From the NCBI RefSeq assembly GCF_019443325.1, contig NZ_CP080383.1, positions 2,604,001 through 2,668,000 of the forward strand: 64,000 nucleotides of DNA. Reading direction: 5' to 3'. Shown here piece after piece: positions 1 to 64,000 of the stretch. A model generated the notes under the pieces. That model saw only the letters and a program-made list of their open reading frames with translations. It did no database searches and was not told the DNA's origin. Each line of letters starts with the position of its first letter. Positions within the stretch are counted from its first letter, which is position 1. Made by a program: the position numbers and the translations under genes. This DNA comes from Cryobacterium sp. PAMC25264. Its GTDB lineage: Bacteria > Actinomycetota > Actinomycetes > Actinomycetales > Microbacteriaceae.

Positions 1-2
1 TG

Positions 3-362
3 ACCTTGCTGGCCGCTGAGCGCGAGTTCGCGCCGGAGGGTGCGGCCTGTCGACTGTTCTCGTCGACACTGCTGACTGCAGCCCTCCCGGGTTTCCTCAT
101 GCCGCCCTATCTCGTGCCGGACTTCCTGCTGCGCGAGGCGCAGTTGAGCATGGTCGGCGCCTTCATCGATTTCCTAGTGCCCGCGAATCGATACGACCAT
201 GGCTCGGACCGTCTCCGGACGATGCTCCGCCGAACCCTCGCTGAGGCCATGCAGGACCTCAAGCGTGAACGGCAGGCCCAGTCGCTGGAGCGACTCCTGG
301 GTCAGCTCAGTGCCGAACAGCTCGAGCATATGGAGCGCTTGCGCCGAGATGCCCCCGACTAG
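3..362 (+). CDS. C-terminal part of an unknown protein, cut by the window edge
   Basis: The frame is open to the window edge and stops with TAG at 360-362, so the real start probably lies upstream; the TTG at 6 is only the first possible start codon here. The visible part, about 118 residues, has a hydrophobic stretch (LPGFLMPPYLVPDFLLREAQ) followed by a charged, probably helical tail rich in Arg, Glu and Leu that could form a coiled coil. I do not recognise the family; the C-terminal part of a helical regulator is possible but unsupported. It is convergent with the YbaK-type gene that ends 44 bp downstream. Confidence 0.5.
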   Translation, partial: TLLAAEREFAPEGAACRLFSSTLLTAALPGFLMPPYLVPDFLLREAQLSMVGAFIDFLVPANRYDHGSDRLRTMLRRTLAEAMQDLKRERQAQSLERLLGQLSAEQLEHMERLRRDAPD

Positions 363-405
363 GGTCTCCGTTCGAGCACCCTGACCCAGCGTGGTCTGGA
401 CCCCG

Positions 406-888
406 CTACTGCGGCGGAACCACCGGCGTGGAGGTGCCCCCGGTGATGCGCAGGAGCTCGGCGAACGTGGTGGGGAACACAGTGTGCGCGTGGCCCGCGG
501 CCGCCCAAACCACCGGGTAGCCGGCGAGATCCTCGTCGACCAGGGTGCGAATCGGCGACGGATGCCCGAGCGGCGCGACGCCCCCGATGACCTGCCCGGT
601 GGCTTCCTTCACGAGGTCCTTGGCGGCTCGGCCGATGCTGCCGCCGAGGCGCTCCCCCAGCCAGGCGGTGTCCACCCGGTGCGCCCCGGAGGTCAACACC
701 AGCAGCGGCGCGCCGTCGAGCGTGAAGATCAGCGAGTTCGCGATGGCACCCACCTCGATGCCCAATGCGGCGGCCGCGGCGGACGCAGTGGTGGCCGCGT
801 CGTCGAACCACCTGATCTCGGGGTCGACACCCTGCGCGTTCAGCGCCAGGCGCACTCGCTCGACGGCCGGATGCGCGGTGTTCACCAT
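406..888 (-). CDS. YbaK/EbsC-family aminoacyl-tRNA deacylase
   Basis: 160 residues, the normal length for the stand-alone YbaK/ProX family, which hydrolyses mischarged aminoacyl-tRNAs in trans (typically Cys-tRNA(Pro) or Ala-tRNA(Pro)) in the cytoplasm. Visible family features are the N-terminal helix (HPAVERVRLALNAQG), the central IANSLIFTLDGAPLLVLTSG strand region, the conserved lysine segment AAKDLVKEATG, and the GGVAPLGHPSP loop typical of the editing site. The ATG at 888 begins MVNTAHPAVE. It diverges from the gamma-carbonic-anhydrase gene; the 197-bp gap holds a three-box repeat element. The substrate tRNA cannot be told from sequence alone. Confidence 0.85.
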   Translation of the reverse strand: MVNTAHPAVERVRLALNAQGVDPEIRWFDDAATTASAAAAALGIEVGAIANSLIFTLDGAPLLVLTSGAHRVDTAWLGERLGGSIGRAAKDLVKEATGQVIGGVAPLGHPSPIRTLVDEDLAGYPVVWAAAGHAHTVFPTTFAELLRITGGTSTPVVPPQ

Positions 889-931
889 CCCTGAATCCTA
901 AAGCGCAGCATCCGCCCGCGCACGTCGCCAG

Positions 932-1020
932 GTCTGAGGCTCGACCGCAAGAAAGGACAAAGGTCGATAAACAGGACGAAATGTCGAATTCTGTCCTTTA
1001 TAGCTCACTTTCTCCTTTTT
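932..1020 (+). repeat. Three-box intergenic element, copy 1
   Basis: First of three related intergenic sequences (others at 34149-34236 and 42274-42363, both minus strand). It has GTCTGAG near its start, AGGAC at 954-958, AGGAC again 19 nt later at 973-977 inside GATAAACAGGACG, and the inverse GTCCT at 993-997, followed by CTCACTTTCTCC. Box 1 and box 3 form the inverted repeat AAAGGACA/TGTCCTTT. The element ends about 66 bp before the start of the downstream gene. It could be a protein-binding site, an RNA leader that folds in two ways, or a REP-like repeat. Confidence 0.65.
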
Positions 1021-1085
1021 TCGCCGCGTCGTACGCCTGCGAGCAGGGCAGGGGTGAGCGACGGATGCGCAACTAGGGTGGAGCC

Positions 1086-1619
1086 ATGACCGCCGACAGC
1101 GCCGCCCGCCTCATCATCCTGCCCGACCGTCCGGGGCCGCACGTGGCCCAGAGCGCGTTCGTCGCCGCCGGCGCCGTCCTGGTGGGCAACGTGAGCCTTG
1201 CCGAGCACGCCAGCGTCTGGTACAACGCGGTATTGCGTGCCGAGGTCGAACCGATCCGTATCGGGGCGGGCTCCAATCTGCAGGACAACGTCTCCTGCCA
1301 CGTTGACGGCGGCTTCCCGCTGATCGTCGGCCGCGACGTTTCGGTGGGCCATGGCGCTGTGCTTCACGGCTGCACCGTCGAGGACGGCGCCCTGATCGGC
1401 ATGGCCGCCACCGTGCTCAACGGGGCCGTCATCGGCGCCGGGTCGCTCGTGGCCGCCGGGGCCGTGGTGCTCGAGGGCACCATCGTGCCGCCGGGCTCCC
1501 TCGTGGCCGGCGTGCCGGGCAAGGTGCGACGCGAGCTCACCGCCGACGAGATCGACGGCATCCGTCACAACGCCGAAAGCTACCTCGGCCACGCGGCCCT
1601 GCACCGCCTCGCGACCTGA
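1086..1619 (+). CDS. Gamma-carbonic anhydrase-like hexapeptide-repeat protein
   Basis: 177 residues with the left-handed beta-helix pattern of the gamma-carbonic anhydrase/YrdA/PaaY family (cytoplasmic trimer). Visible marks are NVSLAEHASVWYNAVLRAE, the Asn/Gln-Asp segment SNLQDNVSCHVDGG with the first metal-ligand His, and VSVGHGAVLHGC with the second His pair, followed by hexapeptide turns (IGAGSLVAAGAVVLEG) and a C-terminal helix (VRRELTADEIDGIR). All three expected zinc ligands seem present, so it may bind metal, but many family members have no proven carbonic anhydrase activity. ATG at 1086 follows GGTGGAGCC. Convergent with folD. Confidence 0.85.
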   Translation: MTADSAARLIILPDRPGPHVAQSAFVAAGAVLVGNVSLAEHASVWYNAVLRAEVEPIRIGAGSNLQDNVSCHVDGGFPLIVGRDVSVGHGAVLHGCTVEDGALIGMAATVLNGAVIGAGSLVAAGAVVLEGTIVPPGSLVAGVPGKVRRELTADEIDGIRHNAESYLGHAALHRLAT

Positions 1620-1627
1620 CCCACCCC

Positions 1628-1690
1628 CCGCGAACTGTGACTTAAGCACCAGAATCGGGCCGATTTTGGGGCTTAGCTCACAGTTCGCGG
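1628..1690. repeat. Palindromic repeat R, copy 1 (terminator-like)
   Basis: An inverted repeat whose arms read CCGCGAACTGTGACTTAAGC and GCTTAGCTCACAGTTCGCGG, extended by CCCCC/GGGGG outside. It sits exactly between two convergent stop codons, so it may act as a bidirectional terminator. Three more copies lie at 22767, 23301 and 58361. Confidence 0.8.
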
Positions 1691-1697
1691 AAGGGGG

Positions 1698-2582
1698 CTA
1701 GGGGTTGAGGAGGCGCTCGGAGGCCTTGACGACGTTCGCGAGGAGCATGGCGCGGGTCATCGGGCCCACGCCGCGGGGGTTCGGCGAGAGGTGGCCGGCC
1801 ACCGAGGCGACGTCGGGGTGCACGTCTCCGGTGAGCACGCCCTTGCCGGTCTCCGGGTTCTGCACGCGGGTGATGCCCACGTCGAGCACGGCGGCGCCGG
1901 GCTTGATCCAGTCGGCCTGCACCAGGTGCGGCACGCCCACGGCGGCCACGACGATGTCGGCGCGACGCACCTCGCCGGCCAGGTCGACCGTGCGGGAGTG
2001 GGTGAGGGTGACGGTGGCGTCCAGGCCCTTGCGGGTGAAGAGCAGACCCAGCGGGCGGCCCACGGTGAGGCCGCGGCCGATCACGACGACGTTCTTGCCG
2101 GCGATGGGCACCTCGTAGCGGCGCAGGAGTTCCACGATGCCGGCGGGGGTGCACGGCAGCGGCGAGTCGAGCTCGCCCTCGATGCCCAGCACCAGGCGGC
2201 CCAGGTTGGTGGGGTGCAGGCCGTCAGCGTCCTTGGCCGGGTCCATCAGTTCGAGCATGGCGTTCTCGTTGTGGCCGACGGGCAGCGGCAGCTGGATGAT
2301 GTAGCCGGTCACCTCACGGGCGGCGTTGAGGTCGGCGATCGCGGCGCGCACATCCGCCGAGGTGGCGGAGCCGGGCAGGTCGATGCGGATGGACTCGATG
2401 CCCACCTCGGCGCAGTCGCGGTGCTTGCCGGCCACGTAGGAGCGGGAGCCCGGGTCGTCGCCGACGAGCAGGGTACCGAGGCCCGGCATGATGCCGTGCG
2501 CGGCCAGCGCGCGGACGCGCTCGGTGAGTTCGAGCTTGACCTGGGTCGCGGTGGCGACGCCGTCGAGGGTGAGTGCGGTCAT
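1698..2582 (-). CDS. folD: Bifunctional methylenetetrahydrofolate dehydrogenase/cyclohydrolase FolD
   Basis: 294 residues, standard FolD length. The enzyme interconverts 5,10-methylene-THF, 5,10-methenyl-THF and 10-formyl-THF in the cytoplasm using NADP. Visible motifs: catalytic YVAGK (about residues 47-51), the substrate loop [19 protein letters not shown], the NADP-binding [13 protein letters not shown], and the C-terminal [14 protein letters not shown]. The start is the ATG at 2582 (MTALTLDG); the longer upstream frame is a shadow of glyA. It lies 161 bp downstream of glyA on the same strand, so both probably share the ZTP riboswitch transcript: GlyA makes methylene-THF and FolD carries it on to formyl-THF for PurN, PurH and formylmethionine. 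Confidence 0.97.
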
Positions 2583-2743
2583 GCGAAATCCGATCTGTCG
2601 GTGGTGCTGCGCGGGTGCCGGAGTGCGGCAGGACCACGCCGAACGCGCATCGACCCGGCGCACCTGGTGCGCGGGTGATGCCGGGTGCGGGTGGTGACGG
2701 ATGCGTTCACGGCGGTGGGCGCATCCGTCAGCACCCGAAAGAC

Positions 2744-4042
2744 CTACTGGGCCAGACCGGGGTAGAGCGGGAACGCGTCGGTGAGGCCCTTCACCCGGGC
2801 GCGGAGCGCGGGGATGTCGGCGCCGGGCTTGAGCGCCTCGGCGATGACGTCGGACACCACGGTGAACTCGGCGTCGCCGAAGCCGCGGGTGGCCAGGGCG
2901 GGCGTGCCGATGCGGAGGCCGGAGGTGACCATCGGCGGGCGCGGGTCGAACGGCACCGAGTTGCGGTTGACGGTGATGCCCACCTCGTGCAGCGCGTCTT
3001 CGGCCTGCTGGCCGTTGATCTCGGAGTTGCGGAGGTCGGCGAGCACCAGGTGCACGTCGGTGCCGCCGGTGAGCACGTCGATGCCCGCGGCGCGCGAGTC
3101 GTCGGCGGTGAGCCGGTCGGCGAGGATCCGGGCGCCGCGAAGGGTGCGCTCCTGGCGTTCCTTGAACTCGGGGGTCGCGGCAAGCTTGAACGCGGTGGCC
3201 TTGGCAGCGATGACGTGCATGAGCGGGCCGCCCTGCTGGCCGGGGAAGACGTTGGAGTTGAGCTTCTTCGCCAGCGCGGTGTCGCGGGAGAGGATGAAGC
3301 CCGAGCGCGGGCCGGCGAGGGTCTTGTGCACGGTGCTGGACACGACGTCGGCGTAGGGCACCGGTGACGGGTGGAGGCCTGCGGCGACGAGGCCGGCGAA
3401 GTGTGCCATGTCGACCCAGAGCTTGGCGCCCACCTCGTCGGCGATGGCGCGGAATGCGGCGAAGTCGAGCTGGCGGGGGTAGGCCGACCAGCCGGCGATG
3501 ATGACCTGCGGCTTGTGCTCGAGGGCCTTGTCGCGCACCACGTCCATGTCGACGCGGAAGGTCTGCGGGTCGACGCCGTAGGCGACCGGGTTGTACAGCT
3601 TGCCGGAGAAGTTGAGCTTCATGCCGTGGGTGAGGTGGCCGCCGTGCGCGAGCTCCAGGCCCAGGATGGTGTCGCCGGGGGTGGCGATGGCGGAGAGCAC
3701 CGCGGCGTTGGCGGTGGCACCGGAGTGCGGCTGCACGTTCGCGTACTCGGCGCCGAAGAGGCTCTTGGCGCGGTCGATGGCGAGCTGCTCGGCCACGTCG
3801 ACATACTCGCAGCCGCCGTAGTATCGGCGGCCCGGGTAGCCCTCGGCGTACTTGTTGGTGAGTACCGAGCCCTGCGACTGCAGGATGGCGCGGGGCACGA
3901 AGTTCTCGCTGGCGATCATCTCGAGGTAGTCGCGCTGGCGACCGAGCTCGAGCTCGAGGATCGCGGCGATCTCGGGGTCGACGACCTCGAGGGAGTCGTT
4001 GAAAGTGGAGGGTACGGAACTGGTGAGCACAGTGTCGGACAC
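2744..4042 (-). CDS. glyA: Serine hydroxymethyltransferase GlyA
   Basis: 432 residues. A PLP enzyme that converts serine plus THF to glycine plus 5,10-methylene-THF. Visible motifs: [27 protein letters not shown], the substrate/PLP region [24 protein letters not shown], and the PLP lysine in [13 protein letters not shown]. The GTG at 4042 (VSDTVLTSS) is chosen because AGGAG lies 7 nt before it; an in-frame ATG five codons upstream lies just before that Shine-Dalgarno sequence. Expression is probably set by the ZTP riboswitch immediately upstream. First gene of the glyA-folD unit. Confidence 0.97.
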
Positions 4043-4076
4043 GGGAAAACTCCTCATACATATAGATGGATGTGTC

Positions 4077-4158
4077 GTGGCCCAGGCGTGCGGCCACTAA
4101 CCGTGTCAGTCGCTCCCCGATGGTGACCCATCTTTCGTGCTACGCCAGTTGCGACTCG
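4077..4158 (-). promoter_or_regulatory. ZTP (pfl) riboswitch upstream of glyA-folD
   Basis: The minus-strand RNA has the consensus parts of the pfl/ZMP-ZTP riboswitch in order. The 5' strand AGUCGC pairs with GCGACU about 40 nt later (P1); ACUGGCG follows; then a short hairpin GAUGG-GUCA-CCAUC leading into the conserved CGGGGAGCGAC; then a 3' hairpin GUGGCC/GGCCAC carrying CGCCUGGG, whose CGCC can form the pseudoknot with GGCG. The glyA Shine-Dalgarno starts about 25 nt after it, so translational or transcriptional control is possible. The family is known to control folate and purine genes, which fits glyA-folD. A possible -10 (TAGTAT, 4163-4168) overlaps the mrpG stop. Confidence 0.88.
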
Positions 4159-4167
4159 GCCATACTA

Positions 4168-4506
4168 TCAGCCGCGTGCGTCCCGGAGCTCGTCGAGCAC
4201 CAGCAAATCCGGCCGCAGGTGGTCGGTCTGGTACGCGGCACGGGCCACCAGGTGCGCCGCCATGGGCGCGGTGAGCGACTGGAACAGCACGATCGCGACG
4301 ACGAGGGTGACGGTGCCGACGCTGAAGTTCGTCACGGCGATGTCGAGGGTGACCGCCATCAGGCCGAGGATCTGGGGCTTCGTGGCCGAGTGCAGCCGGG
4401 TGAGCACGTCGGGGAACCGGAGCAGGCCGACGCCGGCGGCCAGGCACATCACGGCGGCGAGCAGCACCAGGACGGCGGTGACCACGTCGCTCCAGACGGC
4501 GCTCAT
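4168..4506 (-). CDS. mrpG: Mrp Na+/H+ antiporter subunit G
   Basis: 112 residues with three predicted membrane helices, as in MrpG/MnhG/PhaG. The N-terminal helix (VVTAVLVLLAAVMCLAAGVG) is followed by the family motif LLRFPDVLTRLHSATKPQIL, then two more helices. It is the last gene of the mrp operon and its ATG overlaps the mrpF stop by 4 nt. MrpG is a small structural subunit of the hetero-oligomeric antiporter in the cytoplasmic membrane. Its stop lies within the promoter/leader region of the next unit (glyA-folD). Confidence 0.93.
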   Translation of the reverse strand: MSAVWSDVVTAVLVLLAAVMCLAAGVGLLRFPDVLTRLHSATKPQILGLMAVTLDIAVTNFSVGTVTLVVAIVLFQSLTAPMAAHLVARAAYQTDHLRPDLLVLDELRDARG

Positions 4507-4775
4507 GCGCGGTCCCGTCCGGGCAGGAACCGGGCCACGCTGAGCGAGCCGAGCACCGCGAAGAGCGCCAGCACGAGCAGCACTGGCAGATTGTCGGTGT
4601 GCCGGTTGAACGCCATCTCGGCGCCCAGGGCGCAGATGATGGTGGCCACGAGCACGTCGGAGGCGATCACCCGGTCGAGCACGCTCGGTCCACGGATGAT
4701 GCGGTAGACGGCGGCCAGGGCGCCGGCGCCGAAGAGGATTCCGGCGACGATGGCAACGATGTCCATGGGGGTCAT
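4503..4775 (-). CDS. mrpF: Mrp Na+/H+ antiporter subunit F
   Basis: 90 residues with three membrane helices. The motif YRIIRGPSVLDRVIASDVL is diagnostic for MrpF/MnhF. Start ATG at 4775 (MTPMDIVAIV) overlaps the mrpE stop as ATGA; a second Met three codons on is possible. Its stop overlaps the mrpG start. Small membrane subunit of the complex. Confidence 0.93.
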   Translation of the reverse strand: MTPMDIVAIVAGILFGAGALAAVYRIIRGPSVLDRVIASDVLVATIICALGAEMAFNRHTDNLPVLLVLALFAVLGSLSVARFLPGRDRA

Positions 4776-5425
4776 GCGGTGGCTCCGTTCTCGGGATCGG
4801 TGGAGGAGTGTGTGCCGGGGCCGCGCGGGTCGTGCGGGCCCGGGGCGCCGGGGGCGCCGTCGCTGCGGTGCTCGTCGGCGCGCACCTGGCAGACCCGCTC
4901 CACGTCTTCGCGCGAGCCGAAGGCCATCACGATACGACGCTCGGTCGCGAGCACCCGGGCGCGGAAGGCGTCGACCTCCACCTCGTTGTGCATGTTGATG
5001 ACGTGCAGGTACAGGGTCGAGTCGACCCGCTCGATGTCCACCACGATGGAGCCCGGCACGATCGAGGTGGCCACGGCGGTCCAAGTGAGGATCAGGTCGC
5101 TGCGGGTGCGCAGGTGCACGGCGAGGATCGCGTTACTCGCGGTGTACCGCGGGCCGAGGGCGAGCCAGGACACATCCACGGATGCCCGCACGATGTCCCA
5201 GATCAGCTTGACGAACAGCCAGACGCTGCGCCACGGGTTGAACCGGCCGCTGAGCTGCACCGCTGGCAGGTAGAACACGACGGAGACCACGGCCGCGAAC
5301 ACCGCGCCGGTGACGAGGTTCAGCCAGGAGAACGTGCCCCAGAGCAACGACCAGAGCAGCACCAGGCCGAGGAACAGTGGCAGCTGGCTGATCAGTCCGC
5401 CGAGGCGTTCGCGCACGCTGCTCAC
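4772..5425 (-). CDS. mrpE: Mrp Na+/H+ antiporter subunit E
   Basis: 217 residues. Hydrophobic N-terminal half (LFLGLVLLWSLLWGTFSWLN) with the MrpE membrane hairpins, then the conserved cytoplasmic part with NAILAVHLRT, the SIVPGSIVVDIE segment and LYLHVINMH typical of MrpE/MnhE. The last ~40 residues are a charged, low-complexity Pro/Gly/Asp tail that most homologues lack. Start GTG at 5425 overlaps the mrpD stop (GTGA). Membrane subunit of the Na+/H+ antiporter. Confidence 0.93.
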   Translation of the reverse strand: MSSVRERLGGLISQLPLFLGLVLLWSLLWGTFSWLNLVTGAVFAAVVSVVFYLPAVQLSGRFNPWRSVWLFVKLIWDIVRASVDVSWLALGPRYTASNAILAVHLRTRSDLILTWTAVATSIVPGSIVVDIERVDSTLYLHVINMHNEVEVDAFRARVLATERRIVMAFGSREDVERVCQVRADEHRSDGAPGAPGPHDPRGPGTHSSTDPENGATA

Positions 5426-6980
5426 GGGGTGCCTCCCGGGAAGACGGCATCGATGTAGACCGCCGGGTCAGAGATGTTCGCGGCGGCGCGGGTGGCCAGC
5501 TCGAACGCCGGGCCGGCGAAGATCGTCAGGCTCACCGTGAGGGCGAGCATGGTGGCGGTCGCGGCGGTCATCAGGGCGGAGGTGGTCTTGGTGGTGACCG
5601 TGCCCTCGTCGTGCGGGTCGTCCTGCAGGGCGTCGAGCACGGCGGAGTCGTAGTTCTCCACATCCCGTCGCGGCCGCCAGAACGCCATGTTCCAGGCGCG
5701 GGCCAGCGCGTACAGGGTGAGCAGCGAGGTGGCTGCTCCCCGGCCAGCAGCACGTAGCTGAGGGCGCCGCCCACCTGCACACCCGCGTCGAACAGGGCCA
5801 CCTTGCCCAGGAACCCGGAGAACGGCGGGATGCCGCCGAGGTTGAGCGCTCCGATGAAGAACAAGACGGCGACCAGCGGCGCGGCCTTGAGCATCCCGCC
5901 CAAGCGGGCCAGCGAGGTGGTGCCGCCGATGCGTTCGATGAGTCCGGCGCAGAGGAACAGCGTGGTCTGGATCATGATGTGATGCACCACGTAGAAGATC
6001 GTGGCCGCGATCGCCGCCTCGGTGCCCAGGGCGATGCCGAAGATCATGTAGCCGATGTGGCTCACCAGCGTGAACGAGAGCAACCGTTTGATGTCGGCCT
6101 GGGCGAGAGCACCGAAGATGCCGATCACCATGGTGAGCAGCGCCACGATCATCAACGGCAGCGAGAACTGGTTGTCGGGAAACAGCAGCGTCTGAGTACG
6201 CAGGATGGCGTACACGCCCACCTTGGTGAGCAGGCCAGCGAACACTGCGGTGACCGGGGCCGGCGCGGTGGGGTACGAATCCGGCAGCCAGAACGACAGC
6301 GGGAACACCGCCGCCTTCACGCTGAAGGCGATGAGCAGCATGAGCCCGAGAATCATCTGCACGTCCCCGGGCAGCAGCGGGATGCGCTCGGCCAGCAGCG
6401 CCAGCGTCACGGTTCCGGTCGCACCGTAGATGAGCGCGATCGCGGACAGGAACAGGATCGACGAGATCAGGCTGACGACGATGTACGTGACACCGGCCCG
6501 GATGCGCGCACCCGTGCCGCCGAGGGTGAGCAGCACATAACTGGCCGAGAGCAGCATCTCGAAGCCCACGTACATGTTGAACAGGTCACCGGCGATGAAA
6601 GCGTTGAACAGTCCGGCCGACAGCACCAGGTAGGTGGGGTGGAAGATCGACACCGGGGTCTCCCGGTTGCTGTCGACGATGCCCTGGCCCACGGCGAAGA
6701 GCAGAACGCCGAGCAGCATCAGGGCCGACACCAGAAGCATGATGGCCGATAGCCGGTCCACGACGAGCACGATGCCGAACGGTGGCTGCCAGCCGCCCAC
6801 ATTCACCACGGCCGGGCCGTTCTGGTCGACGAGCACCAACAGGACGCTGCTGATCACGACGACCGCGGAGAGCGTGAGCACGCTCACGGCAACCTGGTAG
6901 CGGGAGCGGCGGCCGAGTGCGATCGCGAGGGCGGCGCCGAGAAGCGGGATGGCGACGACGAGGGGCACGAGTACGTTCAT
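5422..6980 (-). CDS. mrpD: Mrp Na+/H+ antiporter subunit D, with an apparent 1-nt deletion
   Basis: A proton-pumping NuoM/MrpD-type subunit of about 519 residues if repaired. The N-terminal frame runs through the typical helices, including ADIKRLLSFTLVSHIGYM with the conserved Lys and His, and reads into GALSYVLLAG; it then breaks. The matching C-terminus (ATSLLTLYALARAWNMAFW and on to VYIDAVFPGGTP) continues in another frame to the TGA at 5422. One extra base at the CCCC run (5738-5741 on the plus strand) restores one reading frame. All other mrp genes are intact and properly overlapping, which argues for a sequence error over decay, but a real inactivating mutation is not excluded. Confidence 0.9.
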
Positions 6981-7519
6981 CGGGTGCCGCCCTCGCGGTC
7001 GGTGCGCGCGGCGTCGCCGGTGGCGGGTTCGCGTTCGTCGGAGCGGTCGGTCGCGTCGACAGCTGAGCTGTCGTCGTCGCTGCCGTCCTCACTGGCGTCC
7101 AGCGACGCCTGCACGGCGGCCTCGTCGTCGGTGGAGGAGCGGAAGGTGAGTTCGGAATCTTCGCTGGTCTCGGCGGCGTGCTCGTCGGTGAGGGTGTCGC
7201 CCTCGTCGCCGAGCTGGGCCAGCCACCAGGAGCGGTAGATCAGGGCGAGCAGCAGGGCGGTGATGCCGAAGTTGATCACGATGGCGGTGAGCATCAGCAC
7301 CTGCGGCAGCGGGTCGACCATGGTGTCGTCCAGGGACGTGCCCGTGACGATCGGCGAACTGCCGGGGCGTCCGCTCATGATGAAGATCAGCAGGTTGGTG
7401 GCGTTGCCCACCAGCAGGAATCCGATCAGCACCCGGGTGAGGCTGCGTTCGAGCATGATGTAGATGCCCGCGGCGTACATCGCGGCCATGACGATCACGA
7501 GGGTCAGGGAGGCGCTCAT
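6977..7519 (-). CDS. mrpC: Mrp Na+/H+ antiporter subunit C
   Basis: 180 residues. The first ~110 form the NuoK-like three-helix MrpC core (YIMLERSLTRVLIGFLLVGN, then the DPLPQVLMLTAIVINFG motif with the conserved region after PLPQAL). The last ~70 residues are an acidic Asp/Glu/Ser-rich tail, longer than in typical MrpC (about 110-150), probably disordered and cytoplasmic. Start and stop overlap the neighbouring mrpA and mrpD by 4 nt. Confidence 0.93.
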   Translation of the reverse strand: MSASLTLVIVMAAMYAAGIYIMLERSLTRVLIGFLLVGNATNLLIFIMSGRPGSSPIVTGTSLDDTMVDPLPQVLMLTAIVINFGITALLLALIYRSWWLAQLGDEGDTLTDEHAAETSEDSELTFRSSTDDEAAVQASLDASEDGSDDDSSAVDATDRSDEREPATGDAARTDREGGTR

Positions 7520-10500
7520 CGGGTGCCTCCTGCCGGTGCGGTGTCTTCCGCCGTGTCGGCGGGCTGGGTGATCGGTGCGGTCTCAGGTCCGGTGCCCGGC
7601 GCCGGGGCCTCGGCGGGGGTCCACTCGGACGAGGCATCGAAACCCATGGCGTCGCCGGCGTCGCTGGAGGCGTTGCCGATGGCGGGAATCGGCTGGTCCG
7701 GGTCGTCGTCACCCGGTTCGTCGAGCTCGCTCTGCCGGTCGATTTCGCTGCCGAGGCTGCGCAGGATGTCCAGGCTCAGGCCGATCACAACGAGGTACAC
7801 CCCGATGTCGAAGATGCTGGAGGTGCCGAAGGAGAGGTGCCCGAGCAGCGGCACGTCGGCCTGGAAGTACGCGGATTCGAGCGGGGTGCCCGAGACGAAG
7901 ATCGAACCGACGGCGGTTCCGACGGCGAGCACCACGCCGAGTCCGAGGATCTTGCCCGGGTCGATGGGCACCGCTTCGCCCAGCTCGTACCGGCCGCCGG
8001 CCAAGTAGCGGGCCACGAGGGCCAGGCCGGCCAGGAGGCCGCCGGCGAAGCCGCCGCCGGGCAGGTTGTGGCCGGCGAAGAGCAGGTAGATCGACACGAC
8101 GATCGCGGGGTGGAACAGGAGCCGGACGAGCACCTCGATCATGATCGAGCGGTTCTCGGGAGACTGGGTGCGCCCACCGAGCAGCCAGGACTGCCGGGTC
8201 ACGGCACGGCCGGCGGAGCTCGCGTGCGGGTCGGCCACGATGCGGCGACGGTTCTTCGGCTCGCGACGCTTGCGGGACTCCCGCAGGCGCGGCATCTGCT
8301 CGCTGCGGCCGGACACGAACAGCAGGCTGGCAACACCGGTGGCCACGACGATGAGCACCGAGATCTCGCCCATGGTGTCCCAGGCGCGGATGTCGACGAG
8401 CATGACGTTGACGATGTTGTTGCCGTGGCCCTCCACGACGGCCAACCGGGCCAGGTCCTTGGCCATGTCGGGCCATTGGCGGGCGCCGAGCGCGATGACG
8501 GCGATGGTGCCCATGGTCAGGCCCACCAGGATACCGATGAGGGCGCGACGGCGGCGGTGCATGGGCCGGTTGTGCTGGGCGATGCGGCTGGGCAGGCGGC
8601 GCAACACGAGGACCACCACCACGAGGGTGATCGACTCGACGAGCGCCTGGGTGAGCGCCAGGTCGGGGGCGCCGTGGAAGGCGAACAGGGCGACCAGCCC
8701 GTAACCGGTGACGCCGGCCAGTAGCACCGCGGTCATCCGCTGCCCGACCCGGGCGGCCATCACGGAGGCGATGATCATGACCAGGCCGATGATGACCTGG
8801 GCCGGGTAGTCCCAGAGCACCACGGCGTCGGGCCAGGTGCGGTTGACGAAGGAAACCGCGCCGAGGGCCAGCACGAACACCACGAGGATGGTCGAGAGGT
8901 ACTGCGGCAGGCCGCCCCTCTGGGCGAGGTGGGTGGTGCGGGCGGCGATCTTGTCGACGAAACGCACGGTGTGGCCATAGCCGTGACCGGCGTCCACCCA
9001 GGCGGGCACGGTGGCCTGCCAGCGGGCCACACGCTTGCGCTGCCAGAAGATGACCAGGCCGAGGACCACGACCACGATGCTGAGCAACAGCGCCGGTTCG
9101 AAACCGTGCCACAGCATGAGGTGCGCCTCGCCCTCGCCGGGCATGGTGTCGGCGTATTGGGCGAGCACCGGGTCGAGCAGGAAGATGAACGGTCCGAGCA
9201 CGATCGTGGCGACGGTGAGGATGCCGGGGGCCAGCATGAAATCCCACCGGCTGGAGTGCATCGGGGTGTCGCTGATCGACGGGCGGGTGCCGAACGCGCC
9301 CCAGAAGAACTTGGCGCTGTAGGCGACCGTGAGCACCGACCCGACCGCGGTGCCGGCCAGGGCGATCCAGCCCCAGCCGTCGCCGGACTGGCCGGCTTCG
9401 AGGAATGCGGTGAAAACGGATTCCTTGGCCACGAAGCCGAGGAGCGGCGGGAGCCCGGCCATCGACGCGACGGCGATGAGCGCGATCGCGGCGAGGGCTG
9501 GTTCACGGCGACCGATGCCGGAGAGCTTGCGCCAGTCGCGGGTGCCGGCGCGATGGTCGATGATACCGACCACGAGGAACAGGGTCGCCTTGTACAGCGC
9601 ATGCGCGAGAAGCAGCGCCACCCCGGCGAGGGCGGCATCGCGGGTGCCGAAGCCCACGACCACCATGAGGAAGCCGAGCTGGCTGACGGTGCCGTAGGCG
9701 AGCATCAGCTTGATGTCGTGCTGGCGCAGCGAACGCCAGGCGCCCACGAGCATGGTCCACACGCCGATGGTCACCAGGACCGGAAGCCAGCCGGGTGAGT
9801 CGGCGTAGCCGGGTGCGAAGCGGGCGGTGAGGTAGATGCCGGCCTTCACCATGGCGGCGGCGTGCAGGTAGGCGCTCACCGGAGTGGGTGCGGCCATCGC
9901 GGCCGGCAGCCAGAAGTGGAACGGGATGAGCGCGGACTTCGACAGGGCGCCGACGAGGATCAGCAGCACCGCCCAGATGGCGACCGGCGTACCGGAGGGG
10001 TTCGCCACGATCGCGGCCAGCGAGGTGGTGCCGGCGTCGACGGAGATCATCACGACACCGATCAGCATCACCAGGCCACCGAAGGTGGTCACCAGCAGGG
10101 CCTGCAGGGCGGCACCGCGACTTTCCCGCTTGGTGGTGTAATGCCCGATCAGCAGGTAGGAGAGCACGCTGGTGATCTCCCAGAACATGAACATGACCAG
10201 GATGTCGTCGGCGGTGACGAGCCCGTACATGGTTCCGGCGAAGGCCAGCAGCAGCGCAGCGAACCGGCCAAGGCTCGGCTCGTCGGCGTCGAAGTAGCGG
10301 GCGCAATAGATGAGCACCAGGGCGCCGACACCGGTCACGACGAGGGCGAGCAGCCAGGCGAGCGCATCCACCCGGAAGGACAGGCTGATGCCGAGCGACG
10401 GGATCCACGGGAGACTCTCGGTGGCGGCCCCGCCGGCGGCGACCGTGCTGGTCTGCGTGAGGGTGTAGCCGAACGCGATCGCGGGCAGAACGGCGACCAC

Positions 10501-10584
10501 GTAAAAAACGCGCAAACCGAGCAGCCGGGTGAGCGTGGGAGTCAGCACGGAAACAAGCAAGAAAACCAGGAGGATTGTCGCCAT
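7516..10584 (-). CDS. mrpA: Mrp Na+/H+ antiporter subunit A fused to subunit B
   Basis: 1022 residues. The N-terminal part is a NuoL-like proton channel with MFWEITSVLSYLLIGHY, the Lys-bearing helix after LVGALSKSALIPFHFWLP and HAAAMVKAGIYL. The following helices form the MrpA C-terminal domain (GAPDLALTQALVESITLVVV). A full MrpB domain begins near residue 790 (MIEVLVRLLFHPAIVVSIYL; GHNLPGGGFAGGLLAG). The protein ends in an acidic low-complexity tail. First gene of the operon mrpA(B)CDEFG; the complex exchanges cytoplasmic Na+ for external H+ and supports pH and salt homeostasis. It diverges from an amino-acid permease. Confidence 0.96.
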   Translation of the reverse strand: MATILLVFLLVSVLTPTLTRLLGLRVFYVVAVLPAIAFGYTLTQTSTVAAGGAATESLPWIPSLGISLSFRVDALAWLLALVVTGVGALVLIYCARYFDADEPSLGRFAALLLAFAGTMYGLVTADDILVMFMFWEITSVLSYLLIGHYTTKRESRGAALQALLVTTFGGLVMLIGVVMISVDAGTTSLAAIVANPSGTPVAIWAVLLILVGALSKSALIPFHFWLPAAMAAPTPVSAYLHAAAMVKAGIYLTARFAPGYADSPGWLPVLVTIGVWTMLVGAWRSLRQHDIKLMLAYGTVSQLGFLMVVVGFGTRDAALAGVALLLAHALYKATLFLVVGIIDHRAGTRDWRKLSGIGRREPALAAIALIAVASMAGLPPLLGFVAKESVFTAFLEAGQSGDGWGWIALAGTAVGSVLTVAYSAKFFWGAFGTRPSISDTPMHSSRWDFMLAPGILTVATIVLGPFIFLLDPVLAQYADTMPGEGEAHLMLWHGFEPALLLSIVVVVLGLVIFWQRKRVARWQATVPAWVDAGHGYGHTVRFVDKIAARTTHLAQRGGLPQYLSTILVVFVLALGAVSFVNRTWPDAVVLWDYPAQVIIGLVMIIASVMAARVGQRMTAVLLAGVTGYGLVALFAFHGAPDLALTQALVESITLVVVVLVLRRLPSRIAQHNRPMHRRRRALIGILVGLTMGTIAVIALGARQWPDMAKDLARLAVVEGHGNNIVNVMLVDIRAWDTMGEISVLIVVATGVASLLFVSGRSEQMPRLRESRKRREPKNRRRIVADPHASSAGRAVTRQSWLLGGRTQSPENRSIMIEVLVRLLFHPAIVVSIYLLFAGHNLPGGGFAGGLLAGLALVARYLAGGRYELGEAVPIDPGKILGLGVVLAVGTAVGSIFVSGTPLESAYFQADVPLLGHLSFGTSSIFDIGVYLVVIGLSLDILRSLGSEIDRQSELDEPGDDDPDQPIPAIGNASSDAGDAMGFDASSEWTPAEAPAPGTGPETAPITQPADTAEDTAPAGGTR

Positions 10585-10717
10585 GCGGCCTCCCGGCTCT
10601 CTACGAAAGAGTGTCGTCTCTACGGTCAGAGTGTCGCTATTCAGTGTACAGGAGTGGGCCTTTCGACCCTGACCATCTCTTAGCCGTCGGCTAGTGTTAC
10701 CGCAACCCCCAGAATGG

Positions 10718-12277
10718 ATGCGTCACGTGACCACGAGCACCACCGGGCCGGATCGGCCGGAGAACGACGTCACCCCCACCGAACGCCCCGCGCATCACTC
10801 CGGGCACGACGAAACACCGCTGGAGCACATCGACGACGCGTTGAGTGTGCACGAGGACCAGGGGCTGCATAAGGGGCTCAAGGCCCGGCACGTGCAGATG
10901 ATCGCGATCGGCGGCGCCATCGGCACCGGCCTGTTCCTCGGCGCCGGTGGCCGACTAGCCAGCGCAGGGCCCGCCCTGGTCTTCGTGTACGCCATCTGCG
11001 GTTTCTTCGCGTTCCTCATCCTGCGCGCGCTCGGTGAGCTGGTGCTGCACCGGCCCACCTCGGGATCCTTCGTGTCGTATGCGCGGGAGTTCTTCGGTGA
11101 GAAGACCGCGTTCGTCACCGGCTGGCTGTACTGGCTCAACTGGGCGATGACGGCCATCGTGGACGTGACGGCGGTGGCGCTGTACATGAACTTCTTCGGC
11201 CGCTACTGGGCGCCGTTCGGCGAGGTGCCGCAGTGGCTGTTCGCGCTGATCGCCCTGGCCGTGGTGATGAGCCTCAACCTGCTCTCGGTGAAGGTGTTCG
11301 GCGAGCTGGAGTTCTGGTTCGCGCTGATCAAGGTCGTCGCGATCGTGGTGTTCCTGCTGGTCGGCACCTGGATGGTCATCTTCGGCACCCCGGTGGACGG
11401 AGCCGCCGTTGGCTTCTCCCTCATCTCCGACAACGGCGGCTGGCTGCCCAACGGTCTGCTCGCCTCGGTGCTCGTGGTGCAGGGCGTGGTCTTCGCCTAC
11501 GCGTCGATCGAGCTGATCGGCACCACAGCCGGCGAGACCGAGAACCCGGAGAAGGTGATGCCGAAGGCCATCAACACGGTCATCGTGCGCATCGCGGTGT
11601 TCTACGTCGGCTCGATCCTGCTCCTCTCGCTGTTGTTGCCGTATACGGCATATGAGACTGGAGTGAGCCCGTTCGTGACGTTCTTCGGCTCGATCGGCAT
11701 CGACGGAGTCGACGTGATCATGAACCTCGTGGTGCTCACCGCGGCGCTGTCGTCGCTGAACGCCGGACTGTATTCCACCGGGCGCATCCTTCGATCGCTG
11801 TCGCTGGCCGGGTCGGCGCCGCGCTTCGCCGGCAAGGTGAGCCGTAACGGGGTGCCGTTCGGCGGCATCCTGCTCACCGGTGTTGTCACTCTGCTCGGGG
11901 TGGCGCTGAACGCTGTCGTGCCCGACGAGGCGTTCGAGATCGTGCTCAACATGGCCGCGATCGGCATCATCAGCGCGTGGGGCATGATCGTGCTCTGTCA
12001 GCTGCGACTGCAGGCCTGGGCCAAGGCGGGCATCCTCACCCGGCCGGCGTTCCGGATGCCCGGCGCCCCGTTCACCGGCTACCTCACCCTGGCCTTCCTG
12101 GCCACGGTTCTCGTGCTGATGGCCTTCGACTGGCCGGTCGGCACGCTCACGATCAGCTCGCTGGGCCTGATCATCCCGGCGCTGGTGCTGGGCTGGTACG
12201 CCTGCCGGGGCCGCATCCTCGAGATCGCGGCGTCCCGTCCCCCGCTGCCGGCCCGCGGGGCATCCTCACGCCCCTAA
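10718..12277 (+). CDS. Amino-acid permease, AnsP/AAT family (L-asparagine-type)
   Basis: About 519 residues, twelve predicted helices, APC superfamily. The family signature follows a charged N-terminal tail: [20 protein letters not shown] (unwound helix 1), then [20 protein letters not shown] and [20 protein letters not shown]. The segment [18 protein letters not shown] is typical of the AAT group, and overall wording is closest to asparagine permeases, but the substrate is inferred. ATG at 10718 (MRHVTTS) is preferred to the GTG at 10694; no strong ribosome-binding site decides it. Diverges from mrpA; convergent with an MFS gene. Confidence 0.88.
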
Positions 12278-12299
12278 CTGTTCCCCGTCCGGACAGTTG
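12276..12299. terminator. Hairpin between convergent permease and MFS genes
   Basis: AACTGT and ACAGTT flank a CCCCGTCCGG loop right at the permease stop; further GC-rich imperfect hairpins follow up to 12360. There is no U-tract, so it is only a possible terminator. Confidence 0.35.
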
Positions 12300-12362
12300 C
12301 ACCCGGTGCGCCGGGTCCAGTTGTCCGCTTCGGGACCAGTTGGCCGGCCGTCACGGCCGGGG

Positions 12363-13628
12363 TCAGAGCGCGCGGCGGCGGATGACGACGTCGCTGGCCA
12401 GCACGAGTGCCAGGGCGAGCACGATGATGCCCACGTAGACGAACGGCACGGAACCCAGGCCCACCTGGTCGAGCAGGAAGGCGCCCACGAAGGCGCCCAG
12501 GCCGATGCCGACGTTGAACGCGGTGGTGTAGACGGCGCTGGCGGTGTCGCGGATGCGCACCGACGCGGTGTGCAGCAACCGGGTCTGCAGCAGCGGCGGG
12601 AAGGTGCCGAACGCCAGTCCCCAGACCAGGAAGGCGCCGATCGCCACGGGCAGCGTCTGGGTGAACAGCGCCAGCACGGTGACGCTGACGACCGTCACCG
12701 ACATCCCGAGCACCAGGCCCAGCTGCGGGCGCTTGCTGAACACGACGCCGCTGATGAACAGGCCGATCGCCCCGGCGATGCCGTACGCGAACAGGAGCGG
12801 CGCCACGGCGTCGCTGCCCACCCCGAGGGTGTCGCTGAGGAACGGCGCGATGTAGGTATAGAAGGTGTAGTGCCCGATCATCGTGAGCGCGGTGATCACG
12901 CAGACCAGCGCGACCGGGCCGATGGTGGGGTCGCGGGGCAGCTTGGCCACCGTGATGGTGCCGGTCTCCGTCGTGACGGACTCGGTGCGCTTGCCCGTGT
13001 AGTGCTCGACCTTGGGCAGGAACCGCCAGATCACCACGGCGCCCACGAGCATCAGGCCGGCGAGCACAATGAACGAGAGCCGCCAGCCGAGCAGGTGGCC
13101 GAGGAAGGTTCCCAGCGGCACACCGAACACGAACGCGAGGGTGCCACCGGCGATGGTGATCGACACGGCCCTGGCGATCTGGTCCTTGGGCACCAGGTGC
13201 GCGGAATAGGCGCCCACGACGCCCCAGAACAGGCCGTGCGCCAGTCCGCCGATCACCCGGGAGATGACCACGAAGGTGTAGTCGGGCGCGATGGCGGTGA
13301 GCACGTTGCTCAACGCGAACACGATGAGCACGAGAACGATCAGGCCGTGTCGGGGCATCCGTCGGGTCAGCAGCGCCAGCGGTGTGCTGGTGAGCACGAC
13401 GGTGAACGCGAACCAGGACACGAGCAGGCCCACGTCGGACTGGCTGACCCCGAGCGAGGTGCTCATTTCGGGCAGCAGACCGGTGGGCAGCATCTCGGAG
13501 GTGACCGAGAGAAAGACGGCGGCGGAGAGGGCGATCAGGCCGATCCAGGGGAAGGCTCCGGTAGGTGCCTTCTGGTCGGGGCGGGGCATACCGGTGGACG
13601 GCAGCGAGATGGGCGCAGTAAATGACAT
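12363..13628 (-). CDS. MFS transporter, DHA1-like (AraJ/YdhP type)
   Basis: 421 residues with twelve predicted helices. The family pattern is clear: SVTSEMLPTGLLPEMSTSLG in helix 1 (the MLPxGLLP motif of the AraJ/YdhP/sugar-efflux group), then PLALLTRRMPRH (loop 2-3 motif), and SRVIGGLAHGLFWGVVGAYS in helices 4-5. Probably a proton-driven exporter of small molecules or drugs; substrate unknown. Start ATG at 13628 (MSFTAP). The 167 bp upstream to the riboflavin-kinase stop are GC-rich and hold no evident gene. Confidence 0.88.
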   Translation of the reverse strand: MSFTAPISLPSTGMPRPDQKAPTGAFPWIGLIALSAAVFLSVTSEMLPTGLLPEMSTSLGVSQSDVGLLVSWFAFTVVLTSTPLALLTRRMPRHGLIVLVLIVFALSNVLTAIAPDYTFVVISRVIGGLAHGLFWGVVGAYSAHLVPKDQIARAVSITIAGGTLAFVFGVPLGTFLGHLLGWRLSFIVLAGLMLVGAVVIWRFLPKVEHYTGKRTESVTTETGTITVAKLPRDPTIGPVALVCVITALTMIGHYTFYTYIAPFLSDTLGVGSDAVAPLLFAYGIAGAIGLFISGVVFSKRPQLGLVLGMSVTVVSVTVLALFTQTLPVAIGAFLVWGLAFGTFPPLLQTRLLHTASVRIRDTASAVYTTAFNVGIGLGAFVGAFLLDQVGLGSVPFVYVGIIVLALALVLASDVVIRRRAL

Positions 13629-13795
13629 GGGTGCTGTGGCTCACAGACAGGTTCCGCTTGCCCTCGGCTCCGGCGGCTGTCACGGCCGGGCTGAGCGGGT
13701 TCTTCAAGCGGTGCGCGCCGACGTGCGCGCCCGGGGCCACGCGTGTTCCGCCGGCCGTGAACCAGCCTAGCCGGATATCTCGTCCAGTGACGGGC

Positions 13796-14227
13796 TCAGG
13801 CGGCGGCGCGGGCCCCGGCGGCGTACCAGTGGCGGGTGTTCTCAACGTCGATGGCGAGCTGGTCGACGAGGGCGGGTGTGTCGACGAAGGCCACCTCCGC
13901 GCGCAGGAACAGCCGCAGCTCCACGGACAGTTCCTGGCCGTACAGGTCGCCGGCGAAGTCGAGCAGGTGCGCTTCGAGCAGCGGGTGCCCGGCATCGCCG
14001 TAGTACGTGGGTCGGGTTCCCACCGACACGGCCGCGAGCACGCCGGCGGCCGGCAGCCCCTCGCCGTGCACGATGGCGGCCCAGATTCCGGTGTGCGCCG
14101 AGAGGCCGGCCACCTCGATGTTCGCCGTGGGGAAGCCGATCACCCGGCCCCAGGCGTTGCCGTGGATGACGGTTCCGGTGATGGTCGTCGGCCGAGTCTC
14201 GAGCGCCAGCAGGGTTCCTTCGGTCAT
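13796..14227 (-). CDS. Stand-alone riboflavin kinase domain protein
   Basis: 143 residues that match only the C-terminal kinase half of bifunctional RibF. Visible: the signature GRVIGFPTANIEV (GFPTAN binds ATP), GIWAAIVHGE, the VGTRPTY loop, and LEAHLLDFAGDLYGQELSVE with the conserved D-F-x-x-D-L-Y-G and catalytic-Glu region. The FAD-synthetase nucleotidyltransferase half is absent. It should phosphorylate riboflavin to FMN, if active, beside the normal bifunctional enzyme expected elsewhere. ATG at 14227 (MTEGTLL) is chosen because similarity begins soon after. Diverges from purU across 264 bp in which I see no gene and no FMN riboswitch. Confidence 0.85.
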   Translation of the reverse strand: MTEGTLLALETRPTTITGTVIHGNAWGRVIGFPTANIEVAGLSAHTGIWAAIVHGEGLPAAGVLAAVSVGTRPTYYGDAGHPLLEAHLLDFAGDLYGQELSVELRLFLRAEVAFVDTPALVDQLAIDVENTRHWYAAGARAAA

Positions 14228-14491
14228 TGTGTGTCTACCTTCCGCTTCGCGTCGTTCCGGGGTACCTCGCCAGTGTGGCTGTCTGGTGTCTATCCCAGCA
14301 TCCGGGAGTTTCGTCGCGATAACCACAACGTTGCCGGATCATTGCGCCGCTTTACGTGCTCTCCCGGCCGCTGAATTCCGGCCTGCACTCGGGGATAACG
14401 CGCTGGCATCCGGGGCATTCCCGAGCGCACGACCTGGTTAGCCGCCGGATTCGCCGCCGAGCGGGGCCACCGCGCCGGGTAATCTGGTGCG

Positions 14492-15364
14492 ATGAACCCC
14501 AGCCTGCCGCCCGCGCACCATCACCACCTGGTCGTCACCCTCGTCTGCCCCGACCAGCCGGGCATCGTGCACGACGTCAGCGGCGCCATCGTGGGCGCCC
14601 GCGGCAACATCACCGAGAGCCAGCAGTTCTCCAGCGCCGACACCGGCCGGTTCTTCATCCGCCTACAGGTGGAATCCCCCGCCGACCGCGCCGAGATGCA
14701 GGCCGCCCTCGCGCCCGTCGTGGAGAAGTACGGCATGGCGTCGGTGATCGACGTCGTCGGCCGGCCGCTGCGCACCCTGGTGCTCGCGTCCACCGCCGGT
14801 CACTGCGTCAACGACCTGCTCTTCCGCCAGCGCGGGGGCCAGCTGACCGTGGAGGTGCCCCTGGTGCTGAGCAACCACGGCACCCTGCGCGACCTGGTTG
14901 GCTTCTACGGCGTGCCGTTCGAGTCGCTGCCCATCACGGATGCCGCCAGCAAGGCCGCCTTCGAGGCCCGCGTCGTGGAAGCCGTCGAGGAGTTCGACAT
15001 CGAACTGGTGGTGCTGGCCCGCTACATGCAGATCCTCTCCCCCGAACTCTGCGCGTACCTCGAGGGCCGGGCCATCAACATCCACCACTCGTTTCTACCC
15101 GGCTTCAAGGGCGCCAACCCCTACAAGCAGGCGCACGCCCGCGGGGTGAAGCTCATCGGCGCCACGGCGCACTTCGTCACCAGCGAACTCGACGAGGGCC
15201 CGATCATCGAGCAGAACGTCGTGCGGGTGGACCACTCCCGCACGCCCGCCGAGCTCGTCGCGATCGGTCAGGACGAGGAGAGCCGCACGCTCACCCAGGC
15301 CGTGAAGTGGTTCGCCGAGAACCGCGTGCTGCTCGACGGAGTGCGCACCATCATCTTCAAGTAG
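14492..15364 (+). CDS. purU: Formyltetrahydrofolate deformylase PurU
   Basis: 290 residues, the usual length. An N-terminal ACT domain (VVTLVCPDQPGIVHDVSGAI) is joined to a PurN-like hydrolase domain with VLSNHGTLRDLV, ARYMQILSPELC, and the catalytic NIHHSFLPGFKGANPY (Asn and His) plus the conserved Asp in SELDEGPIIEQ. It hydrolyses 10-formyl-THF to THF and formate, balancing the one-carbon pool against glycine/methionine supply. With glyA, folD, purN and purH in this window it marks a rich one-carbon set. The ATG at 14492 (MNPSLPPAHH) fits the family start. Confidence 0.95.
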   Translation: MNPSLPPAHHHHLVVTLVCPDQPGIVHDVSGAIVGARGNITESQQFSSADTGRFFIRLQVESPADRAEMQAALAPVVEKYGMASVIDVVGRPLRTLVLASTAGHCVNDLLFRQRGGQLTVEVPLVLSNHGTLRDLVGFYGVPFESLPITDAASKAAFEARVVEAVEEFDIELVVLARYMQILSPELCAYLEGRAINIHHSFLPGFKGANPYKQAHARGVKLIGATAHFVTSELDEGPIIEQNVVRVDHSRTPAELVAIGQDEESRTLTQAVKWFAENRVLLDGVRTIIFK

Positions 15365-15385
15365 CCCCGCCGGTAGGATTGGCGG

Positions 15386-15744
15386 GTGAACGACACCCGC
15401 CCCACCCCGCCGTCGGCGTCAACGACGTCCTGCGTTTTGTGCTCGAACTCTTCGCCTTCGTGAGCCTGGCGCTCTGGGGGTTCCTGGCCTGGCCGCTGCC
15501 GTGGCCGGGCATTCTGTTCGGCATTCTCGCGCCGGCGTTCGCGATCCTGGTCTGGGCGCTGTTCCGGTCGCCGAAGGCCGTGTTCCGGCTCGACCCGTTC
15601 GGTAAAGCGATCGTGGAGATCTTCGTGTTCGGCGCCGCCGCCCTCGCCTGGTGGGACCTCGGCCAGCCGATCGTGGCCGCTGTCTTCGCCGTGGTCGCGA
15701 CGATCAGCGGCGTGCTCTCCGGGCGCCAGGAACTCGGCGCCTGA
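15386..15744 (+). CDS. YrdB/DUF2568-family small membrane protein, probable 1-nt deletion near the start
   Basis: The conserved part, from VNDVLRFVLELFAFVSLALW to the stop at 15742-15744, is a roughly 105-residue protein with four hydrophobic helices, as in the DUF2568 family (function unknown). No ATG, GTG or TTG lies in frame just before it; the first in-frame GTG (15439) would cut the first helix. The GTG at 15386, preceded by GGATTGGCGG, begins VNDTRP in another frame and joins if one base is added in the C-rich stretch 15390-15410. I therefore read it as one gene of about 119 codons with a sequence error or a broken start. It follows purU by 21 bp. Confidence 0.7.
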
Positions 15745-15768
15745 ATTCCCCGCACTTCCGCGACCAGG

Positions 15769-17028
15769 TCAGCGGTCGGCCGGGTCGGTGACCGGGGGCT
15801 CCGGGGCGGGCTGCGCAGGCAGGCCGCCGGGCATCCGCAGCGCGTAGAGCGAGGTGGCGGCGAACAGCAGCCCGCCGAGCAGGAAGGCGGCCGGATACGA
15901 CACGGTGTCGGCGAGCAGGCCGGCCACGAGCGGGCCGACGATGGCACCGAAGTCGGAGAACATCGAGAAAATCGCCACCGGGCGCCCGCCCGCGCTGCCG
16001 GCGGCGTCGCCGACGGATGCGGCCGGCGCGGTGCCCATGAACGCCGCGGCGACCCCGTAGACGCAGAGCAGCACGGTGAGCAGCACGATGTTCGGTGCGA
16101 ACGGGATGGCCGTGATCGTCACGGCTGCCACGAGGAACGCCCCGATGATGGCCGGTTTGCGGCCGACGGTGTCGACGAACCGGGACGCCGGCGCCAGCGC
16201 CAGGGTCTGCGCGACCGCAGCGATCGCGAAGGCGATGCCGGTCCAGGCGCTGGGGCCCTTGAGCACCTCGACGACGAGAACCGGCACGAGCGCGCCGCGC
16301 ACGCCGAACGACGACCAGCCCTGGGAGAAGTTGGCCAGGCAGGCGGCGCGGAAGCGGGGGTCGCGCAGCACCGTGCGGAGCGGCAGCAAGGGCGCGGCCG
16401 CACCGGTGCCGCCGGCCGCGACGCGGGTGGCCGGCTGCAGCAGCACCAGGCCGATCACCCCGGCGACGGCGAGGGTGCCGGCGTAGAAGAAGAAGGGTGC
16501 GGTCAGCGAGATGGTGGCGAGAAGACCGCCGATGGCGGGCCCGGCCATGCCGCCGATGAGGAAGCCGCCCTGGTAGAAGCCCACCGCCCGGCCGCGGATG
16601 CCCGGGGCAGTGGTGCGCAGCAGCAGGGTCATCGCCGCGACGGTGAACATCGCTGAGCCGATCCCGCCGACTCCACGCAGCAGAAGCAGCTGTGGGTAGC
16701 TGCCCGCGATACCGACCAGGCCGCTGGACACGGCGACGATACCGATGCCCACGGCGAGGATGGTGCGTTCGCCGGCCCAGTCGATGAGCTTGCCGCACAC
16801 CGGGCTGGCCACGAAGCGCATCAGCGCGAACGCCGACACCACCGCGCCGATCTCCAGGTTGCCCACCCCGAAGCTCTTGACGTAGACCGGTAGCACCGGA
16901 ACCACCACGCCGAAGCCCACCATGACGAAGAATGCGATGACACCGAGCACGTAGACGTCCCGGCCCAGCCGGGGTTCGTTCGCCGTTCGGCTGGTTCTGG
17001 AGCCGAACGGAAAACGGAGTCGTCGCAT
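15769..17028 (-). CDS. MFS transporter
   Basis: About 419 residues, twelve predicted helices. Helix 1 reads FFVMVGFGVVVPVLPVYVKS; the loop 2-3 motif is GKLIDWAGERTIL, followed by LLLLRGVGGIGSAMFTVAAM and GRAVGFYQGGFLIGGMAGPA. These are DHA1 drug/multidrug-type features; the substrate is unknown. ATG at 17028 (MRRLRFPFG) is preferred to the frame start at 17061. It lies 69 bp downstream of the P1B ATPase on the same strand and may be cotranscribed; it is convergent with the yrdB-like gene. Confidence 0.86.
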   Translation of the reverse strand: MRRLRFPFGSRTSRTANEPRLGRDVYVLGVIAFFVMVGFGVVVPVLPVYVKSFGVGNLEIGAVVSAFALMRFVASPVCGKLIDWAGERTILAVGIGIVAVSSGLVGIAGSYPQLLLLRGVGGIGSAMFTVAAMTLLLRTTAPGIRGRAVGFYQGGFLIGGMAGPAIGGLLATISLTAPFFFYAGTLAVAGVIGLVLLQPATRVAAGGTGAAAPLLPLRTVLRDPRFRAACLANFSQGWSSFGVRGALVPVLVVEVLKGPSAWTGIAFAIAAVAQTLALAPASRFVDTVGRKPAIIGAFLVAAVTITAIPFAPNIVLLTVLLCVYGVAAAFMGTAPAASVGDAAGSAGGRPVAIFSMFSDFGAIVGPLVAGLLADTVSYPAAFLLGGLLFAATSLYALRMPGGLPAQPAPEPPVTDPADR

Positions 17029-17097
17029 CACTCCAGAATATGCCGTCCCGGCGCGGCTCATGCTCGGGTGCGGGTGCGACCCGAGCGGGCGAGGTGC

Positions 17098-18993
17098 TTA
17101 GCGGGTGGGCACCGGCTGGGCTGCCGCGGGCACCATGGCGGCCTTCCCGCGGGCGCGCATGTCCCGGCGCCCGCCGATGGCTCGCAGGGCGTTGAGGATC
17201 GTGGCGAGGTCGACGAGCTCCTGCAGCAGCGCCCCGACTGTGGCGGGTATCAGTCCGAATGCGGCGACCACCATGAGCCCGAGGCTCAGCGCCATGCCCA
17301 GCCAGATGCTCTGCAGGGCGATGCGCACGGTGTCCCGGCCGATACCGACCGCCCGCGCGGCGCGGGACAGGTCGTCGAGCAGGATCACCGCATCCGCTGA
17401 TTCACTCGCCGCGGTGGACCCCTTGGCACCCATCGCGATGCCCACGTCGGCCACGGCCAGCACCGGGGCGTCGTTGACGCCGTCGCCCACCATGATCACC
17501 GGGCGCTCCCGCATGGCACGCACGGCCTCGACCTTGTCCACGGGCAGGCAGTCGGCGCGCACCCGGGTGATGCCCACCTGCCGGGCGATGTGGTTGGCGG
17601 TGGGGCGGGCGTCGCCGGTGAGCATGACCGACTCGTGCACGCCGAGCCGGTCGAGGGCCTGAACGGTGGCGCGCGCGTTGTCGCGCACCTGGTCGCTGGC
17701 CACGACGCAGCCGGCGAACCGGCCGTCGACGGCGAGATAGATGGCGAGTTCCCCGCCCACGAGGTCGGCCGCGTAGCTGTCGTCGGCGTGCTCGGCCACG
17801 AAGGACAGCTTGCCCACCACAACCTGGCGGTCACCGAACCGGGCGGTCACGCCGTTGGCGGGTATCTCCTGCGCGGTCTCGGTGGAGACCAGGGCCAGGC
17901 CGCGCGAGTCTGCGGCCGCAAGAACGGATGCGGCGAGCACGTGCGAGGAATATTGCTCGGCCGACGCCGCGAGGGTGAGGATCTCGTCCTCGGTGAATCC
18001 CGGAGCGGGGATGACCCTGGCGATCGTGGGCGCACCGTAGGTGAGGGTGCCCGTCTTGTCGAACACCACGGTTCGAGCGCGGGCGAGATTCTCGAGCACT
18101 CCCCCGCCCTTGACGATGATGCCGTTGCGGGCTGCCCGGCTCATCCCGCCCATGAACGCGACCGGCGCGGCGAGCAACAGCGGGCAGGGTGTGGCGACCA
18201 CGAGCACCTCGGCGAATCGCACCGGTTCGCCAGAAACGAACCAGGCTGCCCCGGCAATGGCCAGGGCCACAATGGTGAACGGTACGGCGTAACGGTCGGC
18301 GAGGCGCACCACCGGCGCCTTGCTCGAGGCCGCCTCAGCCACCAGGGCCACGATCTGCTGGTACTGGCTGTCCGCGGCGAGCGCCGTGGCCCGAACTGTG
18401 GCGGCGGCCTGGCCGTTGATCGAGCCGCTGAGCACCCGGTCGCCGGTGCGGCGCTCAACCGGCATGCTCTCCCCGGTGAGCGAGGACTCGTCGAACGCGG
18501 CGGATGCCGAGACCAGTTCGGCGTCGACGGGGACGATCTCCGCGGGCCGCACCAACAGCACGTCGCCGACCCGCACCGACGTTGCGGGTACGTCCTCCAC
18601 GTCGGAGGAGCCGTCGCGCAGCAGGTGCGCGATCTGCGGAGCCCGTTCGAGCAGGGCGTTCAGCTCCCGCTGGGCCCGGCCCGCCGCGTAGCCCTCGAGG
18701 GCAGCGCCGCCGGAGAGCATCAGGACGATCACCAGGGTGGCTACGTACTCGCCCACCAGGATGGTGGCGATGATGGCCATGATCGCCAGGAGGTCCACAC
18801 CGAATTGGCCCTGACGCATCCGCTTGACCATGCCGACACCCTGGATGCCGACCACGACAAGTCCGAGACCGGAGTACAGCCATTGCACGGCCACGGGCAG
18901 GCCGAGGGCCCACAGCGGAAGCCCGAGCAGGCCGACAAGGATGGTTGCCGCCACAACCGGGTACCGGCGGAATGCTCCAGCGAGCGTGGACAT
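17098..18993 (-). CDS. P1B-type heavy-metal P-type ATPase with a TPC motif
   Basis: 631 residues. Order of motifs: two or more N-terminal helices without a CxxC metal-binding domain, TGES (actuator), ATPCPLLLA in the metal-binding helix, DKTGTLT (phosphorylated Asp), and MVGDGVNDAPVL in the hinge. The TPC form of the metal motif differs from the copper CPC and zinc-type CPC/SPC classes and resembles the poorly defined P1B-5-like group, so the metal is uncertain. The HP dipeptide normally found in the nucleotide domain reads SSHVLAAS here. ATG at 18993 (MSTLAGAFRR) is chosen over the longer frame. Exports or imports a metal ion across the cytoplasmic membrane. Confidence 0.9.
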   Translation of the reverse strand: MSTLAGAFRRYPVVAATILVGLLGLPLWALGLPVAVQWLYSGLGLVVVGIQGVGMVKRMRQGQFGVDLLAIMAIIATILVGEYVATLVIVLMLSGGAALEGYAAGRAQRELNALLERAPQIAHLLRDGSSDVEDVPATSVRVGDVLLVRPAEIVPVDAELVSASAAFDESSLTGESMPVERRTGDRVLSGSINGQAAATVRATALAADSQYQQIVALVAEAASSKAPVVRLADRYAVPFTIVALAIAGAAWFVSGEPVRFAEVLVVATPCPLLLAAPVAFMGGMSRAARNGIIVKGGGVLENLARARTVVFDKTGTLTYGAPTIARVIPAPGFTEDEILTLAASAEQYSSHVLAASVLAAADSRGLALVSTETAQEIPANGVTARFGDRQVVVGKLSFVAEHADDSYAADLVGGELAIYLAVDGRFAGCVVASDQVRDNARATVQALDRLGVHESVMLTGDARPTANHIARQVGITRVRADCLPVDKVEAVRAMRERPVIMVGDGVNDAPVLAVADVGIAMGAKGSTAASESADAVILLDDLSRAARAVGIGRDTVRIALQSIWLGMALSLGLMVVAAFGLIPATVGALLQELVDLATILNALRAIGGRRDMRARGKAAMVPAAAQPVPTR

Positions 18994-19059
18994 GGGTCCA
19001 TTGTCGTCTCGGATGCGCGTGCGCACCAGCAAGGAGAGGCTGCCCTTGTGCCTCGCCGC

Positions 19060-19123
19060 TGCACCACCTCTGGGTGACCGCGCCCGCTATAGCGGTCGCA
19101 ATCGCCGACTCGAGGTGCAGTGA
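19060..19123. repeat. Palindromic repeat S, copy 1
   Basis: Outer arms CACCTC and GAGGTG enclose GACCGCGCCCGCTATAGCGG and CGCCGAC. Related copies lie at 54033-54099 and 55261-55327, with a degraded one at 38498-38545. This copy is the most decayed in its inner 3' arm (TCGCAATCGC). It sits upstream of the P1B ATPase. Confidence 0.7.
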
Positions 19124-19162
19124 GCCCGGTGTGGGGCACATCCGACCCCGGGCTGGGTGGCA

Positions 19163-19199
19163 CGACGAAAGGCCCCGCCGAGGCGGGGCCTTTCGTCGT
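19163..19199 (-). terminator. Terminator downstream of icd
   Basis: A strong GC hairpin with arms ACGAAAGGCCCCGCC and GGCGGGGCCTTTCGT, 24 bp after the icd stop (minus strand). The arm ends in TTTCGT rather than a long U-run, as is common in high-GC actinobacteria. Confidence 0.8.
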
Positions 19200-19223
19200 C
19201 AGCAGTGGCCGATGCCGGGCGGG

Positions 19224-20438
19224 TTACGCCAGGCGGGTCTGCAGGTTGTCGCTGATCGCGGCGAGGAATTCCTCGGTGGTGAGGTAGCCCTGGTCCGGGC
19301 CCACGAGCAGGGCGAGGTCCTTGGTCATCTTGCCGCTCTCGACGGTCTTCACGACAACGTCCTCGAGGGTGTGCGCGAACTCGGCCAGCGCCGGGTTCTC
19401 ATCGAGCTTGGCGCGGTGCGACAGGCCCCGGGTCCAGGCGTAGATCGACGCGATCGGGTTGGTCGAGGTGGGCTTGCCCTGCTGGTGCTGGCGGTAGTGC
19501 CGGGTGACGGTTCCGTGCGCGGCCTCGGCCTCGACGACGCTGCCGTCGGGGGTGGAGAGCACGCTGGTCATCAGGCCGAGCGAGCCGAAGCCCTGCGCAA
19601 CGGTGTCGGACTGCACGTCGCCGTCGTAGTTCTTGCAGGCCCAGACGTAGCCGCCCTCCCACTTCATGGCGGAGGCGACCATGTCGTCGATCAGACGGTG
19701 CTCGTAGGTGAGGCCGGCTGCCTCGAAGCGGTCCTTGAACTCGGTGTCGAAGATCTCCTGGAAGATGTCCTTGAACCGGCCGTCGTAGGCCTTGAGGATG
19801 GTGTTCTTGGTCGACAGGTAGACCGGGTAGTTGCGCTCGAGGCCGTAGTTGAGCGACGCGCGAGCGAAGTCGATGATCGACTTGTCGAGGTTGTACATGC
19901 CCATGGCCACACCACTACCGGGCGCCTGGAAGACCTCGAACTGCTGCGGGTCGCCGCCATCCTTCGGGGTGAAGGTCATGGTGAGGGTGCCTTCGCCCTC
20001 GAAGCGGAAGTTCGTGGCGCGGTACTGGTCGCCGAACGCGTGGCGGCCGATGATGATGGGCTTGTTCCAGCCCGGCACCAGGCGCGGGATGTTGGAGATG
20101 ATGATCGGCTCACGGAAGATCGTGCCGCCGAGGATGTTACGGATGGTGCCGTTGGGCGAGGCCCACATCTTCTTCAGGCCGAACTCCTCGACGCGAGCCT
20201 CGTCGGGGGTGATGGTCGCGCACTTGACGCCGACACCGTGCTTCTGGATGGCGTGGGCCGCGTCGATCGTGATCTGATCGTCGGTCTCGTCACGCTTCTG
20301 GATCGACAGGTCGTAGTACTCGAGGTCGATGTCGAGGTACGGGTGGATGAGGGAGTCCTTGATGGCCTGCCAGATGATGCGGGTCATCTCGTCCCCGTCG
20401 AGTTCGACGACTGTACCTGCAACCTTGATCTTCGACAA
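19224..20438 (-). CDS. icd: NADP-dependent isocitrate dehydrogenase
   Basis: 404 residues, the dimeric eukaryote-like class of NADP-IDH. Reaction: isocitrate to 2-oxoglutarate plus CO2 and NADPH in the TCA cycle. Visible: [20 protein letters not shown], substrate-binding [54 protein letters not shown], and the metal/cofactor region [17 protein letters not shown] and [13 protein letters not shown]. The start is a TTG at 20438 (MSKIKVAG), 6 nt after GAGGAGAA; no ATG or GTG fits. Diverges from an acetyltransferase gene. Confidence 0.97.
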
Positions 20439-20602
20439 TGGATTCTCCTCAGTGAGTCGGGGCGTGGTGGCCGTCAACAATCCTAGCCGAGGGCGGTAAC
20501 TGTCTCGACATCGAGAGAGTTGACCAGCCTTGCGGGGCACCGGGACCGGGTCCCCCACAAACCCGACTATCAGCCTTCGCGACCGGACGATACCCTAGGG
20601 GC

Positions 20603-21055
20603 ATGCCTGAACTCCGACTGGAAGAACTGTCCGCACGCAACATCGTCGCGGCCAACAACCTGAGCCTCAAGCCCGGTCAGGAGCAATTCATCGCACCCGT
20701 CTCTTACTCGGTGGCGGCATCGGTGATCAACCCGAACACGGCGTGGCAACGTGTGGTGCTGCTCGACGGCGAGGTCGCCGGCTTCATCCACGGCAACTTC
20801 GACCCCGAATCGGCCCAGGAAGAATTCCGCGCCTGCATCTGGCGCATCAACGTCGACGCGGAAGCGCAGGGCATGGGCGTGGGCAAGTTCGCCGCCGAAG
20901 CCCTCGCCGAAGAAGCCCGCCACCGCGGTTTCGACCGCATCACGGTCATCTGGGAGCCCGGCGAGGAGGGCCCGGAGGCCTTTTTCCACCGCATCGGCTT
21001 CGTCGACATCGGCGAGACCGCGTTCGGCGAGGTCATCGGCGCCCTCACGCTCTAG
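20603..21055 (+). CDS. GNAT-family N-acetyltransferase
   Basis: 150 residues. The acetyl-CoA motif A is visible as INVDAEAQGMGVGKFAAEAL (Q-x-x-G-x-G pattern), followed by GFDRITVIWEPGEEGPEAFF and HRIGFVDIGE, the typical end of a GNAT domain. The order and length resemble the spermidine/spermine-acetyltransferase-like (BltD) group, but the substrate is not established. ATG at 20603. Followed after 18 bp by the alkyltransferase-like gene, so the two may be cotranscribed. Confidence 0.85.
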   Translation: MPELRLEELSARNIVAANNLSLKPGQEQFIAPVSYSVAASVINPNTAWQRVVLLDGEVAGFIHGNFDPESAQEEFRACIWRINVDAEAQGMGVGKFAAEALAEEARHRGFDRITVIWEPGEEGPEAFFHRIGFVDIGETAFGEVIGALTL

Positions 21056-21073
21056 GCCGCGACACCTCAGAAC

Positions 21074-21394
21074 GTGCACCTGAATCCGGCCACCCCGTTC
21101 GTGGCGGCCGTGCTCGAGATCGTGGACTCCATCCCGCCCGGCCACGTGATGACCTACGGCGACGTGGCCGCCACCCTCGGTTCCCGCGCCGCCCGCGTGG
21201 TGGGCCAGACGATGGCCCAGTTCGGGGCGGATGCGCCGTGGTGGCGGGTGATCCGCGCTGGTGGGCATCCGCCGGTCGGGCACGAGGACCGGGCGTTGGA
21301 GCACTACCGGGCCGAGAACACGCCGTTGGTCACGACGACCGCGCCGGATGCCGGCTACCGGGTGGATCTCAGCCGAGCGCGCTGGCGCCCCTGA
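21074..21394 (+). CDS. Alkyltransferase-like protein (MGMT-fold, ATL)
   Basis: 106 residues covering only the DNA-binding domain of O6-methylguanine-DNA methyltransferase: IPPGHVMTYGDVAATLGSRA (HTH with Tyr and Arg finger region), VVGQTMAQ, then PWWRVIRAGG where active MGMT has PCHR. The acceptor Cys is replaced by Trp, so it cannot transfer alkyl groups; characterised ATL proteins bind O6-alkylguanine and pass it to nucleotide excision repair. GTG start at 21074. The last 26 bp overlap the end of the opposing reductase gene. Confidence 0.88.
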   Translation: MHLNPATPFVAAVLEIVDSIPPGHVMTYGDVAATLGSRAARVVGQTMAQFGADAPWWRVIRAGGHPPVGHEDRALEHYRAENTPLVTTTAPDAGYRVDLSRARWRP

Positions 21395-22550
21395 CCGGTT
21401 CGACGGGGGCCGGCTCCAGGCGGGCTTGCCAGTCGGCGACGAGCTGCGGTTGGTCGATGCCGAGTACCGCGACCGGCACCGAGCCGCGCCGGTAGACCGC
21501 GACCAGGTCGCCCGTGGACGGGCTGCCCGCCTCGACGGTGACGTCTTCGCCGCCGCGCAGCCGGCCAGCGAACTGCACCTGCGCGCCGCCCTGCTCCGAC
21601 GTCACCCGCGCAGGCGCCAGCGCGGCGGCCGGGTCGACCCCGAGCAGCGCGGCCATGGCGATGCCCGGCCGGTCGCGGGTGTCGCTCCAGTGCGGGATGC
21701 GCCGGTGCAGCCCGGTGGCCGGGTCGAACCAGGCCGCACAGTCGCCCACGGCCACGATGCCGGGCACCGCGGTGGCACCCGCCTCGTCGCAGACCACGCC
21801 GCCGCGCAAGTCGAGTCCGGCCTCGCCCAGCCAGCCCGCGAGCGGCACGGAGCCGATGTCGAGCAGCACCACATCGGCGCCGATCTCCTCCCCCGTGGTC
21901 AGCCGCACACCCGACACCCAGCCGGGTCCGATCAGCTCAGCGACCCGCAGGTCGGTGCGCACGGTGATGCCCCGGCGGGAGTGCAGCCGGTACACGGCGT
22001 CGGCGACGATTCCGCCGAATGTGGTGCAGAGCGCATCCGTGGTGCTGCCGAGCACCGTGACCTGCAAGCCCAGATCGCGCGCTGTCGACGCCACCTCGAG
22101 GCCGACGATGCCGGAGCCGACGACGATCATGCGGGCGCCGGGCAGCAGCTCTTCGCGGAGCGCGAGGGCGTCTTCGACGGTGCGGAGGGTGTGCACCCCG
22201 CGCGGCATCGGGTCGAAGCGGCGCGCGGCGGACCCCGTGGCGATCACGACGGCATCCGATTCGAGGGTGCGGCCGTTAGCGAGGGTCACCCGGTGCGCGG
22301 CCGCGTCCAGGGCCACCGCGGGCACGCCCAGCTGCCACTCGGCGCCGAGATCCTCCGAGGGGGCCTCGAGGGCCAGCTCGCCGATGGTGGTCTCCCCGGT
22401 GAGGAAGCCACGACCGAGCGGCGGCCGGTCATAGGGGCGGTGGCGTTCCCCGCCGACGATCGTGAGCGCTCCGGTGTAGCCGTGGGCGCGCAGGGCGGCC
22501 GCGCTGGCATGCCCCACCACCCCCGCGCCCACGATGGTGACTGAGTGCAT
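21369..22550 (-). CDS. FAD/NAD(P)-dependent oxidoreductase (ferredoxin/rubredoxin reductase-like)
   Basis: 393 residues. N-terminal FAD-binding GAGVVGHASAAALRAHG, RPPLGRGFLTGE, a second dinucleotide fold with MIVVGSGIVGLEVASTARDL, and the FAD motif VPGIVAVGDCAAWFDPATG, followed by HWSDTRDRPGIAMAALLG and a C-terminal reductase domain. It resembles the reductases that feed electrons to ferredoxins of Rieske oxygenases or P450s; no such partner is in the window. ATG at 22550 (MHSVTIVG). Its 3' end overlaps the convergent ATL gene. Confidence 0.87.
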   Translation of the reverse strand: MHSVTIVGAGVVGHASAAALRAHGYTGALTIVGGERHRPYDRPPLGRGFLTGETTIGELALEAPSEDLGAEWQLGVPAVALDAAAHRVTLANGRTLESDAVVIATGSAARRFDPMPRGVHTLRTVEDALALREELLPGARMIVVGSGIVGLEVASTARDLGLQVTVLGSTTDALCTTFGGIVADAVYRLHSRRGITVRTDLRVAELIGPGWVSGVRLTTGEEIGADVVLLDIGSVPLAGWLGEAGLDLRGGVVCDEAGATAVPGIVAVGDCAAWFDPATGLHRRIPHWSDTRDRPGIAMAALLGVDPAAALAPARVTSEQGGAQVQFAGRLRGGEDVTVEAGSPSTGDLVAVYRRGSVPVAVLGIDQPQLVADWQARLEPAPVEPVRGASALG

Positions 22551-22766
22551 GCTGGGTGATCCCCCGATCAGACAGGCGCGCCACCGGTTGCGATGGCGGC
22601 TCGAGGAACGAGCGGGCTCGGTCCTGGGCGGTTTGTGTGATGTGCTCTGGGTTCAGATTCGCGGCGCGGCCGTGGCGTGTCAAGCGTGTCGGGCGGGTTC
22701 TCGGCCAGTGGTTCGAAGCCTTTGACATGCCCGAAACACGACCGACTCAAACCCCCGCCCACACCC

Positions 22767-22830
22767 CCGCGAACTGTGACTTAAGCCCCGAAAATCCCGC
22801 ATTATTGGGGCTTAGCTCACAGTTCGCGGC
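22767..22830. repeat. Palindromic repeat R, copy 2
   Basis: Arms CGCGAACTGTGACTTAAGCC and GGCTTAGCTCACAGTTCGCG with an AT-rich loop. It ends 18 bp before the cupin start. The rest of the 297-bp gap (22551-22766) shows no gene or recognised RNA. Confidence 0.8.
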
Positions 22831-22847
22831 GGGTGTATCGTGCCTGC

Positions 22848-23300
22848 ATGAATGCGGCCGACGATCACGCCCCGGATGCCCCGCAGAGCCACGCCGCGGA
22901 CGCGCGACAAAGCCCGACCCCGAACCCACCGCGGGGAGAGTCACCCCCGTCCGGCGCGGAACCGGCCGACCCGGTGATCTCCAACCCGGAGCACTACCGG
23001 GTGCTGTTCGAGAACGACCGGGTGCGGGTGCTCGAGTACCGCGACGACCCGGGTACGACGACCACGCCGCACGGGCATCCGGACAGCGTCATGGTCACCC
23101 TGAGCGGCTTTCACCGCCGGCTCGCGAGCGGTGACCGGGTCTTCGACACGGTGCTGGATGCCGGCGAGGCACGTTGGCTGCCCGCTCAGACCCACTCGGG
23201 CGAGAACACCGGCTCAACACCCACCCACGCGATCTTCGTCGAGCTGAAGGGCGACCCCCTCGCCGGCCCCACCGGCGCCCCTCCCCTGGGCCCGTCCTAG
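22848..23300 (+). CDS. Small cupin-fold protein
   Basis: 150 residues. The first ~50 are low complexity (Pro, Ala, Asp). From ISNPEHYRVLFENDRVRVLE on it reads as a single cupin domain with metal ligands in TTTPHGHPDSVMVTLSG (HxH) and a later His in AQTHSGENTGSTPTHAIFVE. Similar small cupins are annotated as cytoplasmic proteins of unknown role. ATG at 22848 (MNAADDHAP). The gene lies precisely between two copies of the R palindrome, the second starting at its stop codon. Confidence 0.8.
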   Translation: MNAADDHAPDAPQSHAADARQSPTPNPPRGESPPSGAEPADPVISNPEHYRVLFENDRVRVLEYRDDPGTTTTPHGHPDSVMVTLSGFHRRLASGDRVFDTVLDAGEARWLPAQTHSGENTGSTPTHAIFVELKGDPLAGPTGAPPLGPS

Positions 23301-23365
23301 CCCGCGAACTGTGAGCAAAGCCCCGAAAAACGGGAGTTTTTGGTGCTTAAGTCACAGTTCGCGGG
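23301..23365. repeat. Palindromic repeat R, copy 3 (terminator-like)
   Basis: Arms CCCGCGAACTGTGA and TCACAGTTCGCGGG, with the inner CAAAGCCCC/GGTGCTTAAG pairing less well. It lies between the convergent cupin and ABC-exporter genes. Confidence 0.8.
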
Positions 23366-23369
23366 AGGG

Positions 23370-25175
23370 TTAGACGAGGGACTCGCGCCAGGCGGCGTGC
23401 AGCTTGGAGAACCGGCCGGTGCCCGAGATGAGCATGTCGGGGGTGCCGTCCTCCACAATGATGCCGTTCTCCATCACGAGCACCCGATCGGCGATCGCCA
23501 CGGTCGACAGCCGGTGCGCGATGATCACCGCGGTGCGGTCACTGAGCAGGGTCTGCAAAGCCTCCTGCACCAACCGTTCGCTGGGAATGTCCAGCGACGA
23601 GGTGGCCTCGTCGAGGATCAGCACCGCCGGGTCGGCCAGGAATGCCCGAGCGAACGAGATCAGCTGACGCTGCCCGGCCGAGACCCGGCCGCCGCGCTTG
23701 TTCACGTCGGTGTCATACCCGCCGGGCAGGCCCACGATGAAGTCGTGCGCGCCAACCGCCTGCGCCGCCGCCTCGATCTCCGCCCGGGTGGCCTCGGGCT
23801 TGCCGATCGCGATGTTATCGGCCACGCTCCCGCTGAACAGATACGCCTCCTGGGTCACCATCACGATGGCCCGGCGCAGGTCCTTGGGGTGCAGGTCACG
23901 CAGGTCCACGCCGTCTAACAGCACTCGGCCGTCGGACGGGTCGTAGAACCGCGAGATCAGCTTGGCCAACGTCGACTTGCCCGCACCCGTGGAGCCGACG
24001 AGGGCGATGGTCTGCCCCGGCTCCAGGGTGAGGTCGAAGTGCGGCAGGATGACCCGGTCGGCCTGGTACTCGAACTGCACGTTCTCGAATTGCACGGCTC
24101 CGGTCGACGTCCACAGGTCCACCGGCTTGATCGGGTCGGGCACGCCGGGCTGTTCCTCGAGCACTCCGGAGATCTTCTCCAGCGCGGCAGCGGCCGACTG
24201 GTAGGAGTTGTAGAACATCGCCATCTCCTCCATCGGGTCGAAGAACCGGCGGGTGTACAGCAGCGCGGCCAGCAGCGCTCCGATGGCCAGCTGACCGTCG
24301 GCGACGCGGAAGCCCCCGACCAGCAGCACCACGGCGACGGTGACGTTGCCGATCAGGATCAGCCCGGGGTCGAACACCCCGAACAGCTGGATGACCCGGG
24401 CGTTGACCAGCCGGTACGCCTCGACGAGCTTGCCGAAGACCCGTTCGTTGCGCGGTTCGGTGCGGAACGCCTTGACGGCGCGGATGCCGGTCATGGTCTC
24501 GACGAACTGCACGATCAGGCTCGCCGAGGCGGTGCGCGACCGGCGGAACAGGTGCTGCGAGCGCACCTGGAACCAGCGGGTGAGCGCGAGCAACGGCACC
24601 AGGGCGACGAGCAGCACGAGCCCGCTCACACCGTCGAGGGTGACCAGCGCGATGGCGGTGAACACCATGTAGAGCAAGCCCTGCACGAGCTGGTTGATGC
24701 CGGAGTCGAGCAGTTCGCGGATCGCATCCAGGTCGCTGGTCTGCCGGGAGATGATGCGCCCGGAAGTGTACGACTCGTGGAACTCGAGGCTCAGCCGCTG
24801 GGTCTGCAGGAAGACACGCTTGCGCAGGTCGATGAGCACGGCCTGGCTGATGCGCGCGGAAAGCACGGTGTACCAGGCGATCAGCAGGGCGCCGGTCACA
24901 CCGGTGACCAGGTAGACCGCGCCGGTGGCCGCCAGCGGCATCCAGTCCTGGTTGAGCAGGGCTGGCAGGCCCTTGTCGATGCCATAGGCGATCAGGGCGG
25001 GGCCGGCGACCTGCGCGGCCGTGGAGACGACCACGACGAGCATCGCCACGACCACCGACCAGCGCACCGGGAACAGCAGCGAGCCGAGCAGTCGCAGCGA
25101 CCGGCGGCGGATCTGGCCGCTTTCCGCTTTGGTGTAGTCGAGGCGTTCTTCGCCTTCGACGCCGGTGACGCTCAC
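23370..25175 (-). CDS. ABC exporter half-transporter, second subunit (canonical Walker B Glu)
   Basis: 601 residues: an N-terminal six-helix type-1 exporter domain, then a nucleotide-binding domain with Walker [11 protein letters not shown]-loop [10 protein letters not shown], an unusual signature VSAGQRQLI, Walker [13 protein letters not shown] and H-loop AHRLST. The GTG start at 25175 overlaps the stop of the upstream half-transporter (GTGA), so the two most likely form one heterodimer for drug, lipid or peptide export. Its signature departs from LSGGQ, which pairs with the partner's degenerate Walker B to make one impaired ATP site, as known for heterodimeric exporters. Confidence 0.92.
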
Positions 25176-27022
25176 AGCGATTCTCCCGTTCGGTTGGACT
25201 CTCGTCGTTCTTCGTCTTCCAGGCTGGAGATGACGAACTTGTAGTGCGGGCTCGAGACCAGCAGTTCGGAGTGCCGGCCGACCGCGGTGACCCGACCGTT
25301 CTCCAGCAGCGCCACCCGGTCGGCGAGCATCACCGTGGACGGGCGGTGCGCCACGATCAGCGCGGTGGTCTTGACGAGCACCCGGCGCAGCGCGGCTTCG
25401 ACGAGCGACTCGGTGTTCACGTCGAGCGCCGAGAGCGGGTCGTCGAGCACGAGCACGGCGGGCGCTGCGGCGACCGCCCGGGCCAGCGCCACGCGCTGCC
25501 GCTGACCGCCGGACAGGCTCATGCCCTCCTCGCCGACGAGCGTGTCGACGCCGTCGGGTAGGTCGTGCACAAAACCGGCCTGGGCGATGTCCAGCGCCTC
25601 GGCGAGCACAGCGTCGGCCTCTGGGCTCCGCTCGTCGAACTCCGGGCGGCCCAGCAGCACGTTGTCGCGCACGGATGCCGAGAACAGCGTCGCATCCTCG
25701 AACGCCATGGCGATGTGGCGACGCAGCTCCTCACGCCGCAGCGCCCGCACGTCGACCCCGTCGAGGGTCACCGAGCCATCCGTCACGTCGTACAGCCGGG
25801 TGGTGAGCGCCGTCAGGGTGGACTTGCCGGAGCCGGTGAGCCCGACCAGCGCCATGGTCTCACCGGGTTCGAGCACCAGGTCGACCCCGTCGAGCAGGTC
25901 GGGGAAGCGCTCAGGGGAGTCGGCGTAGCGGAAGTGCACGTTCTCGAACGCGAGCCGGCCGCGCGGAGCGGTGATGGTGACCGGGCGGGGCGGGTCGGTG
26001 ATGGTGTTCGGGGTGTCGAGGATGTCGAAGAACCGGTCGGTGGCGGTGCGGGTGTCGAAGGTCATCGACAGCAGGAACCCGATCGACTCCACGGGGAAGC
26101 GCAGCACGGTGGCCGTGGCGAAGAAGGCCACCAACTCGCCGACGCTGAGCTGGCCCTGGCTGGTGAGCCAGACGCCGGAGACCAGGCAGAGCGCGAACGC
26201 CACGTCGGGTACGAGCAGCAGCCACAGCCAGATGCCGGCGATGGCGCGGGCCTTCTCGATCTCGGTGCCGCGCAGTTCTTCGGCCTGGTTGGCGAAGCTC
26301 TTGAGCGCGAAGCTGCCGCGGCCGAAGGCCTTGAGCACCCGGATGCCGTGCACCGACTCCTCCACGGCGGTCGCGAGGTCGCCGGACTGGTCCTGGCTGC
26401 GCCTGGCGATCACCGAGTACTTCTCCTCGAAGACGTACCCGTAGATCCAGATCGGGATCGAGCAGACGAGGAAGATCAGGCCGAGGATCCAGTTCATCGA
26501 CACGAGGATCACGACGCCGGCGAGGATGGTGAGGAAGTTCACCACCAGCAGCACCAGGCCGAACGAGATCCAGCGGCGGATCATGTTGAGGTCGCTGATC
26601 GCGCGTGAGAGCAGCTGCCCGCTCGGCCAGCGGTCGTGGAAGGTCACGGGCAGGTCCTGCAGCCGAGCGTAGAGAGCGTTGCGCATCCGGGATTCGATGT
26701 GGGTGCCTGGCACCAGCACGAACCAGCGGCGCAGCGCGATCATGACGGCCTCGAGCACGCCGAGGGCCAGCACCGTGAGCACGGCGGGCCAGATCGGGGC
26801 GGTGTCGCCCTGGCTGAGGGCGCCGTCGACGAGCTGCTGCAGCACCTGCGGGATGGCCAGGGCCACCAGTGAGGCGAGCAGCGCGGACAGCATGCCCAGC
26901 CCGATTCGCGGCAGTGCGGACTTGGCGAACGGGTACAGCCGCAGCAGCGTGCGGAGGGTGTTGGGACGGGCGGCCGTGGGCGCGAGGTGGGGCGGATGCT
27001 GTTCTGCTGTGGAGGTGGTCAT
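25172..27022 (-). CDS. ABC exporter half-transporter, first subunit (degenerate Walker B)
   Basis: 616 residues: six-helix membrane domain and nucleotide-binding domain with Walker [11 protein letters not shown]-loop [20 protein letters not shown], canonical signature LSGGQRQRV, Walker [13 protein letters not shown] in which the catalytic Glu is Asp, and AHRPST. ATG at 27022 (MTTSTAEQ). A 197-nt leader separates it from a 27-codon open frame with its own ribosome-binding site (27220-27303), suggesting attenuation. The substrate is unknown; multidrug-type by family. Confidence 0.92.
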
Positions 27023-27219
27023 GAGTCGTTCCTGCTAAACCCGCGTGATTCTGGCGTCGAACGGGTGGATGAGGCGTGCTGAGTCGGTGCGGGAGCCGCG
27101 GCGAAGCCGACGGTGCCGTGCTGGCGCGGGGGGTGCCGCGTCCGAGAGGAGAAACGGGCGGTGATGCCCGCGATAGCTCAGTGCCCGCGGAAACGGGCAG
27201 CGGTGGTGTGGCCGGGCCC

Positions 27220-27303
27220 CTAGACGGAGGCGAGTCGGAGCGCCGGGACGAAGGCAGCGCCGGTCGCAATCGTTGCGAGCGTGGTGCGGGCTGTCTTGGT
27301 CAT
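27220..27303 (-). CDS. Candidate 27-residue leader peptide ahead of the ABC exporter
   Basis: ATG at 27303 follows AGGAGGCCGAC, a near-ideal ribosome-binding site; the frame reads MTKTARTTLATIATGAAFVP followed by ALRLASV and a TAG. Downstream, before the exporter start, the RNA can form GCCCG-TTTCCG-CGGGC (around 27182-27200) and competing pairings with repeated GCCCGCG. A promoter-like pair lies 60-90 bp upstream. Short translated leaders ahead of resistance exporters are known in actinobacteria, so a ribosome-sensing switch is plausible. It may equally be a non-functional short frame. Confidence 0.5.
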   Translation of the reverse strand: MTKTARTTLATIATGAAFVPALRLASV

Positions 27304-27362
27304 GTCGGCCTCCTGAGCGCGTCTGTTCATCGTCTTGTGCCCCCCTGTTCAGGCAGCCTTTC

Positions 27363-27392
27363 AGGATAGGGCCCCGGGCGCGACGGGCGCAA
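27363..27392 (-). promoter_or_regulatory. Putative promoter for the leader peptide/ABC exporter
   Basis: On the minus strand TTGCGC (27387-27392) and TATCCT (27363-27368) are separated by 18 bp, a plausible sigma-70-type pair located 60 bp before the leader ATG. Confidence 0.4.
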
Positions 27393-27466
27393 GAGCAAAT
27401 TTCGGCCGGCGCCTGGTTCGGCTGCGGATGCGGGCGCGAGGCCGGGCGCGTCCGTGGCGGGCGGGG

Positions 27467-28279
27467 TCAGCGCACCCGTACGCTCAGGCAGGTGACGCAG
27501 CCCTCGAGCTTCTCGAATTCGGTGATGTCGACCGTCACGGTGCGGTACCCGAGCCCGGTGAGCAGTGCGGCAGTCTGTGGGGCCGCGGCCGACATCAGCA
27601 GGGTGTTCTCGTCGAGGATCACGACGGCGGTGCCCTCGGCCTCTGGCACGGGCAGGAACCTCTCGAACAGGCTCGGGTCGTCCACGAGGGGCGGGTAGCC
27701 GATGATGGTGCCGTCCGGCAGTGCGGTGATCGCGGTCTTGAGGTGCAGGGCCCGGGTCACGGGAACCGGCACGACGGTGTACCCGAGCGGTTTCACGATG
27801 GCGGCCAGCTGCGCGGCGCCGTCGGCGTTGGTGCGGAGACTCTGGCCCACGTACACGGTGCGGCCCACCTTGAGCACGTCGCCGCCATCGAGGGTGCCGG
27901 GCGACTCTAGCCGATGCACGGTGAGGCCGAGGTCGCGCACGGCAGCCTCGGCGGCGGCGGTCTCGCCGCGCCGGCTGGGCGCCCCGGGGCTCGCGACCAC
28001 GGCGGTGCCGCCGAAGAGGATCACGGCGTCCTCGATGAACACCGAGTCGGGCTGGTCGGGCGCCGGTGCCACCTCGAGGGTGGCCCAACCCTCAGCCTGT
28101 AGGGCTGCGACATAGCCCTCCCACTGGGAGCGGGCCAGCTCGAGGTCGATGGGCACGCGGTCGATATGGGTGATCTGCCCCTCCGCGAGGATGTCGACGG
28201 GCCGGCGCACGAGGGCGCGCTTTCCGGTGCGGATGGTTGCCGTGCCGTCAGGGATTCCAGAGTCTCCGGAGGTTGTCAT
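27467..28279 (-). CDS. Dimethylargininase (DDAH), amidinotransferase superfamily
   Basis: About 270 residues. Hydrolyses N-omega-methylated arginines to citrulline and (di)methylamine. Visible: the substrate/Glu-Asp segment PDSVFIEDAVILF, TLDGGDVLKVGRTVYVG, catalytic His in RALHLKTAITAL, and the catalytic Cys near the C-terminus in EGCVTCLSVRVR. Start ATG at 28279 (MTTSGDSG); a GTG two codons upstream is also possible. Upstream of the ABC exporter on the same strand, but 160 bp from the leader with a separate promoter in between. Confidence 0.9.
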   Translation of the reverse strand: MTTSGDSGIPDGTATIRTGKRALVRRPVDILAEGQITHIDRVPIDLELARSQWEGYVAALQAEGWATLEVAPAPDQPDSVFIEDAVILFGGTAVVASPGAPSRRGETAAAEAAVRDLGLTVHRLESPGTLDGGDVLKVGRTVYVGQSLRTNADGAAQLAAIVKPLGYTVVPVPVTRALHLKTAITALPDGTIIGYPPLVDDPSLFERFLPVPEAEGTAVVILDENTLLMSAAAPQTAALLTGLGYRTVTVDITEFEKLEGCVTCLSVRVR

Positions 28280-28416
28280 GCGCACAGCCTAAAACACCCC
28301 CGCGACGCGCGTCTCGCTTCGCCCGCCCGTGCCGGCATCACCGGGTTGCCGCGACGGCCCCCTCCACCGCCGGGAAAGGGACTTCCCGCGCACGTCGGCG
28401 AGCGCCGCATCCGTCA

Positions 28417-28567
28417 CGTGGCAGGTGGGCACGCGAGTTGCCAGTTGACGCCCCCACACGCCCGCCCAAGCGGCCTCAGCTGGCAACTCACCGAGGCGCC
28501 CGCCGCTGACATGCCAGTTGAGGCCCTCTCCCGGCCGCTCAATGGGCGCGAAGTGGCAAGTCAGCGA
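28417..28567. repeat. Two adjacent hairpins sharing a TGCCAGTTGA core
   Basis: The 322-bp gap between the DDAH and MscS genes holds no gene. It contains GAGTTGCCAGTTGACG (from 28435) pairing with TCAGCTGGCAACTC (to 28489), and GCTGACATGCCAGTTG (28505) pairing with GAAGTGGCAAGTCAGC (to 28565). The two hairpins share sequence and so look like two units of one repeat family; a partial third unit (GTGGCAGGTG) is at 28418. Confidence 0.6.
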
Positions 28568-28601
28568 GCGCTGTACAGGTGCCGCCAGTGCGCGGCCCGG
28601 A

Positions 28602-29822
28602 CTAGCGGGGCGCGGGGAGGGTCTCGGGGGCGTCGTCCCAGTCCTGCACGGTGATGGACTCGGTGAAGTGCTGGGCACGCTCCTTGCCGCCCTCGTCGCC
28701 GGAGAACAGGCCGGGCGCCTCGATGACGGGGCGGGCGGGCTTGCGGCTGCGGGACGACGGGCGCACGGGTGGGGCCTCGGGCTCGTGGCGCACCTCGACA
28801 CGGCTCATCGGGAGGGCGTCGGGGTTCTCGGCGTTGACCCAGTCGATCAGGTTCTCCCGCACGAAGCAGCGCAGATCGAACAAGGTGGGAGCATCCTGCG
28901 CCGTCACGAGCACACGCACCCGCACGTAGCCGCCCACGGCATCTGTCACCTGGAGCACGACGGCGCGTTCGTCCCAGAGGTCGGTCTGCGCGACGATGCG
29001 GTTGAGCTCCTCGCGCATCGCGGCGGGGTTGACGCGCCAGTCCAGGTCGAACTCGATGGCGCCGAGCAGTTCGCTGTTGTGTCGGGTCCAGTTCTGGAAC
29101 GGGGTGGTGGTGAAGTAGGTGGACGGCAGCACCATGCGGCGGTCGTCCCAGATGTGCACGACGATGTAGGTGAGGGTGATCTCCTCGATCTTGCCCCACT
29201 CCCCCTCGACGATCACGACGTCATCCACGCGCAGCGCGTTGTTGAACGCGAGCTGCATGCCGGCGAAGATGTTCGCCAGGGTGGACTGGGCGGCGAGACC
29301 CGCCACCACGCTGAGCAGGCCGGCGGAGGCGAACAGGCTGGCGCCGACGGTGGCGGCGCCGGGGATGCTCAGCAGCACGGTGCCGATCGCGCAGATGATG
29401 ATGATCACGATGCCGATTCGGCGCATCATCCGCAGCTGGGTGCGCACCCGGCGGGCGACCCGGTTGTCGCGCACGTCGATGCGGTACCGGTTGGCGGCCA
29501 TCTCCTCGGCGAAGTACAGCAACGCGCAGAGCAGCCAGGTGGCGCTGCCGATGAACAGGGCCCGGAAGACGAATCCCACCGTGGTATCCCAGCCAGCGGG
29601 CACATCGAGGTAGCCCGCCACGGCGAGCCAGAGGAGGCCAATCAGCACGGTCATGCGGAACGGCACCCGGATGAGCTGCACGAGCACACGCGCCCACGCC
29701 TTGCGCTTACCGACCAGGCGGAACGCGAACGCGGCGACCGCGGTGATCCCGAGGGCGAGAACGATTGCCGCGAGCGCGGCAACGGGGAAGGCGGGCAGGG
29801 ACAGCCCGAAAACATCGATCAC
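28602..29822 (-). CDS. Mechanosensitive ion channel, MscS family
   Basis: 406 residues, five or so N-terminal helices, then the MscS core: GASLFASAGLLSVVAGLAAQ (pore helix TM3) and STLANIFAGMQLAFNNALRV, DDVVIVEGEWGKIEEITLTY (beta domain), and VLPSTYFTTTPFQNWTR. A charged ~60-residue C-terminal tail is probably disordered. It opens on membrane tension during hypo-osmotic shock. GTG start at 29822 (MIDVFGLSLP), preceded by GGAAAGG. Diverges from the tautomerase gene. Confidence 0.92.
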   Translation of the reverse strand: MIDVFGLSLPAFPVAALAAIVLALGITAVAAFAFRLVGKRKAWARVLVQLIRVPFRMTVLIGLLWLAVAGYLDVPAGWDTTVGFVFRALFIGSATWLLCALLYFAEEMAANRYRIDVRDNRVARRVRTQLRMMRRIGIVIIIICAIGTVLLSIPGAATVGASLFASAGLLSVVAGLAAQSTLANIFAGMQLAFNNALRVDDVVIVEGEWGKIEEITLTYIVVHIWDDRRMVLPSTYFTTTPFQNWTRHNSELLGAIEFDLDWRVNPAAMREELNRIVAQTDLWDERAVVLQVTDAVGGYVRVRVLVTAQDAPTLFDLRCFVRENLIDWVNAENPDALPMSRVEVRHEPEAPPVRPSSRSRKPARPVIEAPGLFSGDEGGKERAQHFTESITVQDWDDAPETLPAPR

Positions 29823-30032
29823 AAGTGGCCTTTCCGTGTCAGGTCAGTGAGAGGTCTGCAACGGCGGTGTCACGTGGACCTCTCATCATGACAGCACTCG
29901 CTGAGAAGAGCCACAGAGTGGGGCACGGATGCGGCGGTGCCGCCCAGCCGGCGCGGTTACGCTACCCCAACCGCCCCGGCGGAGCGCCCCGGTCTCACGC
30001 CGGCGGCACGACACCACTCTCAAGGAGACCGA

Positions 30033-30437
30033 ATGCCCCTCGTTCGCATCGATCTCGTCGAAGGACGAGACGCCACCCAGATCCAGGCCATCGGAGACGC
30101 CCTGCAGGACACCTTGGTTCAGGTATACGAGCTGCCCGAACGGGATCGGTTCCAGATCGTCACGGAGCACCCCACCGGACGGATGGTCGCCCTCGATGTG
30201 GGCCTCAGCTTCGAGCGCTCCGAACAGCTGGTCATCATCCAGATCTTCACCCAGGCCGGCCGCTCCGACGAGGCGAAGCAAGCCTTCTTCGCTGCCCTCA
30301 CTGCCAACCTCGCGGCGGTCGGCGTAGCCCAAGCCGACGTCGTCATCGGGTTCGTAGAGAACAGCCCGGCCGACTGGTCGTTCGGGTTCGGTCGCGCGCA
30401 GTACCTCACCGGAGAGCTGAAGCGCCCCGGCAGCTGA
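30033..30437 (+). CDS. Tautomerase-superfamily protein (4-OT-like)
   Basis: 134 residues beginning MPLVRIDLVEGRD: the catalytic N-terminal proline (Pro-2 before Met removal) is present. A second half reads VVIIGF-like ADVVIGFVENSPADWSFGFG, typical of the long (about 130-residue) bacterial tautomerase-like proteins. Substrate unknown. ATG at 30033 follows AAGGAGACCGA. The last codons (KRPGS, TGA) lie inside the first unit of a 17-bp tandem repeat, so the C-terminus may have been set by repeat expansion. Confidence 0.88.
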   Translation: MPLVRIDLVEGRDATQIQAIGDALQDTLVQVYELPERDRFQIVTEHPTGRMVALDVGLSFERSEQLVIIQIFTQAGRSDEAKQAFFAALTANLAAVGVAQADVVIGFVENSPADWSFGFGRAQYLTGELKRPGS

Positions 30438-30488
30438 AGCGCCCCGGCAGCTGAAGCGCCCCGGCAGCTGAAGCGCCCCGGCAGCTGA
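30415..30488. repeat. 17-bp tandem repeat, four units
   Basis: AGCTGAAGCGCCCCGGC is repeated exactly four times and followed by AGCTGAG. The tautomerase frame stops at the first TGA of the array (30435-30437). As 17 is not a multiple of 3, each later unit is in a new frame. Confidence 0.92.
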
Positions 30489-30531
30489 GTCCGCCCGGAA
30501 CCGGCGAGTGCCGCCGGTTCCGAACACCGGC

Positions 30532-32207
<1,676 letters not shown>

Positions 32208-32211
<4 letters not shown>

Positions 32212-32804
32212 ATGGGGGAATGCTCCTTGAGATCGACGTGTCCGTTGGCGATGTCGAGCACGGCCTGCACGAGCAGGCGGCGTTCGACGAGTTTGATGCG
32301 GTCGTGCAGCGCGTCCTGGGTGTCGTCCGGGAGCACCGGCACCCGTTCCTGGCTCACGATCGGTCCGTCGTCCACTCCGTTGTCCACGACGATGATGCTG
32401 GCGCCCGTCTGCGTCACGCCGGCGGCGAGCGCGTCGCGCACCCCGTGAGCGCCGGGGAACTCGGGCAGGTAGGCAGGATGCGTGTTGATCAGGTGCGGCG
32501 ACAGCGCCGACACCACCCGCGGCGGCAGCAGGCGCATGAAGCCGCTGAGCACCGTGAGGTCGGGCTGCCACTGCTGGATCTGCTCGAGCAGGGCGTCGCC
32601 CCAGGCATCCCGGTCGGGGTACGACGAGAACGGCACCGAGAAGGTGGAAATGCCGAATTCCTCACCGAGGTCGAGCCCGTCCGCGTCCCGGTCGGCGCCG
32701 ATGGCGACCACCCGGGCGGGGAACTCGGCGTCGCCGGACGCCTCCAGAAGCGCGCGCAGGTTCGAGCCTCCGCCGGAGATCAATACGACCAGTGACAGCA
32801 CCAT
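32208..32804 (-). CDS. purN: Phosphoribosylglycinamide formyltransferase PurN
   Basis: 198 residues. Visible: [17 protein letters not shown], the catalytic region [13 protein letters not shown] and [20 protein letters not shown] (Asn and His), and the Asp in [12 protein letters not shown]. It transfers the formyl group of 10-formyl-THF to GAR in purine synthesis. It starts 6 bp after the DUF6350 stop and overlaps purH by 4 nt, giving an operon. Confidence 0.97.
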
Positions 32805-32810
32805 CCGAGC

Positions 32811-34070
32811 CTACCGTTTCGTTGAGACTTCCTCGGTGCGCGTATCCGTGCTCCGGGCCCGACGGCCACCGACGAGCATACCGAGTGCGGCGGCGATGCC
32901 CACCTCCACCACGGTGAGGGCTCCGACGAGCAGCGGGTTCGGTCCCACATCGACGAGCCGACCCGGGCCCATCGCGCCGGCCGACCACCAGGCGAGCAGG
33001 CCGAGCAGGATGCCCGCGACCAGGCCCATCAGGCCGCCGGTGAGCAGCATCCGTGTGGTGCCGTGCGGGGAGTTTGCGCGTTTGTCCAGGCCTTGGCGCA
33101 CGAGTACGGCCACGATGAAGCCGATCAACACGGGTACGAGCAGGCCGAGGAAGCCGAAGTCCAGGGTGCCCTGCGGCAGCACGCCGAACAGCGGCAGCCC
33201 GGGTACGGCCGCGACGGAGGTGCCGAGCGGGGTGATGCTGCTGCCGGTACCCAGCGCGATGCCGGGGCCGGCGAACCAGCTGGCGGCCCAGATCACGATG
33301 TTGGGGATGAAGGCGAGCTGGCCGATGGTGAGGCTGATGCCGCCCACCACGTCGGCCTGGAGGGTCTCGTAGAGGCCGATCACGGTGGCGAAGTTGGCCA
33401 GCACCGACACGAACACGGCCAGGCCCGCCACCACCAGGATGCCGGCGACGGCGGCCGTTCCGCCGCGGAGCGCGGCGGCCAACTGGCTGCGCACCTCGGC
33501 GGGGATGCGGTGCAGCTGGTCGGTGACCGGGCGGGCCAGCCAACCGGGCCACACGGTGCCGGCGGCCCGGCCCGGCGCCCACGCGCCGATCAGCACGCCC
33601 AGCGCGAAGACCAGGGTGGGCAGCAGGATGCCCTGCACGGGCGCCGGGGTCACCACGGCGGTGCCGGCGGAGAAGGTGAGCAGCGCGGCGAGCAGCGCAT
33701 ACGTGAGCACCGCCGTGCCGGCCGCGGTGAGGCGGTAGTCGGTGCTGGCGGCGCGGCGGCCGGTGCGCACGCCGAGCAGCACCGCGAGTACGGCGAAGCC
33801 GAGCAGCGCGATGGTGAGGCTGAACGGGGCCTCGGCCCCGGCAAGCCCTAAGGCGGTGGTGACCTCGACGGGCAGTTGTACCGCCAGGTCCACGCCGTTG
33901 CCGAGCAGCCAGACGTCCACGGCGGCTCGCCAGAACACGAACCAGTCGATGCCCAGGCCGTAGTGGGTGCCCCAGAGCACGGTGAGCGGCACCAGGGCGA
34001 TGCCCACGCCGATGGCGACGACAATGAGCGCCTCGAGCGCGGCGAGCAGGGCAGTCGTTATACGGTTCAT
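32811..34070 (-). CDS. DUF6350/PerM-like integral membrane protein
   Basis: 419 residues, about ten hydrophobic helices (ALLAALEALIVVAIGVGIAL, WFVFWRAAVDVWLLGNGVDL, IALLGFAVLAVLLGVRTGRR, FIPNIVIWAASWFAGPGIAL, and more). The WRAAVDVWLLGNGV and PGIALGTGS motifs and the position directly before purN-purH match the actinobacterial PerM/DUF6350 group, linked in mycobacteria to cell division and persistence. No enzymatic motif is seen. ATG at 34070 (MNRITTALLAA). A copy of the three-box element ends 79 bp upstream. Confidence 0.85.
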   Translation of the reverse strand: MNRITTALLAALEALIVVAIGVGIALVPLTVLWGTHYGLGIDWFVFWRAAVDVWLLGNGVDLAVQLPVEVTTALGLAGAEAPFSLTIALLGFAVLAVLLGVRTGRRAASTDYRLTAAGTAVLTYALLAALLTFSAGTAVVTPAPVQGILLPTLVFALGVLIGAWAPGRAAGTVWPGWLARPVTDQLHRIPAEVRSQLAAALRGGTAAVAGILVVAGLAVFVSVLANFATVIGLYETLQADVVGGISLTIGQLAFIPNIVIWAASWFAGPGIALGTGSSITPLGTSVAAVPGLPLFGVLPQGTLDFGFLGLLVPVLIGFIVAVLVRQGLDKRANSPHGTTRMLLTGGLMGLVAGILLGLLAWWSAGAMGPGRLVDVGPNPLLVGALTVVEVGIAAALGMLVGGRRARSTDTRTEEVSTKR

Positions 34071-34148
34071 ATCCGAGAGGGAGCCTACCCTGGGCCGGCC
34101 GCAGGTTCGTCGTACCCCGCCGCGCAGTCAGGAACCGCGAACGGTTGT

Positions 34149-34236
34149 GAGGCAAAAGTGACTTTATGAGGATGAAAATTGGGTCTCAGATCCTCTTAAT
34201 CTTCCGAAGTCCTCATAAACCCGCGTCGCTCAGACG
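34149..34236 (-). repeat. Three-box intergenic element, copy 2
   Basis: On the minus strand it begins with GTCTGAGCGACG, which contains the stop codon of the APC permease, followed by TTTATGAGGAC, then 19 nt after that box GATTAAGAGGATC, and the inverse ATCCTCATAAAG, then TCACTTTTGCCTC. Box 1 and box 3 form a perfect 10-bp inverted repeat (TTTATGAGGA/TCCTCATAAA). It points at the DUF6350-purN-purH operon. Confidence 0.75.
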
Positions 34237-35789
34237 CCGCCGTCGACCGACCGGGTGAGGGGAACATCTTCGTCGGGCACCAGCACCGGAGTGGCCGCGT
34301 TGAGTGCCTCACCCCGGAAGAACGGTTTGGCGCCGGCGAAGAACGACCAGATGACCATGAGCACCACCCCGGCCAAGAGCGACCCGACCCCCACCACGAA
34401 CACCCCGCCGATGCCGAACAGCACGGTGTAGCCGTAGTCGGGATCGAGCATGTCGATGACGGAGAACACGAACGCTCCGGTGAGCAGCAGCGACCCGACC
34501 AGCGGGAAGACGAAACGCATCCAGGCGTTGCGCCAGCTGGTGAACAGGTCGTGCCGGAAGTACCAGACGCAGGCGTACCCGGTGATGGCGTAGTAGAACG
34601 CGATCGCCAGGCCCAGCGAGAGGATGGTGTCGTTGAGGATGTTGGAGCTGACCAGGGTCATTCCCACGTAGAAGGCCACAGCCACGACGCCCATGACGAG
34701 GGTGGAGAACGACGGCGTCTGGAACCTCGGGTGCACCTGCGCGAACCGGCGCGGCAGCGCCTTGTACACGGCCATGGCGAGGGTGCCGCGGGCGGTGGGC
34801 AGGATGGTGGTCTGGGTGGAGGAGACGGCCGAGATCATCACGGCCGCCACGAGTAGCCAGGCCCAGGGGCCGAAGACAGCGTCCTTGAGGGCGAAGAACA
34901 CGTCGTCGGCGTTGCCCTCGTTGCCGAGGCCCAGGCCCGTGGTGCCGAGTCCGGCGTAGGCCATCGCGGCGACCGTGACGCCCACGTAGGTGACCAGCAG
35001 GATGACCGTGGTGAGCACCGCGGCCCGGCCCGGGATGCGCTTGGGGTCGCGGGTCTCCTCGTTCAGGGCCAGGCAGGTGTCCCAGCCCCAGTAGATGAAC
35101 AGGGCCAGCAGCACGCCCTCGACGAGCCCGTTGAACGAGGTAAGCGCGAACGGGTTGAACCAGTCCGCCTGCGGCACCGTGGACCCGGACGGGGCACTGC
35201 CGTCGAACACCGACCACAGCGTGAACACGGTGAACAGCACCAGCGCCAGGTACTGGAAACCCAGCAGGACGTTCTGTAGCCGCTCGCCGATCTCGATTCC
35301 CCGGTAGCTGACCCACACCATCAGGATGATGAAGACCACCCCGGTGAGGGTGACGACGAGTTCGTTCTCGGCCAGGTCGGGGGCCACGAGCAGCCAGAAG
35401 TAGATGCCACCGATCTGGGCCAGGTTGCCCAGCACCACGATGCCGGCCACCGCGACGCCCCAGCCGCCCATCCAACCCACCCAGGGGCCGAACGCCTTGG
35501 TCGCCCACGTGAAGGTCGTGCCGCAGTCCGGGATGTCCCGGTTCAGTTCCCGGTACGCGAACGCCACCAGCAGCATCGGGATGAACGCGATCACGAATAC
35601 GACCGGAGCCTGGGCGCCCACGGCTAGCACCACGAAGCCGAGCGTCGCCGCCAGGGAGTACACCGGGGCCGTGGACGCCAACCCGATCACGGTGGAACCG
35701 AACAGGCCCAGGGTGCCGGTGGCCAGACCCTTGCCCTCGGAGCGGCCCGGTTCGGGTCGCACCGGAACCGTGGCGTCATTGCGGGACAT
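34230..35789 (-). CDS. APC-superfamily amino-acid permease
   Basis: 519 residues, twelve to fourteen helices. APC motif near the N-terminus: LATGTLGLFGSTVIGLASTA and PVYSLAATLGFVVLAVG; then DIPDCGTTFTWATKAFGPWV, WGWDTCLALNEETRDPKRIP (helix 6-7 region conserved in APC transporters), and QTTILPTARGTLAMAVYKAL. The group is usually annotated as amino-acid or polyamine transporters; the substrate is not evident. ATG at 35789 (MSRNDATVPV). Between sucD and perM, where mycobacteria have other small genes. Confidence 0.9.
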   Translation of the reverse strand: MSRNDATVPVRPEPGRSEGKGLATGTLGLFGSTVIGLASTAPVYSLAATLGFVVLAVGAQAPVVFVIAFIPMLLVAFAYRELNRDIPDCGTTFTWATKAFGPWVGWMGGWGVAVAGIVVLGNLAQIGGIYFWLLVAPDLAENELVVTLTGVVFIILMVWVSYRGIEIGERLQNVLLGFQYLALVLFTVFTLWSVFDGSAPSGSTVPQADWFNPFALTSFNGLVEGVLLALFIYWGWDTCLALNEETRDPKRIPGRAAVLTTVILLVTYVGVTVAAMAYAGLGTTGLGLGNEGNADDVFFALKDAVFGPWAWLLVAAVMISAVSSTQTTILPTARGTLAMAVYKALPRRFAQVHPRFQTPSFSTLVMGVVAVAFYVGMTLVSSNILNDTILSLGLAIAFYYAITGYACVWYFRHDLFTSWRNAWMRFVFPLVGSLLLTGAFVFSVIDMLDPDYGYTVLFGIGGVFVVGVGSLLAGVVLMVIWSFFAGAKPFFRGEALNAATPVLVPDEDVPLTRSVDGGV

Positions 35790-35878
35790 GGTCCTCCGAT
35801 CGCGGGCATCGACATCCGCCCCGTCGTGTACCGACCGGCGCTGTCGATTGCAGCATGATACTCGCCGCACCGCACACG

Positions 35879-35911
35879 AGAAAGGGCCCGCCGAATCGGC
35901 GGGCCCTTTCT
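35879..35911 (-). terminator. Terminator downstream of sucCD
   Basis: Perfect arms GAAAGGGCCCGCCGA and TCGGCGGGCCCTTTC (loop of few bases), starting 9 bp after the sucD stop; ends in TTTC on either strand. Confidence 0.85.
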
Positions 35912-35919
35912 GGAACGGC

Positions 35920-36807
35920 TTACAGCGCGGCGAGAACCTCGCGCAGCAGGGTCGCAGTCTCGCTCGGCGTCTTGCCGACCTTGACCCCGGCGGCCTCGAG
36001 GGCCTCCTTCTTGCCCTGTGCGGTTCCGGCTCCGTCGGAGACGATGGCGCCGGCGTGGCCCATGGTCTTGCCCTCGGGGGCGGTGAAGCCGGCCACGTAG
36101 CCCACGACGGGCTTGGTGACGTGCGCCTTGATGTACTCGGCGGCTTTCTCCTCGGCGTCGCCGCCGATCTCACCGATCATGACGATCGCGAGGGTCTCGG
36201 GGTCGGCCTCGAACGCGGCGAGCGCGTCGATGTGGGTGGTGCCGATGATGGGGTCGCCGCCGATGCCGATGGCGGTGGAGAAGCCCAGGTCGCGCAGTTC
36301 GTACATCATCTGGTAGGTCAGGGTGCCCGACTTGGAGACCAGGCCGACCGGCCCCTTGCCGGTGATGTTCGCCGGCGTGATGCCCACGAGCGCCTCACCG
36401 GGCGTGATGATGCCGGGGCAGTTCGGCCCGATGATGCGGGTCTTGTTGCCTTTCTCCTGGGCGTAGGCCCAGAATTCGGCGGAGTCCTGCACGGGCACAC
36501 CCTCGGTGATGATGACGAGCAGGCCGATTTCGGCGTCGATCGCTTCGATGACGGCGTCCTTGGTGAAGGCCGGCGGCACGAACGCGATGGAGACATCCGC
36601 GCCGGTCTTCTCCATGGCCTCGGCAACCGTGCCGAAGACGGGCAGCTCGACGTCGCCGTGGGTCACGGTGGTGCCGGCCTTGCGGGCGTTGACGCCGCCG
36701 ACGATCTGGGTGCCGGCCTTGAGCATCAGAGCGGTGTGCTTGGTGCCCTCGCCGCCGGTAATGCCCTGGACGATGACCTTGGAGTCCTTGTTGAGGAAGA
36801 TAGACAT
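35920..36807 (-). CDS. sucD: Succinate-CoA ligase alpha subunit SucD
   Basis: 295 residues. Visible: CoA-binding [29 protein letters not shown], the [15 protein letters not shown] segment, and the catalytic phosphohistidine region [20 protein letters not shown] (His of GHAGA). With SucC it interconverts succinyl-CoA and succinate with NTP formation in the TCA cycle. ATG at 36807 ([10 protein letters not shown]), 14 bp after the sucC stop; the longer frame upstream is a shadow of sucC. Confidence 0.97.
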
Positions 36808-36821
36808 TCTCTTGGGTTCCC

Positions 36822-37991
36822 TTACTTCGCGGCGTAGGCGAGTTCGGCGGCCTTGGCGGCGCCCTCGTCCATGGTGGCGGCCAGCGTGACCAGCGGGTGG
36901 TTGGCCTCGTTGAGGATGCGGCGGCCTTCCTCGACGTTGTTGCCGTCGAGGCGCACGACCAGGGGCTTGTTCGCGGCGTCGCCGAGGGTGGCGAGCGCTC
37001 CGACGATGCCGTGGGCCACGGCGTCGCACGCGGTGATTCCGCCGAAGACGTTGACGAAGACGCTCTTGACCTGCGGGTCGCCAAGGATGACGTCGAGGCC
37101 GGCGGCCATGACTGCAGCGGATGCTCCGCCGCCGATGTCGAGGAAGTTGGCCGGCTTGACGCCGCCGAAGTTCTCACCGGCGTAGGCGACCACATCGAGG
37201 GTCGACATGACCAGCCCGGCGCCGTTTCCGATGATGCCGACCTCGCCGTCGAGCTTGACGTAGTTGAGGTCGTTCTGCTTGGCCTTGGCCTCGAGCGGGT
37301 CGGCCGCGGCCTTGTCCTCCAGGGCGGCGTGGCCCGGGTGGCGGAAGTCGGCGTTCTCGTCGATGGTGACCTTGCCGTCGAGGGCGATAATGTCGCCCTC
37401 TTCGGTGAGAACCAGCGGGTTGACCTCGACGAGGGTGGCGTCCTCGCCGGCGAAGACGCTGTACAGCTGCACGAAGACGGGGGCCACCTTGTCGACAAGC
37501 TCGGCCGGGAACTTCGCCTGCACGGCGATCTCGCGAGCCTTCTCCAGGTCGATGCCGGCGTTCGGGTCGATGGCCACGTAGGCCAGGGCGTCGGGCTTCT
37601 CCACCGCGAGGACCTCGATCTCGACGCCGCCCTCGTAGCTGGCCAGCGAGAGGTAGGAGCGGTTGGACCGGTCCAGCAGCACGGAGAAGTAGAACTCCTG
37701 CTTGATGCGGGCTCCCCCGGCGACCATCACGCGGTGCACGGTGTGGCCCTTGATGTCCAGGCCCAGGATGGCGCGCCCGGCGGCTTCGGCCTCATCGGGG
37801 GTCTTGGCGACCTTGACGCCGCCGGCCTTGCCGCGGCCTCCGACCTTGACCTGCGCCTTGACGACGACGACACCGCCCAGCTTCTCGGCCGCGGCGCGCA
37901 CCTCCTCGGGCGTGTCTGCGATGATCCCGGGCAGAACCGGGACTCCATACTGCTCAAACAGGTCTCTGGCCTGGTATTCGTAAAGATCCAC
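36822..37991 (-). CDS. sucC: Succinate-CoA ligase beta subunit SucC
   Basis: 389 residues. ATP-grasp beta subunit: [20 protein letters not shown] at the N-terminus, nucleotide-binding [40 protein letters not shown] (metal site), [20 protein letters not shown], and [11 protein letters not shown] with [18 protein letters not shown] start at 37991, preceded by GGAAGAG at a good distance; the frame extends further but without similarity. First gene of sucCD. Upstream lies a repeat-rich, gene-free stretch of about 600 bp. Confidence 0.97.
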
Positions 37992-38189
37992 GCTGCTCTT
38001 CCAATCCGCGTCATAGCGTTCCGTGCATGGGGTAGGTGTGGCCTGATGCCCCGGCGCGAAAACTAGCTCGACGTCGAGAGATACTGACCATCTCAAACTC
38101 TACCTTCTCAGATCGGGCACCATGCCCGCTGGCGCCGGCGCCGCGTCGCTGGAGCACCCCGCGCCGCTGGTCGCACCCCACACGCCACT

Positions 38190-38404
38190 AGAGCCCACAC
38201 GCTGGTCGAGCCCGTCGAGACCCCTTCCGCTGGTCGAGCCCGTCGAGACCCCGCAACGTGCCCACAGTCTCAACCACACGCCGGTCGAGCCTGTCGAGGC
38301 CGGGTGACGATGCCTACGCCCCGACCCCGACTCACGAGATCTCGACAAGCTCGATCGGCGGGATGGTCGCGACCCACACACTGGTCGAGCCTGTCGAGCT
38401 GTGG
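38190..38404. repeat. Clustered copies of a TCGAGCCYGTCGAG repeat
   Basis: GGTCGAGCCCGTCGAGACCC occurs at about 38201 and 38235; GGTCGAGCCTGTCGAG at 38283 and 38382; and the inverse TCTCGACAAGCTCGA at 38340. The unit is a short palindrome-like TCGAG-N4-TCGAG. The related TTTCGACAAGCTCAACC is tandemly repeated at 41605-41836. The 620-bp gap between sucC and the VIT gene (37992-38611) holds only these and a degenerate S repeat; I see no gene in it. Confidence 0.75.
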
Positions 38405-38497
38405 GGGCGCTTCGGGCCCGGGTGGTCGGCGGAAGCGCACTTCCTTAGGAGACCCCGCACCCCGGCGGCCTCGTCGCACCCCGGCGTTCTCGCTCGC

Positions 38498-38545
38498 TGC
38501 ACCTCGTACGGCTGGATGCGCCCCCCTATTGCGGGCGTGCCGGCC
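38498..38545. repeat. Degenerate copy of palindromic repeat S
   Basis: CTGCACCTCGTACGGCTGGA followed by GCGCCCCCCTATTGCGGGCG aligns with the 5' part and centre of the S copy at 55261, but the closing GAGGTGCA arm is missing. Confidence 0.5.
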
Positions 38546-38611
38546 CAGAAGGGGCGTACCGAAGGTCCGGTACCGCTGGTCACGGCGCCCTCACAGTGCT
38601 TGGCTGGCCTT

Positions 38612-39375
38612 ATGAGCGAATCAGACCCGGCGCGCCAGCCCACCGGTCCCGCACCCACCTCCCCCGCCGCCGAACCCGACCACGCCAGCGAGCCGCACTC
38701 CCCGGGCATGCTTCCCGGCTCAACTGGCTACGCGCCGGCGTACTCGGCGCCAACGACGGCATCGTCTCGGTCGCGGCCCTGGTCGTAGGCGTCGCCGCGG
38801 CCACCTCCGACTCCGCGGCAATCCTCATCGCCGGGGTGGCGAGCCTGCTCGCCGGGGCGATCTCCATGGCGCTCGGCGAATACGTGTCGGTGAGCAGCCA
38901 GCGTGACACCGAGCGGGCCCTGATCGACAAGGAACGAAGCGAGCTGGCCACCATGCCCGAGCAGGAGCTGGCCGAGCTCGCCGGCCTGTACCGGGCAAAG
39001 GGGCTCTCCGCCGAGACCGCCCGTCTTGTGGCCGACGAGCTGACCGCGCACGACGCGCTCGGCGCGCACCTCGAGGTGGAGCTGCACATCGGCGCCGACG
39101 AGCTCACCAACCCCTGGCATGCGGCCTTCGCGTCGGCGGTGGCGTTCACGGTAGGGGCGATCCTGCCGCTGTTGGCGGTGCTGCTGCCGCCGCCGGAGTG
39201 GCGCGTGCCGGCGACGTTCCTCTCGGTGGCCGTCGCGCTGATCATCACCGGCTGGCTGAGCGCGTTCCTCGGCGACAGCCCGCGGATGCGCGCGATCGCG
39301 CGAGTGCTCATCGGTGGGCTCCTCGCCCTCGGTGTGACCTATCTGATCGGCGGACTGCTCGGCACCGCGATCTAG
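38612..39375 (+). CDS. VIT1/CCC1-family membrane protein, with an apparent 1-nt deletion
   Basis: About 254 residues if repaired. The N-terminus (MSESDPARQPTGPAP and on to ASEPHSPG) is in one frame and the conserved core (RLNWLRAGVLGANDGIVSVA) in another; one extra C in the CCCC run at 38700-38703 joins them. The core has the VIT/CCC1 marks GANDGIVSVAALVVGVAAAT, AGAISMALGEYVSVSSQRDT and a C-terminal pair of helices. Family members move Fe2+ or Mn2+ across membranes. The ATG at 38612 has only a weak ribosome-binding site; the longer frame starting at 38596 does not look like the true N-terminus. Confidence 0.85.
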
Positions 39376-39451
39376 CGGCAACGGCCCGGCGAGCGCGATC
39401 CGGACCTCTCGTCGAGGTCAGGGCGACCCGGTCTGGACGTAGTCTGGACCC

Positions 39452-39883
39452 ATGTCTTCTCGCCCCGCCGGCCCTTCGCTCGTTCCCCTGGCCGCCGCAG
39501 CGGACGCGGCCCTGGTGCTGGTCTTCGTACTGATCGGCCGGGCCAGCCACGGCGAAGGGCTTTGGGGAGTGCTGCTCACCTGGTGGCCGTTCCTGGCCGG
39601 GCTCGCGGTGGGCTGGCTCGTCGCGCGCGCCTGGCGGCACCCGCTGCGCCTGGTCTGGACCGGTGTGATCGTGTGGCTGGTCACCGTGATCGTGGGCATG
39701 CTCCTGCGCGTAGCCAGCGGCCAGGGTGTGCAGCTCAGCTTCGTCATCGTCACGGTCGTCGTGCTCGGCGTGTTCCTGCTGGGCTGGCGCGCGATCGCGC
39801 TGCTCGTACAGCGTCGGCGCTCCGCGCGCATCGGCCGAGGCGCGCGGGCGACTCGACGCTCACGGCATCCGCGCATCGGCTGA
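39452..39883 (+). CDS. DUF3054-family membrane protein
   Basis: 143 residues with four hydrophobic helices; VPLAAAADAALVLVFVLIGR near the start, then GEGLWGVLLTWWPFLAGLAV and HPLRLVWTGVIVWLVTVIVG match the actinobacterial DUF3054 pattern. Function unknown. The C-terminal ~25 residues are Arg-rich, and the last 36 bp are imperfectly duplicated right after the stop codon (39893-39927). Confidence 0.82.
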   Translation: MSSRPAGPSLVPLAAAADAALVLVFVLIGRASHGEGLWGVLLTWWPFLAGLAVGWLVARAWRHPLRLVWTGVIVWLVTVIVGMLLRVASGQGVQLSFVIVTVVVLGVFLLGWRAIALLVQRRRSARIGRGARATRRSRHPRIG

Positions 39884-40122
39884 GCCGGGCGCGCGACCGA
39901 CGCACACGGCATCCGCTCATCGGCTGACATCGTTACGCGACCCGATCGGCGCCGCATCTACCGAGCCGGGCGGTGCCGCGCGCTACTCGCCGCATCCGCA
40001 GGGCCGCCAGAGCGTGCGCCGCGCCGCCTGGACCCGTGCCCTGTGCCCCACCGCCTGGCTGGGGCACAATGCCCGTGAACGGTCCGCGCCCACCCGGGCG
40101 CCCGCCCACGCCGAGGAGCCCG

Positions 40123-41439
40123 ATGCGCACCCTGTCGATCGACCCCAAGACCCTGGCCGAAGAGGCCTACCTCTACCTCTACCCGCTGGTGCTGATGGAT
40201 GTGACCCGGCAGCAGAGCATCAACACCGCGCCGGGACGGGTCTTCGGCAGAGGGCCGGCCAACACGTTCGTGCACACCCGCACCTTTCCCACCGCCGAGT
40301 TCCGGGACGTGGTGCGGCCCAACTTCGACACTCTGTACTCGATCGCCTGGCTCGACCTCGGGGCGGGGCCGGTCGTGGTGCACGTACCGGACACCGCGGA
40401 CCGGTACTACATGCTGCCGCTGATCGACATGTGGACCGAGGTGTTCGCCAACCCGGGCGAGCGCACCACCGGAACCGCGGCGGCTGACCTGTTCGTGGCC
40501 CCGCCGGGCTGGTCGGGCGCGGTGCCCGCCGGGCAGATCCTGCTCCAGGCGCCCACCCCGTTTGTGTGGATCGTCGGCCGGTTCCAGACCAACGGCGTCG
40601 ACGACTACCCCGCGGTCCGCGCCCTGCAAGACCAGCTCTCGCTCACCCTGCCGGATGCGTACGAGCCGTTCCCGCTGGATCCCACGGTGGACTCGACCAC
40701 CCCGCCGCTGCGCACGGTAGCGCAGATGAGCGGCATGGAGTTCTTCCGTCGGGCGGCCTCCCTGCTGCGCGCCGTGCCGCTGCATTCCACCGATTTCTCC
40801 GTGCTCGCGCGGCTGGCCCACCTCGGGCTGGTGCCGGGCACCCCGTTCGACGGCGACCGGCTCACCGATGACACCGTCGCGGAACTCGAAGCCGGGGTGG
40901 CCGAGGCCCGGGCGACCCTGCTCGCCACACTCCCCCAGATGGGCCGGCGGGTGAACGGATGGCTGCTCAACGTGGAGACCATGGGCAATTACGGCAACGA
41001 CTACCTCAAACGCGCCGTGGTGGCGCTGGTGGGGTTGGGCGCGAACCCGCCGGAGGATGCGGTGTACCCGATCCTGGTGGCGGATGCGGACGGTCGCCCG
41101 CTCAGCGGCGAGAACCGGTACCGGCTGCACTTCGAACAGGCCGAACTGCCGCCGGTGGAGGCGTTCTGGTCGTTGACCATGTACGACTCCGACGGTTTCC
41201 AGACCGCGAACGAAATCGACCGGTATGCGATCGGCGACCGGAACGACCTCGGGTTCAACGGCGACGGGTCGCTCGACCTGTACCTGCAGCACGACCGCCC
41301 GGCACCGGAGCTGGTGGCCAACTGGCTGCCCGCGCCGCTGGGCCCGCTGGGCGTCACGATGCGGTTGTACGGGCCGCGCCGGGAGGTGCTCGACGGCGGC
41401 TGGGTGCCGCCGGCGGTCACCCGCGAGCACGCCCCCTGA
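40123..41439 (+). CDS. DUF1254/DUF1214-domain protein
   Basis: 438 residues. N-terminal DUF1254: LAEEAYLYLYPLVLMDVTRQ, RTFPTAEFRDVVRPNFDTLY, SIAWLDLGAGPVVVHVPDTA. C-terminal DUF1214: RYRLHFEQAELPPVEAFWSL and TMYDSDGFQTANEIDRYAIG. No signal peptide is visible, so it looks cytoplasmic, although related proteins are often exported. Biochemical role unknown. ATG at 40123 (MRTLSIDPKT) follows GAGGAG. The intergenic stretch 39884-40122 shows nothing but the duplicated segment. Confidence 0.88.
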   Translation: MRTLSIDPKTLAEEAYLYLYPLVLMDVTRQQSINTAPGRVFGRGPANTFVHTRTFPTAEFRDVVRPNFDTLYSIAWLDLGAGPVVVHVPDTADRYYMLPLIDMWTEVFANPGERTTGTAAADLFVAPPGWSGAVPAGQILLQAPTPFVWIVGRFQTNGVDDYPAVRALQDQLSLTLPDAYEPFPLDPTVDSTTPPLRTVAQMSGMEFFRRAASLLRAVPLHSTDFSVLARLAHLGLVPGTPFDGDRLTDDTVAELEAGVAEARATLLATLPQMGRRVNGWLLNVETMGNYGNDYLKRAVVALVGLGANPPEDAVYPILVADADGRPLSGENRYRLHFEQAELPPVEAFWSLTMYDSDGFQTANEIDRYAIGDRNDLGFNGDGSLDLYLQHDRPAPELVANWLPAPLGPLGVTMRLYGPRREVLDGGWVPPAVTREHAP

Positions 41440-41604
41440 CGAACGCAGGCCTTCTCGCGCGGGCGTTACTTGAGATTCTCGAATGGGTGACCCTCTCGTC
41501 GGTCGAGGGCTCCCCGTTACGTCACCATCTCGTCGGTCGAGTTTGTCGAGACCCCGCGAGACGACAGGACACTCCGACCAACGTTGCAGGAACGGCCCGC
41601 CCGG

Positions 41605-41836
41605 TTTCGACAAGCTCAACCACCGATCGGGAACGCACCGTAAGACGGCCCACCGGGTTTCGACAAGCTCAACCAACGATCGGGAACGCACCGAAAGACG
41701 GCCCACCCGGCTTCGACAGGCTCAACCACCGATCGGGAACGCACCGAAAGACGGCCCACCCGGTTTCGACACGCTCAACCGACGATCGGGGAACGCACCG
41801 CAGGACCGCCCGACCGGTTTCGAGAGGCTCGGCCGG
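41605..41836. repeat. 53-bp tandem repeat, about 4.4 units
   Basis: TTTCGACAAGCTCAACC recurs at 41605, 41658, 41711, 41764 and (as TTTCGAGAGGCTCGGCC) 41818, each followed by a near-identical spacer (GATCGGGAACGCACCG...GACGGCCCACC). Period 53, then 54 for the last. The 410-bp gap between the DUF1254 gene and the small acidic gene contains this array and two single TCGAG units at 41500-41560; no gene is seen. Confidence 0.9.
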
Positions 41837-41849
41837 TGACCGGGGTAGG

Positions 41850-42068
41850 TCAGCGGGCCCGGTCGTCGGCTTCGTCGTCGTCGTCGCCGTCGAGGGCTAC
41901 GAGGCGGTTGTCGGCGTCGTCGCCCCACTCGTCTTCGTCGAGTTCGTTCTCGGCCGTGTCATCCTCGTCGGAGAGCACGTTGTCGGGGATATCCAGGTCG
42001 TCGACGGTGCGATTGTCGTCGAGGGCCTCGGGGTCGTGCGGCCAGAGGCCGTCTGAGTCATGGGGCAT
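41850..42068 (-). CDS. Small, highly acidic protein
   Basis: 72 residues, beginning MPHDSDGLWPHDPEALDD, with about 30 Asp/Glu and almost no basic residues until the final Arg pair. Start ATG at 42068 follows AAGGAGGCTCGCA, an excellent ribosome-binding site, which argues for translation. Composition suggests an intrinsically disordered acidic protein; I do not recognise a family. A copy of the three-box element lies 206 bp upstream, in the same orientation. Confidence 0.65.
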   Translation of the reverse strand: MPHDSDGLWPHDPEALDDNRTVDDLDIPDNVLSDEDDTAENELDEDEWGDDADNRLVALDGDDDDEADDRAR

Positions 42069-42273
42069 TGCGAGCCTCCTTCGAACACACGGGTGTACAG
42101 CGGGAAACGAAACGGATGCCGGCCACGCCGGACTGCGCGACGTGCCAGTGCGTGACACCGTACCTGCGCCGTCGGTCACCGGCAAGGGTGCGGGCATCCG
42201 ATTCGGCGAATTCTCTGACCCGGGTGACGCCTCCACGGATGGGGCCAGTGCGGCGCGTCCAACCGGGCGACTT

Positions 42274-42363
42274 TAGAGGGAAAAAGTGAGTTGAGGAGGA
42301 TGCGACGGCGCGGAGCGTCCTGTTAATCGGCCGATGTCCTGATAAACGGCCGTCGCTCAGACG
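42274..42363 (-). repeat. Three-box intergenic element, copy 3
   Basis: On the minus strand it starts GTCTGAGCGACGG, containing the stop codon of the FUSC gene, then TTTATCAGGAC, 19 nt later GATTAACAGGACG, and the inverse ATCCTCC, ending CAACTCACTTTTTCCCTC. The stretch CGGCCGATTAACAGGACG is shared at 15 of 18 positions with copy 1. Confidence 0.75.
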
Positions 42364-43468
42364 GACGGGGCGGGCGGAGCCGAGTGCCGCGCCGCGCGAG
42401 CCAGCGCGGCACGGCTGACGAGCACGACCACCAGGGCCACCGCTCCGCCCAACGCGGTCTCGACGACCCGGTCGACGAGCAGCTCCGACACCGGGGCCGG
42501 GCTGGCCAGGTGCGACACCGAGAGGGCCAGCGGGGTGATGAAGAGCAGGGCGGCACCGTAGTGGCGTCCGATCAGGATTTCTGCCCCGAACTGGCCGATT
42601 CCGATGGTGAGGATGAGCACCCACACCGGCGGCCCGGGCAGCAGAATCAACGCGGTGAGCAGCACGCCGGCGACGGTGCCGAAGACGCGGTGGAACGCCC
42701 GCGCGGTGGAGTGCCGGGCGCCGGGTGGCGGCAGTACCGCCACCACGCTCACAACGGCCCAGTACGGATGCCCGATGCCCACGAGGATCGCCAGTCCACC
42801 GGCGACGAGCACGCCCACGAGCATCTGCCCGATCGAGCGCCAGACCAGCTTGTCGCGGTACGCCGCCGGGTTCATCCGGGGGTGCCGCGGCAGCTCCTTG
42901 AAGAGGGCCGCCGATCGGTCCGCCGCCGCCCGGCGCACGGCCCAGCCCGACATCGTCACGATCCACGCGAACGCGGCGCCGACCGCGCCGACGGCCAGGC
43001 TCGGCAGCACGTCGGCGGGGTCGGTGGGCACCTGCGCGCACACCGTGTAGGCGAAGACGAAGAACAGCGGGGTGCCCGGGAACAGGCCGGCCGTGCTGAT
43101 CAGCAGCACTCCGAGCACGATCACGACCATCAGCCCGAGCGTGAGTAGGGCCAGCGGCGCCCCGAGTGCGGCCATCCCCACCCGAAGGCGATGCTGCCCA
43201 GCATCCCGGCGGCCGCGATGCTCACCGACCGGGCGCGCAGCTTGTACGGCTCGCCGCGGCCGAACAGTGCCGTCATGCCGCCGAATGTGGCGTACACCGC
43301 CCAGTCGATGCGGCCCAGGAGCACCAGCACGATCAGCGGAACCACCATCGCGAGCGTCGCCCGCACGGCGACCTCGATGTCGAGGGCGCGGAGCGACCGC
43401 GCCCACTGCCGAAGCGTTTCCGGCCGGGAGGACGCATCCGACGAATCGTTGTCGTTCGGTGACGTCAC
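42357..43468 (-). CDS. FUSC-type aromatic-acid exporter-like membrane protein, with an apparent 1-nt deletion
   Basis: About 371 residues if repaired. The N-terminal part (VTSPNDNDSS, then AVRATLAMVVPLIVLVLLGR and TFGGMTALFGRGEPYKLRAR) is in one frame and ends GSIAFGWG; the rest (MAALGAPLALLTLGLMVVIV onwards) is in another. One extra base at the CCCC run 43176-43179 joins them. The second half repeats the pattern (HPYWAVVSVVAVLPPPGARH and HRVFGTVAGVLLTALIL), as in FUSC/DUF2955-like proteins. GTG start at 43468 overlaps the pcrA stop. Confidence 0.85.
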
Positions 43469-45942
43469 TCGATCTTCTCGATCGGCGCGATCTTGATCAG
43501 CAGTTTCTTCGCCCCGGCGCTGTCGAACTGCACGTGCGCGATGCGCTTGGTGCCCTCGCCGGTGACCTGGTTGACCTTGCCGTCGCCGAAGTCCACGTGA
43601 CGGATGCGGTCGCCCGCGTTGAGCGTGAGGTCGCCGTTGTCGCGCACCTGCGCGGTGACCCGGTTGGGCCACTCGGTCTTCGGTTTGGGCGCCGGCGGCA
43701 ACTGGCCGGGCGTGCCGGAGCGACTGCCGAAGCCGCCGCCGTCCCGCCGGGCGTTGAGCGCGCGCGGCTGGGTGCCGCCGCGGGAGTTGGCCATGCCGGG
43801 CGACTGCTTCCAGTCGATCAGCGCCGCCGGGATCTCCTGCAGGTACCGGCTGGGCATGGCCACGTTGACCTCGCCGAACTGCGCGCGGGTCATCGCCAGC
43901 GACAGGTACAGCCGCTGCCGGGCACGGGTGATCCCCACATAGAACAGGCGGCGTTCTTCGGCAGGTCCGCCGGGCTCGCCGGCCGACATCTGGTGCGGCA
44001 GCAGGCCCTCCTCCACGCCGGTGAGGAACACGGCCTCGTATTCGAGGCCCTTGGCGGTGTGCAGCGTCATCAGCGATACGGTGCCCGACGCGTCGTCGAG
44101 GTCATCCGCTGCGGCGACGAGCGACACCTGGGTGAGGAAGTCCACCAGGCCGGCGTCCGGGTTCTCCCGGTTGAAGTCCTTGGTCTGGGCGACGAGCTCC
44201 TCGATGTTCTCCGCCCGCACTTCGTCTTGCGCGTCGCGGCTGGCCCGCAGCACGGCGAGCAGGCCGCTGCCGTCGAGCAGGAACGTGAGCAGGTCGCTGA
44301 CGTTCGCGGCGCCGGCCGGGTTCTGCGGGTCCATCATCAACGCGGCCGAGTCGAGCAGGGTGGCCAGCTGCAGGATGGCGCCCGTCACCTTGGGGCCGAG
44401 GCCCAGGCCGCCGGAGTCGCGCATGGCCTGGCGGAAGGAGATGCCATTGGTCTCGGCAAAGCTGGCCAGCTGGGTCTCGGTGGCCGGACCGATGCCACGC
44501 TTGGGGGTGTTCAGGATGCGGCGGAGTGCGAGTTCGTCTTGCGGGTTGGCGACCGCGATGAGATACGCCAGCGCATCTTTGATCTCAGCGCGCTCGTAGA
44601 ACTTGGTGCCGCCGACAACCCGGTACGGCACAGCGGCCCGAACCAGGATCTCCTCCAGCGCACGGGTCTGCGCGTTGGTGCGGTAGAACACGGCCATGTC
44701 GCGGTAGGCCATACCGGCGCGGTGCAGCACCTCGATCTCGTCGGCCACGAACTGGGCCTCGTCGTGCCCGTTGTAAGCGGTGTAGCCCACGATTTTCTCG
44801 CCGTCGCCGCCGGCGCTCCAGAGCCGCTTCTCGCGGCGGTCGAAGTTGTTGCCGATCACGGCATTCGCAGCCGAAAGAATGTTCTGGGTTGAACGATAGT
44901 TCTGCTCGAGCAGGATCACCTTGGTGCCCGGGAAGTCCCGCTCGAACTCGGTGATGTTGCGGCTGGACGCCCCACGGAAGGCGTAGATGGACTGGTCGGA
45001 GTCGCCCACCACGGTGAGCGAGGCGCCGGGGATCGCACCCGAAGCATCCTGCAGGTTCTTGACGTGCAGGCCCTGGTCTTCCATGTCGTCGGCCAGCTCC
45101 GGCTCGACGGGGCGGGTGAGCTCGCGCACGAGCGCGTACTGGGCGTGGTTGGTGTCCTGGTATTCGTCGACCAGGATGTGCCGGAACCGGCGCCGGTACA
45201 GCGCCGCGACCTTGGGGAAGGCCCGGAACAGGAACACCGTCTCGCCGATCAGATCGTCGAAGTCGAGGGCGCTGGCCGCGCGCAGCCGTCTGGTGTACTG
45301 GCGGAAGATCTCGACGAACATGACCTCCTGCGGGTCGCTCATATTCGCGTTGCGGGCGTACGAGTCGACATCCGCCAGCTCGTTCTTGAGCTTGGAGATC
45401 TTGGAGGCGACGTTGCCGGGCGTGAAGCCGAGGGTGTCGGCGTCAAGCTGCTTGATGATGCGCTTGATGGTGACCTTCGAGTCGGCCGAGTCGTAGATGC
45501 TGAAGTTGGTCGACAGGCCCGCGCTCTCGGCCTCGCGGCGCAGGATGCGCACACAGGAGGAGTGGAAGGTGCTGATCCACATGCCGTCGGAGGCCTGACC
45601 CAAGAGTCCCCTCACGCGTTCGCGCATCTCGGCGGCGGCCTTGTTGGTGAACGTGATCGCGAGGATCTGGCTGGGCCAGGCCTCGCGGCTCTCGATCAGC
45701 CCGGCAACCCGCCGGGTGAGCACACTGGTCTTGCCCGAGCCGGCGCCCGCGACGATGAGCAGGGCGGGTCCTCGGTATTGCACGGCCTCGAGCTGCTGCG
45801 GGTTGAGGCCGTCGAACAGCGGGTTCTGCTGCTCGTCGCTACCGTGCGCCCCGTCCTGCGGGCCCGCCCGTCCGTCGAGGATGATCGGGGTCGCCGAGGG
45901 CCGCGTGGCCGGGGTGTTGGGCAGGTCTGAAGACAAAGTCAT
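43465..45942 (-). CDS. pcrA: ATP-dependent DNA helicase UvrD/PcrA
   Basis: 825 residues, superfamily 1A helicase. Motifs: Q-motif region LNPQQLEAVQYRGPALLIVA, Walker A AGAGSGKTSVLTRR, ITFTNKAAAEMRERV, Walker B LVDEYQDTNHAQY, motif III GDSDQSIYAFRGA, motif IV QNYRST, motif V TLHTAKGLEYEAVFLTG, motif VI YVGITRARQRLYL. The C-terminal ~60 residues resemble the PcrA RNA-polymerase-binding Tudor domain (VRHVDFGDGKVNQVTGEGTK-like pattern). Acts in nucleotide-excision and mismatch repair and removal of blocked RNA polymerase. ATG at 45942 (MTLSSDLPN). Confidence 0.96.
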   Translation of the reverse strand: MTLSSDLPNTPATRPSATPIILDGRAGPQDGAHGSDEQQNPLFDGLNPQQLEAVQYRGPALLIVAGAGSGKTSVLTRRVAGLIESREAWPSQILAITFTNKAAAEMRERVRGLLGQASDGMWISTFHSSCVRILRREAESAGLSTNFSIYDSADSKVTIKRIIKQLDADTLGFTPGNVASKISKLKNELADVDSYARNANMSDPQEVMFVEIFRQYTRRLRAASALDFDDLIGETVFLFRAFPKVAALYRRRFRHILVDEYQDTNHAQYALVRELTRPVEPELADDMEDQGLHVKNLQDASGAIPGASLTVVGDSDQSIYAFRGASSRNITEFERDFPGTKVILLEQNYRSTQNILSAANAVIGNNFDRREKRLWSAGGDGEKIVGYTAYNGHDEAQFVADEIEVLHRAGMAYRDMAVFYRTNAQTRALEEILVRAAVPYRVVGGTKFYERAEIKDALAYLIAVANPQDELALRRILNTPKRGIGPATETQLASFAETNGISFRQAMRDSGGLGLGPKVTGAILQLATLLDSAALMMDPQNPAGAANVSDLLTFLLDGSGLLAVLRASRDAQDEVRAENIEELVAQTKDFNRENPDAGLVDFLTQVSLVAAADDLDDASGTVSLMTLHTAKGLEYEAVFLTGVEEGLLPHQMSAGEPGGPAEERRLFYVGITRARQRLYLSLAMTRAQFGEVNVAMPSRYLQEIPAALIDWKQSPGMANSRGGTQPRALNARRDGGGFGSRSGTPGQLPPAPKPKTEWPNRVTAQVRDNGDLTLNAGDRIRHVDFGDGKVNQVTGEGTKRIAHVQFDSAGAKKLLIKIAPIEKIE

Positions 45943-45990
45943 GGCCGCTCAATTCTAGGCGCAGCGGCCGACACCGGTGCCGGGGGCGGG

Positions 45991-47028
45991 TCAGTACTGC
46001 GAGAGCGGATGCGGCATCCGGGTGTGCAGGCCGTCCCGCACGAACACGGCCAGGTCGGGGTGGTCGGCGAAGACGCCGTCGATGCCGGTGTCCATGATCG
46101 TGCGGAACTCGGCCTGCCAGTTGCCCACGTCGGCCTTGCGGGTGCCCACCCGGTTGCCGGGGGCGAGGAAACGGTTTTCCGGACGCAGCGTCCAGGTGTA
46201 GATCTGCAGGCCGGCGGCGTGAGCGGAGTCGACGAGGTCGGAGGCGCCGTCCACGACACCGTGCTCATCCGTGTTGAGGATCAGGGACTTGGGCACGCTG
46301 ATGCCGTCGACCTGGTGGCCGAGCTGGTAGAGCGCGAGGTCGCTGAGATAGTCGGCGTAGCTCGTAGCCCGGTCACCGAACCGGGCCACCAGGTCGGCGG
46401 GGGCTCCGGTCGCTTCGAGCAGGAACACTCGGCGGCCGAAAACACCCCTGGCCTGCACCTGGGCCAGCACGGTGCGTTCGAAACTCTCGATGGTGAGGCG
46501 ACCCTCGCCGGTGTTCCAGCCGGCCTCGTTCACCTCGGCGGCGAAGAGTTCGTCCAGCGGCAGGCCGATGGACTCGAAGTAGCTGGCGTGCTTGAGTTCG
46601 GCGACGATGCCGAGCTCCCGGTCGAGCGGGGCCTCGGCCAGGTCGACGAGGCGGAACAGGTCGCGCAGCCGCAGGATCGGGAAGAGCCCGTCAAAACTGG
46701 CGCTCAGGCCACGCAGTGCGGGCAGCCGCTCGCGGGCGCGGAGTGTGGTGAGCTCTGCCCAGGTGAAGTCCTCGGTGAACCAGCCGGTCAGGGCGACACC
46801 GTCGATGACCTTTTCGGCGCGCCGGTCGGCGAATTCGGGGTGCGCCGCCACATCCGTCGTGCCGGAAATCTCGTTTTCGTGCCGCAACACCAGAACTCCG
46901 TCCCGGGTGGCGACGATGTCGGGTTCGACGGCGTCGGCGCCGAGGGCGAACGCGAGGCGGTAGGCGGCCTCGGTGTGCTCCGGCCGGTAGCCACTGGCTC
47001 CGCGATGGCCGATCACAAGGGGTTTCAT
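45991..47028 (-). CDS. Glycerophosphodiester phosphodiesterase (GDPD)
   Basis: 345 residues. TIM-barrel GDPD with the signature VIGHRGASGYRPEHTEAAYR (HRG and PEHT), metal-binding VEPDIVATRDGVLVLRHENE and the later ELKHASYF and TWTLRPENRF. It hydrolyses glycerophosphodiesters to glycerol-3-phosphate and an alcohol; the product could feed glpD at 55 kb. No signal peptide seen, so probably cytoplasmic. ATG at 47028 (MKPLVIGHRG). Divergent from the next gene over 48 bp. Confidence 0.93.
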   Translation of the reverse strand: MKPLVIGHRGASGYRPEHTEAAYRLAFALGADAVEPDIVATRDGVLVLRHENEISGTTDVAAHPEFADRRAEKVIDGVALTGWFTEDFTWAELTTLRARERLPALRGLSASFDGLFPILRLRDLFRLVDLAEAPLDRELGIVAELKHASYFESIGLPLDELFAAEVNEAGWNTGEGRLTIESFERTVLAQVQARGVFGRRVFLLEATGAPADLVARFGDRATSYADYLSDLALYQLGHQVDGISVPKSLILNTDEHGVVDGASDLVDSAHAAGLQIYTWTLRPENRFLAPGNRVGTRKADVGNWQAEFRTIMDTGIDGVFADHPDLAVFVRDGLHTRMPHPLSQY

Positions 47029-47076
47029 GGTTCAAGGTTAGCTGCGCGTCGCTGTGGGCTGCGAGAATCTGGAGTT

Positions 47077-47724
47077 ATGACCACTCGGATCGATCCGGCC
47101 GCCCGTGTGCGCTGGGGCGACCCCCGGTGGCGGTACGGAATCGGCCTGGTCACAATCGTGCTCGGCGCGGCCGCGACCAACCTCATCAGCACCTACAGCC
47201 TGTGGTTCCTGGCCATCGGGCCGGCCGTGCAGTTGCTCGGCTGGCTGATCCTGCCGGGGGCGTTGTGGCGCCGAGTGCTCGTTCTGCTGCCGTGCCTGGT
47301 TGCGGCCCTGGTGCTCGTGGCCGGGCCGGACTTCGCCGGGGCCTTCGCGGTTCTCCTGGGCGGATGGCTGTTCGCCCGGCACCGCCCGGTGCTGAGCTAT
47401 CTGGCGCTGCTGCCGGTGATCGTGCTGAGCTTCGTGCTCAAGGCGGTGTTGCACGAGTACGGGCAGAACTGGATCGCCCTGCTCAGCGGCGCACTCACCA
47501 CGGTGGCGTGCGCCTGGCTCGCCTGGACGCTGATGCTGTGGCGTCGCCGGATGCTCGACGCGTGGCGGGCCCGACGGCGGTTCGCGGCGGCGGGTGCGCC
47601 GGTGCTCGTGCCGGAGGTACGGACTGTGCCGGAGCCAACGCCGGGCGCGCTGCCCCTGCCCGACGCCGTGCAGGAGGCGATCCCGGCGCTCCGGGTTGAG
47701 GCGCCCCCTGTCAACCCTGAGTAG
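47077..47724 (+). CDS. Hypothetical membrane protein
   Basis: 215 residues with about six hydrophobic segments (YGIGLVTIVLGAAATNLIST, FLAIGPAVQLLGWLILPGAL, VLVLLPCLVAALVLVAGPDF, AFAVLLGGWLFARHRPVLSY), ending in a Pro/Val-rich cytoplasmic tail. I do not recognise the family. ATG at 47077 (MTTRIDPAAR) follows GGAGTT; the much longer open frame upstream is a shadow of the GDPD gene. It is followed by the Bax-inhibitor gene after 96 bp. Confidence 0.75.
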   Translation: MTTRIDPAARVRWGDPRWRYGIGLVTIVLGAAATNLISTYSLWFLAIGPAVQLLGWLILPGALWRRVLVLLPCLVAALVLVAGPDFAGAFAVLLGGWLFARHRPVLSYLALLPVIVLSFVLKAVLHEYGQNWIALLSGALTTVACAWLAWTLMLWRRRMLDAWRARRRFAAAGAPVLVPEVRTVPEPTPGALPLPDAVQEAIPALRVEAPPVNPE

Positions 47725-47820
47725 TCTCTCAGCAAACTTCGGGTTGTTCCAGTAGATTTGTTGCACACTCGCGCCGGGTCCCGGCGCACCCGCATCCAGC
47801 TGATTGTTAGGCAGAAAACC

Positions 47821-48636
47821 ATGGCAACCTCCAACCCCGCATTCCGAAACGCCGCGTTCGGCGCTCCCGGCGCCGTTGCAACGACCAAGGTGCTTTCCGA
47901 CAACGACCTGCAGGCGCTGTACAACTCGCCGTCGGCCGGTTCGCAGGACACCGACCGGATGACCTACGAAGACACCATCGGCAAGACCGTGCTGGCGTTC
48001 GCCATCCTGCTGGCCGCCGCGGCCACCGCGTGGGTGCTTACCCCGGTTGCCCCGTTCCTGCTGATCCTGGGCGCCATCGGCGGCCTCGTGCTCGGCCTGG
48101 TCAACGCCTTCAAGAAGGAGCCGTCGCCGCCCCTGATCCTTGCCTACGCCGTGATGGAGGGCCTGTTCGTCGGTGGTATCTCCCGCGTCTTCGAGCAGAT
48201 CTACGCCGGCGTCGTCACCCAGGCCGTCCTGGCCACCCTCGTCGTGGTCGGTGTGACCCTCGCGTTGTTCTCCAGCGGCAAGATCCGCGCCTCGAAGAAG
48301 GCCACCAAGGTCTTCCTCATCGCGATGGTCGGCTACGCGGTGTTCTCGCTGGTCAACGTCGGCATGATGCTCTTCGGTGCCACCGACGGTGCGTTCGGCA
48401 TGCGCAGCGGCAGCATCGAGATCGCCGGCTTCGAGATCAAGCTGGGCCTGGTCATCGGCATCCTGGCCGTGCTCATGGCCGCGTACTCCCTCGTGCTCGA
48501 CTTCGACTTCATCCAGAAGGGTGTGAACAACCGCGCTCCGCGCAAGTACGGCTGGAGCGGCGCCTTCGGCATCATGGTGACCGTCGTGTGGCTCTACGTG
48601 GAGCTGCTGCGCATCTTCGCGATCGCCCGCGAGTAG
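47821..48636 (+). CDS. Bax inhibitor-1/YccA-family membrane protein
   Basis: 271 residues with seven helices. N-terminal soluble part (MATSNPAFRNAAFG, then TYEDTIGKTVLAFAILLAAA) and the family pattern ILAYAVMEGLFVGGISRVFE, VGYAVFSLVNVGMMLFG, and the C-terminal LVLDFDFIQKGVNNRAPRKY with acidic residues near the last helix. Bacterial YccA-type proteins interact with FtsH or act as pH-gated Ca2+ leaks; the role here is inferred only by family. ATG at 47821. Confidence 0.92.
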   Translation: MATSNPAFRNAAFGAPGAVATTKVLSDNDLQALYNSPSAGSQDTDRMTYEDTIGKTVLAFAILLAAAATAWVLTPVAPFLLILGAIGGLVLGLVNAFKKEPSPPLILAYAVMEGLFVGGISRVFEQIYAGVVTQAVLATLVVVGVTLALFSSGKIRASKKATKVFLIAMVGYAVFSLVNVGMMLFGATDGAFGMRSGSIEIAGFEIKLGLVIGILAVLMAAYSLVLDFDFIQKGVNNRAPRKYGWSGAFGIMVTVVWLYVELLRIFAIARE

Positions 48637-48687
48637 CGCACCGGGCGCCCCGCGCCACCCGCCGCAGTCGCGGCATCCGCACCACCC

Positions 48688-48720
48688 GAGAGGGCCGGCC
48701 CACCACGGGCCGGCCCTCTT
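48688..48720 (+). terminator. Terminator of the Bax-inhibitor-1 gene
   Basis: Arms GAGAGGGCCGGCCC and GGGCCGGCCCTCTT around ACCAC, 52 bp after the stop. Confidence 0.8.
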
Positions 48721-48960
48721 GTCGTCTCCCGCGCTGGTCAGGCGGATGCGTTGGGCTGGCCCGGACCTCGGCGGGGCCTACCCGGGCGCCGCTCCCGCGA
48801 AGCGGCGCCTGACCCGCGCACCAGCCCGGCCCGCACCGACATCCCGAGCTACGCGGGCACCGCGCCGCTCCGCTCGTGGCACGCCACCCGCGAACCGGCG
48901 CCCCACCCGCGCACCACCCGACCGCCGGCGCGAGGCCACCCCGGCACCGGGGTTAACGAC

Positions 48961-48992
48961 GCAAGCACCCCCGCGCGGGCGGGGGTGCTTGC
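48961..48992 (-). terminator. Terminator of guaA
   Basis: Arms GCAAGCACCCCCGC and GCGGGGGTGCTTGC, 28 bp after the guaA stop on the minus strand. Between this and the previous terminator (48721-48960) the sequence is GC-rich with Arg/Pro-like shadow frames only; I see no gene. Confidence 0.8.
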
Positions 48993-49019
48993 GGAACGAC
49001 TACGGGAGCGGCGGAACGC

Positions 49020-50696
49020 CTACTCCCATTCGATGGTCCCCGGCGGCTTCGACGTGACGTCGAGTACTACGCGGTTGACCCCGTCGACCTCGTTGGTGAT
49101 GCGGTTGGAGATCTTCGCCAGCAGGTCGTACGGCAGGCGGGTCCAGTCGGCGGTCATGGCGTCCTCGGAGGAGACCGGACGCAGCACGATGGGGTGCCCG
49201 TAGGTGCGACCGTCACCCTGCACGCCCACGGAGCGCACGTCGGCGAGCAGCACCACGGGGCACTGCCAGATCTCCCGGTCCAAGCCCGCGGCGGTCAGTT
49301 CGGCGCGCACGATCGCATCCGCCTGACGCAGCAGGTCCAGACGAGCCTGGGTGACCTCGCCGACGATACGGATGCCCAGGCCGGGTCCGGGGAACGGCTG
49401 GCGCTGCACGATTTCGGCGGGCAGTCCCAGCTCGGCGCCGATCGCGCGAACCTCGTCCTTGAACAGGGCGCGCAGCGGCTCGACGAGCTCGAACTGCAGG
49501 TCCTCGGGCAGGCCGCCCACGTTGTGGTGGCTCTTGATGTTGGCGGTGCCGCTGCCGCCGCCGGACTCGACCACGTCGGGGTAGAGGGTGCCCTGCACGA
49601 GGAAGCGGATCGGGTCGCCGTCGATCTCGGCGGACTCCTTGATGAGCTCGGCCTGGGCCTGCTCGAAGGTGCGGATGAACTCGCGGCCGATGATCTTGCG
49701 CTTGGTCTCCGGGTCGCTGACCCCGGCGAGGGCGTTGATGAACTGCTCACGCACATCCACCGTGACCAGGCGGATGCCGGTGGCCTTGACGTAGTCCTCT
49801 TCCACCTGGCGGCGCTCGTCCTCGCGCAGCAGGCCGTGGTCGACGAACACGCAGACGAGCTGGTCGCCGATGGCCTTGTGCACGAGGGCCGCCGCGACGG
49901 CGGAGTCCACTCCGCCGGAGAGGCCGCAGATGACCTTCCCGGTGCCCACCTGGGCCTGGATCAGGGCGACCTGCTCGGCAATGACGTTGCCGCTGTTCCA
50001 GTCGGCGGGGATTCCGGCAGCGCGGTGCAGGAAGTTCTCCAGCACGTGCTGGCCGTGCGCGGAGTGCTTGACCTCGGGGTGCCACTGCACCCCGTAGAGC
50101 CGGCGCTCGTCGTTGGCGAACGCGGCAACCGGGGTGGAGGCCGTGGAGGCCAGCACCGTGAAGCCATCCGGGGCCTTCGAGACGGAGTCACCGTGGCTCA
50201 TCCAGGCGGTCTGTTCGACGGGCTGGTCGGCGAGGAGCACGTTCTTGCTGTCACTGATGACGACCGGGGTGGAGCCGTACTCGCGCAGACCGGTCTCCGA
50301 GACCTCGCCGCCGAGAGCGGTGGCCATCACCTGGAAGCCGTAGCAGATGCCCAGCACCGGGATTCCGAGGTCGAAGATGGCCGGGTCGAAGGCGGGGGCA
50401 CCCTCGGCGTAGACGCTGGACGGCCCGCCGGAGAGCACGATGCCGATGGGGTTCTTGGCCGCCACATCGGCGGCGGTGATCGAGTGCGCCACGATCTCCG
50501 AGTACACGGATGCCTCGCGCACGCGCCGGGCGATCAGCTGCGCGTACTGCGCACCGAAGTCGACCACGAGCACGGGGCGGCTGATGCCGGAGGCCGCTGG
50601 CGCGGTGCCCTCCTCGGTGCCGAGCTGGTTCTCGAGGCCCTCGGCGCCCTCGGCGCCGTCGGCACCCACGACATCCATCGGGTTCACGGCGCTCAT
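49020..50696 (-). CDS. guaA: GMP synthase (glutamine-hydrolysing) GuaA
   Basis: 558 residues. An N-terminal ~40-residue extension precedes the class-I glutaminase: [20 protein letters not shown], catalytic Cys in [25 protein letters not shown] (His, Glu). Then the ATP-pyrophosphatase P-loop [18 protein letters not shown] and the dimerisation domain [20 protein letters not shown], ending in PPGTIEWE. Converts XMP to GMP. ATG at 50696 overlaps the stop of the DUF3817 gene; starts further in, such as MDVVGADG, remain possible. With guaB it completes GMP synthesis. Confidence 0.96.
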
Positions 50697-51130
50697 GCGT
50701 GTGCTCCGGCCTGCACGGCGGGAGTCGGGTGGGCGGCGAGGTAGGCCTTGACCCGCTGGCCGACCTTCACCTCCAGGAAGAAGGACAGGAACGGGATGAT
50801 GCCTCCCAGGGCGATCAGCAGGAACATGGGGAACGGCCAGCGCATGAGGCTCCAGAGGCGGAAGTCGGCGAACAGGTAGAGGACGTAGAACCAGCCGTGC
50901 ACGATCAGGATCGCCGTGCTCAGGTTGAAGGCGGTCACGGTGTCGCGCGCCACGAGGGCGAGGAAGCCGTTGGGACCGCCCACCTCCAGTTCGTACTGGA
51001 AGACGAACTTGAGGATGACCTCGATGCACAAGAGCAGCAGGAAGACACCGGTGATGATCGATGAGACCTGGTACAGCTTGAGCGCCCCCGGAATTCTGGG
51101 CAGGTCGGCAGGCTTGGGTGCAAGTGGCAT
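50693..51130 (-). CDS. DUF3817-domain membrane protein
   Basis: 145 residues with three helices: [60 protein letters not shown]. The [10 protein letters not shown] motif is typical of DUF3817. Function unknown; the family is commonly found next to guaA and SURF1-type genes in actinobacteria. ATG at 51130 (MPLAPKPAD). Overlaps guaA by 4 nt and follows SURF1 by 9 bp. Confidence 0.88.
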
Positions 51131-51139
51131 GGACTAATT

Positions 51140-51997
51140 CTACGGGGCCTCGGCGTGGCTCCGGTCGGGGCCACCGTGCGGGGCGGATGCGTCGGGTCCG
51201 TCGCCCGCTGAGCCCCCGGCGTCGGTGCCGCCGCCGTTGGCGGCCAGCTCGGCTTCCTCGACTTCGCGCTCCCACGCATCCCGCACCAGGCGGTACCAGA
51301 GGAACACGGCGAACCCGGCGAACACGGCCCACTCGAGGGCATAGAAGATGTTGAGCCAGTTCAGCGGCACCTCGACGACCGGCACGGGCGAGTCGATCAC
51401 GGCGAGCCCGTCGGCCGCTGCGCCGTCGACGATGTAGCCCTGGTAGACCGACTGGTCGTTCCAGTCGGCCCAGAGGTTGATCAGCGCGGCCGTGGAGACC
51501 GTGGTCATGGTGTGCGGGTCGACGCCTTCGGCGGGCACCTGCGGCGCCTCGTCGGGCACGAACCGGCCGGTGAGCGGCTGCAGCGAGGCAATGGTCATCT
51601 CGTTCGCGAGCCGGTCGCGCACCGTGGCGGCCTGGTCGGCGTCGGCGGTCCAGCCGCGGGCGACGGGGATGCTGATGCCGTCGTCGGTGACGAAGTGGCT
51701 GACCACCCAATAGCCGGTTTCGCCGCCGTTGTGCCGGCCGCTGATGATCTGGTCGTCCCCGGGCACGAAGGAGCCGCTGGTCTGGACCCGCTGGCCCTCC
51801 GCGATCTGCGGCGGCGGGCCATCCGGTTGCACAGTGTCGCGCAGCGGCTGCACGACCTCGGTGCTGCGCTCCGCGACCTGGCCGGAGGTGATGGCGCGGT
51901 CCAGCTGCCACTGGCCGAGCAGCGCGAATGCCGCGGCGATCGCCAGGGCCAACAGCAGCGCGGCGATCCAGCGCGGGCGCAGCATCATGCCGATCAT
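51140..51997 (-). CDS. SURF1-family protein
   Basis: 285 residues. Two terminal membrane helices ([20 protein letters not shown] at the start; [20 protein letters not shown] near residue 230) flank an extracytoplasmic domain with [28 protein letters not shown] and the [14 protein letters not shown] segment, as in SURF1/Shy1, which assist haem-copper oxidase assembly. The C-terminal tail is charged and disordered. ATG at 51997 overlaps the stop of the antiporter gene (ATGA). Confidence 0.9.
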
Positions 51998-53369
51998 GAG
52001 TAGTCCCCCGCCCCGTCGTCCTGACCGGATTTACCGGATGGGCCGGCCTTGTCGGGCTTCTTCTCGGTTGTCGGGTATGTCTCGGAAATGAAGTCCACCA
52101 TCGGGTCGCCGGATTTCTGGTCGTGGGTGGCCGCCTCGACCAGCGCGATCTCCTCGGCGCGCATGGCGTCGCGCTCGGGGGTGCGGGTGGGCGGCTGGGA
52201 GGCGCCGGAGCGGCGGCCGAGGGCGGCGCCGATCTTCTCGGAGTTGGCGGTGAACAGCGGGCCGAGGATGGCCATGGAGAGCACGTAAAGCCCAGCGAAC
52301 GGCTGCAGCCGTTGGTCGAGGCCGGCGCCCACCGAGAGGGTCGCCAGGATCAGGGTGAACTCCCCGCGGTTGACGAAGATCGCCGCGGTGTTGAGGCCTT
52401 CCCGCATGCCCATCTGATGCATCCGCGCCAGCAGCATGCCCGAACCGAGGCTGAGTACGAAGGTCATCAGGATGGCGATGGCCACCAGCACGATGACCGA
52501 ACCGAACTCGGCCACGTTGAGGGCCAGCCCGAAGTTGAGGAAGAAGAACGCGCCGAACACGTCGCGGAGCGGCACGGCGACCCGCTCGATGCGGCCGCGG
52601 TAAGTGCTGGCGCCCAGCACCACGCCGATCAGGAACGCGCCGATCGCGTCGGTGACGCCGATGATCTCGCCGATGCCGGCGAAGAGCACGGCGAGGCCGA
52701 AGAACAGGATGGTGAACAGCTCGTCGTCCTTGGTGCGCATCAGCCGCGACACCACCCGGCCGCCCCACCGGGCGACGGAGAACATCACCACGAGGAACAG
52801 GAACGCGATGAACAGTTGCAGCACGATGGGCCAGATCTCGGTCTTGCCGCTGAGCACGACGGACACGATGGCCAGGTACACGGCGATGAAGATGTCGCCC
52901 ACCACGGTCACCCCGAGGATCATCGGGGTTTCCTTGTTCGCCAGACGGCGCAGCTCGATGAGCAGTTTCGTGATGATGGCACTCGAGGAGGTGCCGGTCA
53001 TGCCCGCGATCACGAGGGCCTCGCGGGTACCCCAGCCGGTCATCAGGCCGAACGCGAAGCCGGCGCCCATGTTGATCAGGATGTAGGAGCCGCCGGAGAT
53101 CAACAGTTTTCCGGCGTCGCCGAAGAACGCCTCCTGGTCGAACTCCAGGCCCAGGCTGAACAAGAGCAGGATCAACCCGAAGACGGCGATGAGTTCGATG
53201 TCGGCGGAGTGGAAGTCGAGGGGAACCATCCGCTGTACGGGCTCGCCAAGAGACCCACGATCATGTAGATCGGAATCGACGGCAGGCCGATCAGCTTGCC
53301 CAGGCGGCCCAGGACGTAGGCAACCACGAGGAGGATGCCCAGGGTGAGTAGATCTTCACCGAGGTTCAT
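51994..53369 (-). CDS. CPA2-type K+(Na+)/H+ antiporter (KhtU/KefB-like), with an apparent 1-nt deletion
   Basis: About 458 residues if repaired. The N-terminus ([40 protein letters not shown]) breaks at LLASPYSG; the main body ([20 protein letters not shown] onwards) continues in another frame; one extra base at the CC at 53230-53231 joins them. Visible CPA2 marks: [57 protein letters not shown]. The C-terminal ~80 residues are charged. Directly upstream is an RCK_C protein, so this is the transport subunit of a KhtTU-like exchanger. Confidence 0.9.
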
Positions 53370-53372
53370 CGG

Positions 53373-53900
53373 CTAGCCTCCGGGCGGCGAGTCGACGGGC
53401 TTCGCCTTGATCTCGCCGGTGCGGAAGAACGCGAACGCCTTCGCCACCTTTTCGGGCGAGCCGGCCACGACCAGGGTGTCGCCGGGAAAGACCTTGAAGT
53501 CGGCGGCGGGGGCCGGGTTGGCGGATTCGCCGCGCACCACGGCCACGACGGTGAGTCCGGCGATGCCGCGCTCGGCGGGGTTGCCCAGGGGCTGCCCGGC
53601 GATATGGTCCTCGTAGTCCACGGTGAACCAGTCGATGCTGAGGCCCGGGATCTGGTCGAGCGCGGTGAGCGACTCGGTGATCTGGGTGCCGCCGAGGAGT
53701 TCGGCGAGGGTGTGCGCCTCGTCCTCGCTGAGCCGGAGGGACACCTTGCTGGCGTCGGGTCCGCCCTCGTCGTCGGCGAAGGTGATCAGGTCACTGTGGC
53801 CGGAGCGGTGGGCGATCACACCGACCTTGCCGCCGTCATCGGTGATGAAGGTGTGCAGCACACCCACACCGGGGAGCTTGACCCGTCGAACGTCAACCAT
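53373..53900 (-). CDS. KhtT-like regulatory protein with an RCK_C (TrkA-C) domain
   Basis: 175 residues. N-terminal part MVDVRRVKLPGVGVLHTFIT with the conserved IAHRSGHSDLITF segment, and a C-terminal TrkA-C domain (VFPGDTLVVAGSPEKVAKAF). In Bacillus, KhtT binds cyclic di-AMP through this domain and gates KhtU. ATG at 53900 (MVDVRRVKLP) is chosen; the longer upstream frame lacks similarity. The stop lies 3 bp before the antiporter start, so they are cotranscribed. Confidence 0.9.
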   Translation of the reverse strand: MVDVRRVKLPGVGVLHTFITDDGGKVGVIAHRSGHSDLITFADDEGGPDASKVSLRLSEDEAHTLAELLGGTQITESLTALDQIPGLSIDWFTVDYEDHIAGQPLGNPAERGIAGLTVVAVVRGESANPAPAADFKVFPGDTLVVAGSPEKVAKAFAFFRTGEIKAKPVDSPPGG

Positions 53901-54032
53901 GGTGCGACTCCTGAGGCTTGTGGGCGGTGTAGCCATTCTACCGGAGGCTTTCGGCCGGTTGCCCGGGCCGCGGCCCGGGCGCATCCGCTCGACCGAGGCT
54001 CGGTGCGCCCCCTCTGGCTAGGCGCCGCGTTC

Positions 54033-54099
54033 GGTGCACCTCCTGCCGGCGACCGCGCCCGCTATAGCGGGCGCGAGCGCCGACACGAGGTGCAGTGAC
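54033..54099. repeat. Palindromic repeat S, copy 2
   Basis: The best copy: outer TGCACCTC/GAGGTGCA, middle GGCGA/CGCC, inner perfect palindrome CGCGCCCGCTATAGCGGGCG plus CG. It lies 111 bp before the AbiEi-like gene. The rest of 53901-54209 shows no other feature. Confidence 0.8.
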
Positions 54100-54209
54100 G
54101 GCCGGGAACGGCCGCGAAGCCACTATCCACAGGGTCGAGGCAGCCCGAAGAAATGCACAGATTTCGCCCGCCGACTCCGCTGGGCCCAATGACCGGTCAG
54201 CCTCGAGGC

Positions 54210-55184
54210 ATGACCACCACCTCAGCAGGCAGCCTGGATGTCCTTGCCGCGTTGTCCACCCCCAGCGGGCTCATCCTGGCGAGTGACGCGGCACATGTCG
54301 GCTTCCACCACGAGCTTCGCCGAGAGTTCGAGCGTCGCACCGTCATCCGCCTCCGCCGCGGGGTGTACACGCTCGCAGCCGAGTGGGCTGCGCTGGGGGC
54401 GGATGCGCGTTATCTCCGTCGGATCCACGCACATGCCGCTACGGCGGAGGCTCCGGCCGTCTACTCGCACTTCTCGGCGGCAGCACTGTGGGGTTTGCCG
54501 ATTGTCGGCGCCTGGCCCACGGAGATCCACCTGGCCACCACTTCAGCGGCCGGTGGGCGGTCCCGGCGCGGCGTGATCCGCCATCCACAGGAGTACGGTC
54601 TCGACGTGGCCGAGCGCGATGGCCTCCGGGTGACGTCCGTCGCGGCCACTGCGGTGGCGCTGGCCCGAGTTCTCAAGTTCGGCCAGGCAGTTGCGGTGAT
54701 GGACAAGGCCATCCACGAACCACGCGACGGTCACTCCTTGGCGACCCGGGCAGACCTCGACCGCGCGTTCGACCAGCTCGGGCGGGTTACCGGCCGAGCG
54801 GCCGCCGGGCGGGCGCTGGAGTTCGCTTCGCCGCTCTCCGGGTCGACCGGAGAATCGATCAGCAGGGCCGGCATCTTCATGCTGGGTTTTCTCCTGCCCG
54901 AGTTGCAGGTGCCGCACTGGGATCGCGACGGCCTGATCGGATTCACTGACTTCTTCTGGCGCACCATCGGCAAGGTCGGCGAGTTCGACGGGCTCGGCAA
55001 GTACCTGCGAGAGGAATTCACCGGTGGGCGCTCCACCGCCGACGTCGTCATCGCCGAGAAGATCCGGGAAGACCGGCTTCGCGCCTTGGGGTTCGGTGTA
55101 TTTCGGTGGGACTGGCAGGTTGCCACTTCCCTCACCGCTCTTGGAGACCTGCTCAGCCGCAACGGCATCCCCCGCGCTCGCTGA
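54210..55184 (+). CDS. AbiEi-like winged-helix protein with a DUF559/Vsr-like C-terminal domain
   Basis: 324 residues. The N-terminal ~60 form an AbiEi-type winged helix (LASDAAHVGFHHELRREFER, RTVIRLRRGVYTLAAEWAAL), followed by the usual middle region (AVYSHFSAAALWGLPIVG). The C-terminus resembles DUF559/Vsr-like PD-(D/E)XK nucleases: FTDFFWRTIGKVGEFDGLGK carries the ExDG-type motif and EKIREDRLRALGFGVFRWDW the R-D-x2-L-x3-G-x2-V-x-R pattern. No AbiEii-type toxin gene adjoins, so it is an orphan, not a proven antitoxin. ATG at 54210 (MTTTSAGS). S repeats lie on both sides. Confidence 0.75.
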   Translation: MTTTSAGSLDVLAALSTPSGLILASDAAHVGFHHELRREFERRTVIRLRRGVYTLAAEWAALGADARYLRRIHAHAATAEAPAVYSHFSAAALWGLPIVGAWPTEIHLATTSAAGGRSRRGVIRHPQEYGLDVAERDGLRVTSVAATAVALARVLKFGQAVAVMDKAIHEPRDGHSLATRADLDRAFDQLGRVTGRAAAGRALEFASPLSGSTGESISRAGIFMLGFLLPELQVPHWDRDGLIGFTDFFWRTIGKVGEFDGLGKYLREEFTGGRSTADVVIAEKIREDRLRALGFGVFRWDWQVATSLTALGDLLSRNGIPRAR

Positions 55185-55260
55185 GAGGCGATCTCTCCCG
55201 GGCGGTTACCCGAGGCACTCCATGAGCAACCCGGAACCCACTGCGCCTCATACGGGTACC

Positions 55261-55327
55261 CACTGCACCTCATACGGGCGACAGCGCCCGCTGTAGCGGG
55301 CGCGGTCGCCGACAGGAGGTGCGGTGA
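55261..55327. repeat. Palindromic repeat S, copy 3
   Basis: TGCACCTCATACGGGCGACA, AGCGCCCGCTGTAGCGGGCG, GTCGCCGAC, GGAGGTGCGG. A half copy of the 5' end (CTGCGCCTCATACGGGTACC) precedes it at 55241. It lies between the AbiEi-like gene and the glpD stop. Confidence 0.78.
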
Positions 55328-55414
55328 ATCACAGGGGCGGCGACGGGATGCTGGGCGGGGCAAGGGGTGGCGGGCCACGGGGCCCGAGGCGCAGCGCGCA
55401 TCGCGCCGACAGGG

Positions 55415-57138
55415 TCAGGTCGTGACGATGTCGGGGGCCTCCAGGCGCACCCGGTCGGCGGACTCGTCGTCGGGCTGGGTTTGCGAGGCCCGCTCGGCGG
55501 CGACCCGCTTGAGGTAGATCGACACCTCCCGCTCCTCACGCTCGGTATCCCAGCCGAGCACTCCGGCGAGCAGCCGCGCGGCGACCGGCGCCGCCGACAC
55601 CCCGCGGTCCCAGGCCTCGATGGAGATGCGGGTGCGGCGGGCGAGCACGTCCTCGAGGTGCAGGGCACCCATGTGGGTGGCGGCGTAGACCACCTCGGCC
55701 TGGATGTAGTCGTCCGCGCCCGGCAACGGCTCGGCCAGCTCCGGATGGTCCTTGATCAGGTCGAGGAGCTCATCGGTGAGGGTGCCGTAGCGGTTGAGCA
55801 GATGCTCCACCCGCACCGTGTGCAGGTTGAACGCGTGGGCGATCTTGGCGCGCTTGTTCCACGCGGCCCGGTACCCCTCGGCGCCGAGCAACGGGATCTC
55901 CTTGGTCGTCGACGGCGGCACCAGGTCGTCCAGCGCATCCACTGCCGCGTCGATGGCGTCCTTGGCCATCACCCGGTAGGTGGTCCACTTGCCGCCGGCG
56001 ATCACGACCAGGCCGGGCACCGAGTGCCCCACCAGGTGTTCACGGGACAGCTTCGAGGTCTGGTCGCTCTCCCCGGCCAGCAGCGGCCGTAGGCCCGCGT
56101 AGACCCCCTCCACGTCTTCCCGGGTCAGCGGAACCTGCAGCACGGCGTTGACATGCTCGAGCAGGTAGTCGATGTCGGCGGCAGTGGCCGCAGGGTGCGC
56201 CTTGTCGAGGTGCCAGTCGGTGTCGGTGGTGCCGATCAGCCAGTGCCGGCCCCACGGGATCACGAAGAGCACACTCTTCTCGGTGCGCAGCAGCAGGCCC
56301 ATCGCGGACTGGAACCTATCGCGCGGCACGACCAGGTGGATGCCCTTAGACGCGCGCACCTTGAACGTGCCGCGCTCCCCCACCATCCGTTGGGTGTCGT
56401 CGGTCCAGACGCCGGTGGCGTTGACCACCTGCTTGGCCCGCACGTCGAAGCGCTCCCCGGTCTGCAGGTCGTGCGCGTGCACGCCGACGACCCGCTCGCC
56501 CACCTTGATGAACCCTCCACGCGCACCCGGCTGGCCACGTGGGCGCCGTAAGCGGATGCCGTGCGGGCCAGCGAGGCGACGTAGAGCGCGTCGTCGACCT
56601 GGGCGTCGTAGTAGGTGATGCCGCCCACCAGGGCGTCGTGGCTGAGGCTGGGCACCATCCTGGCGACCTGGCCGCGGGTGAGGTGGCGGTGATGCGGCAC
56701 GCCGGGGCGTCCGCCGAGGTAGGAGAGCACGTCGTAGAGCAACATGCCCGCTCCCACGTACGCGCGCTCGACCACCCGCTTCTTGAGCGGGTAGAGGAAG
56801 CGCACGGGCTTGACCAGGTGCGGGGCGATGCGCTTGAGCAGCAGGCCACGTTCGGTCAGCGCCTCCCGCACCAGGCGGAAGTCGAGCTGTTCGAGGTAGC
56901 GGATGCCGCCGTGCACCAGCTTCGACGACCGGCTGGAGGTGCCCGACGCCCAGTCCCTGGCCTCGAGCATGCCCACGCTCAGGCCGCGGGTCACCGCGTC
57001 CAGCGCGCAGCCGGTGCCGACGATGCCCCCGCCGACAACGAGGATGTCGAGCTCTTTGTTCTTGAGGCGTTCGATCGCGGCCGCGCGTTCCTCTGGTCCG
57101 AGCTTGGTGGACCTGGTCACCGAATTATCGTGCGTCAT
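55415..57138 (-). CDS. glpD: Glycerol-3-phosphate dehydrogenase GlpD, with an apparent 1-nt deletion
   Basis: About 574 residues if repaired; normal length for actinobacterial GlpD. FAD-binding DILVVGGGIVGTGCALDAVT, WASGTSSRSSKLVHGGIRYL, then the frame breaks after ASRVRVEG; the remainder (VGERVVGVHAHDLQTGERFD, VVNATGVWTDDTQ, GGKWTTYRVMAKDAIDAAVD) continues in another frame to the TGA near 55415. One extra T (plus-strand AA at 56511-56512 becoming AAA) gives VEGFIKVGER. Oxidises glycerol-3-phosphate to dihydroxyacetone phosphate at the membrane. ATG at 57138 with GGGAG 8 nt upstream is preferred to a TTG at 57144. Confidence 0.9.
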
Positions 57139-57187
57139 CTGCAAACTCCCATCGCCATCGGTGGTGCTTGCTTCGACGCTAGTTCAC

Positions 57188-58296
57188 TCAGTACGGCGCG
57201 ACAACTACCTCAACCCGCTGAAATTCTTTGATTCCGCTGTATCCGGTGGTGGCCATCGAGCGGCGGAGAGCCCCGACCAGGTTGGCGGTGCCATCGGAAA
57301 CGGTGGACGGACCGTACAGGATCGCCTCGAGCGGGGCCACGGAGCCCACCTCGACGCGGCGGCCACGCGGCAGCTGGGAGTGGTGCGCCTCGGCACCCCA
57401 GTGGAAGCCGCCGCGGGCGCGTCGGTGGCGCGGGCGAGGGCGGTACCGAGCATCACGGCATCCGCACCGCAGGCGATGGCCTTGACGATGTCACCGGAGG
57501 TGCTGAGTCCGCCGTCGGCGATGACGTGCACGTAGCGGCCGCCGGACTCGTCCATGTAGTCGCGGCGGGCGCCGGCGACGTCGGCCACGGCGGTAGCCAT
57601 GGGGGCGTGGATGCCGAGGCTGGTGCGGGTGGTGGAGGCCGCGCCGCCGCCGAAGCCGACGAGCACGCCGGCCGCTCCGGTGCGCATCAGGTGCAGGGCC
57701 GCGGTGTAGGTTGCGGCGCCGCCGACGATGACGGGCACGTCGAGGTCGTAGATGAACTTCTTGAGGTTCAGCGGCTCCTGGTTGCGGGAGACGTGCTCGG
57801 CCGAGACCGTGGTGCCGCGGATGACGAACAGGTCGACGCCGGCGGCGACGACGGTTTCGTAGAGTTCCTGGGTGCGCTGCGGCGACAGGGCTCCGGCCAC
57901 GGTGACGCCGGCGGCGCGGATCTCGGCGAGGCGCTCGGTGACGAGGGCCGGCTTGATCGGCTCGGCGTAGATCTCCTGCATGCGCGCCGTGGCCTTATCG
58001 GCGGGCAGTTCGCGGATCTCGGCGAGCAGCGGCTCGGGGTTCTCGTAGCGGGTCCAGAGGCCCTCGAGGTCGAGCACGCCCAGTCCGCCGAGCTGGCCCA
58101 TCATGATCGCGGTCGTCGGGGAGACCACGGAGTCCATCGGGGCGGCCAGGAACGGGATGTCGAACTGGTACGCGTCGATGGACCAGCCGACCGACACATC
58201 CTCGGGGTCACGGGTGCGCCGGGAGGGCACCACCGCGATGTCGTCGAAGGCGTACACACGCCGAGCGCGCTTGGACCGGCCGATTTCAATTTCCAT
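57188..58296 (-). CDS. guaB3: GuaB3-type IMP dehydrogenase-related protein, with an apparent 1-nt deletion
   Basis: About 370 residues if repaired. MEIEIGRSKRARRVYAFDDI, VSVGWSIDAYQFDIPFLAAP, DLFVIRGTTVSAEHVSRNQE and VIADGGLSTSGDIVKAIACG define the GuaB3 group, which lacks CBS domains. After ALARATDAP the frame breaks; one extra G in the GC-rich stretch 57407-57416 restores GGGFHWGAEAHHSQLPRGRR, SDGTANLVGALRRSMATTGY and a TGA at 57188. Recent work on other GuaB3 proteins suggests GMP reductase-like activity, but this is not shown for this one. ATG at 58296; a GTG two codons upstream is possible. It is downstream of guaB. Confidence 0.9.
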
Positions 58297-58360
58297 ACTC
58301 ACCCGCCCAGTTTAGTCGCAGCCCCCACTCAGCCAGGCCATCGACCCTCCCCCACACCTC

Positions 58361-58423
58361 CCGCGAACCGTGAGAAAAGCCCCGAAAACTCGTGGGTTTC
58401 GGGGCTTAGCTCACGGTTCGCGG
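58361..58423. repeat. Palindromic repeat R, copy 4 (guaB terminator-like)
   Basis: Arms CGCGAACCGTGA and TCACGGTTCGCG: relative to the other three copies the T-A pair has become C-G on both sides, a compensatory change. It begins 4 bp after the guaB stop. Confidence 0.82.
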
Positions 58424-58427
58424 ATGG

Positions 58428-61471
<3,044 letters not shown>

Positions 61472-61480
61472 GGGCTGACG

Positions 61481-62463
61481 ATGATCGACTGGGGAGCAAT
61501 CTTTAGCAACGCGGCCGTCGAGCTGATCAGCCCGACCACCGCCGCCTACGCCCTCGCGGCGCTGGGCCTGGCCGTGCACTTCGGCTATACCGGCCTGCTC
61601 AACTTCGGCCAGGCGGGCTTCATGGCCCTCGGCGCCTACGGGTACGCGATCTCGACCTGACCTTCGGGTTCCCGGTCTGGGCATCCGTGCTCGTCGGCAT
61701 CGGCGCATCCGTGATCTTCGCGCTGGTCCTGGGCATCCCGACGCTGCGGTTGCGGGCCGACTATCTGGCCATCGTGACCATCGCGGCCGCCGAAATCGTG
61801 CGTCTACTGTTCACGACGAACACCTTCGAGCCCGTCACGGGTTCGGCCAACGGACTCAGCGGCTACAAGGGCGGCTTCGCCGACCTCAACCCGATTCCCG
61901 ACGGCACCTACGGGTTCGGTCCGTTCGAGTACAACGCCTACGACTGGTGGCTGCGCATCGTGGCCTGGACCGTCGTGATCCTGGCCTGCCTGTTCACCTG
62001 GCAGATCATGCGGAGCCCGTGGGGCCGGGTGATCAAGGGCATCCGTGAAGACGAGGATGCCGTGCGTGCGCTGGGCAAGAACGTCTACGCCTACAAGATG
62101 CAGTCGCTGATTCTCGGTGGCGTGTTCGGCACGATCGCCGGAATGATCTTCGTGCTCCCGCGGGCCGTGGTGCCGTCGAACTACCAGACATCGCTGACCT
62201 TCTTCGTCTACGCCATCCTGCTGCTCGGTGGCGCGGCGACGATTCTCGGCCCCGTGATCGGCTCGATGATCTTCTGGGTGCTCCTGTCGTTCTTCTCCGG
62301 CTTCATCGCCCGTGCGGTGGAAGCCGGTTGGCTGCCGTTCATGTCGAGCATCCAGGCCGGGCAGCTGCGCTTCATCCTCGTGGGTGTGGCGATCATGCTC
62401 ATAGTCATCTACAGACCGCAGGGCATCTTCGGAAACAAGAAGGAGCTGGCTTTTGTCAAATAA
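61481..62463 (+). CDS. livM: LivM-type ABC permease, with an apparent 1-nt deletion
   Basis: About 328 residues if repaired. N-terminus MIDWGAIFSNAAVELISPTT and GYTGLLNFGQAGFMALGAYG (LivM motif) stops at TGA 61658-61660 after YAIST; the rest (LTFGFPVWASVLVGIGASVI onwards) is in another frame. One extra C at 61656-61657 joins them. The body carries TLRLRADYLAIVTIAAAEIV, SPWGRVIKGIREDEDAVRAL (EAA-like coupling loop) and QGIFGNKKELAFVK. Overlaps livG by 11 nt. Second permease subunit of the liv system. Confidence 0.9.
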
Positions 62464-63376
62464 CAGCGTTCCCACCGCCAAGCCCGTCAAGACCGTCGAC
62501 ATGCACATCGGCGAGGCCGTTCCCGGGTGCAAGAAGAAGGACCCGATCCTCGTGGTCGACGGCGTCAGCCGCACCTTCGGCGGCCTCAAAGCCGTGGATG
62601 TCGAGTACCTGGAGATTCCGCGCGGGGCGATCACCGCCCTGATCGGCCCCAACGGCGCCGGCAAGACCACACTGTTCAACCTGCTCACCGGATTCGACAA
62701 GCCCGACACGGGCTCGTGGACCTTCGACGGCACCCCGATCGGCGGCAAGCCCGCGTTCAAGGTGGCCCGGATGGGCCAGGTGCGCACCTTCCAGCTCACC
62801 AAGGCGCTGGGCCTGCTCACCGTGATGGACAACATGCTGCTCGGCGCCAAGGCGCAGGTCGGCGAGAACCTGTTCCGCGCGGTGCTGCCGTTCCTCTGGC
62901 GTCAGCAGGAGTCCGACAACAAGGTGAAGGCCCTCGACCTGCTCGCCAGATTCAAGCTGGACACCAAGAAGGACGACTACGCGGCCAGCCTCTCCGGCGG
63001 GCAGCGCAAGCTTCTCGAGATGGCGCGAGCGCTCATGAGCGACCCGTCGTTGGTGATGCTCGACGAGCCCATGGCCGGTGTCAACCCGGCGCTGACCCAG
63101 TCGCTGCTCGACCACATCCTCAACCTGAAGGCGGAGGGCATGAGCGTGCTCTTCGTCGAGCACGACATGCACATGGTGCGTCACATCGCCGACTGGGTGA
63201 TCGTGATGGCCGAGGGCAAGGTCGTGGCTGAGGGCGACCCGCACGAGGTCATGCGCAACCAGGCCGTCATCGACGCCTACCTGGGCCAGCACCACGATGA
63301 AGACCTCGGCAAGGATCCTGACGCCGAGAAGGAACATGTCGGAGCCATTAAGGAGCTGCTCGATGACGAACTCTAG
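62453..63376 (+). CDS. livG: LivG-type ABC ATPase
   Basis: 307 residues, longer than typical LivG (~255) because of an N-terminal extension of about 35 (MSNNSVPTAKPVKTVD) and a charged C-terminal tail. Walker A GPNGAGKTTLFNLLTGFDKP, Q-loop QVRTFQLTKALGLLTVMDNM, signature LSGGQRKLLEMARAL, Walker B LVMLDEPMAGVNPALTQSLL, H-loop FVEHDMHMV. TTG start at 62453 overlaps livM and is preceded by AAGGAGCTGGCT; a downstream ATG (MHIGEAVPGC) is an alternative. Confidence 0.93.
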   Translation: MSNNSVPTAKPVKTVDMHIGEAVPGCKKKDPILVVDGVSRTFGGLKAVDVEYLEIPRGAITALIGPNGAGKTTLFNLLTGFDKPDTGSWTFDGTPIGGKPAFKVARMGQVRTFQLTKALGLLTVMDNMLLGAKAQVGENLFRAVLPFLWRQQESDNKVKALDLLARFKLDTKKDDYAASLSGGQRKLLEMARALMSDPSLVMLDEPMAGVNPALTQSLLDHILNLKAEGMSVLFVEHDMHMVRHIADWVIVMAEGKVVAEGDPHEVMRNQAVIDAYLGQHHDEDLGKDPDAEKEHVGAIKELLDDEL

Positions 63377-64000
63377 CCCGCTGATCGACCAGACGCCGCC
63401 GCCGGTGCGTGCTGCCGTCGTCGAGGTGAAGAACGTGACCGCCGGGTATGTGCCCGGGGTCAACATCCTCAACGAGTGCTCGCTGACCGCCTACGACGGC
63501 GAACTGATCGGCATCATCGGCCCGAACGGCGCCGGCAAGTCCACGCTGCTCAAGTCGATCTTCGGCCTGGTCAAGGTGCGCGAGGGCGAGATCCGGCTGC
63601 GCGGTGACAACATCACCAACCTCAAGGCCAACAAGCTGGTCTCCAAGGGCGTCGGGTTCGTGCCGCAGACGAACAATGTGTTCCCCACGCTCACGATCCA
63701 GGAGAACCTGGAGATGGGCATGTACCAGAAGCCCAAGGGCCTGGCCGAACGCCTCGAGTTCGTCACCGAGATCTTCCCGGAGCTGCGCAAGCGCCTCGGC
63801 CAGCGGGCCGGGTCGCTCTCGGGCGGGGAGCGCCAGATGGTGGCGATGTCGCGAGCACTCATGATGGGCCCGCACGTGCTGCTGCTCGATGAGCCGAGCG
63901 CCGGGCTCTCCCCCGTGCGTCAGGACGAGGCGTTCCTGCGCGTGAAGGAGATCAACAAGGCCGGCGTGACCACCATCATGGTGGAGCAGAACGCCCGCCG
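63363..64000 (+). CDS. livF: LivF-type ABC ATPase, cut by the window end
   Basis: 212 residues visible of about 240-260. Walker A GPNGAGKSTLLKSIFGLVKV, the LivF-typical VGFVPQTNNVFPTLTIQENL, signature LSGGERQMVAMSRALM, Walker B VLLLDEPSAGLSPVRQDEAF, H-loop TTIMVEQNAR at the edge (LivF has VEQ-N where LivG has VEHD). ATG at 63363 (MTNSSPLIDQ) lies inside the last codons of livG (14-nt overlap). Second ATPase of the liv-type importer. Confidence 0.93.
   Translation, partial: MTNSSPLIDQTPPPVRAAVVEVKNVTAGYVPGVNILNECSLTAYDGELIGIIGPNGAGKSTLLKSIFGLVKVREGEIRLRGDNITNLKANKLVSKGVGFVPQTNNVFPTLTIQENLEMGMYQKPKGLAERLEFVTEIFPELRKRLGQRAGSLSGGERQMVAMSRALMMGPHVLLLDEPSAGLSPVRQDEAFLRVKEINKAGVTTIMVEQNAR

Follow-up and report, generated by a model that had tools for sequence, protein, structure and literature searches.

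A dispersed four-box palindromic repeat of Microbacteriaceae located mostly behind genes

The 64,000-nt stretch of Cryobacterium sp. PAMC25264 DNA analysed here (the window) contains three copies of a repeat that, in our judgement, probably represents a dispersed palindromic family of Microbacteriaceae with the habit of REP and REPIN sequences and a build of its own, one that may have a two-sided role at gene ends and would be spread by an enzyme other than a RAYT. The element is a palindrome of about 87 nt with the architecture AGGA-N15-AGGA-loop-TCCT-N15-TCCT. The observation from which the analysis started is confirmed, and the family is larger than first noted. Because it occurs in several genera of high-GC Gram-positive bacteria, with no RAYT-type domain found in the genus tested and with boxes that persist as the stems drift, the repeat is a natural system for asking whether such sequences are passengers or have a function at gene ends.

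Three copies in the window

The original prediction described a three-box non-coding element in three intergenic sites, and direct reading of the sequence found all three copies in place with the order and spacing described: box 1 and box 2 are 19 nt apart in each copy, and the inverse box follows box 2 after 20, 21 and 20 nt in copies 1 to 3. The TCACTTTYnCC tail that was thought to close the element occurs in every copy, and is actually a fourth box with its spacer. The leading GTCTGAG had to be discarded, as in copies 2 and 3 it belongs to the upstream gene, where it includes the final Val codon and the stop. The features are as follows.

943–1026, + strand: copy 1, four-box palindrome in a divergent gap; 62.8 bits, E 9.6e-19 (E 1.2e-9 on the opposite strand)
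954–957, + strand: copy 1, box 1, AGGA, read from the sequence
973–976, + strand: copy 1, box 2, AGGA, read from the sequence
994–997, + strand: copy 1, box 3, TCCT (inverse), read from the sequence
1013–1016, + strand: copy 1, box 4, TCCT (inverse), overlooked in the original prediction; read from the sequence and from the 19-nt phasing in the family consensus
34140–34224, − strand: copy 2; 54 bits, E 5.1e-16
34210–34213, − strand: copy 2, box 1, read from the sequence
34191–34194, − strand: copy 2, box 2, read from the sequence
34169–34172, − strand: copy 2, box 3, read from the sequence
34150–34153, − strand: copy 2, box 4 (GCCT), read from the sequence
42270–42352, − strand: copy 3; 61.3 bits, E 2.7e-18
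42337–42340, − strand: copy 3, box 1, read from the sequence
42318–42321, − strand: copy 3, box 2, read from the sequence
42297–42300, − strand: copy 3, box 3, read from the sequence
42278–42281, − strand: copy 3, box 4 (TCCC), read from the sequence

According to Pfam, copy 1 lies between a gene for an aminoacyl-tRNA editing domain (− strand) and a hexapeptide-repeat, gamma-CA-like gene (+ strand). Copy 2 lies some 10 bp past the stop codon of an amino acid permease gene and precedes a DUF6350 gene, which had been taken for perM. Copy 3 closely follows the stop codon of a FUSC-like gene and is located ahead of a small acidic ORF that has no Pfam match. In the R2 scan all three copies were also matched on the opposite strand (E 1.2e-9 at copy 1, 1.4e-6 and 2.3e-4 at the other two), and the next-best match in an unfiltered scan of the whole window had an E-value of 0.65. 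R2 is a sequence-only model built from 53 copies, among them two of the window copies (1 and 2) and an ortholog of copy 3, so the R2 scores in the window are partly high by construction; independent evidence for the family comes from the other 30 places in the genome and from the relatives.

A family built on four phased boxes

We examined column frequencies in 102 copies, 33 from the genome of origin and 69 from six relatives (G007, G004, G031, G002, G030 and G011, where the copies are those among the matches listed and the counts are therefore at-least values). These frequencies reveal a single symmetry axis and four boxes: AGGA, a second AGGA 19 nt further on, TCCT, and a second TCCT after another 19 nt. 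Given that the fourth box follows the third at this distance, the whole element is palindromic. In the cross-genus alignment its arms reach about 31 pairs around a loop of about 13 nt, with the motif CGTC inside the stem. At least three of the four box letters are kept in 158, 160, 159 and 158 of 161 copies for boxes 1 to 4, counts that partly reflect the search, as the models that found the copies value the boxes. Extra 19-nt units occur in 12 of the 161 copies on each side, compared with 9–11 on the left and 2–4 on the right in controls; five of the right-hand ones are copies from G030. The base preceding AGGA, which the original prediction had seen to agree between boxes 1 and 2 of two copies, is held in common within genomes by all six pairs of boxes (z 1.8 to 3.1).

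Distribution across Cryobacterium and the family

A pattern written from the first consensus occurs at one place in the genome besides the three window copies, and a looser pattern at eight places in all. A sequence-only model built from nine copies (R1) returned 57 matches in the same genome, which fall at only 33 separate places because many places were matched on both strands. Matches to R1 were present in eight of 60 relatives, comprising seven of 37 genomes of the same genus and one weak case outside it (E 0.0043), and a pattern scan of named genomes yielded 13 stretches, all in Cryobacterium records. The genus is fixed by a stretch of genome G060 that matches a C. adonitolivorans contig without a difference over 2348 bases. 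The DUF6350 protein, present in all 57 Cryobacterium genomes, was used to define a clade of 12 genomes at 81% identity or more against the rest (best other full-length protein 66%, partial ones up to 71%). R2 matched 12 of 12 tested genomes in this clade and none of eight outside, and the 30 same-genus genomes without an R1 match all fall in the second DUF6350 group; thus, the repeat marks a clade.

Related forms extend beyond the genus, as the original prediction had suggested looking for: at E ≤0.01, R2 matched 25 of 299 Microbacteriaceae genomes in 13 of 85 genera including Cryobacterium, and 18 of the 25 at E ≤0.001, although a few of the weaker matches at the looser threshold may be chance, and abundant families are undercounted, since 14 candidates were scored per genome. 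Viral contigs gave no match to either of two patterns, and plasmid and phage records gave none to one intact copy.

Copies lie behind gene ends

With genes called by a simple gene finder, eight of the 102 copies lie inside a called ORF. The context of 87 copies (excluding those of G030 and those inside a called ORF) was convergent in 31 cases, tandem in 48 and divergent in five, with three at a locus edge. Among copies with a 3'-end neighbour, 58 of 79 were within 50 bp of the gene end, versus 13 of 53 for 5' ends, and the median distance was 25 bp to the nearest gene end and 96 bp to the nearest gene start. The gaps of at least 90 bp in the window comprise four convergent, 14 tandem and eight divergent ones, and the divergent share of the copies is below that of these gaps (5/84 versus 8/26, Fisher p 0.002). 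Window copy 1 is among the few divergent cases, and the gene starts downstream of the three window copies, to which the original prediction had drawn attention, are atypical for the family. Clustering of the neighbouring genes, as unannotated groups, identified no recurring gene family beside the copies: among the 25 largest clusters listed, genes group mainly by orthology, and the largest has 15 members from nine genomes with at most two per genome.

Covariation supports a hairpin across genera

We analysed base pairing in a cross-genus set selected by a model without structure (68 copies found, four dropped for poor boxes, 64 left and 54 after removal of near-duplicates). In these 54 copies the boxes are kept, and the words between them differ and yet tend to be complementary. 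Paired cells amount to 76.9%, compared with 65.7 ± 0.8% in shuffles, and sliding the alignment by one to three columns brings pairing down to 42.5% or less. Cells with two-sided change number 261 against 142 ± 9, with a covariation score of 0.327 (0.153 ± 0.011 in shuffles); the number of pairs with two-sided change was not above shuffles (22 of 31 versus 20.9). The result within Cryobacterium is weaker but positive. In this set (102 copies, 70 after near-duplicates, of which the first 53 on the list were used and the 17 weakest left out), 65.7% of cells are paired versus 62.5%, the covariation score is 0.143 versus 0.106 ± 0.007, and two-sided pairs show no excess (17 versus 17.1 shuffled). 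This weakness is partly explained by several spacer pairs that are mostly non-complementary there. As judged from sequence comparison, a putative hairpin is supported by covariation across genera.

For three intact copies from relatives the folding energy lies between −50 and −63 kcal/mol (z from −8.0 to −10.7); averaged over 70 Cryobacterium copies, the folding z is −2.95 on one strand and −3.01 on the other. The window copies are worn, with z of −0.25 to −1.6 on either strand, and their poor folding means that not every site retains a strong hairpin. Neither strand appears favoured as RNA, since G-U and A-C mismatches are equally rare (89 and 80; nulls 102 and 100) and G-U shows no excess. 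In 68 folded copies box 2 pairs with box 3 in 51, box 1 with box 4 in 44, box 1 with box 3 in six and box 2 with box 4 in two. The mutually exclusive hairpins of the original prediction are thus borne out weakly: pairing of box 3 with either box 1 or box 2 exceeds shuffles, and the first of these forms in only six of the 68 folds. A simple terminator scan of the window copies identified no site at copies 1 and 3 and, at copy 2, a stem of 5 pairs on the opposite strand, and a promoter scan at the same copies gave nothing useful.

Boxes change less than flanks at orthologous loci, and the words between them more

Orthologous places were found by their flanks, giving 41 pairs at 19 loci in five genomes (G000, G004, G007, G011 and G031). 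Using one pair per locus, the boxes changed at 19 of 303 positions (6.3%) and the flanks at 253 of 1567 (16.1%, p 2e-6), with 1/76 changes in box 2 and 8/75 in box 4. The N6 words between the boxes changed faster than the flanks (120/443, 27.1%, p 5e-7); the CTCACT motif (13/114) and the loop (58/313) did not differ from them over the same 19 loci (p 0.23 and 0.32). Part of the slow change in the boxes may reflect detection bias, a concern that is lessened, though not removed, by the finding that no point-decayed remnant was seen. With one pair per locus, double changes that preserve a base pair did not exceed chance (2 versus 1.00, P 0.25); over all ortholog pairs they numbered 5 versus 1.82 (P 0.03).

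Occupancy differs between close species. Comparison with G004 by flanks allowed 13 of the 33 places in the genome of origin to be judged, of which eight are full, one is half and four are empty, and a model scan of the corresponding G004 stretches found no further copy at the four empty places. The site of window copy 2 is full in three of the 12 clade genomes, half in one and absent in eight; the ortholog of copy 1 is kept in G007 and absent from the G004 site, and that of copy 3 is present in G004. At some sites (3175176, 4010312 and 2397782) close species carry quite different copies. Filled and empty sites compared by eye showed neither a target duplication nor a clean fresh insertion, the intergenic DNA being too diverged for a clean boundary.

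Inside genomes, the likeness of N6 words drops with distance along the array, from z 4.3, 3.5 and 3.3 for units 2–3, 1–2 and 3–4 to z 3.2, 1.9 and 0.1 for units 2–4, 1–3 and 1–4. Because these words are most alike between array neighbours and the base before AGGA is common to all box pairs, we infer that sequence may be copied between the units of one element, a reading for which the pair-preserving double changes at orthologous loci are too scarce to serve as proof.

Relation to known repeats and the search for a mover

Among the three readings offered at the outset, a REP-like repeat is the best supported, the copies being dispersed, palindromic, mostly intergenic and beside 3' ends. REPINs are described as short palindromes arranged as inverted doublets with the capacity to form a hairpin, located in extragenic space and present in many copies per genome (PMC3116915), and REPs as located behind gene 3' ends, those with a GTAG tag being tied to RAYT enzymes (PMC3733652). 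The four-box element is likewise a hairpin-forming inverted doublet dispersed in extragenic space in many copies, and shares with these repeats the short palindrome and the 3'-end position as those sources describe them. It differs in having four boxes at a 19-nt phase and no GTAG tag, no unpaired GTAG end being visible in the column frequencies of the 102 copies, and in the lack of the IS200/RAYT-type domain Y1_Tnp (PF01797), which was found in none of 57 Cryobacterium genomes by a search whose positive control detected it in five of 14 known genomes.

The comparison with CGTC REPs is similar. These repeats, which include dRS3 and RPE-4/6, are reported as palindromic, placed at 3' ends and without a known dedicated transposase, all of which holds for the four-box element; their CGTC is an unpaired end tag on stems of 8–9 bp with loops of 4–5 nt (PMC3733652), whereas the four-box element, with CGTC inside the stem, arms of about 31 pairs and a loop of about 13 nt, does not match that build. 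According to the same source, the classified palindromic extragenic repeats are mainly from Proteobacteria, and its main text makes no mention of Actinobacteria (PMC3733652). A table from RepRanger gives REP counts for three Actinomycetota species, so that palindromic repeats in the phylum are not new as such; the main text of that paper mentions neither Microbacteriaceae nor Cryobacterium, and RepRanger REPs, which are also repetitive extragenic palindromes, may or may not include the four-box build (PMC12306157).

With MITEs that have terminal inverted repeats the element shares this trait, in the form of two mirror-image arms around a short middle, but no target duplication was seen at the sites compared by eye, and no parent transposon among the neighbouring genes or the half-sites of one genome (G226). 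At the window elements no Rfam family reached the gathering score, and 14 loci gave only noise, such as miRNA hairpins, at lax E-values. Plasmid iterons and multi-site operators resemble the element in having head-to-tail sites near 19–22 bp; by contrast, the four-box element is dispersed over the chromosome behind genes and is mirrored around its loop. By the features tested, the repeat is REP-like in behaviour but outside the described REP families, and no published description of it was recognised in the literature searched, a statement that holds for that search alone.

Because no IS200/RAYT-type domain was found in the Cryobacterium genomes searched, the repeat would be spread by an enzyme of another type than the known RAYT. 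An autonomous partner was sought among neighbouring genes, where no family recurs, and as facing half-sites spaced by the length of a gene in a genome from a different genus, G226, where there are none: of the 33 matches to a half-site, 20 fall into ten pairs with a spacing of exactly 51 bp, and no two of the remaining 13 are in facing orientation within 5 kb. IS21 was considered as a mover without result. Weak matches to PF00308, which may be IstB-like, occur at nine further places in G000 and one in G007, but G004, G031 and G030 carry the repeat and are matched at dnaA only. A comparison of gene content between the 12 clade genomes and the rest of the genus offers a route to the missing mover or reader.

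Possible roles and alternative explanations

Since copies lie mostly behind stops, treat both strands alike and keep their boxes, the most likely role, which we put forward tentatively, is that of a two-sided gene-end element through which each copy would serve the genes on both sides. A copy might act through a hairpin in the transcript of either flanking gene; alternatively, a protein sitting on the AGGA boxes could stop or insulate transcription. The covariation between genera would lean towards the hairpin, and the window copies, with a poor hairpin and boxes kept, slightly towards the protein.

A more specific version is conceivable and slightly less likely. Here the four AGGA boxes at their 19-nt phase would be read in place by a candidate protein, defining a class of gene-end palindromes in several Microbacteriaceae genera whose boxes are selected and whose stem words outpace the flanks and are copied between units: a REPIN-like element without a RAYT, and with a reader and a mover of its own.

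We consider it unlikely that the repeat is a purely selfish MITE or REPIN moved by some transposase, with no use to the host and gene ends serving as tolerated insertion sites. Its dispersed, non-coding nature and the differences in occupancy between close species (of 13 sites judged in G004, eight full, one half and four empty) would fit such an element, as would the 3'-end bias described for REPs elsewhere (PMC3733652). However, since the species diverged the boxes have changed at roughly 0.4 times the rate of the flanks, which would not be expected of dead copies unless this is detection bias, and the half-sites of G226 reveal no parent element.

Just as unlikely, in our view, is a four-site operator, with two head-to-tail and two inverted AGGA sites for a DNA-binding protein and a palindrome that arose as a by-product of unit copying. 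On sequence grounds such an operator would account for the slowly changing boxes, the equal treatment of both strands and a likeness of N6 words that falls with array distance, as local copying would give. It would leave unexplained why the words between boxes are complementary across genera, which a reader of AGGA alone does not need; moreover, a spacing of 19 bp does not correspond to complete turns of the helix, and the copies are located behind gene ends, not at promoters.

The suggestion of a cis-regulatory RNA, an attenuator that controls downstream genes by mutually exclusive hairpins, is highly improbable. The alternative pairings of box 3 with box 1 or box 2, both above shuffles, speak for it, but no neighbour family recurs, 31 of 84 copies stand between convergent genes, there is no strand preference, no Rfam family was found, and the fold of box 1 with box 3 forms in six of 68 copies. 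A riboswitch of downstream genes was rejected likewise, as the neighbours vary and have no fixed direction. The original prediction had held that many copies at random sites, with neither covariation nor a downstream-gene bias, would indicate a simple repeat; we found many copies and no such bias, together with covariation.

Least probable of all is that the element is the 5' end of multi-copy DUF222 gene repeats: five of the eight G030 copies among the matches listed precede DUF222 genes in repeats of about 2 kb that are 88–94% alike, but the nearest DUF222 match in the genome of origin lies 4.8 kb from a copy and the DUF222 neighbour cluster consists of five G030 genes only, so this origin was rejected and the palindrome was more likely carried along with the G030 repeats.

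Other repeats and elements

The five G030 repeats of about 2 kb (L048–L052) carry, upstream of their DUF222 genes, the four-box palindrome and an extra 19-nt unit. Copies of the four-box element are more numerous on the left replication arm (27 of 33 in G000 and, among the matches listed, 25 of 36 in G007 and 10 of 11 in G004), counts that include sites shared between species. Two genomes outside the clade (L211 and L213) have a long palindrome of another kind, GTCGAATTCGACGGAGAT..., ahead of the DUF6350 gene, in the same gap that contains a four-box element in some members of the clade.

Two further palindromic families were seen in the window. One has four copies (1608–1695, 22747–22834, 23282–23369 and 58341–58428) of the form GCGAACTGTGA...AAGCCCC-loop-GGGGCTTAGCTCACAGTTCGC. 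The other has three (19057–19123, 54032–54098 and 55261–55327), whose outer arms resemble GTGCACC...GAGGTGCAGTGA and which have an inner palindrome similar to GCGCCCGCTATAGCGGGCGC. The window also contains a ZMP/ZTP riboswitch at 4073–4162 on the − strand (57.5 bits in Rfam) and a 17-bp tandem repeat, AGCTGAAGCGCCCCGGC, of about five units at 30415–30499. A 53-bp tandem repeat with TTCGACAAGCTCAACC is present in five copies at 41576–41844, and repeats resembling it precede the DUF222 gene of L041 and lie close to the L004 copy in the genome of origin.
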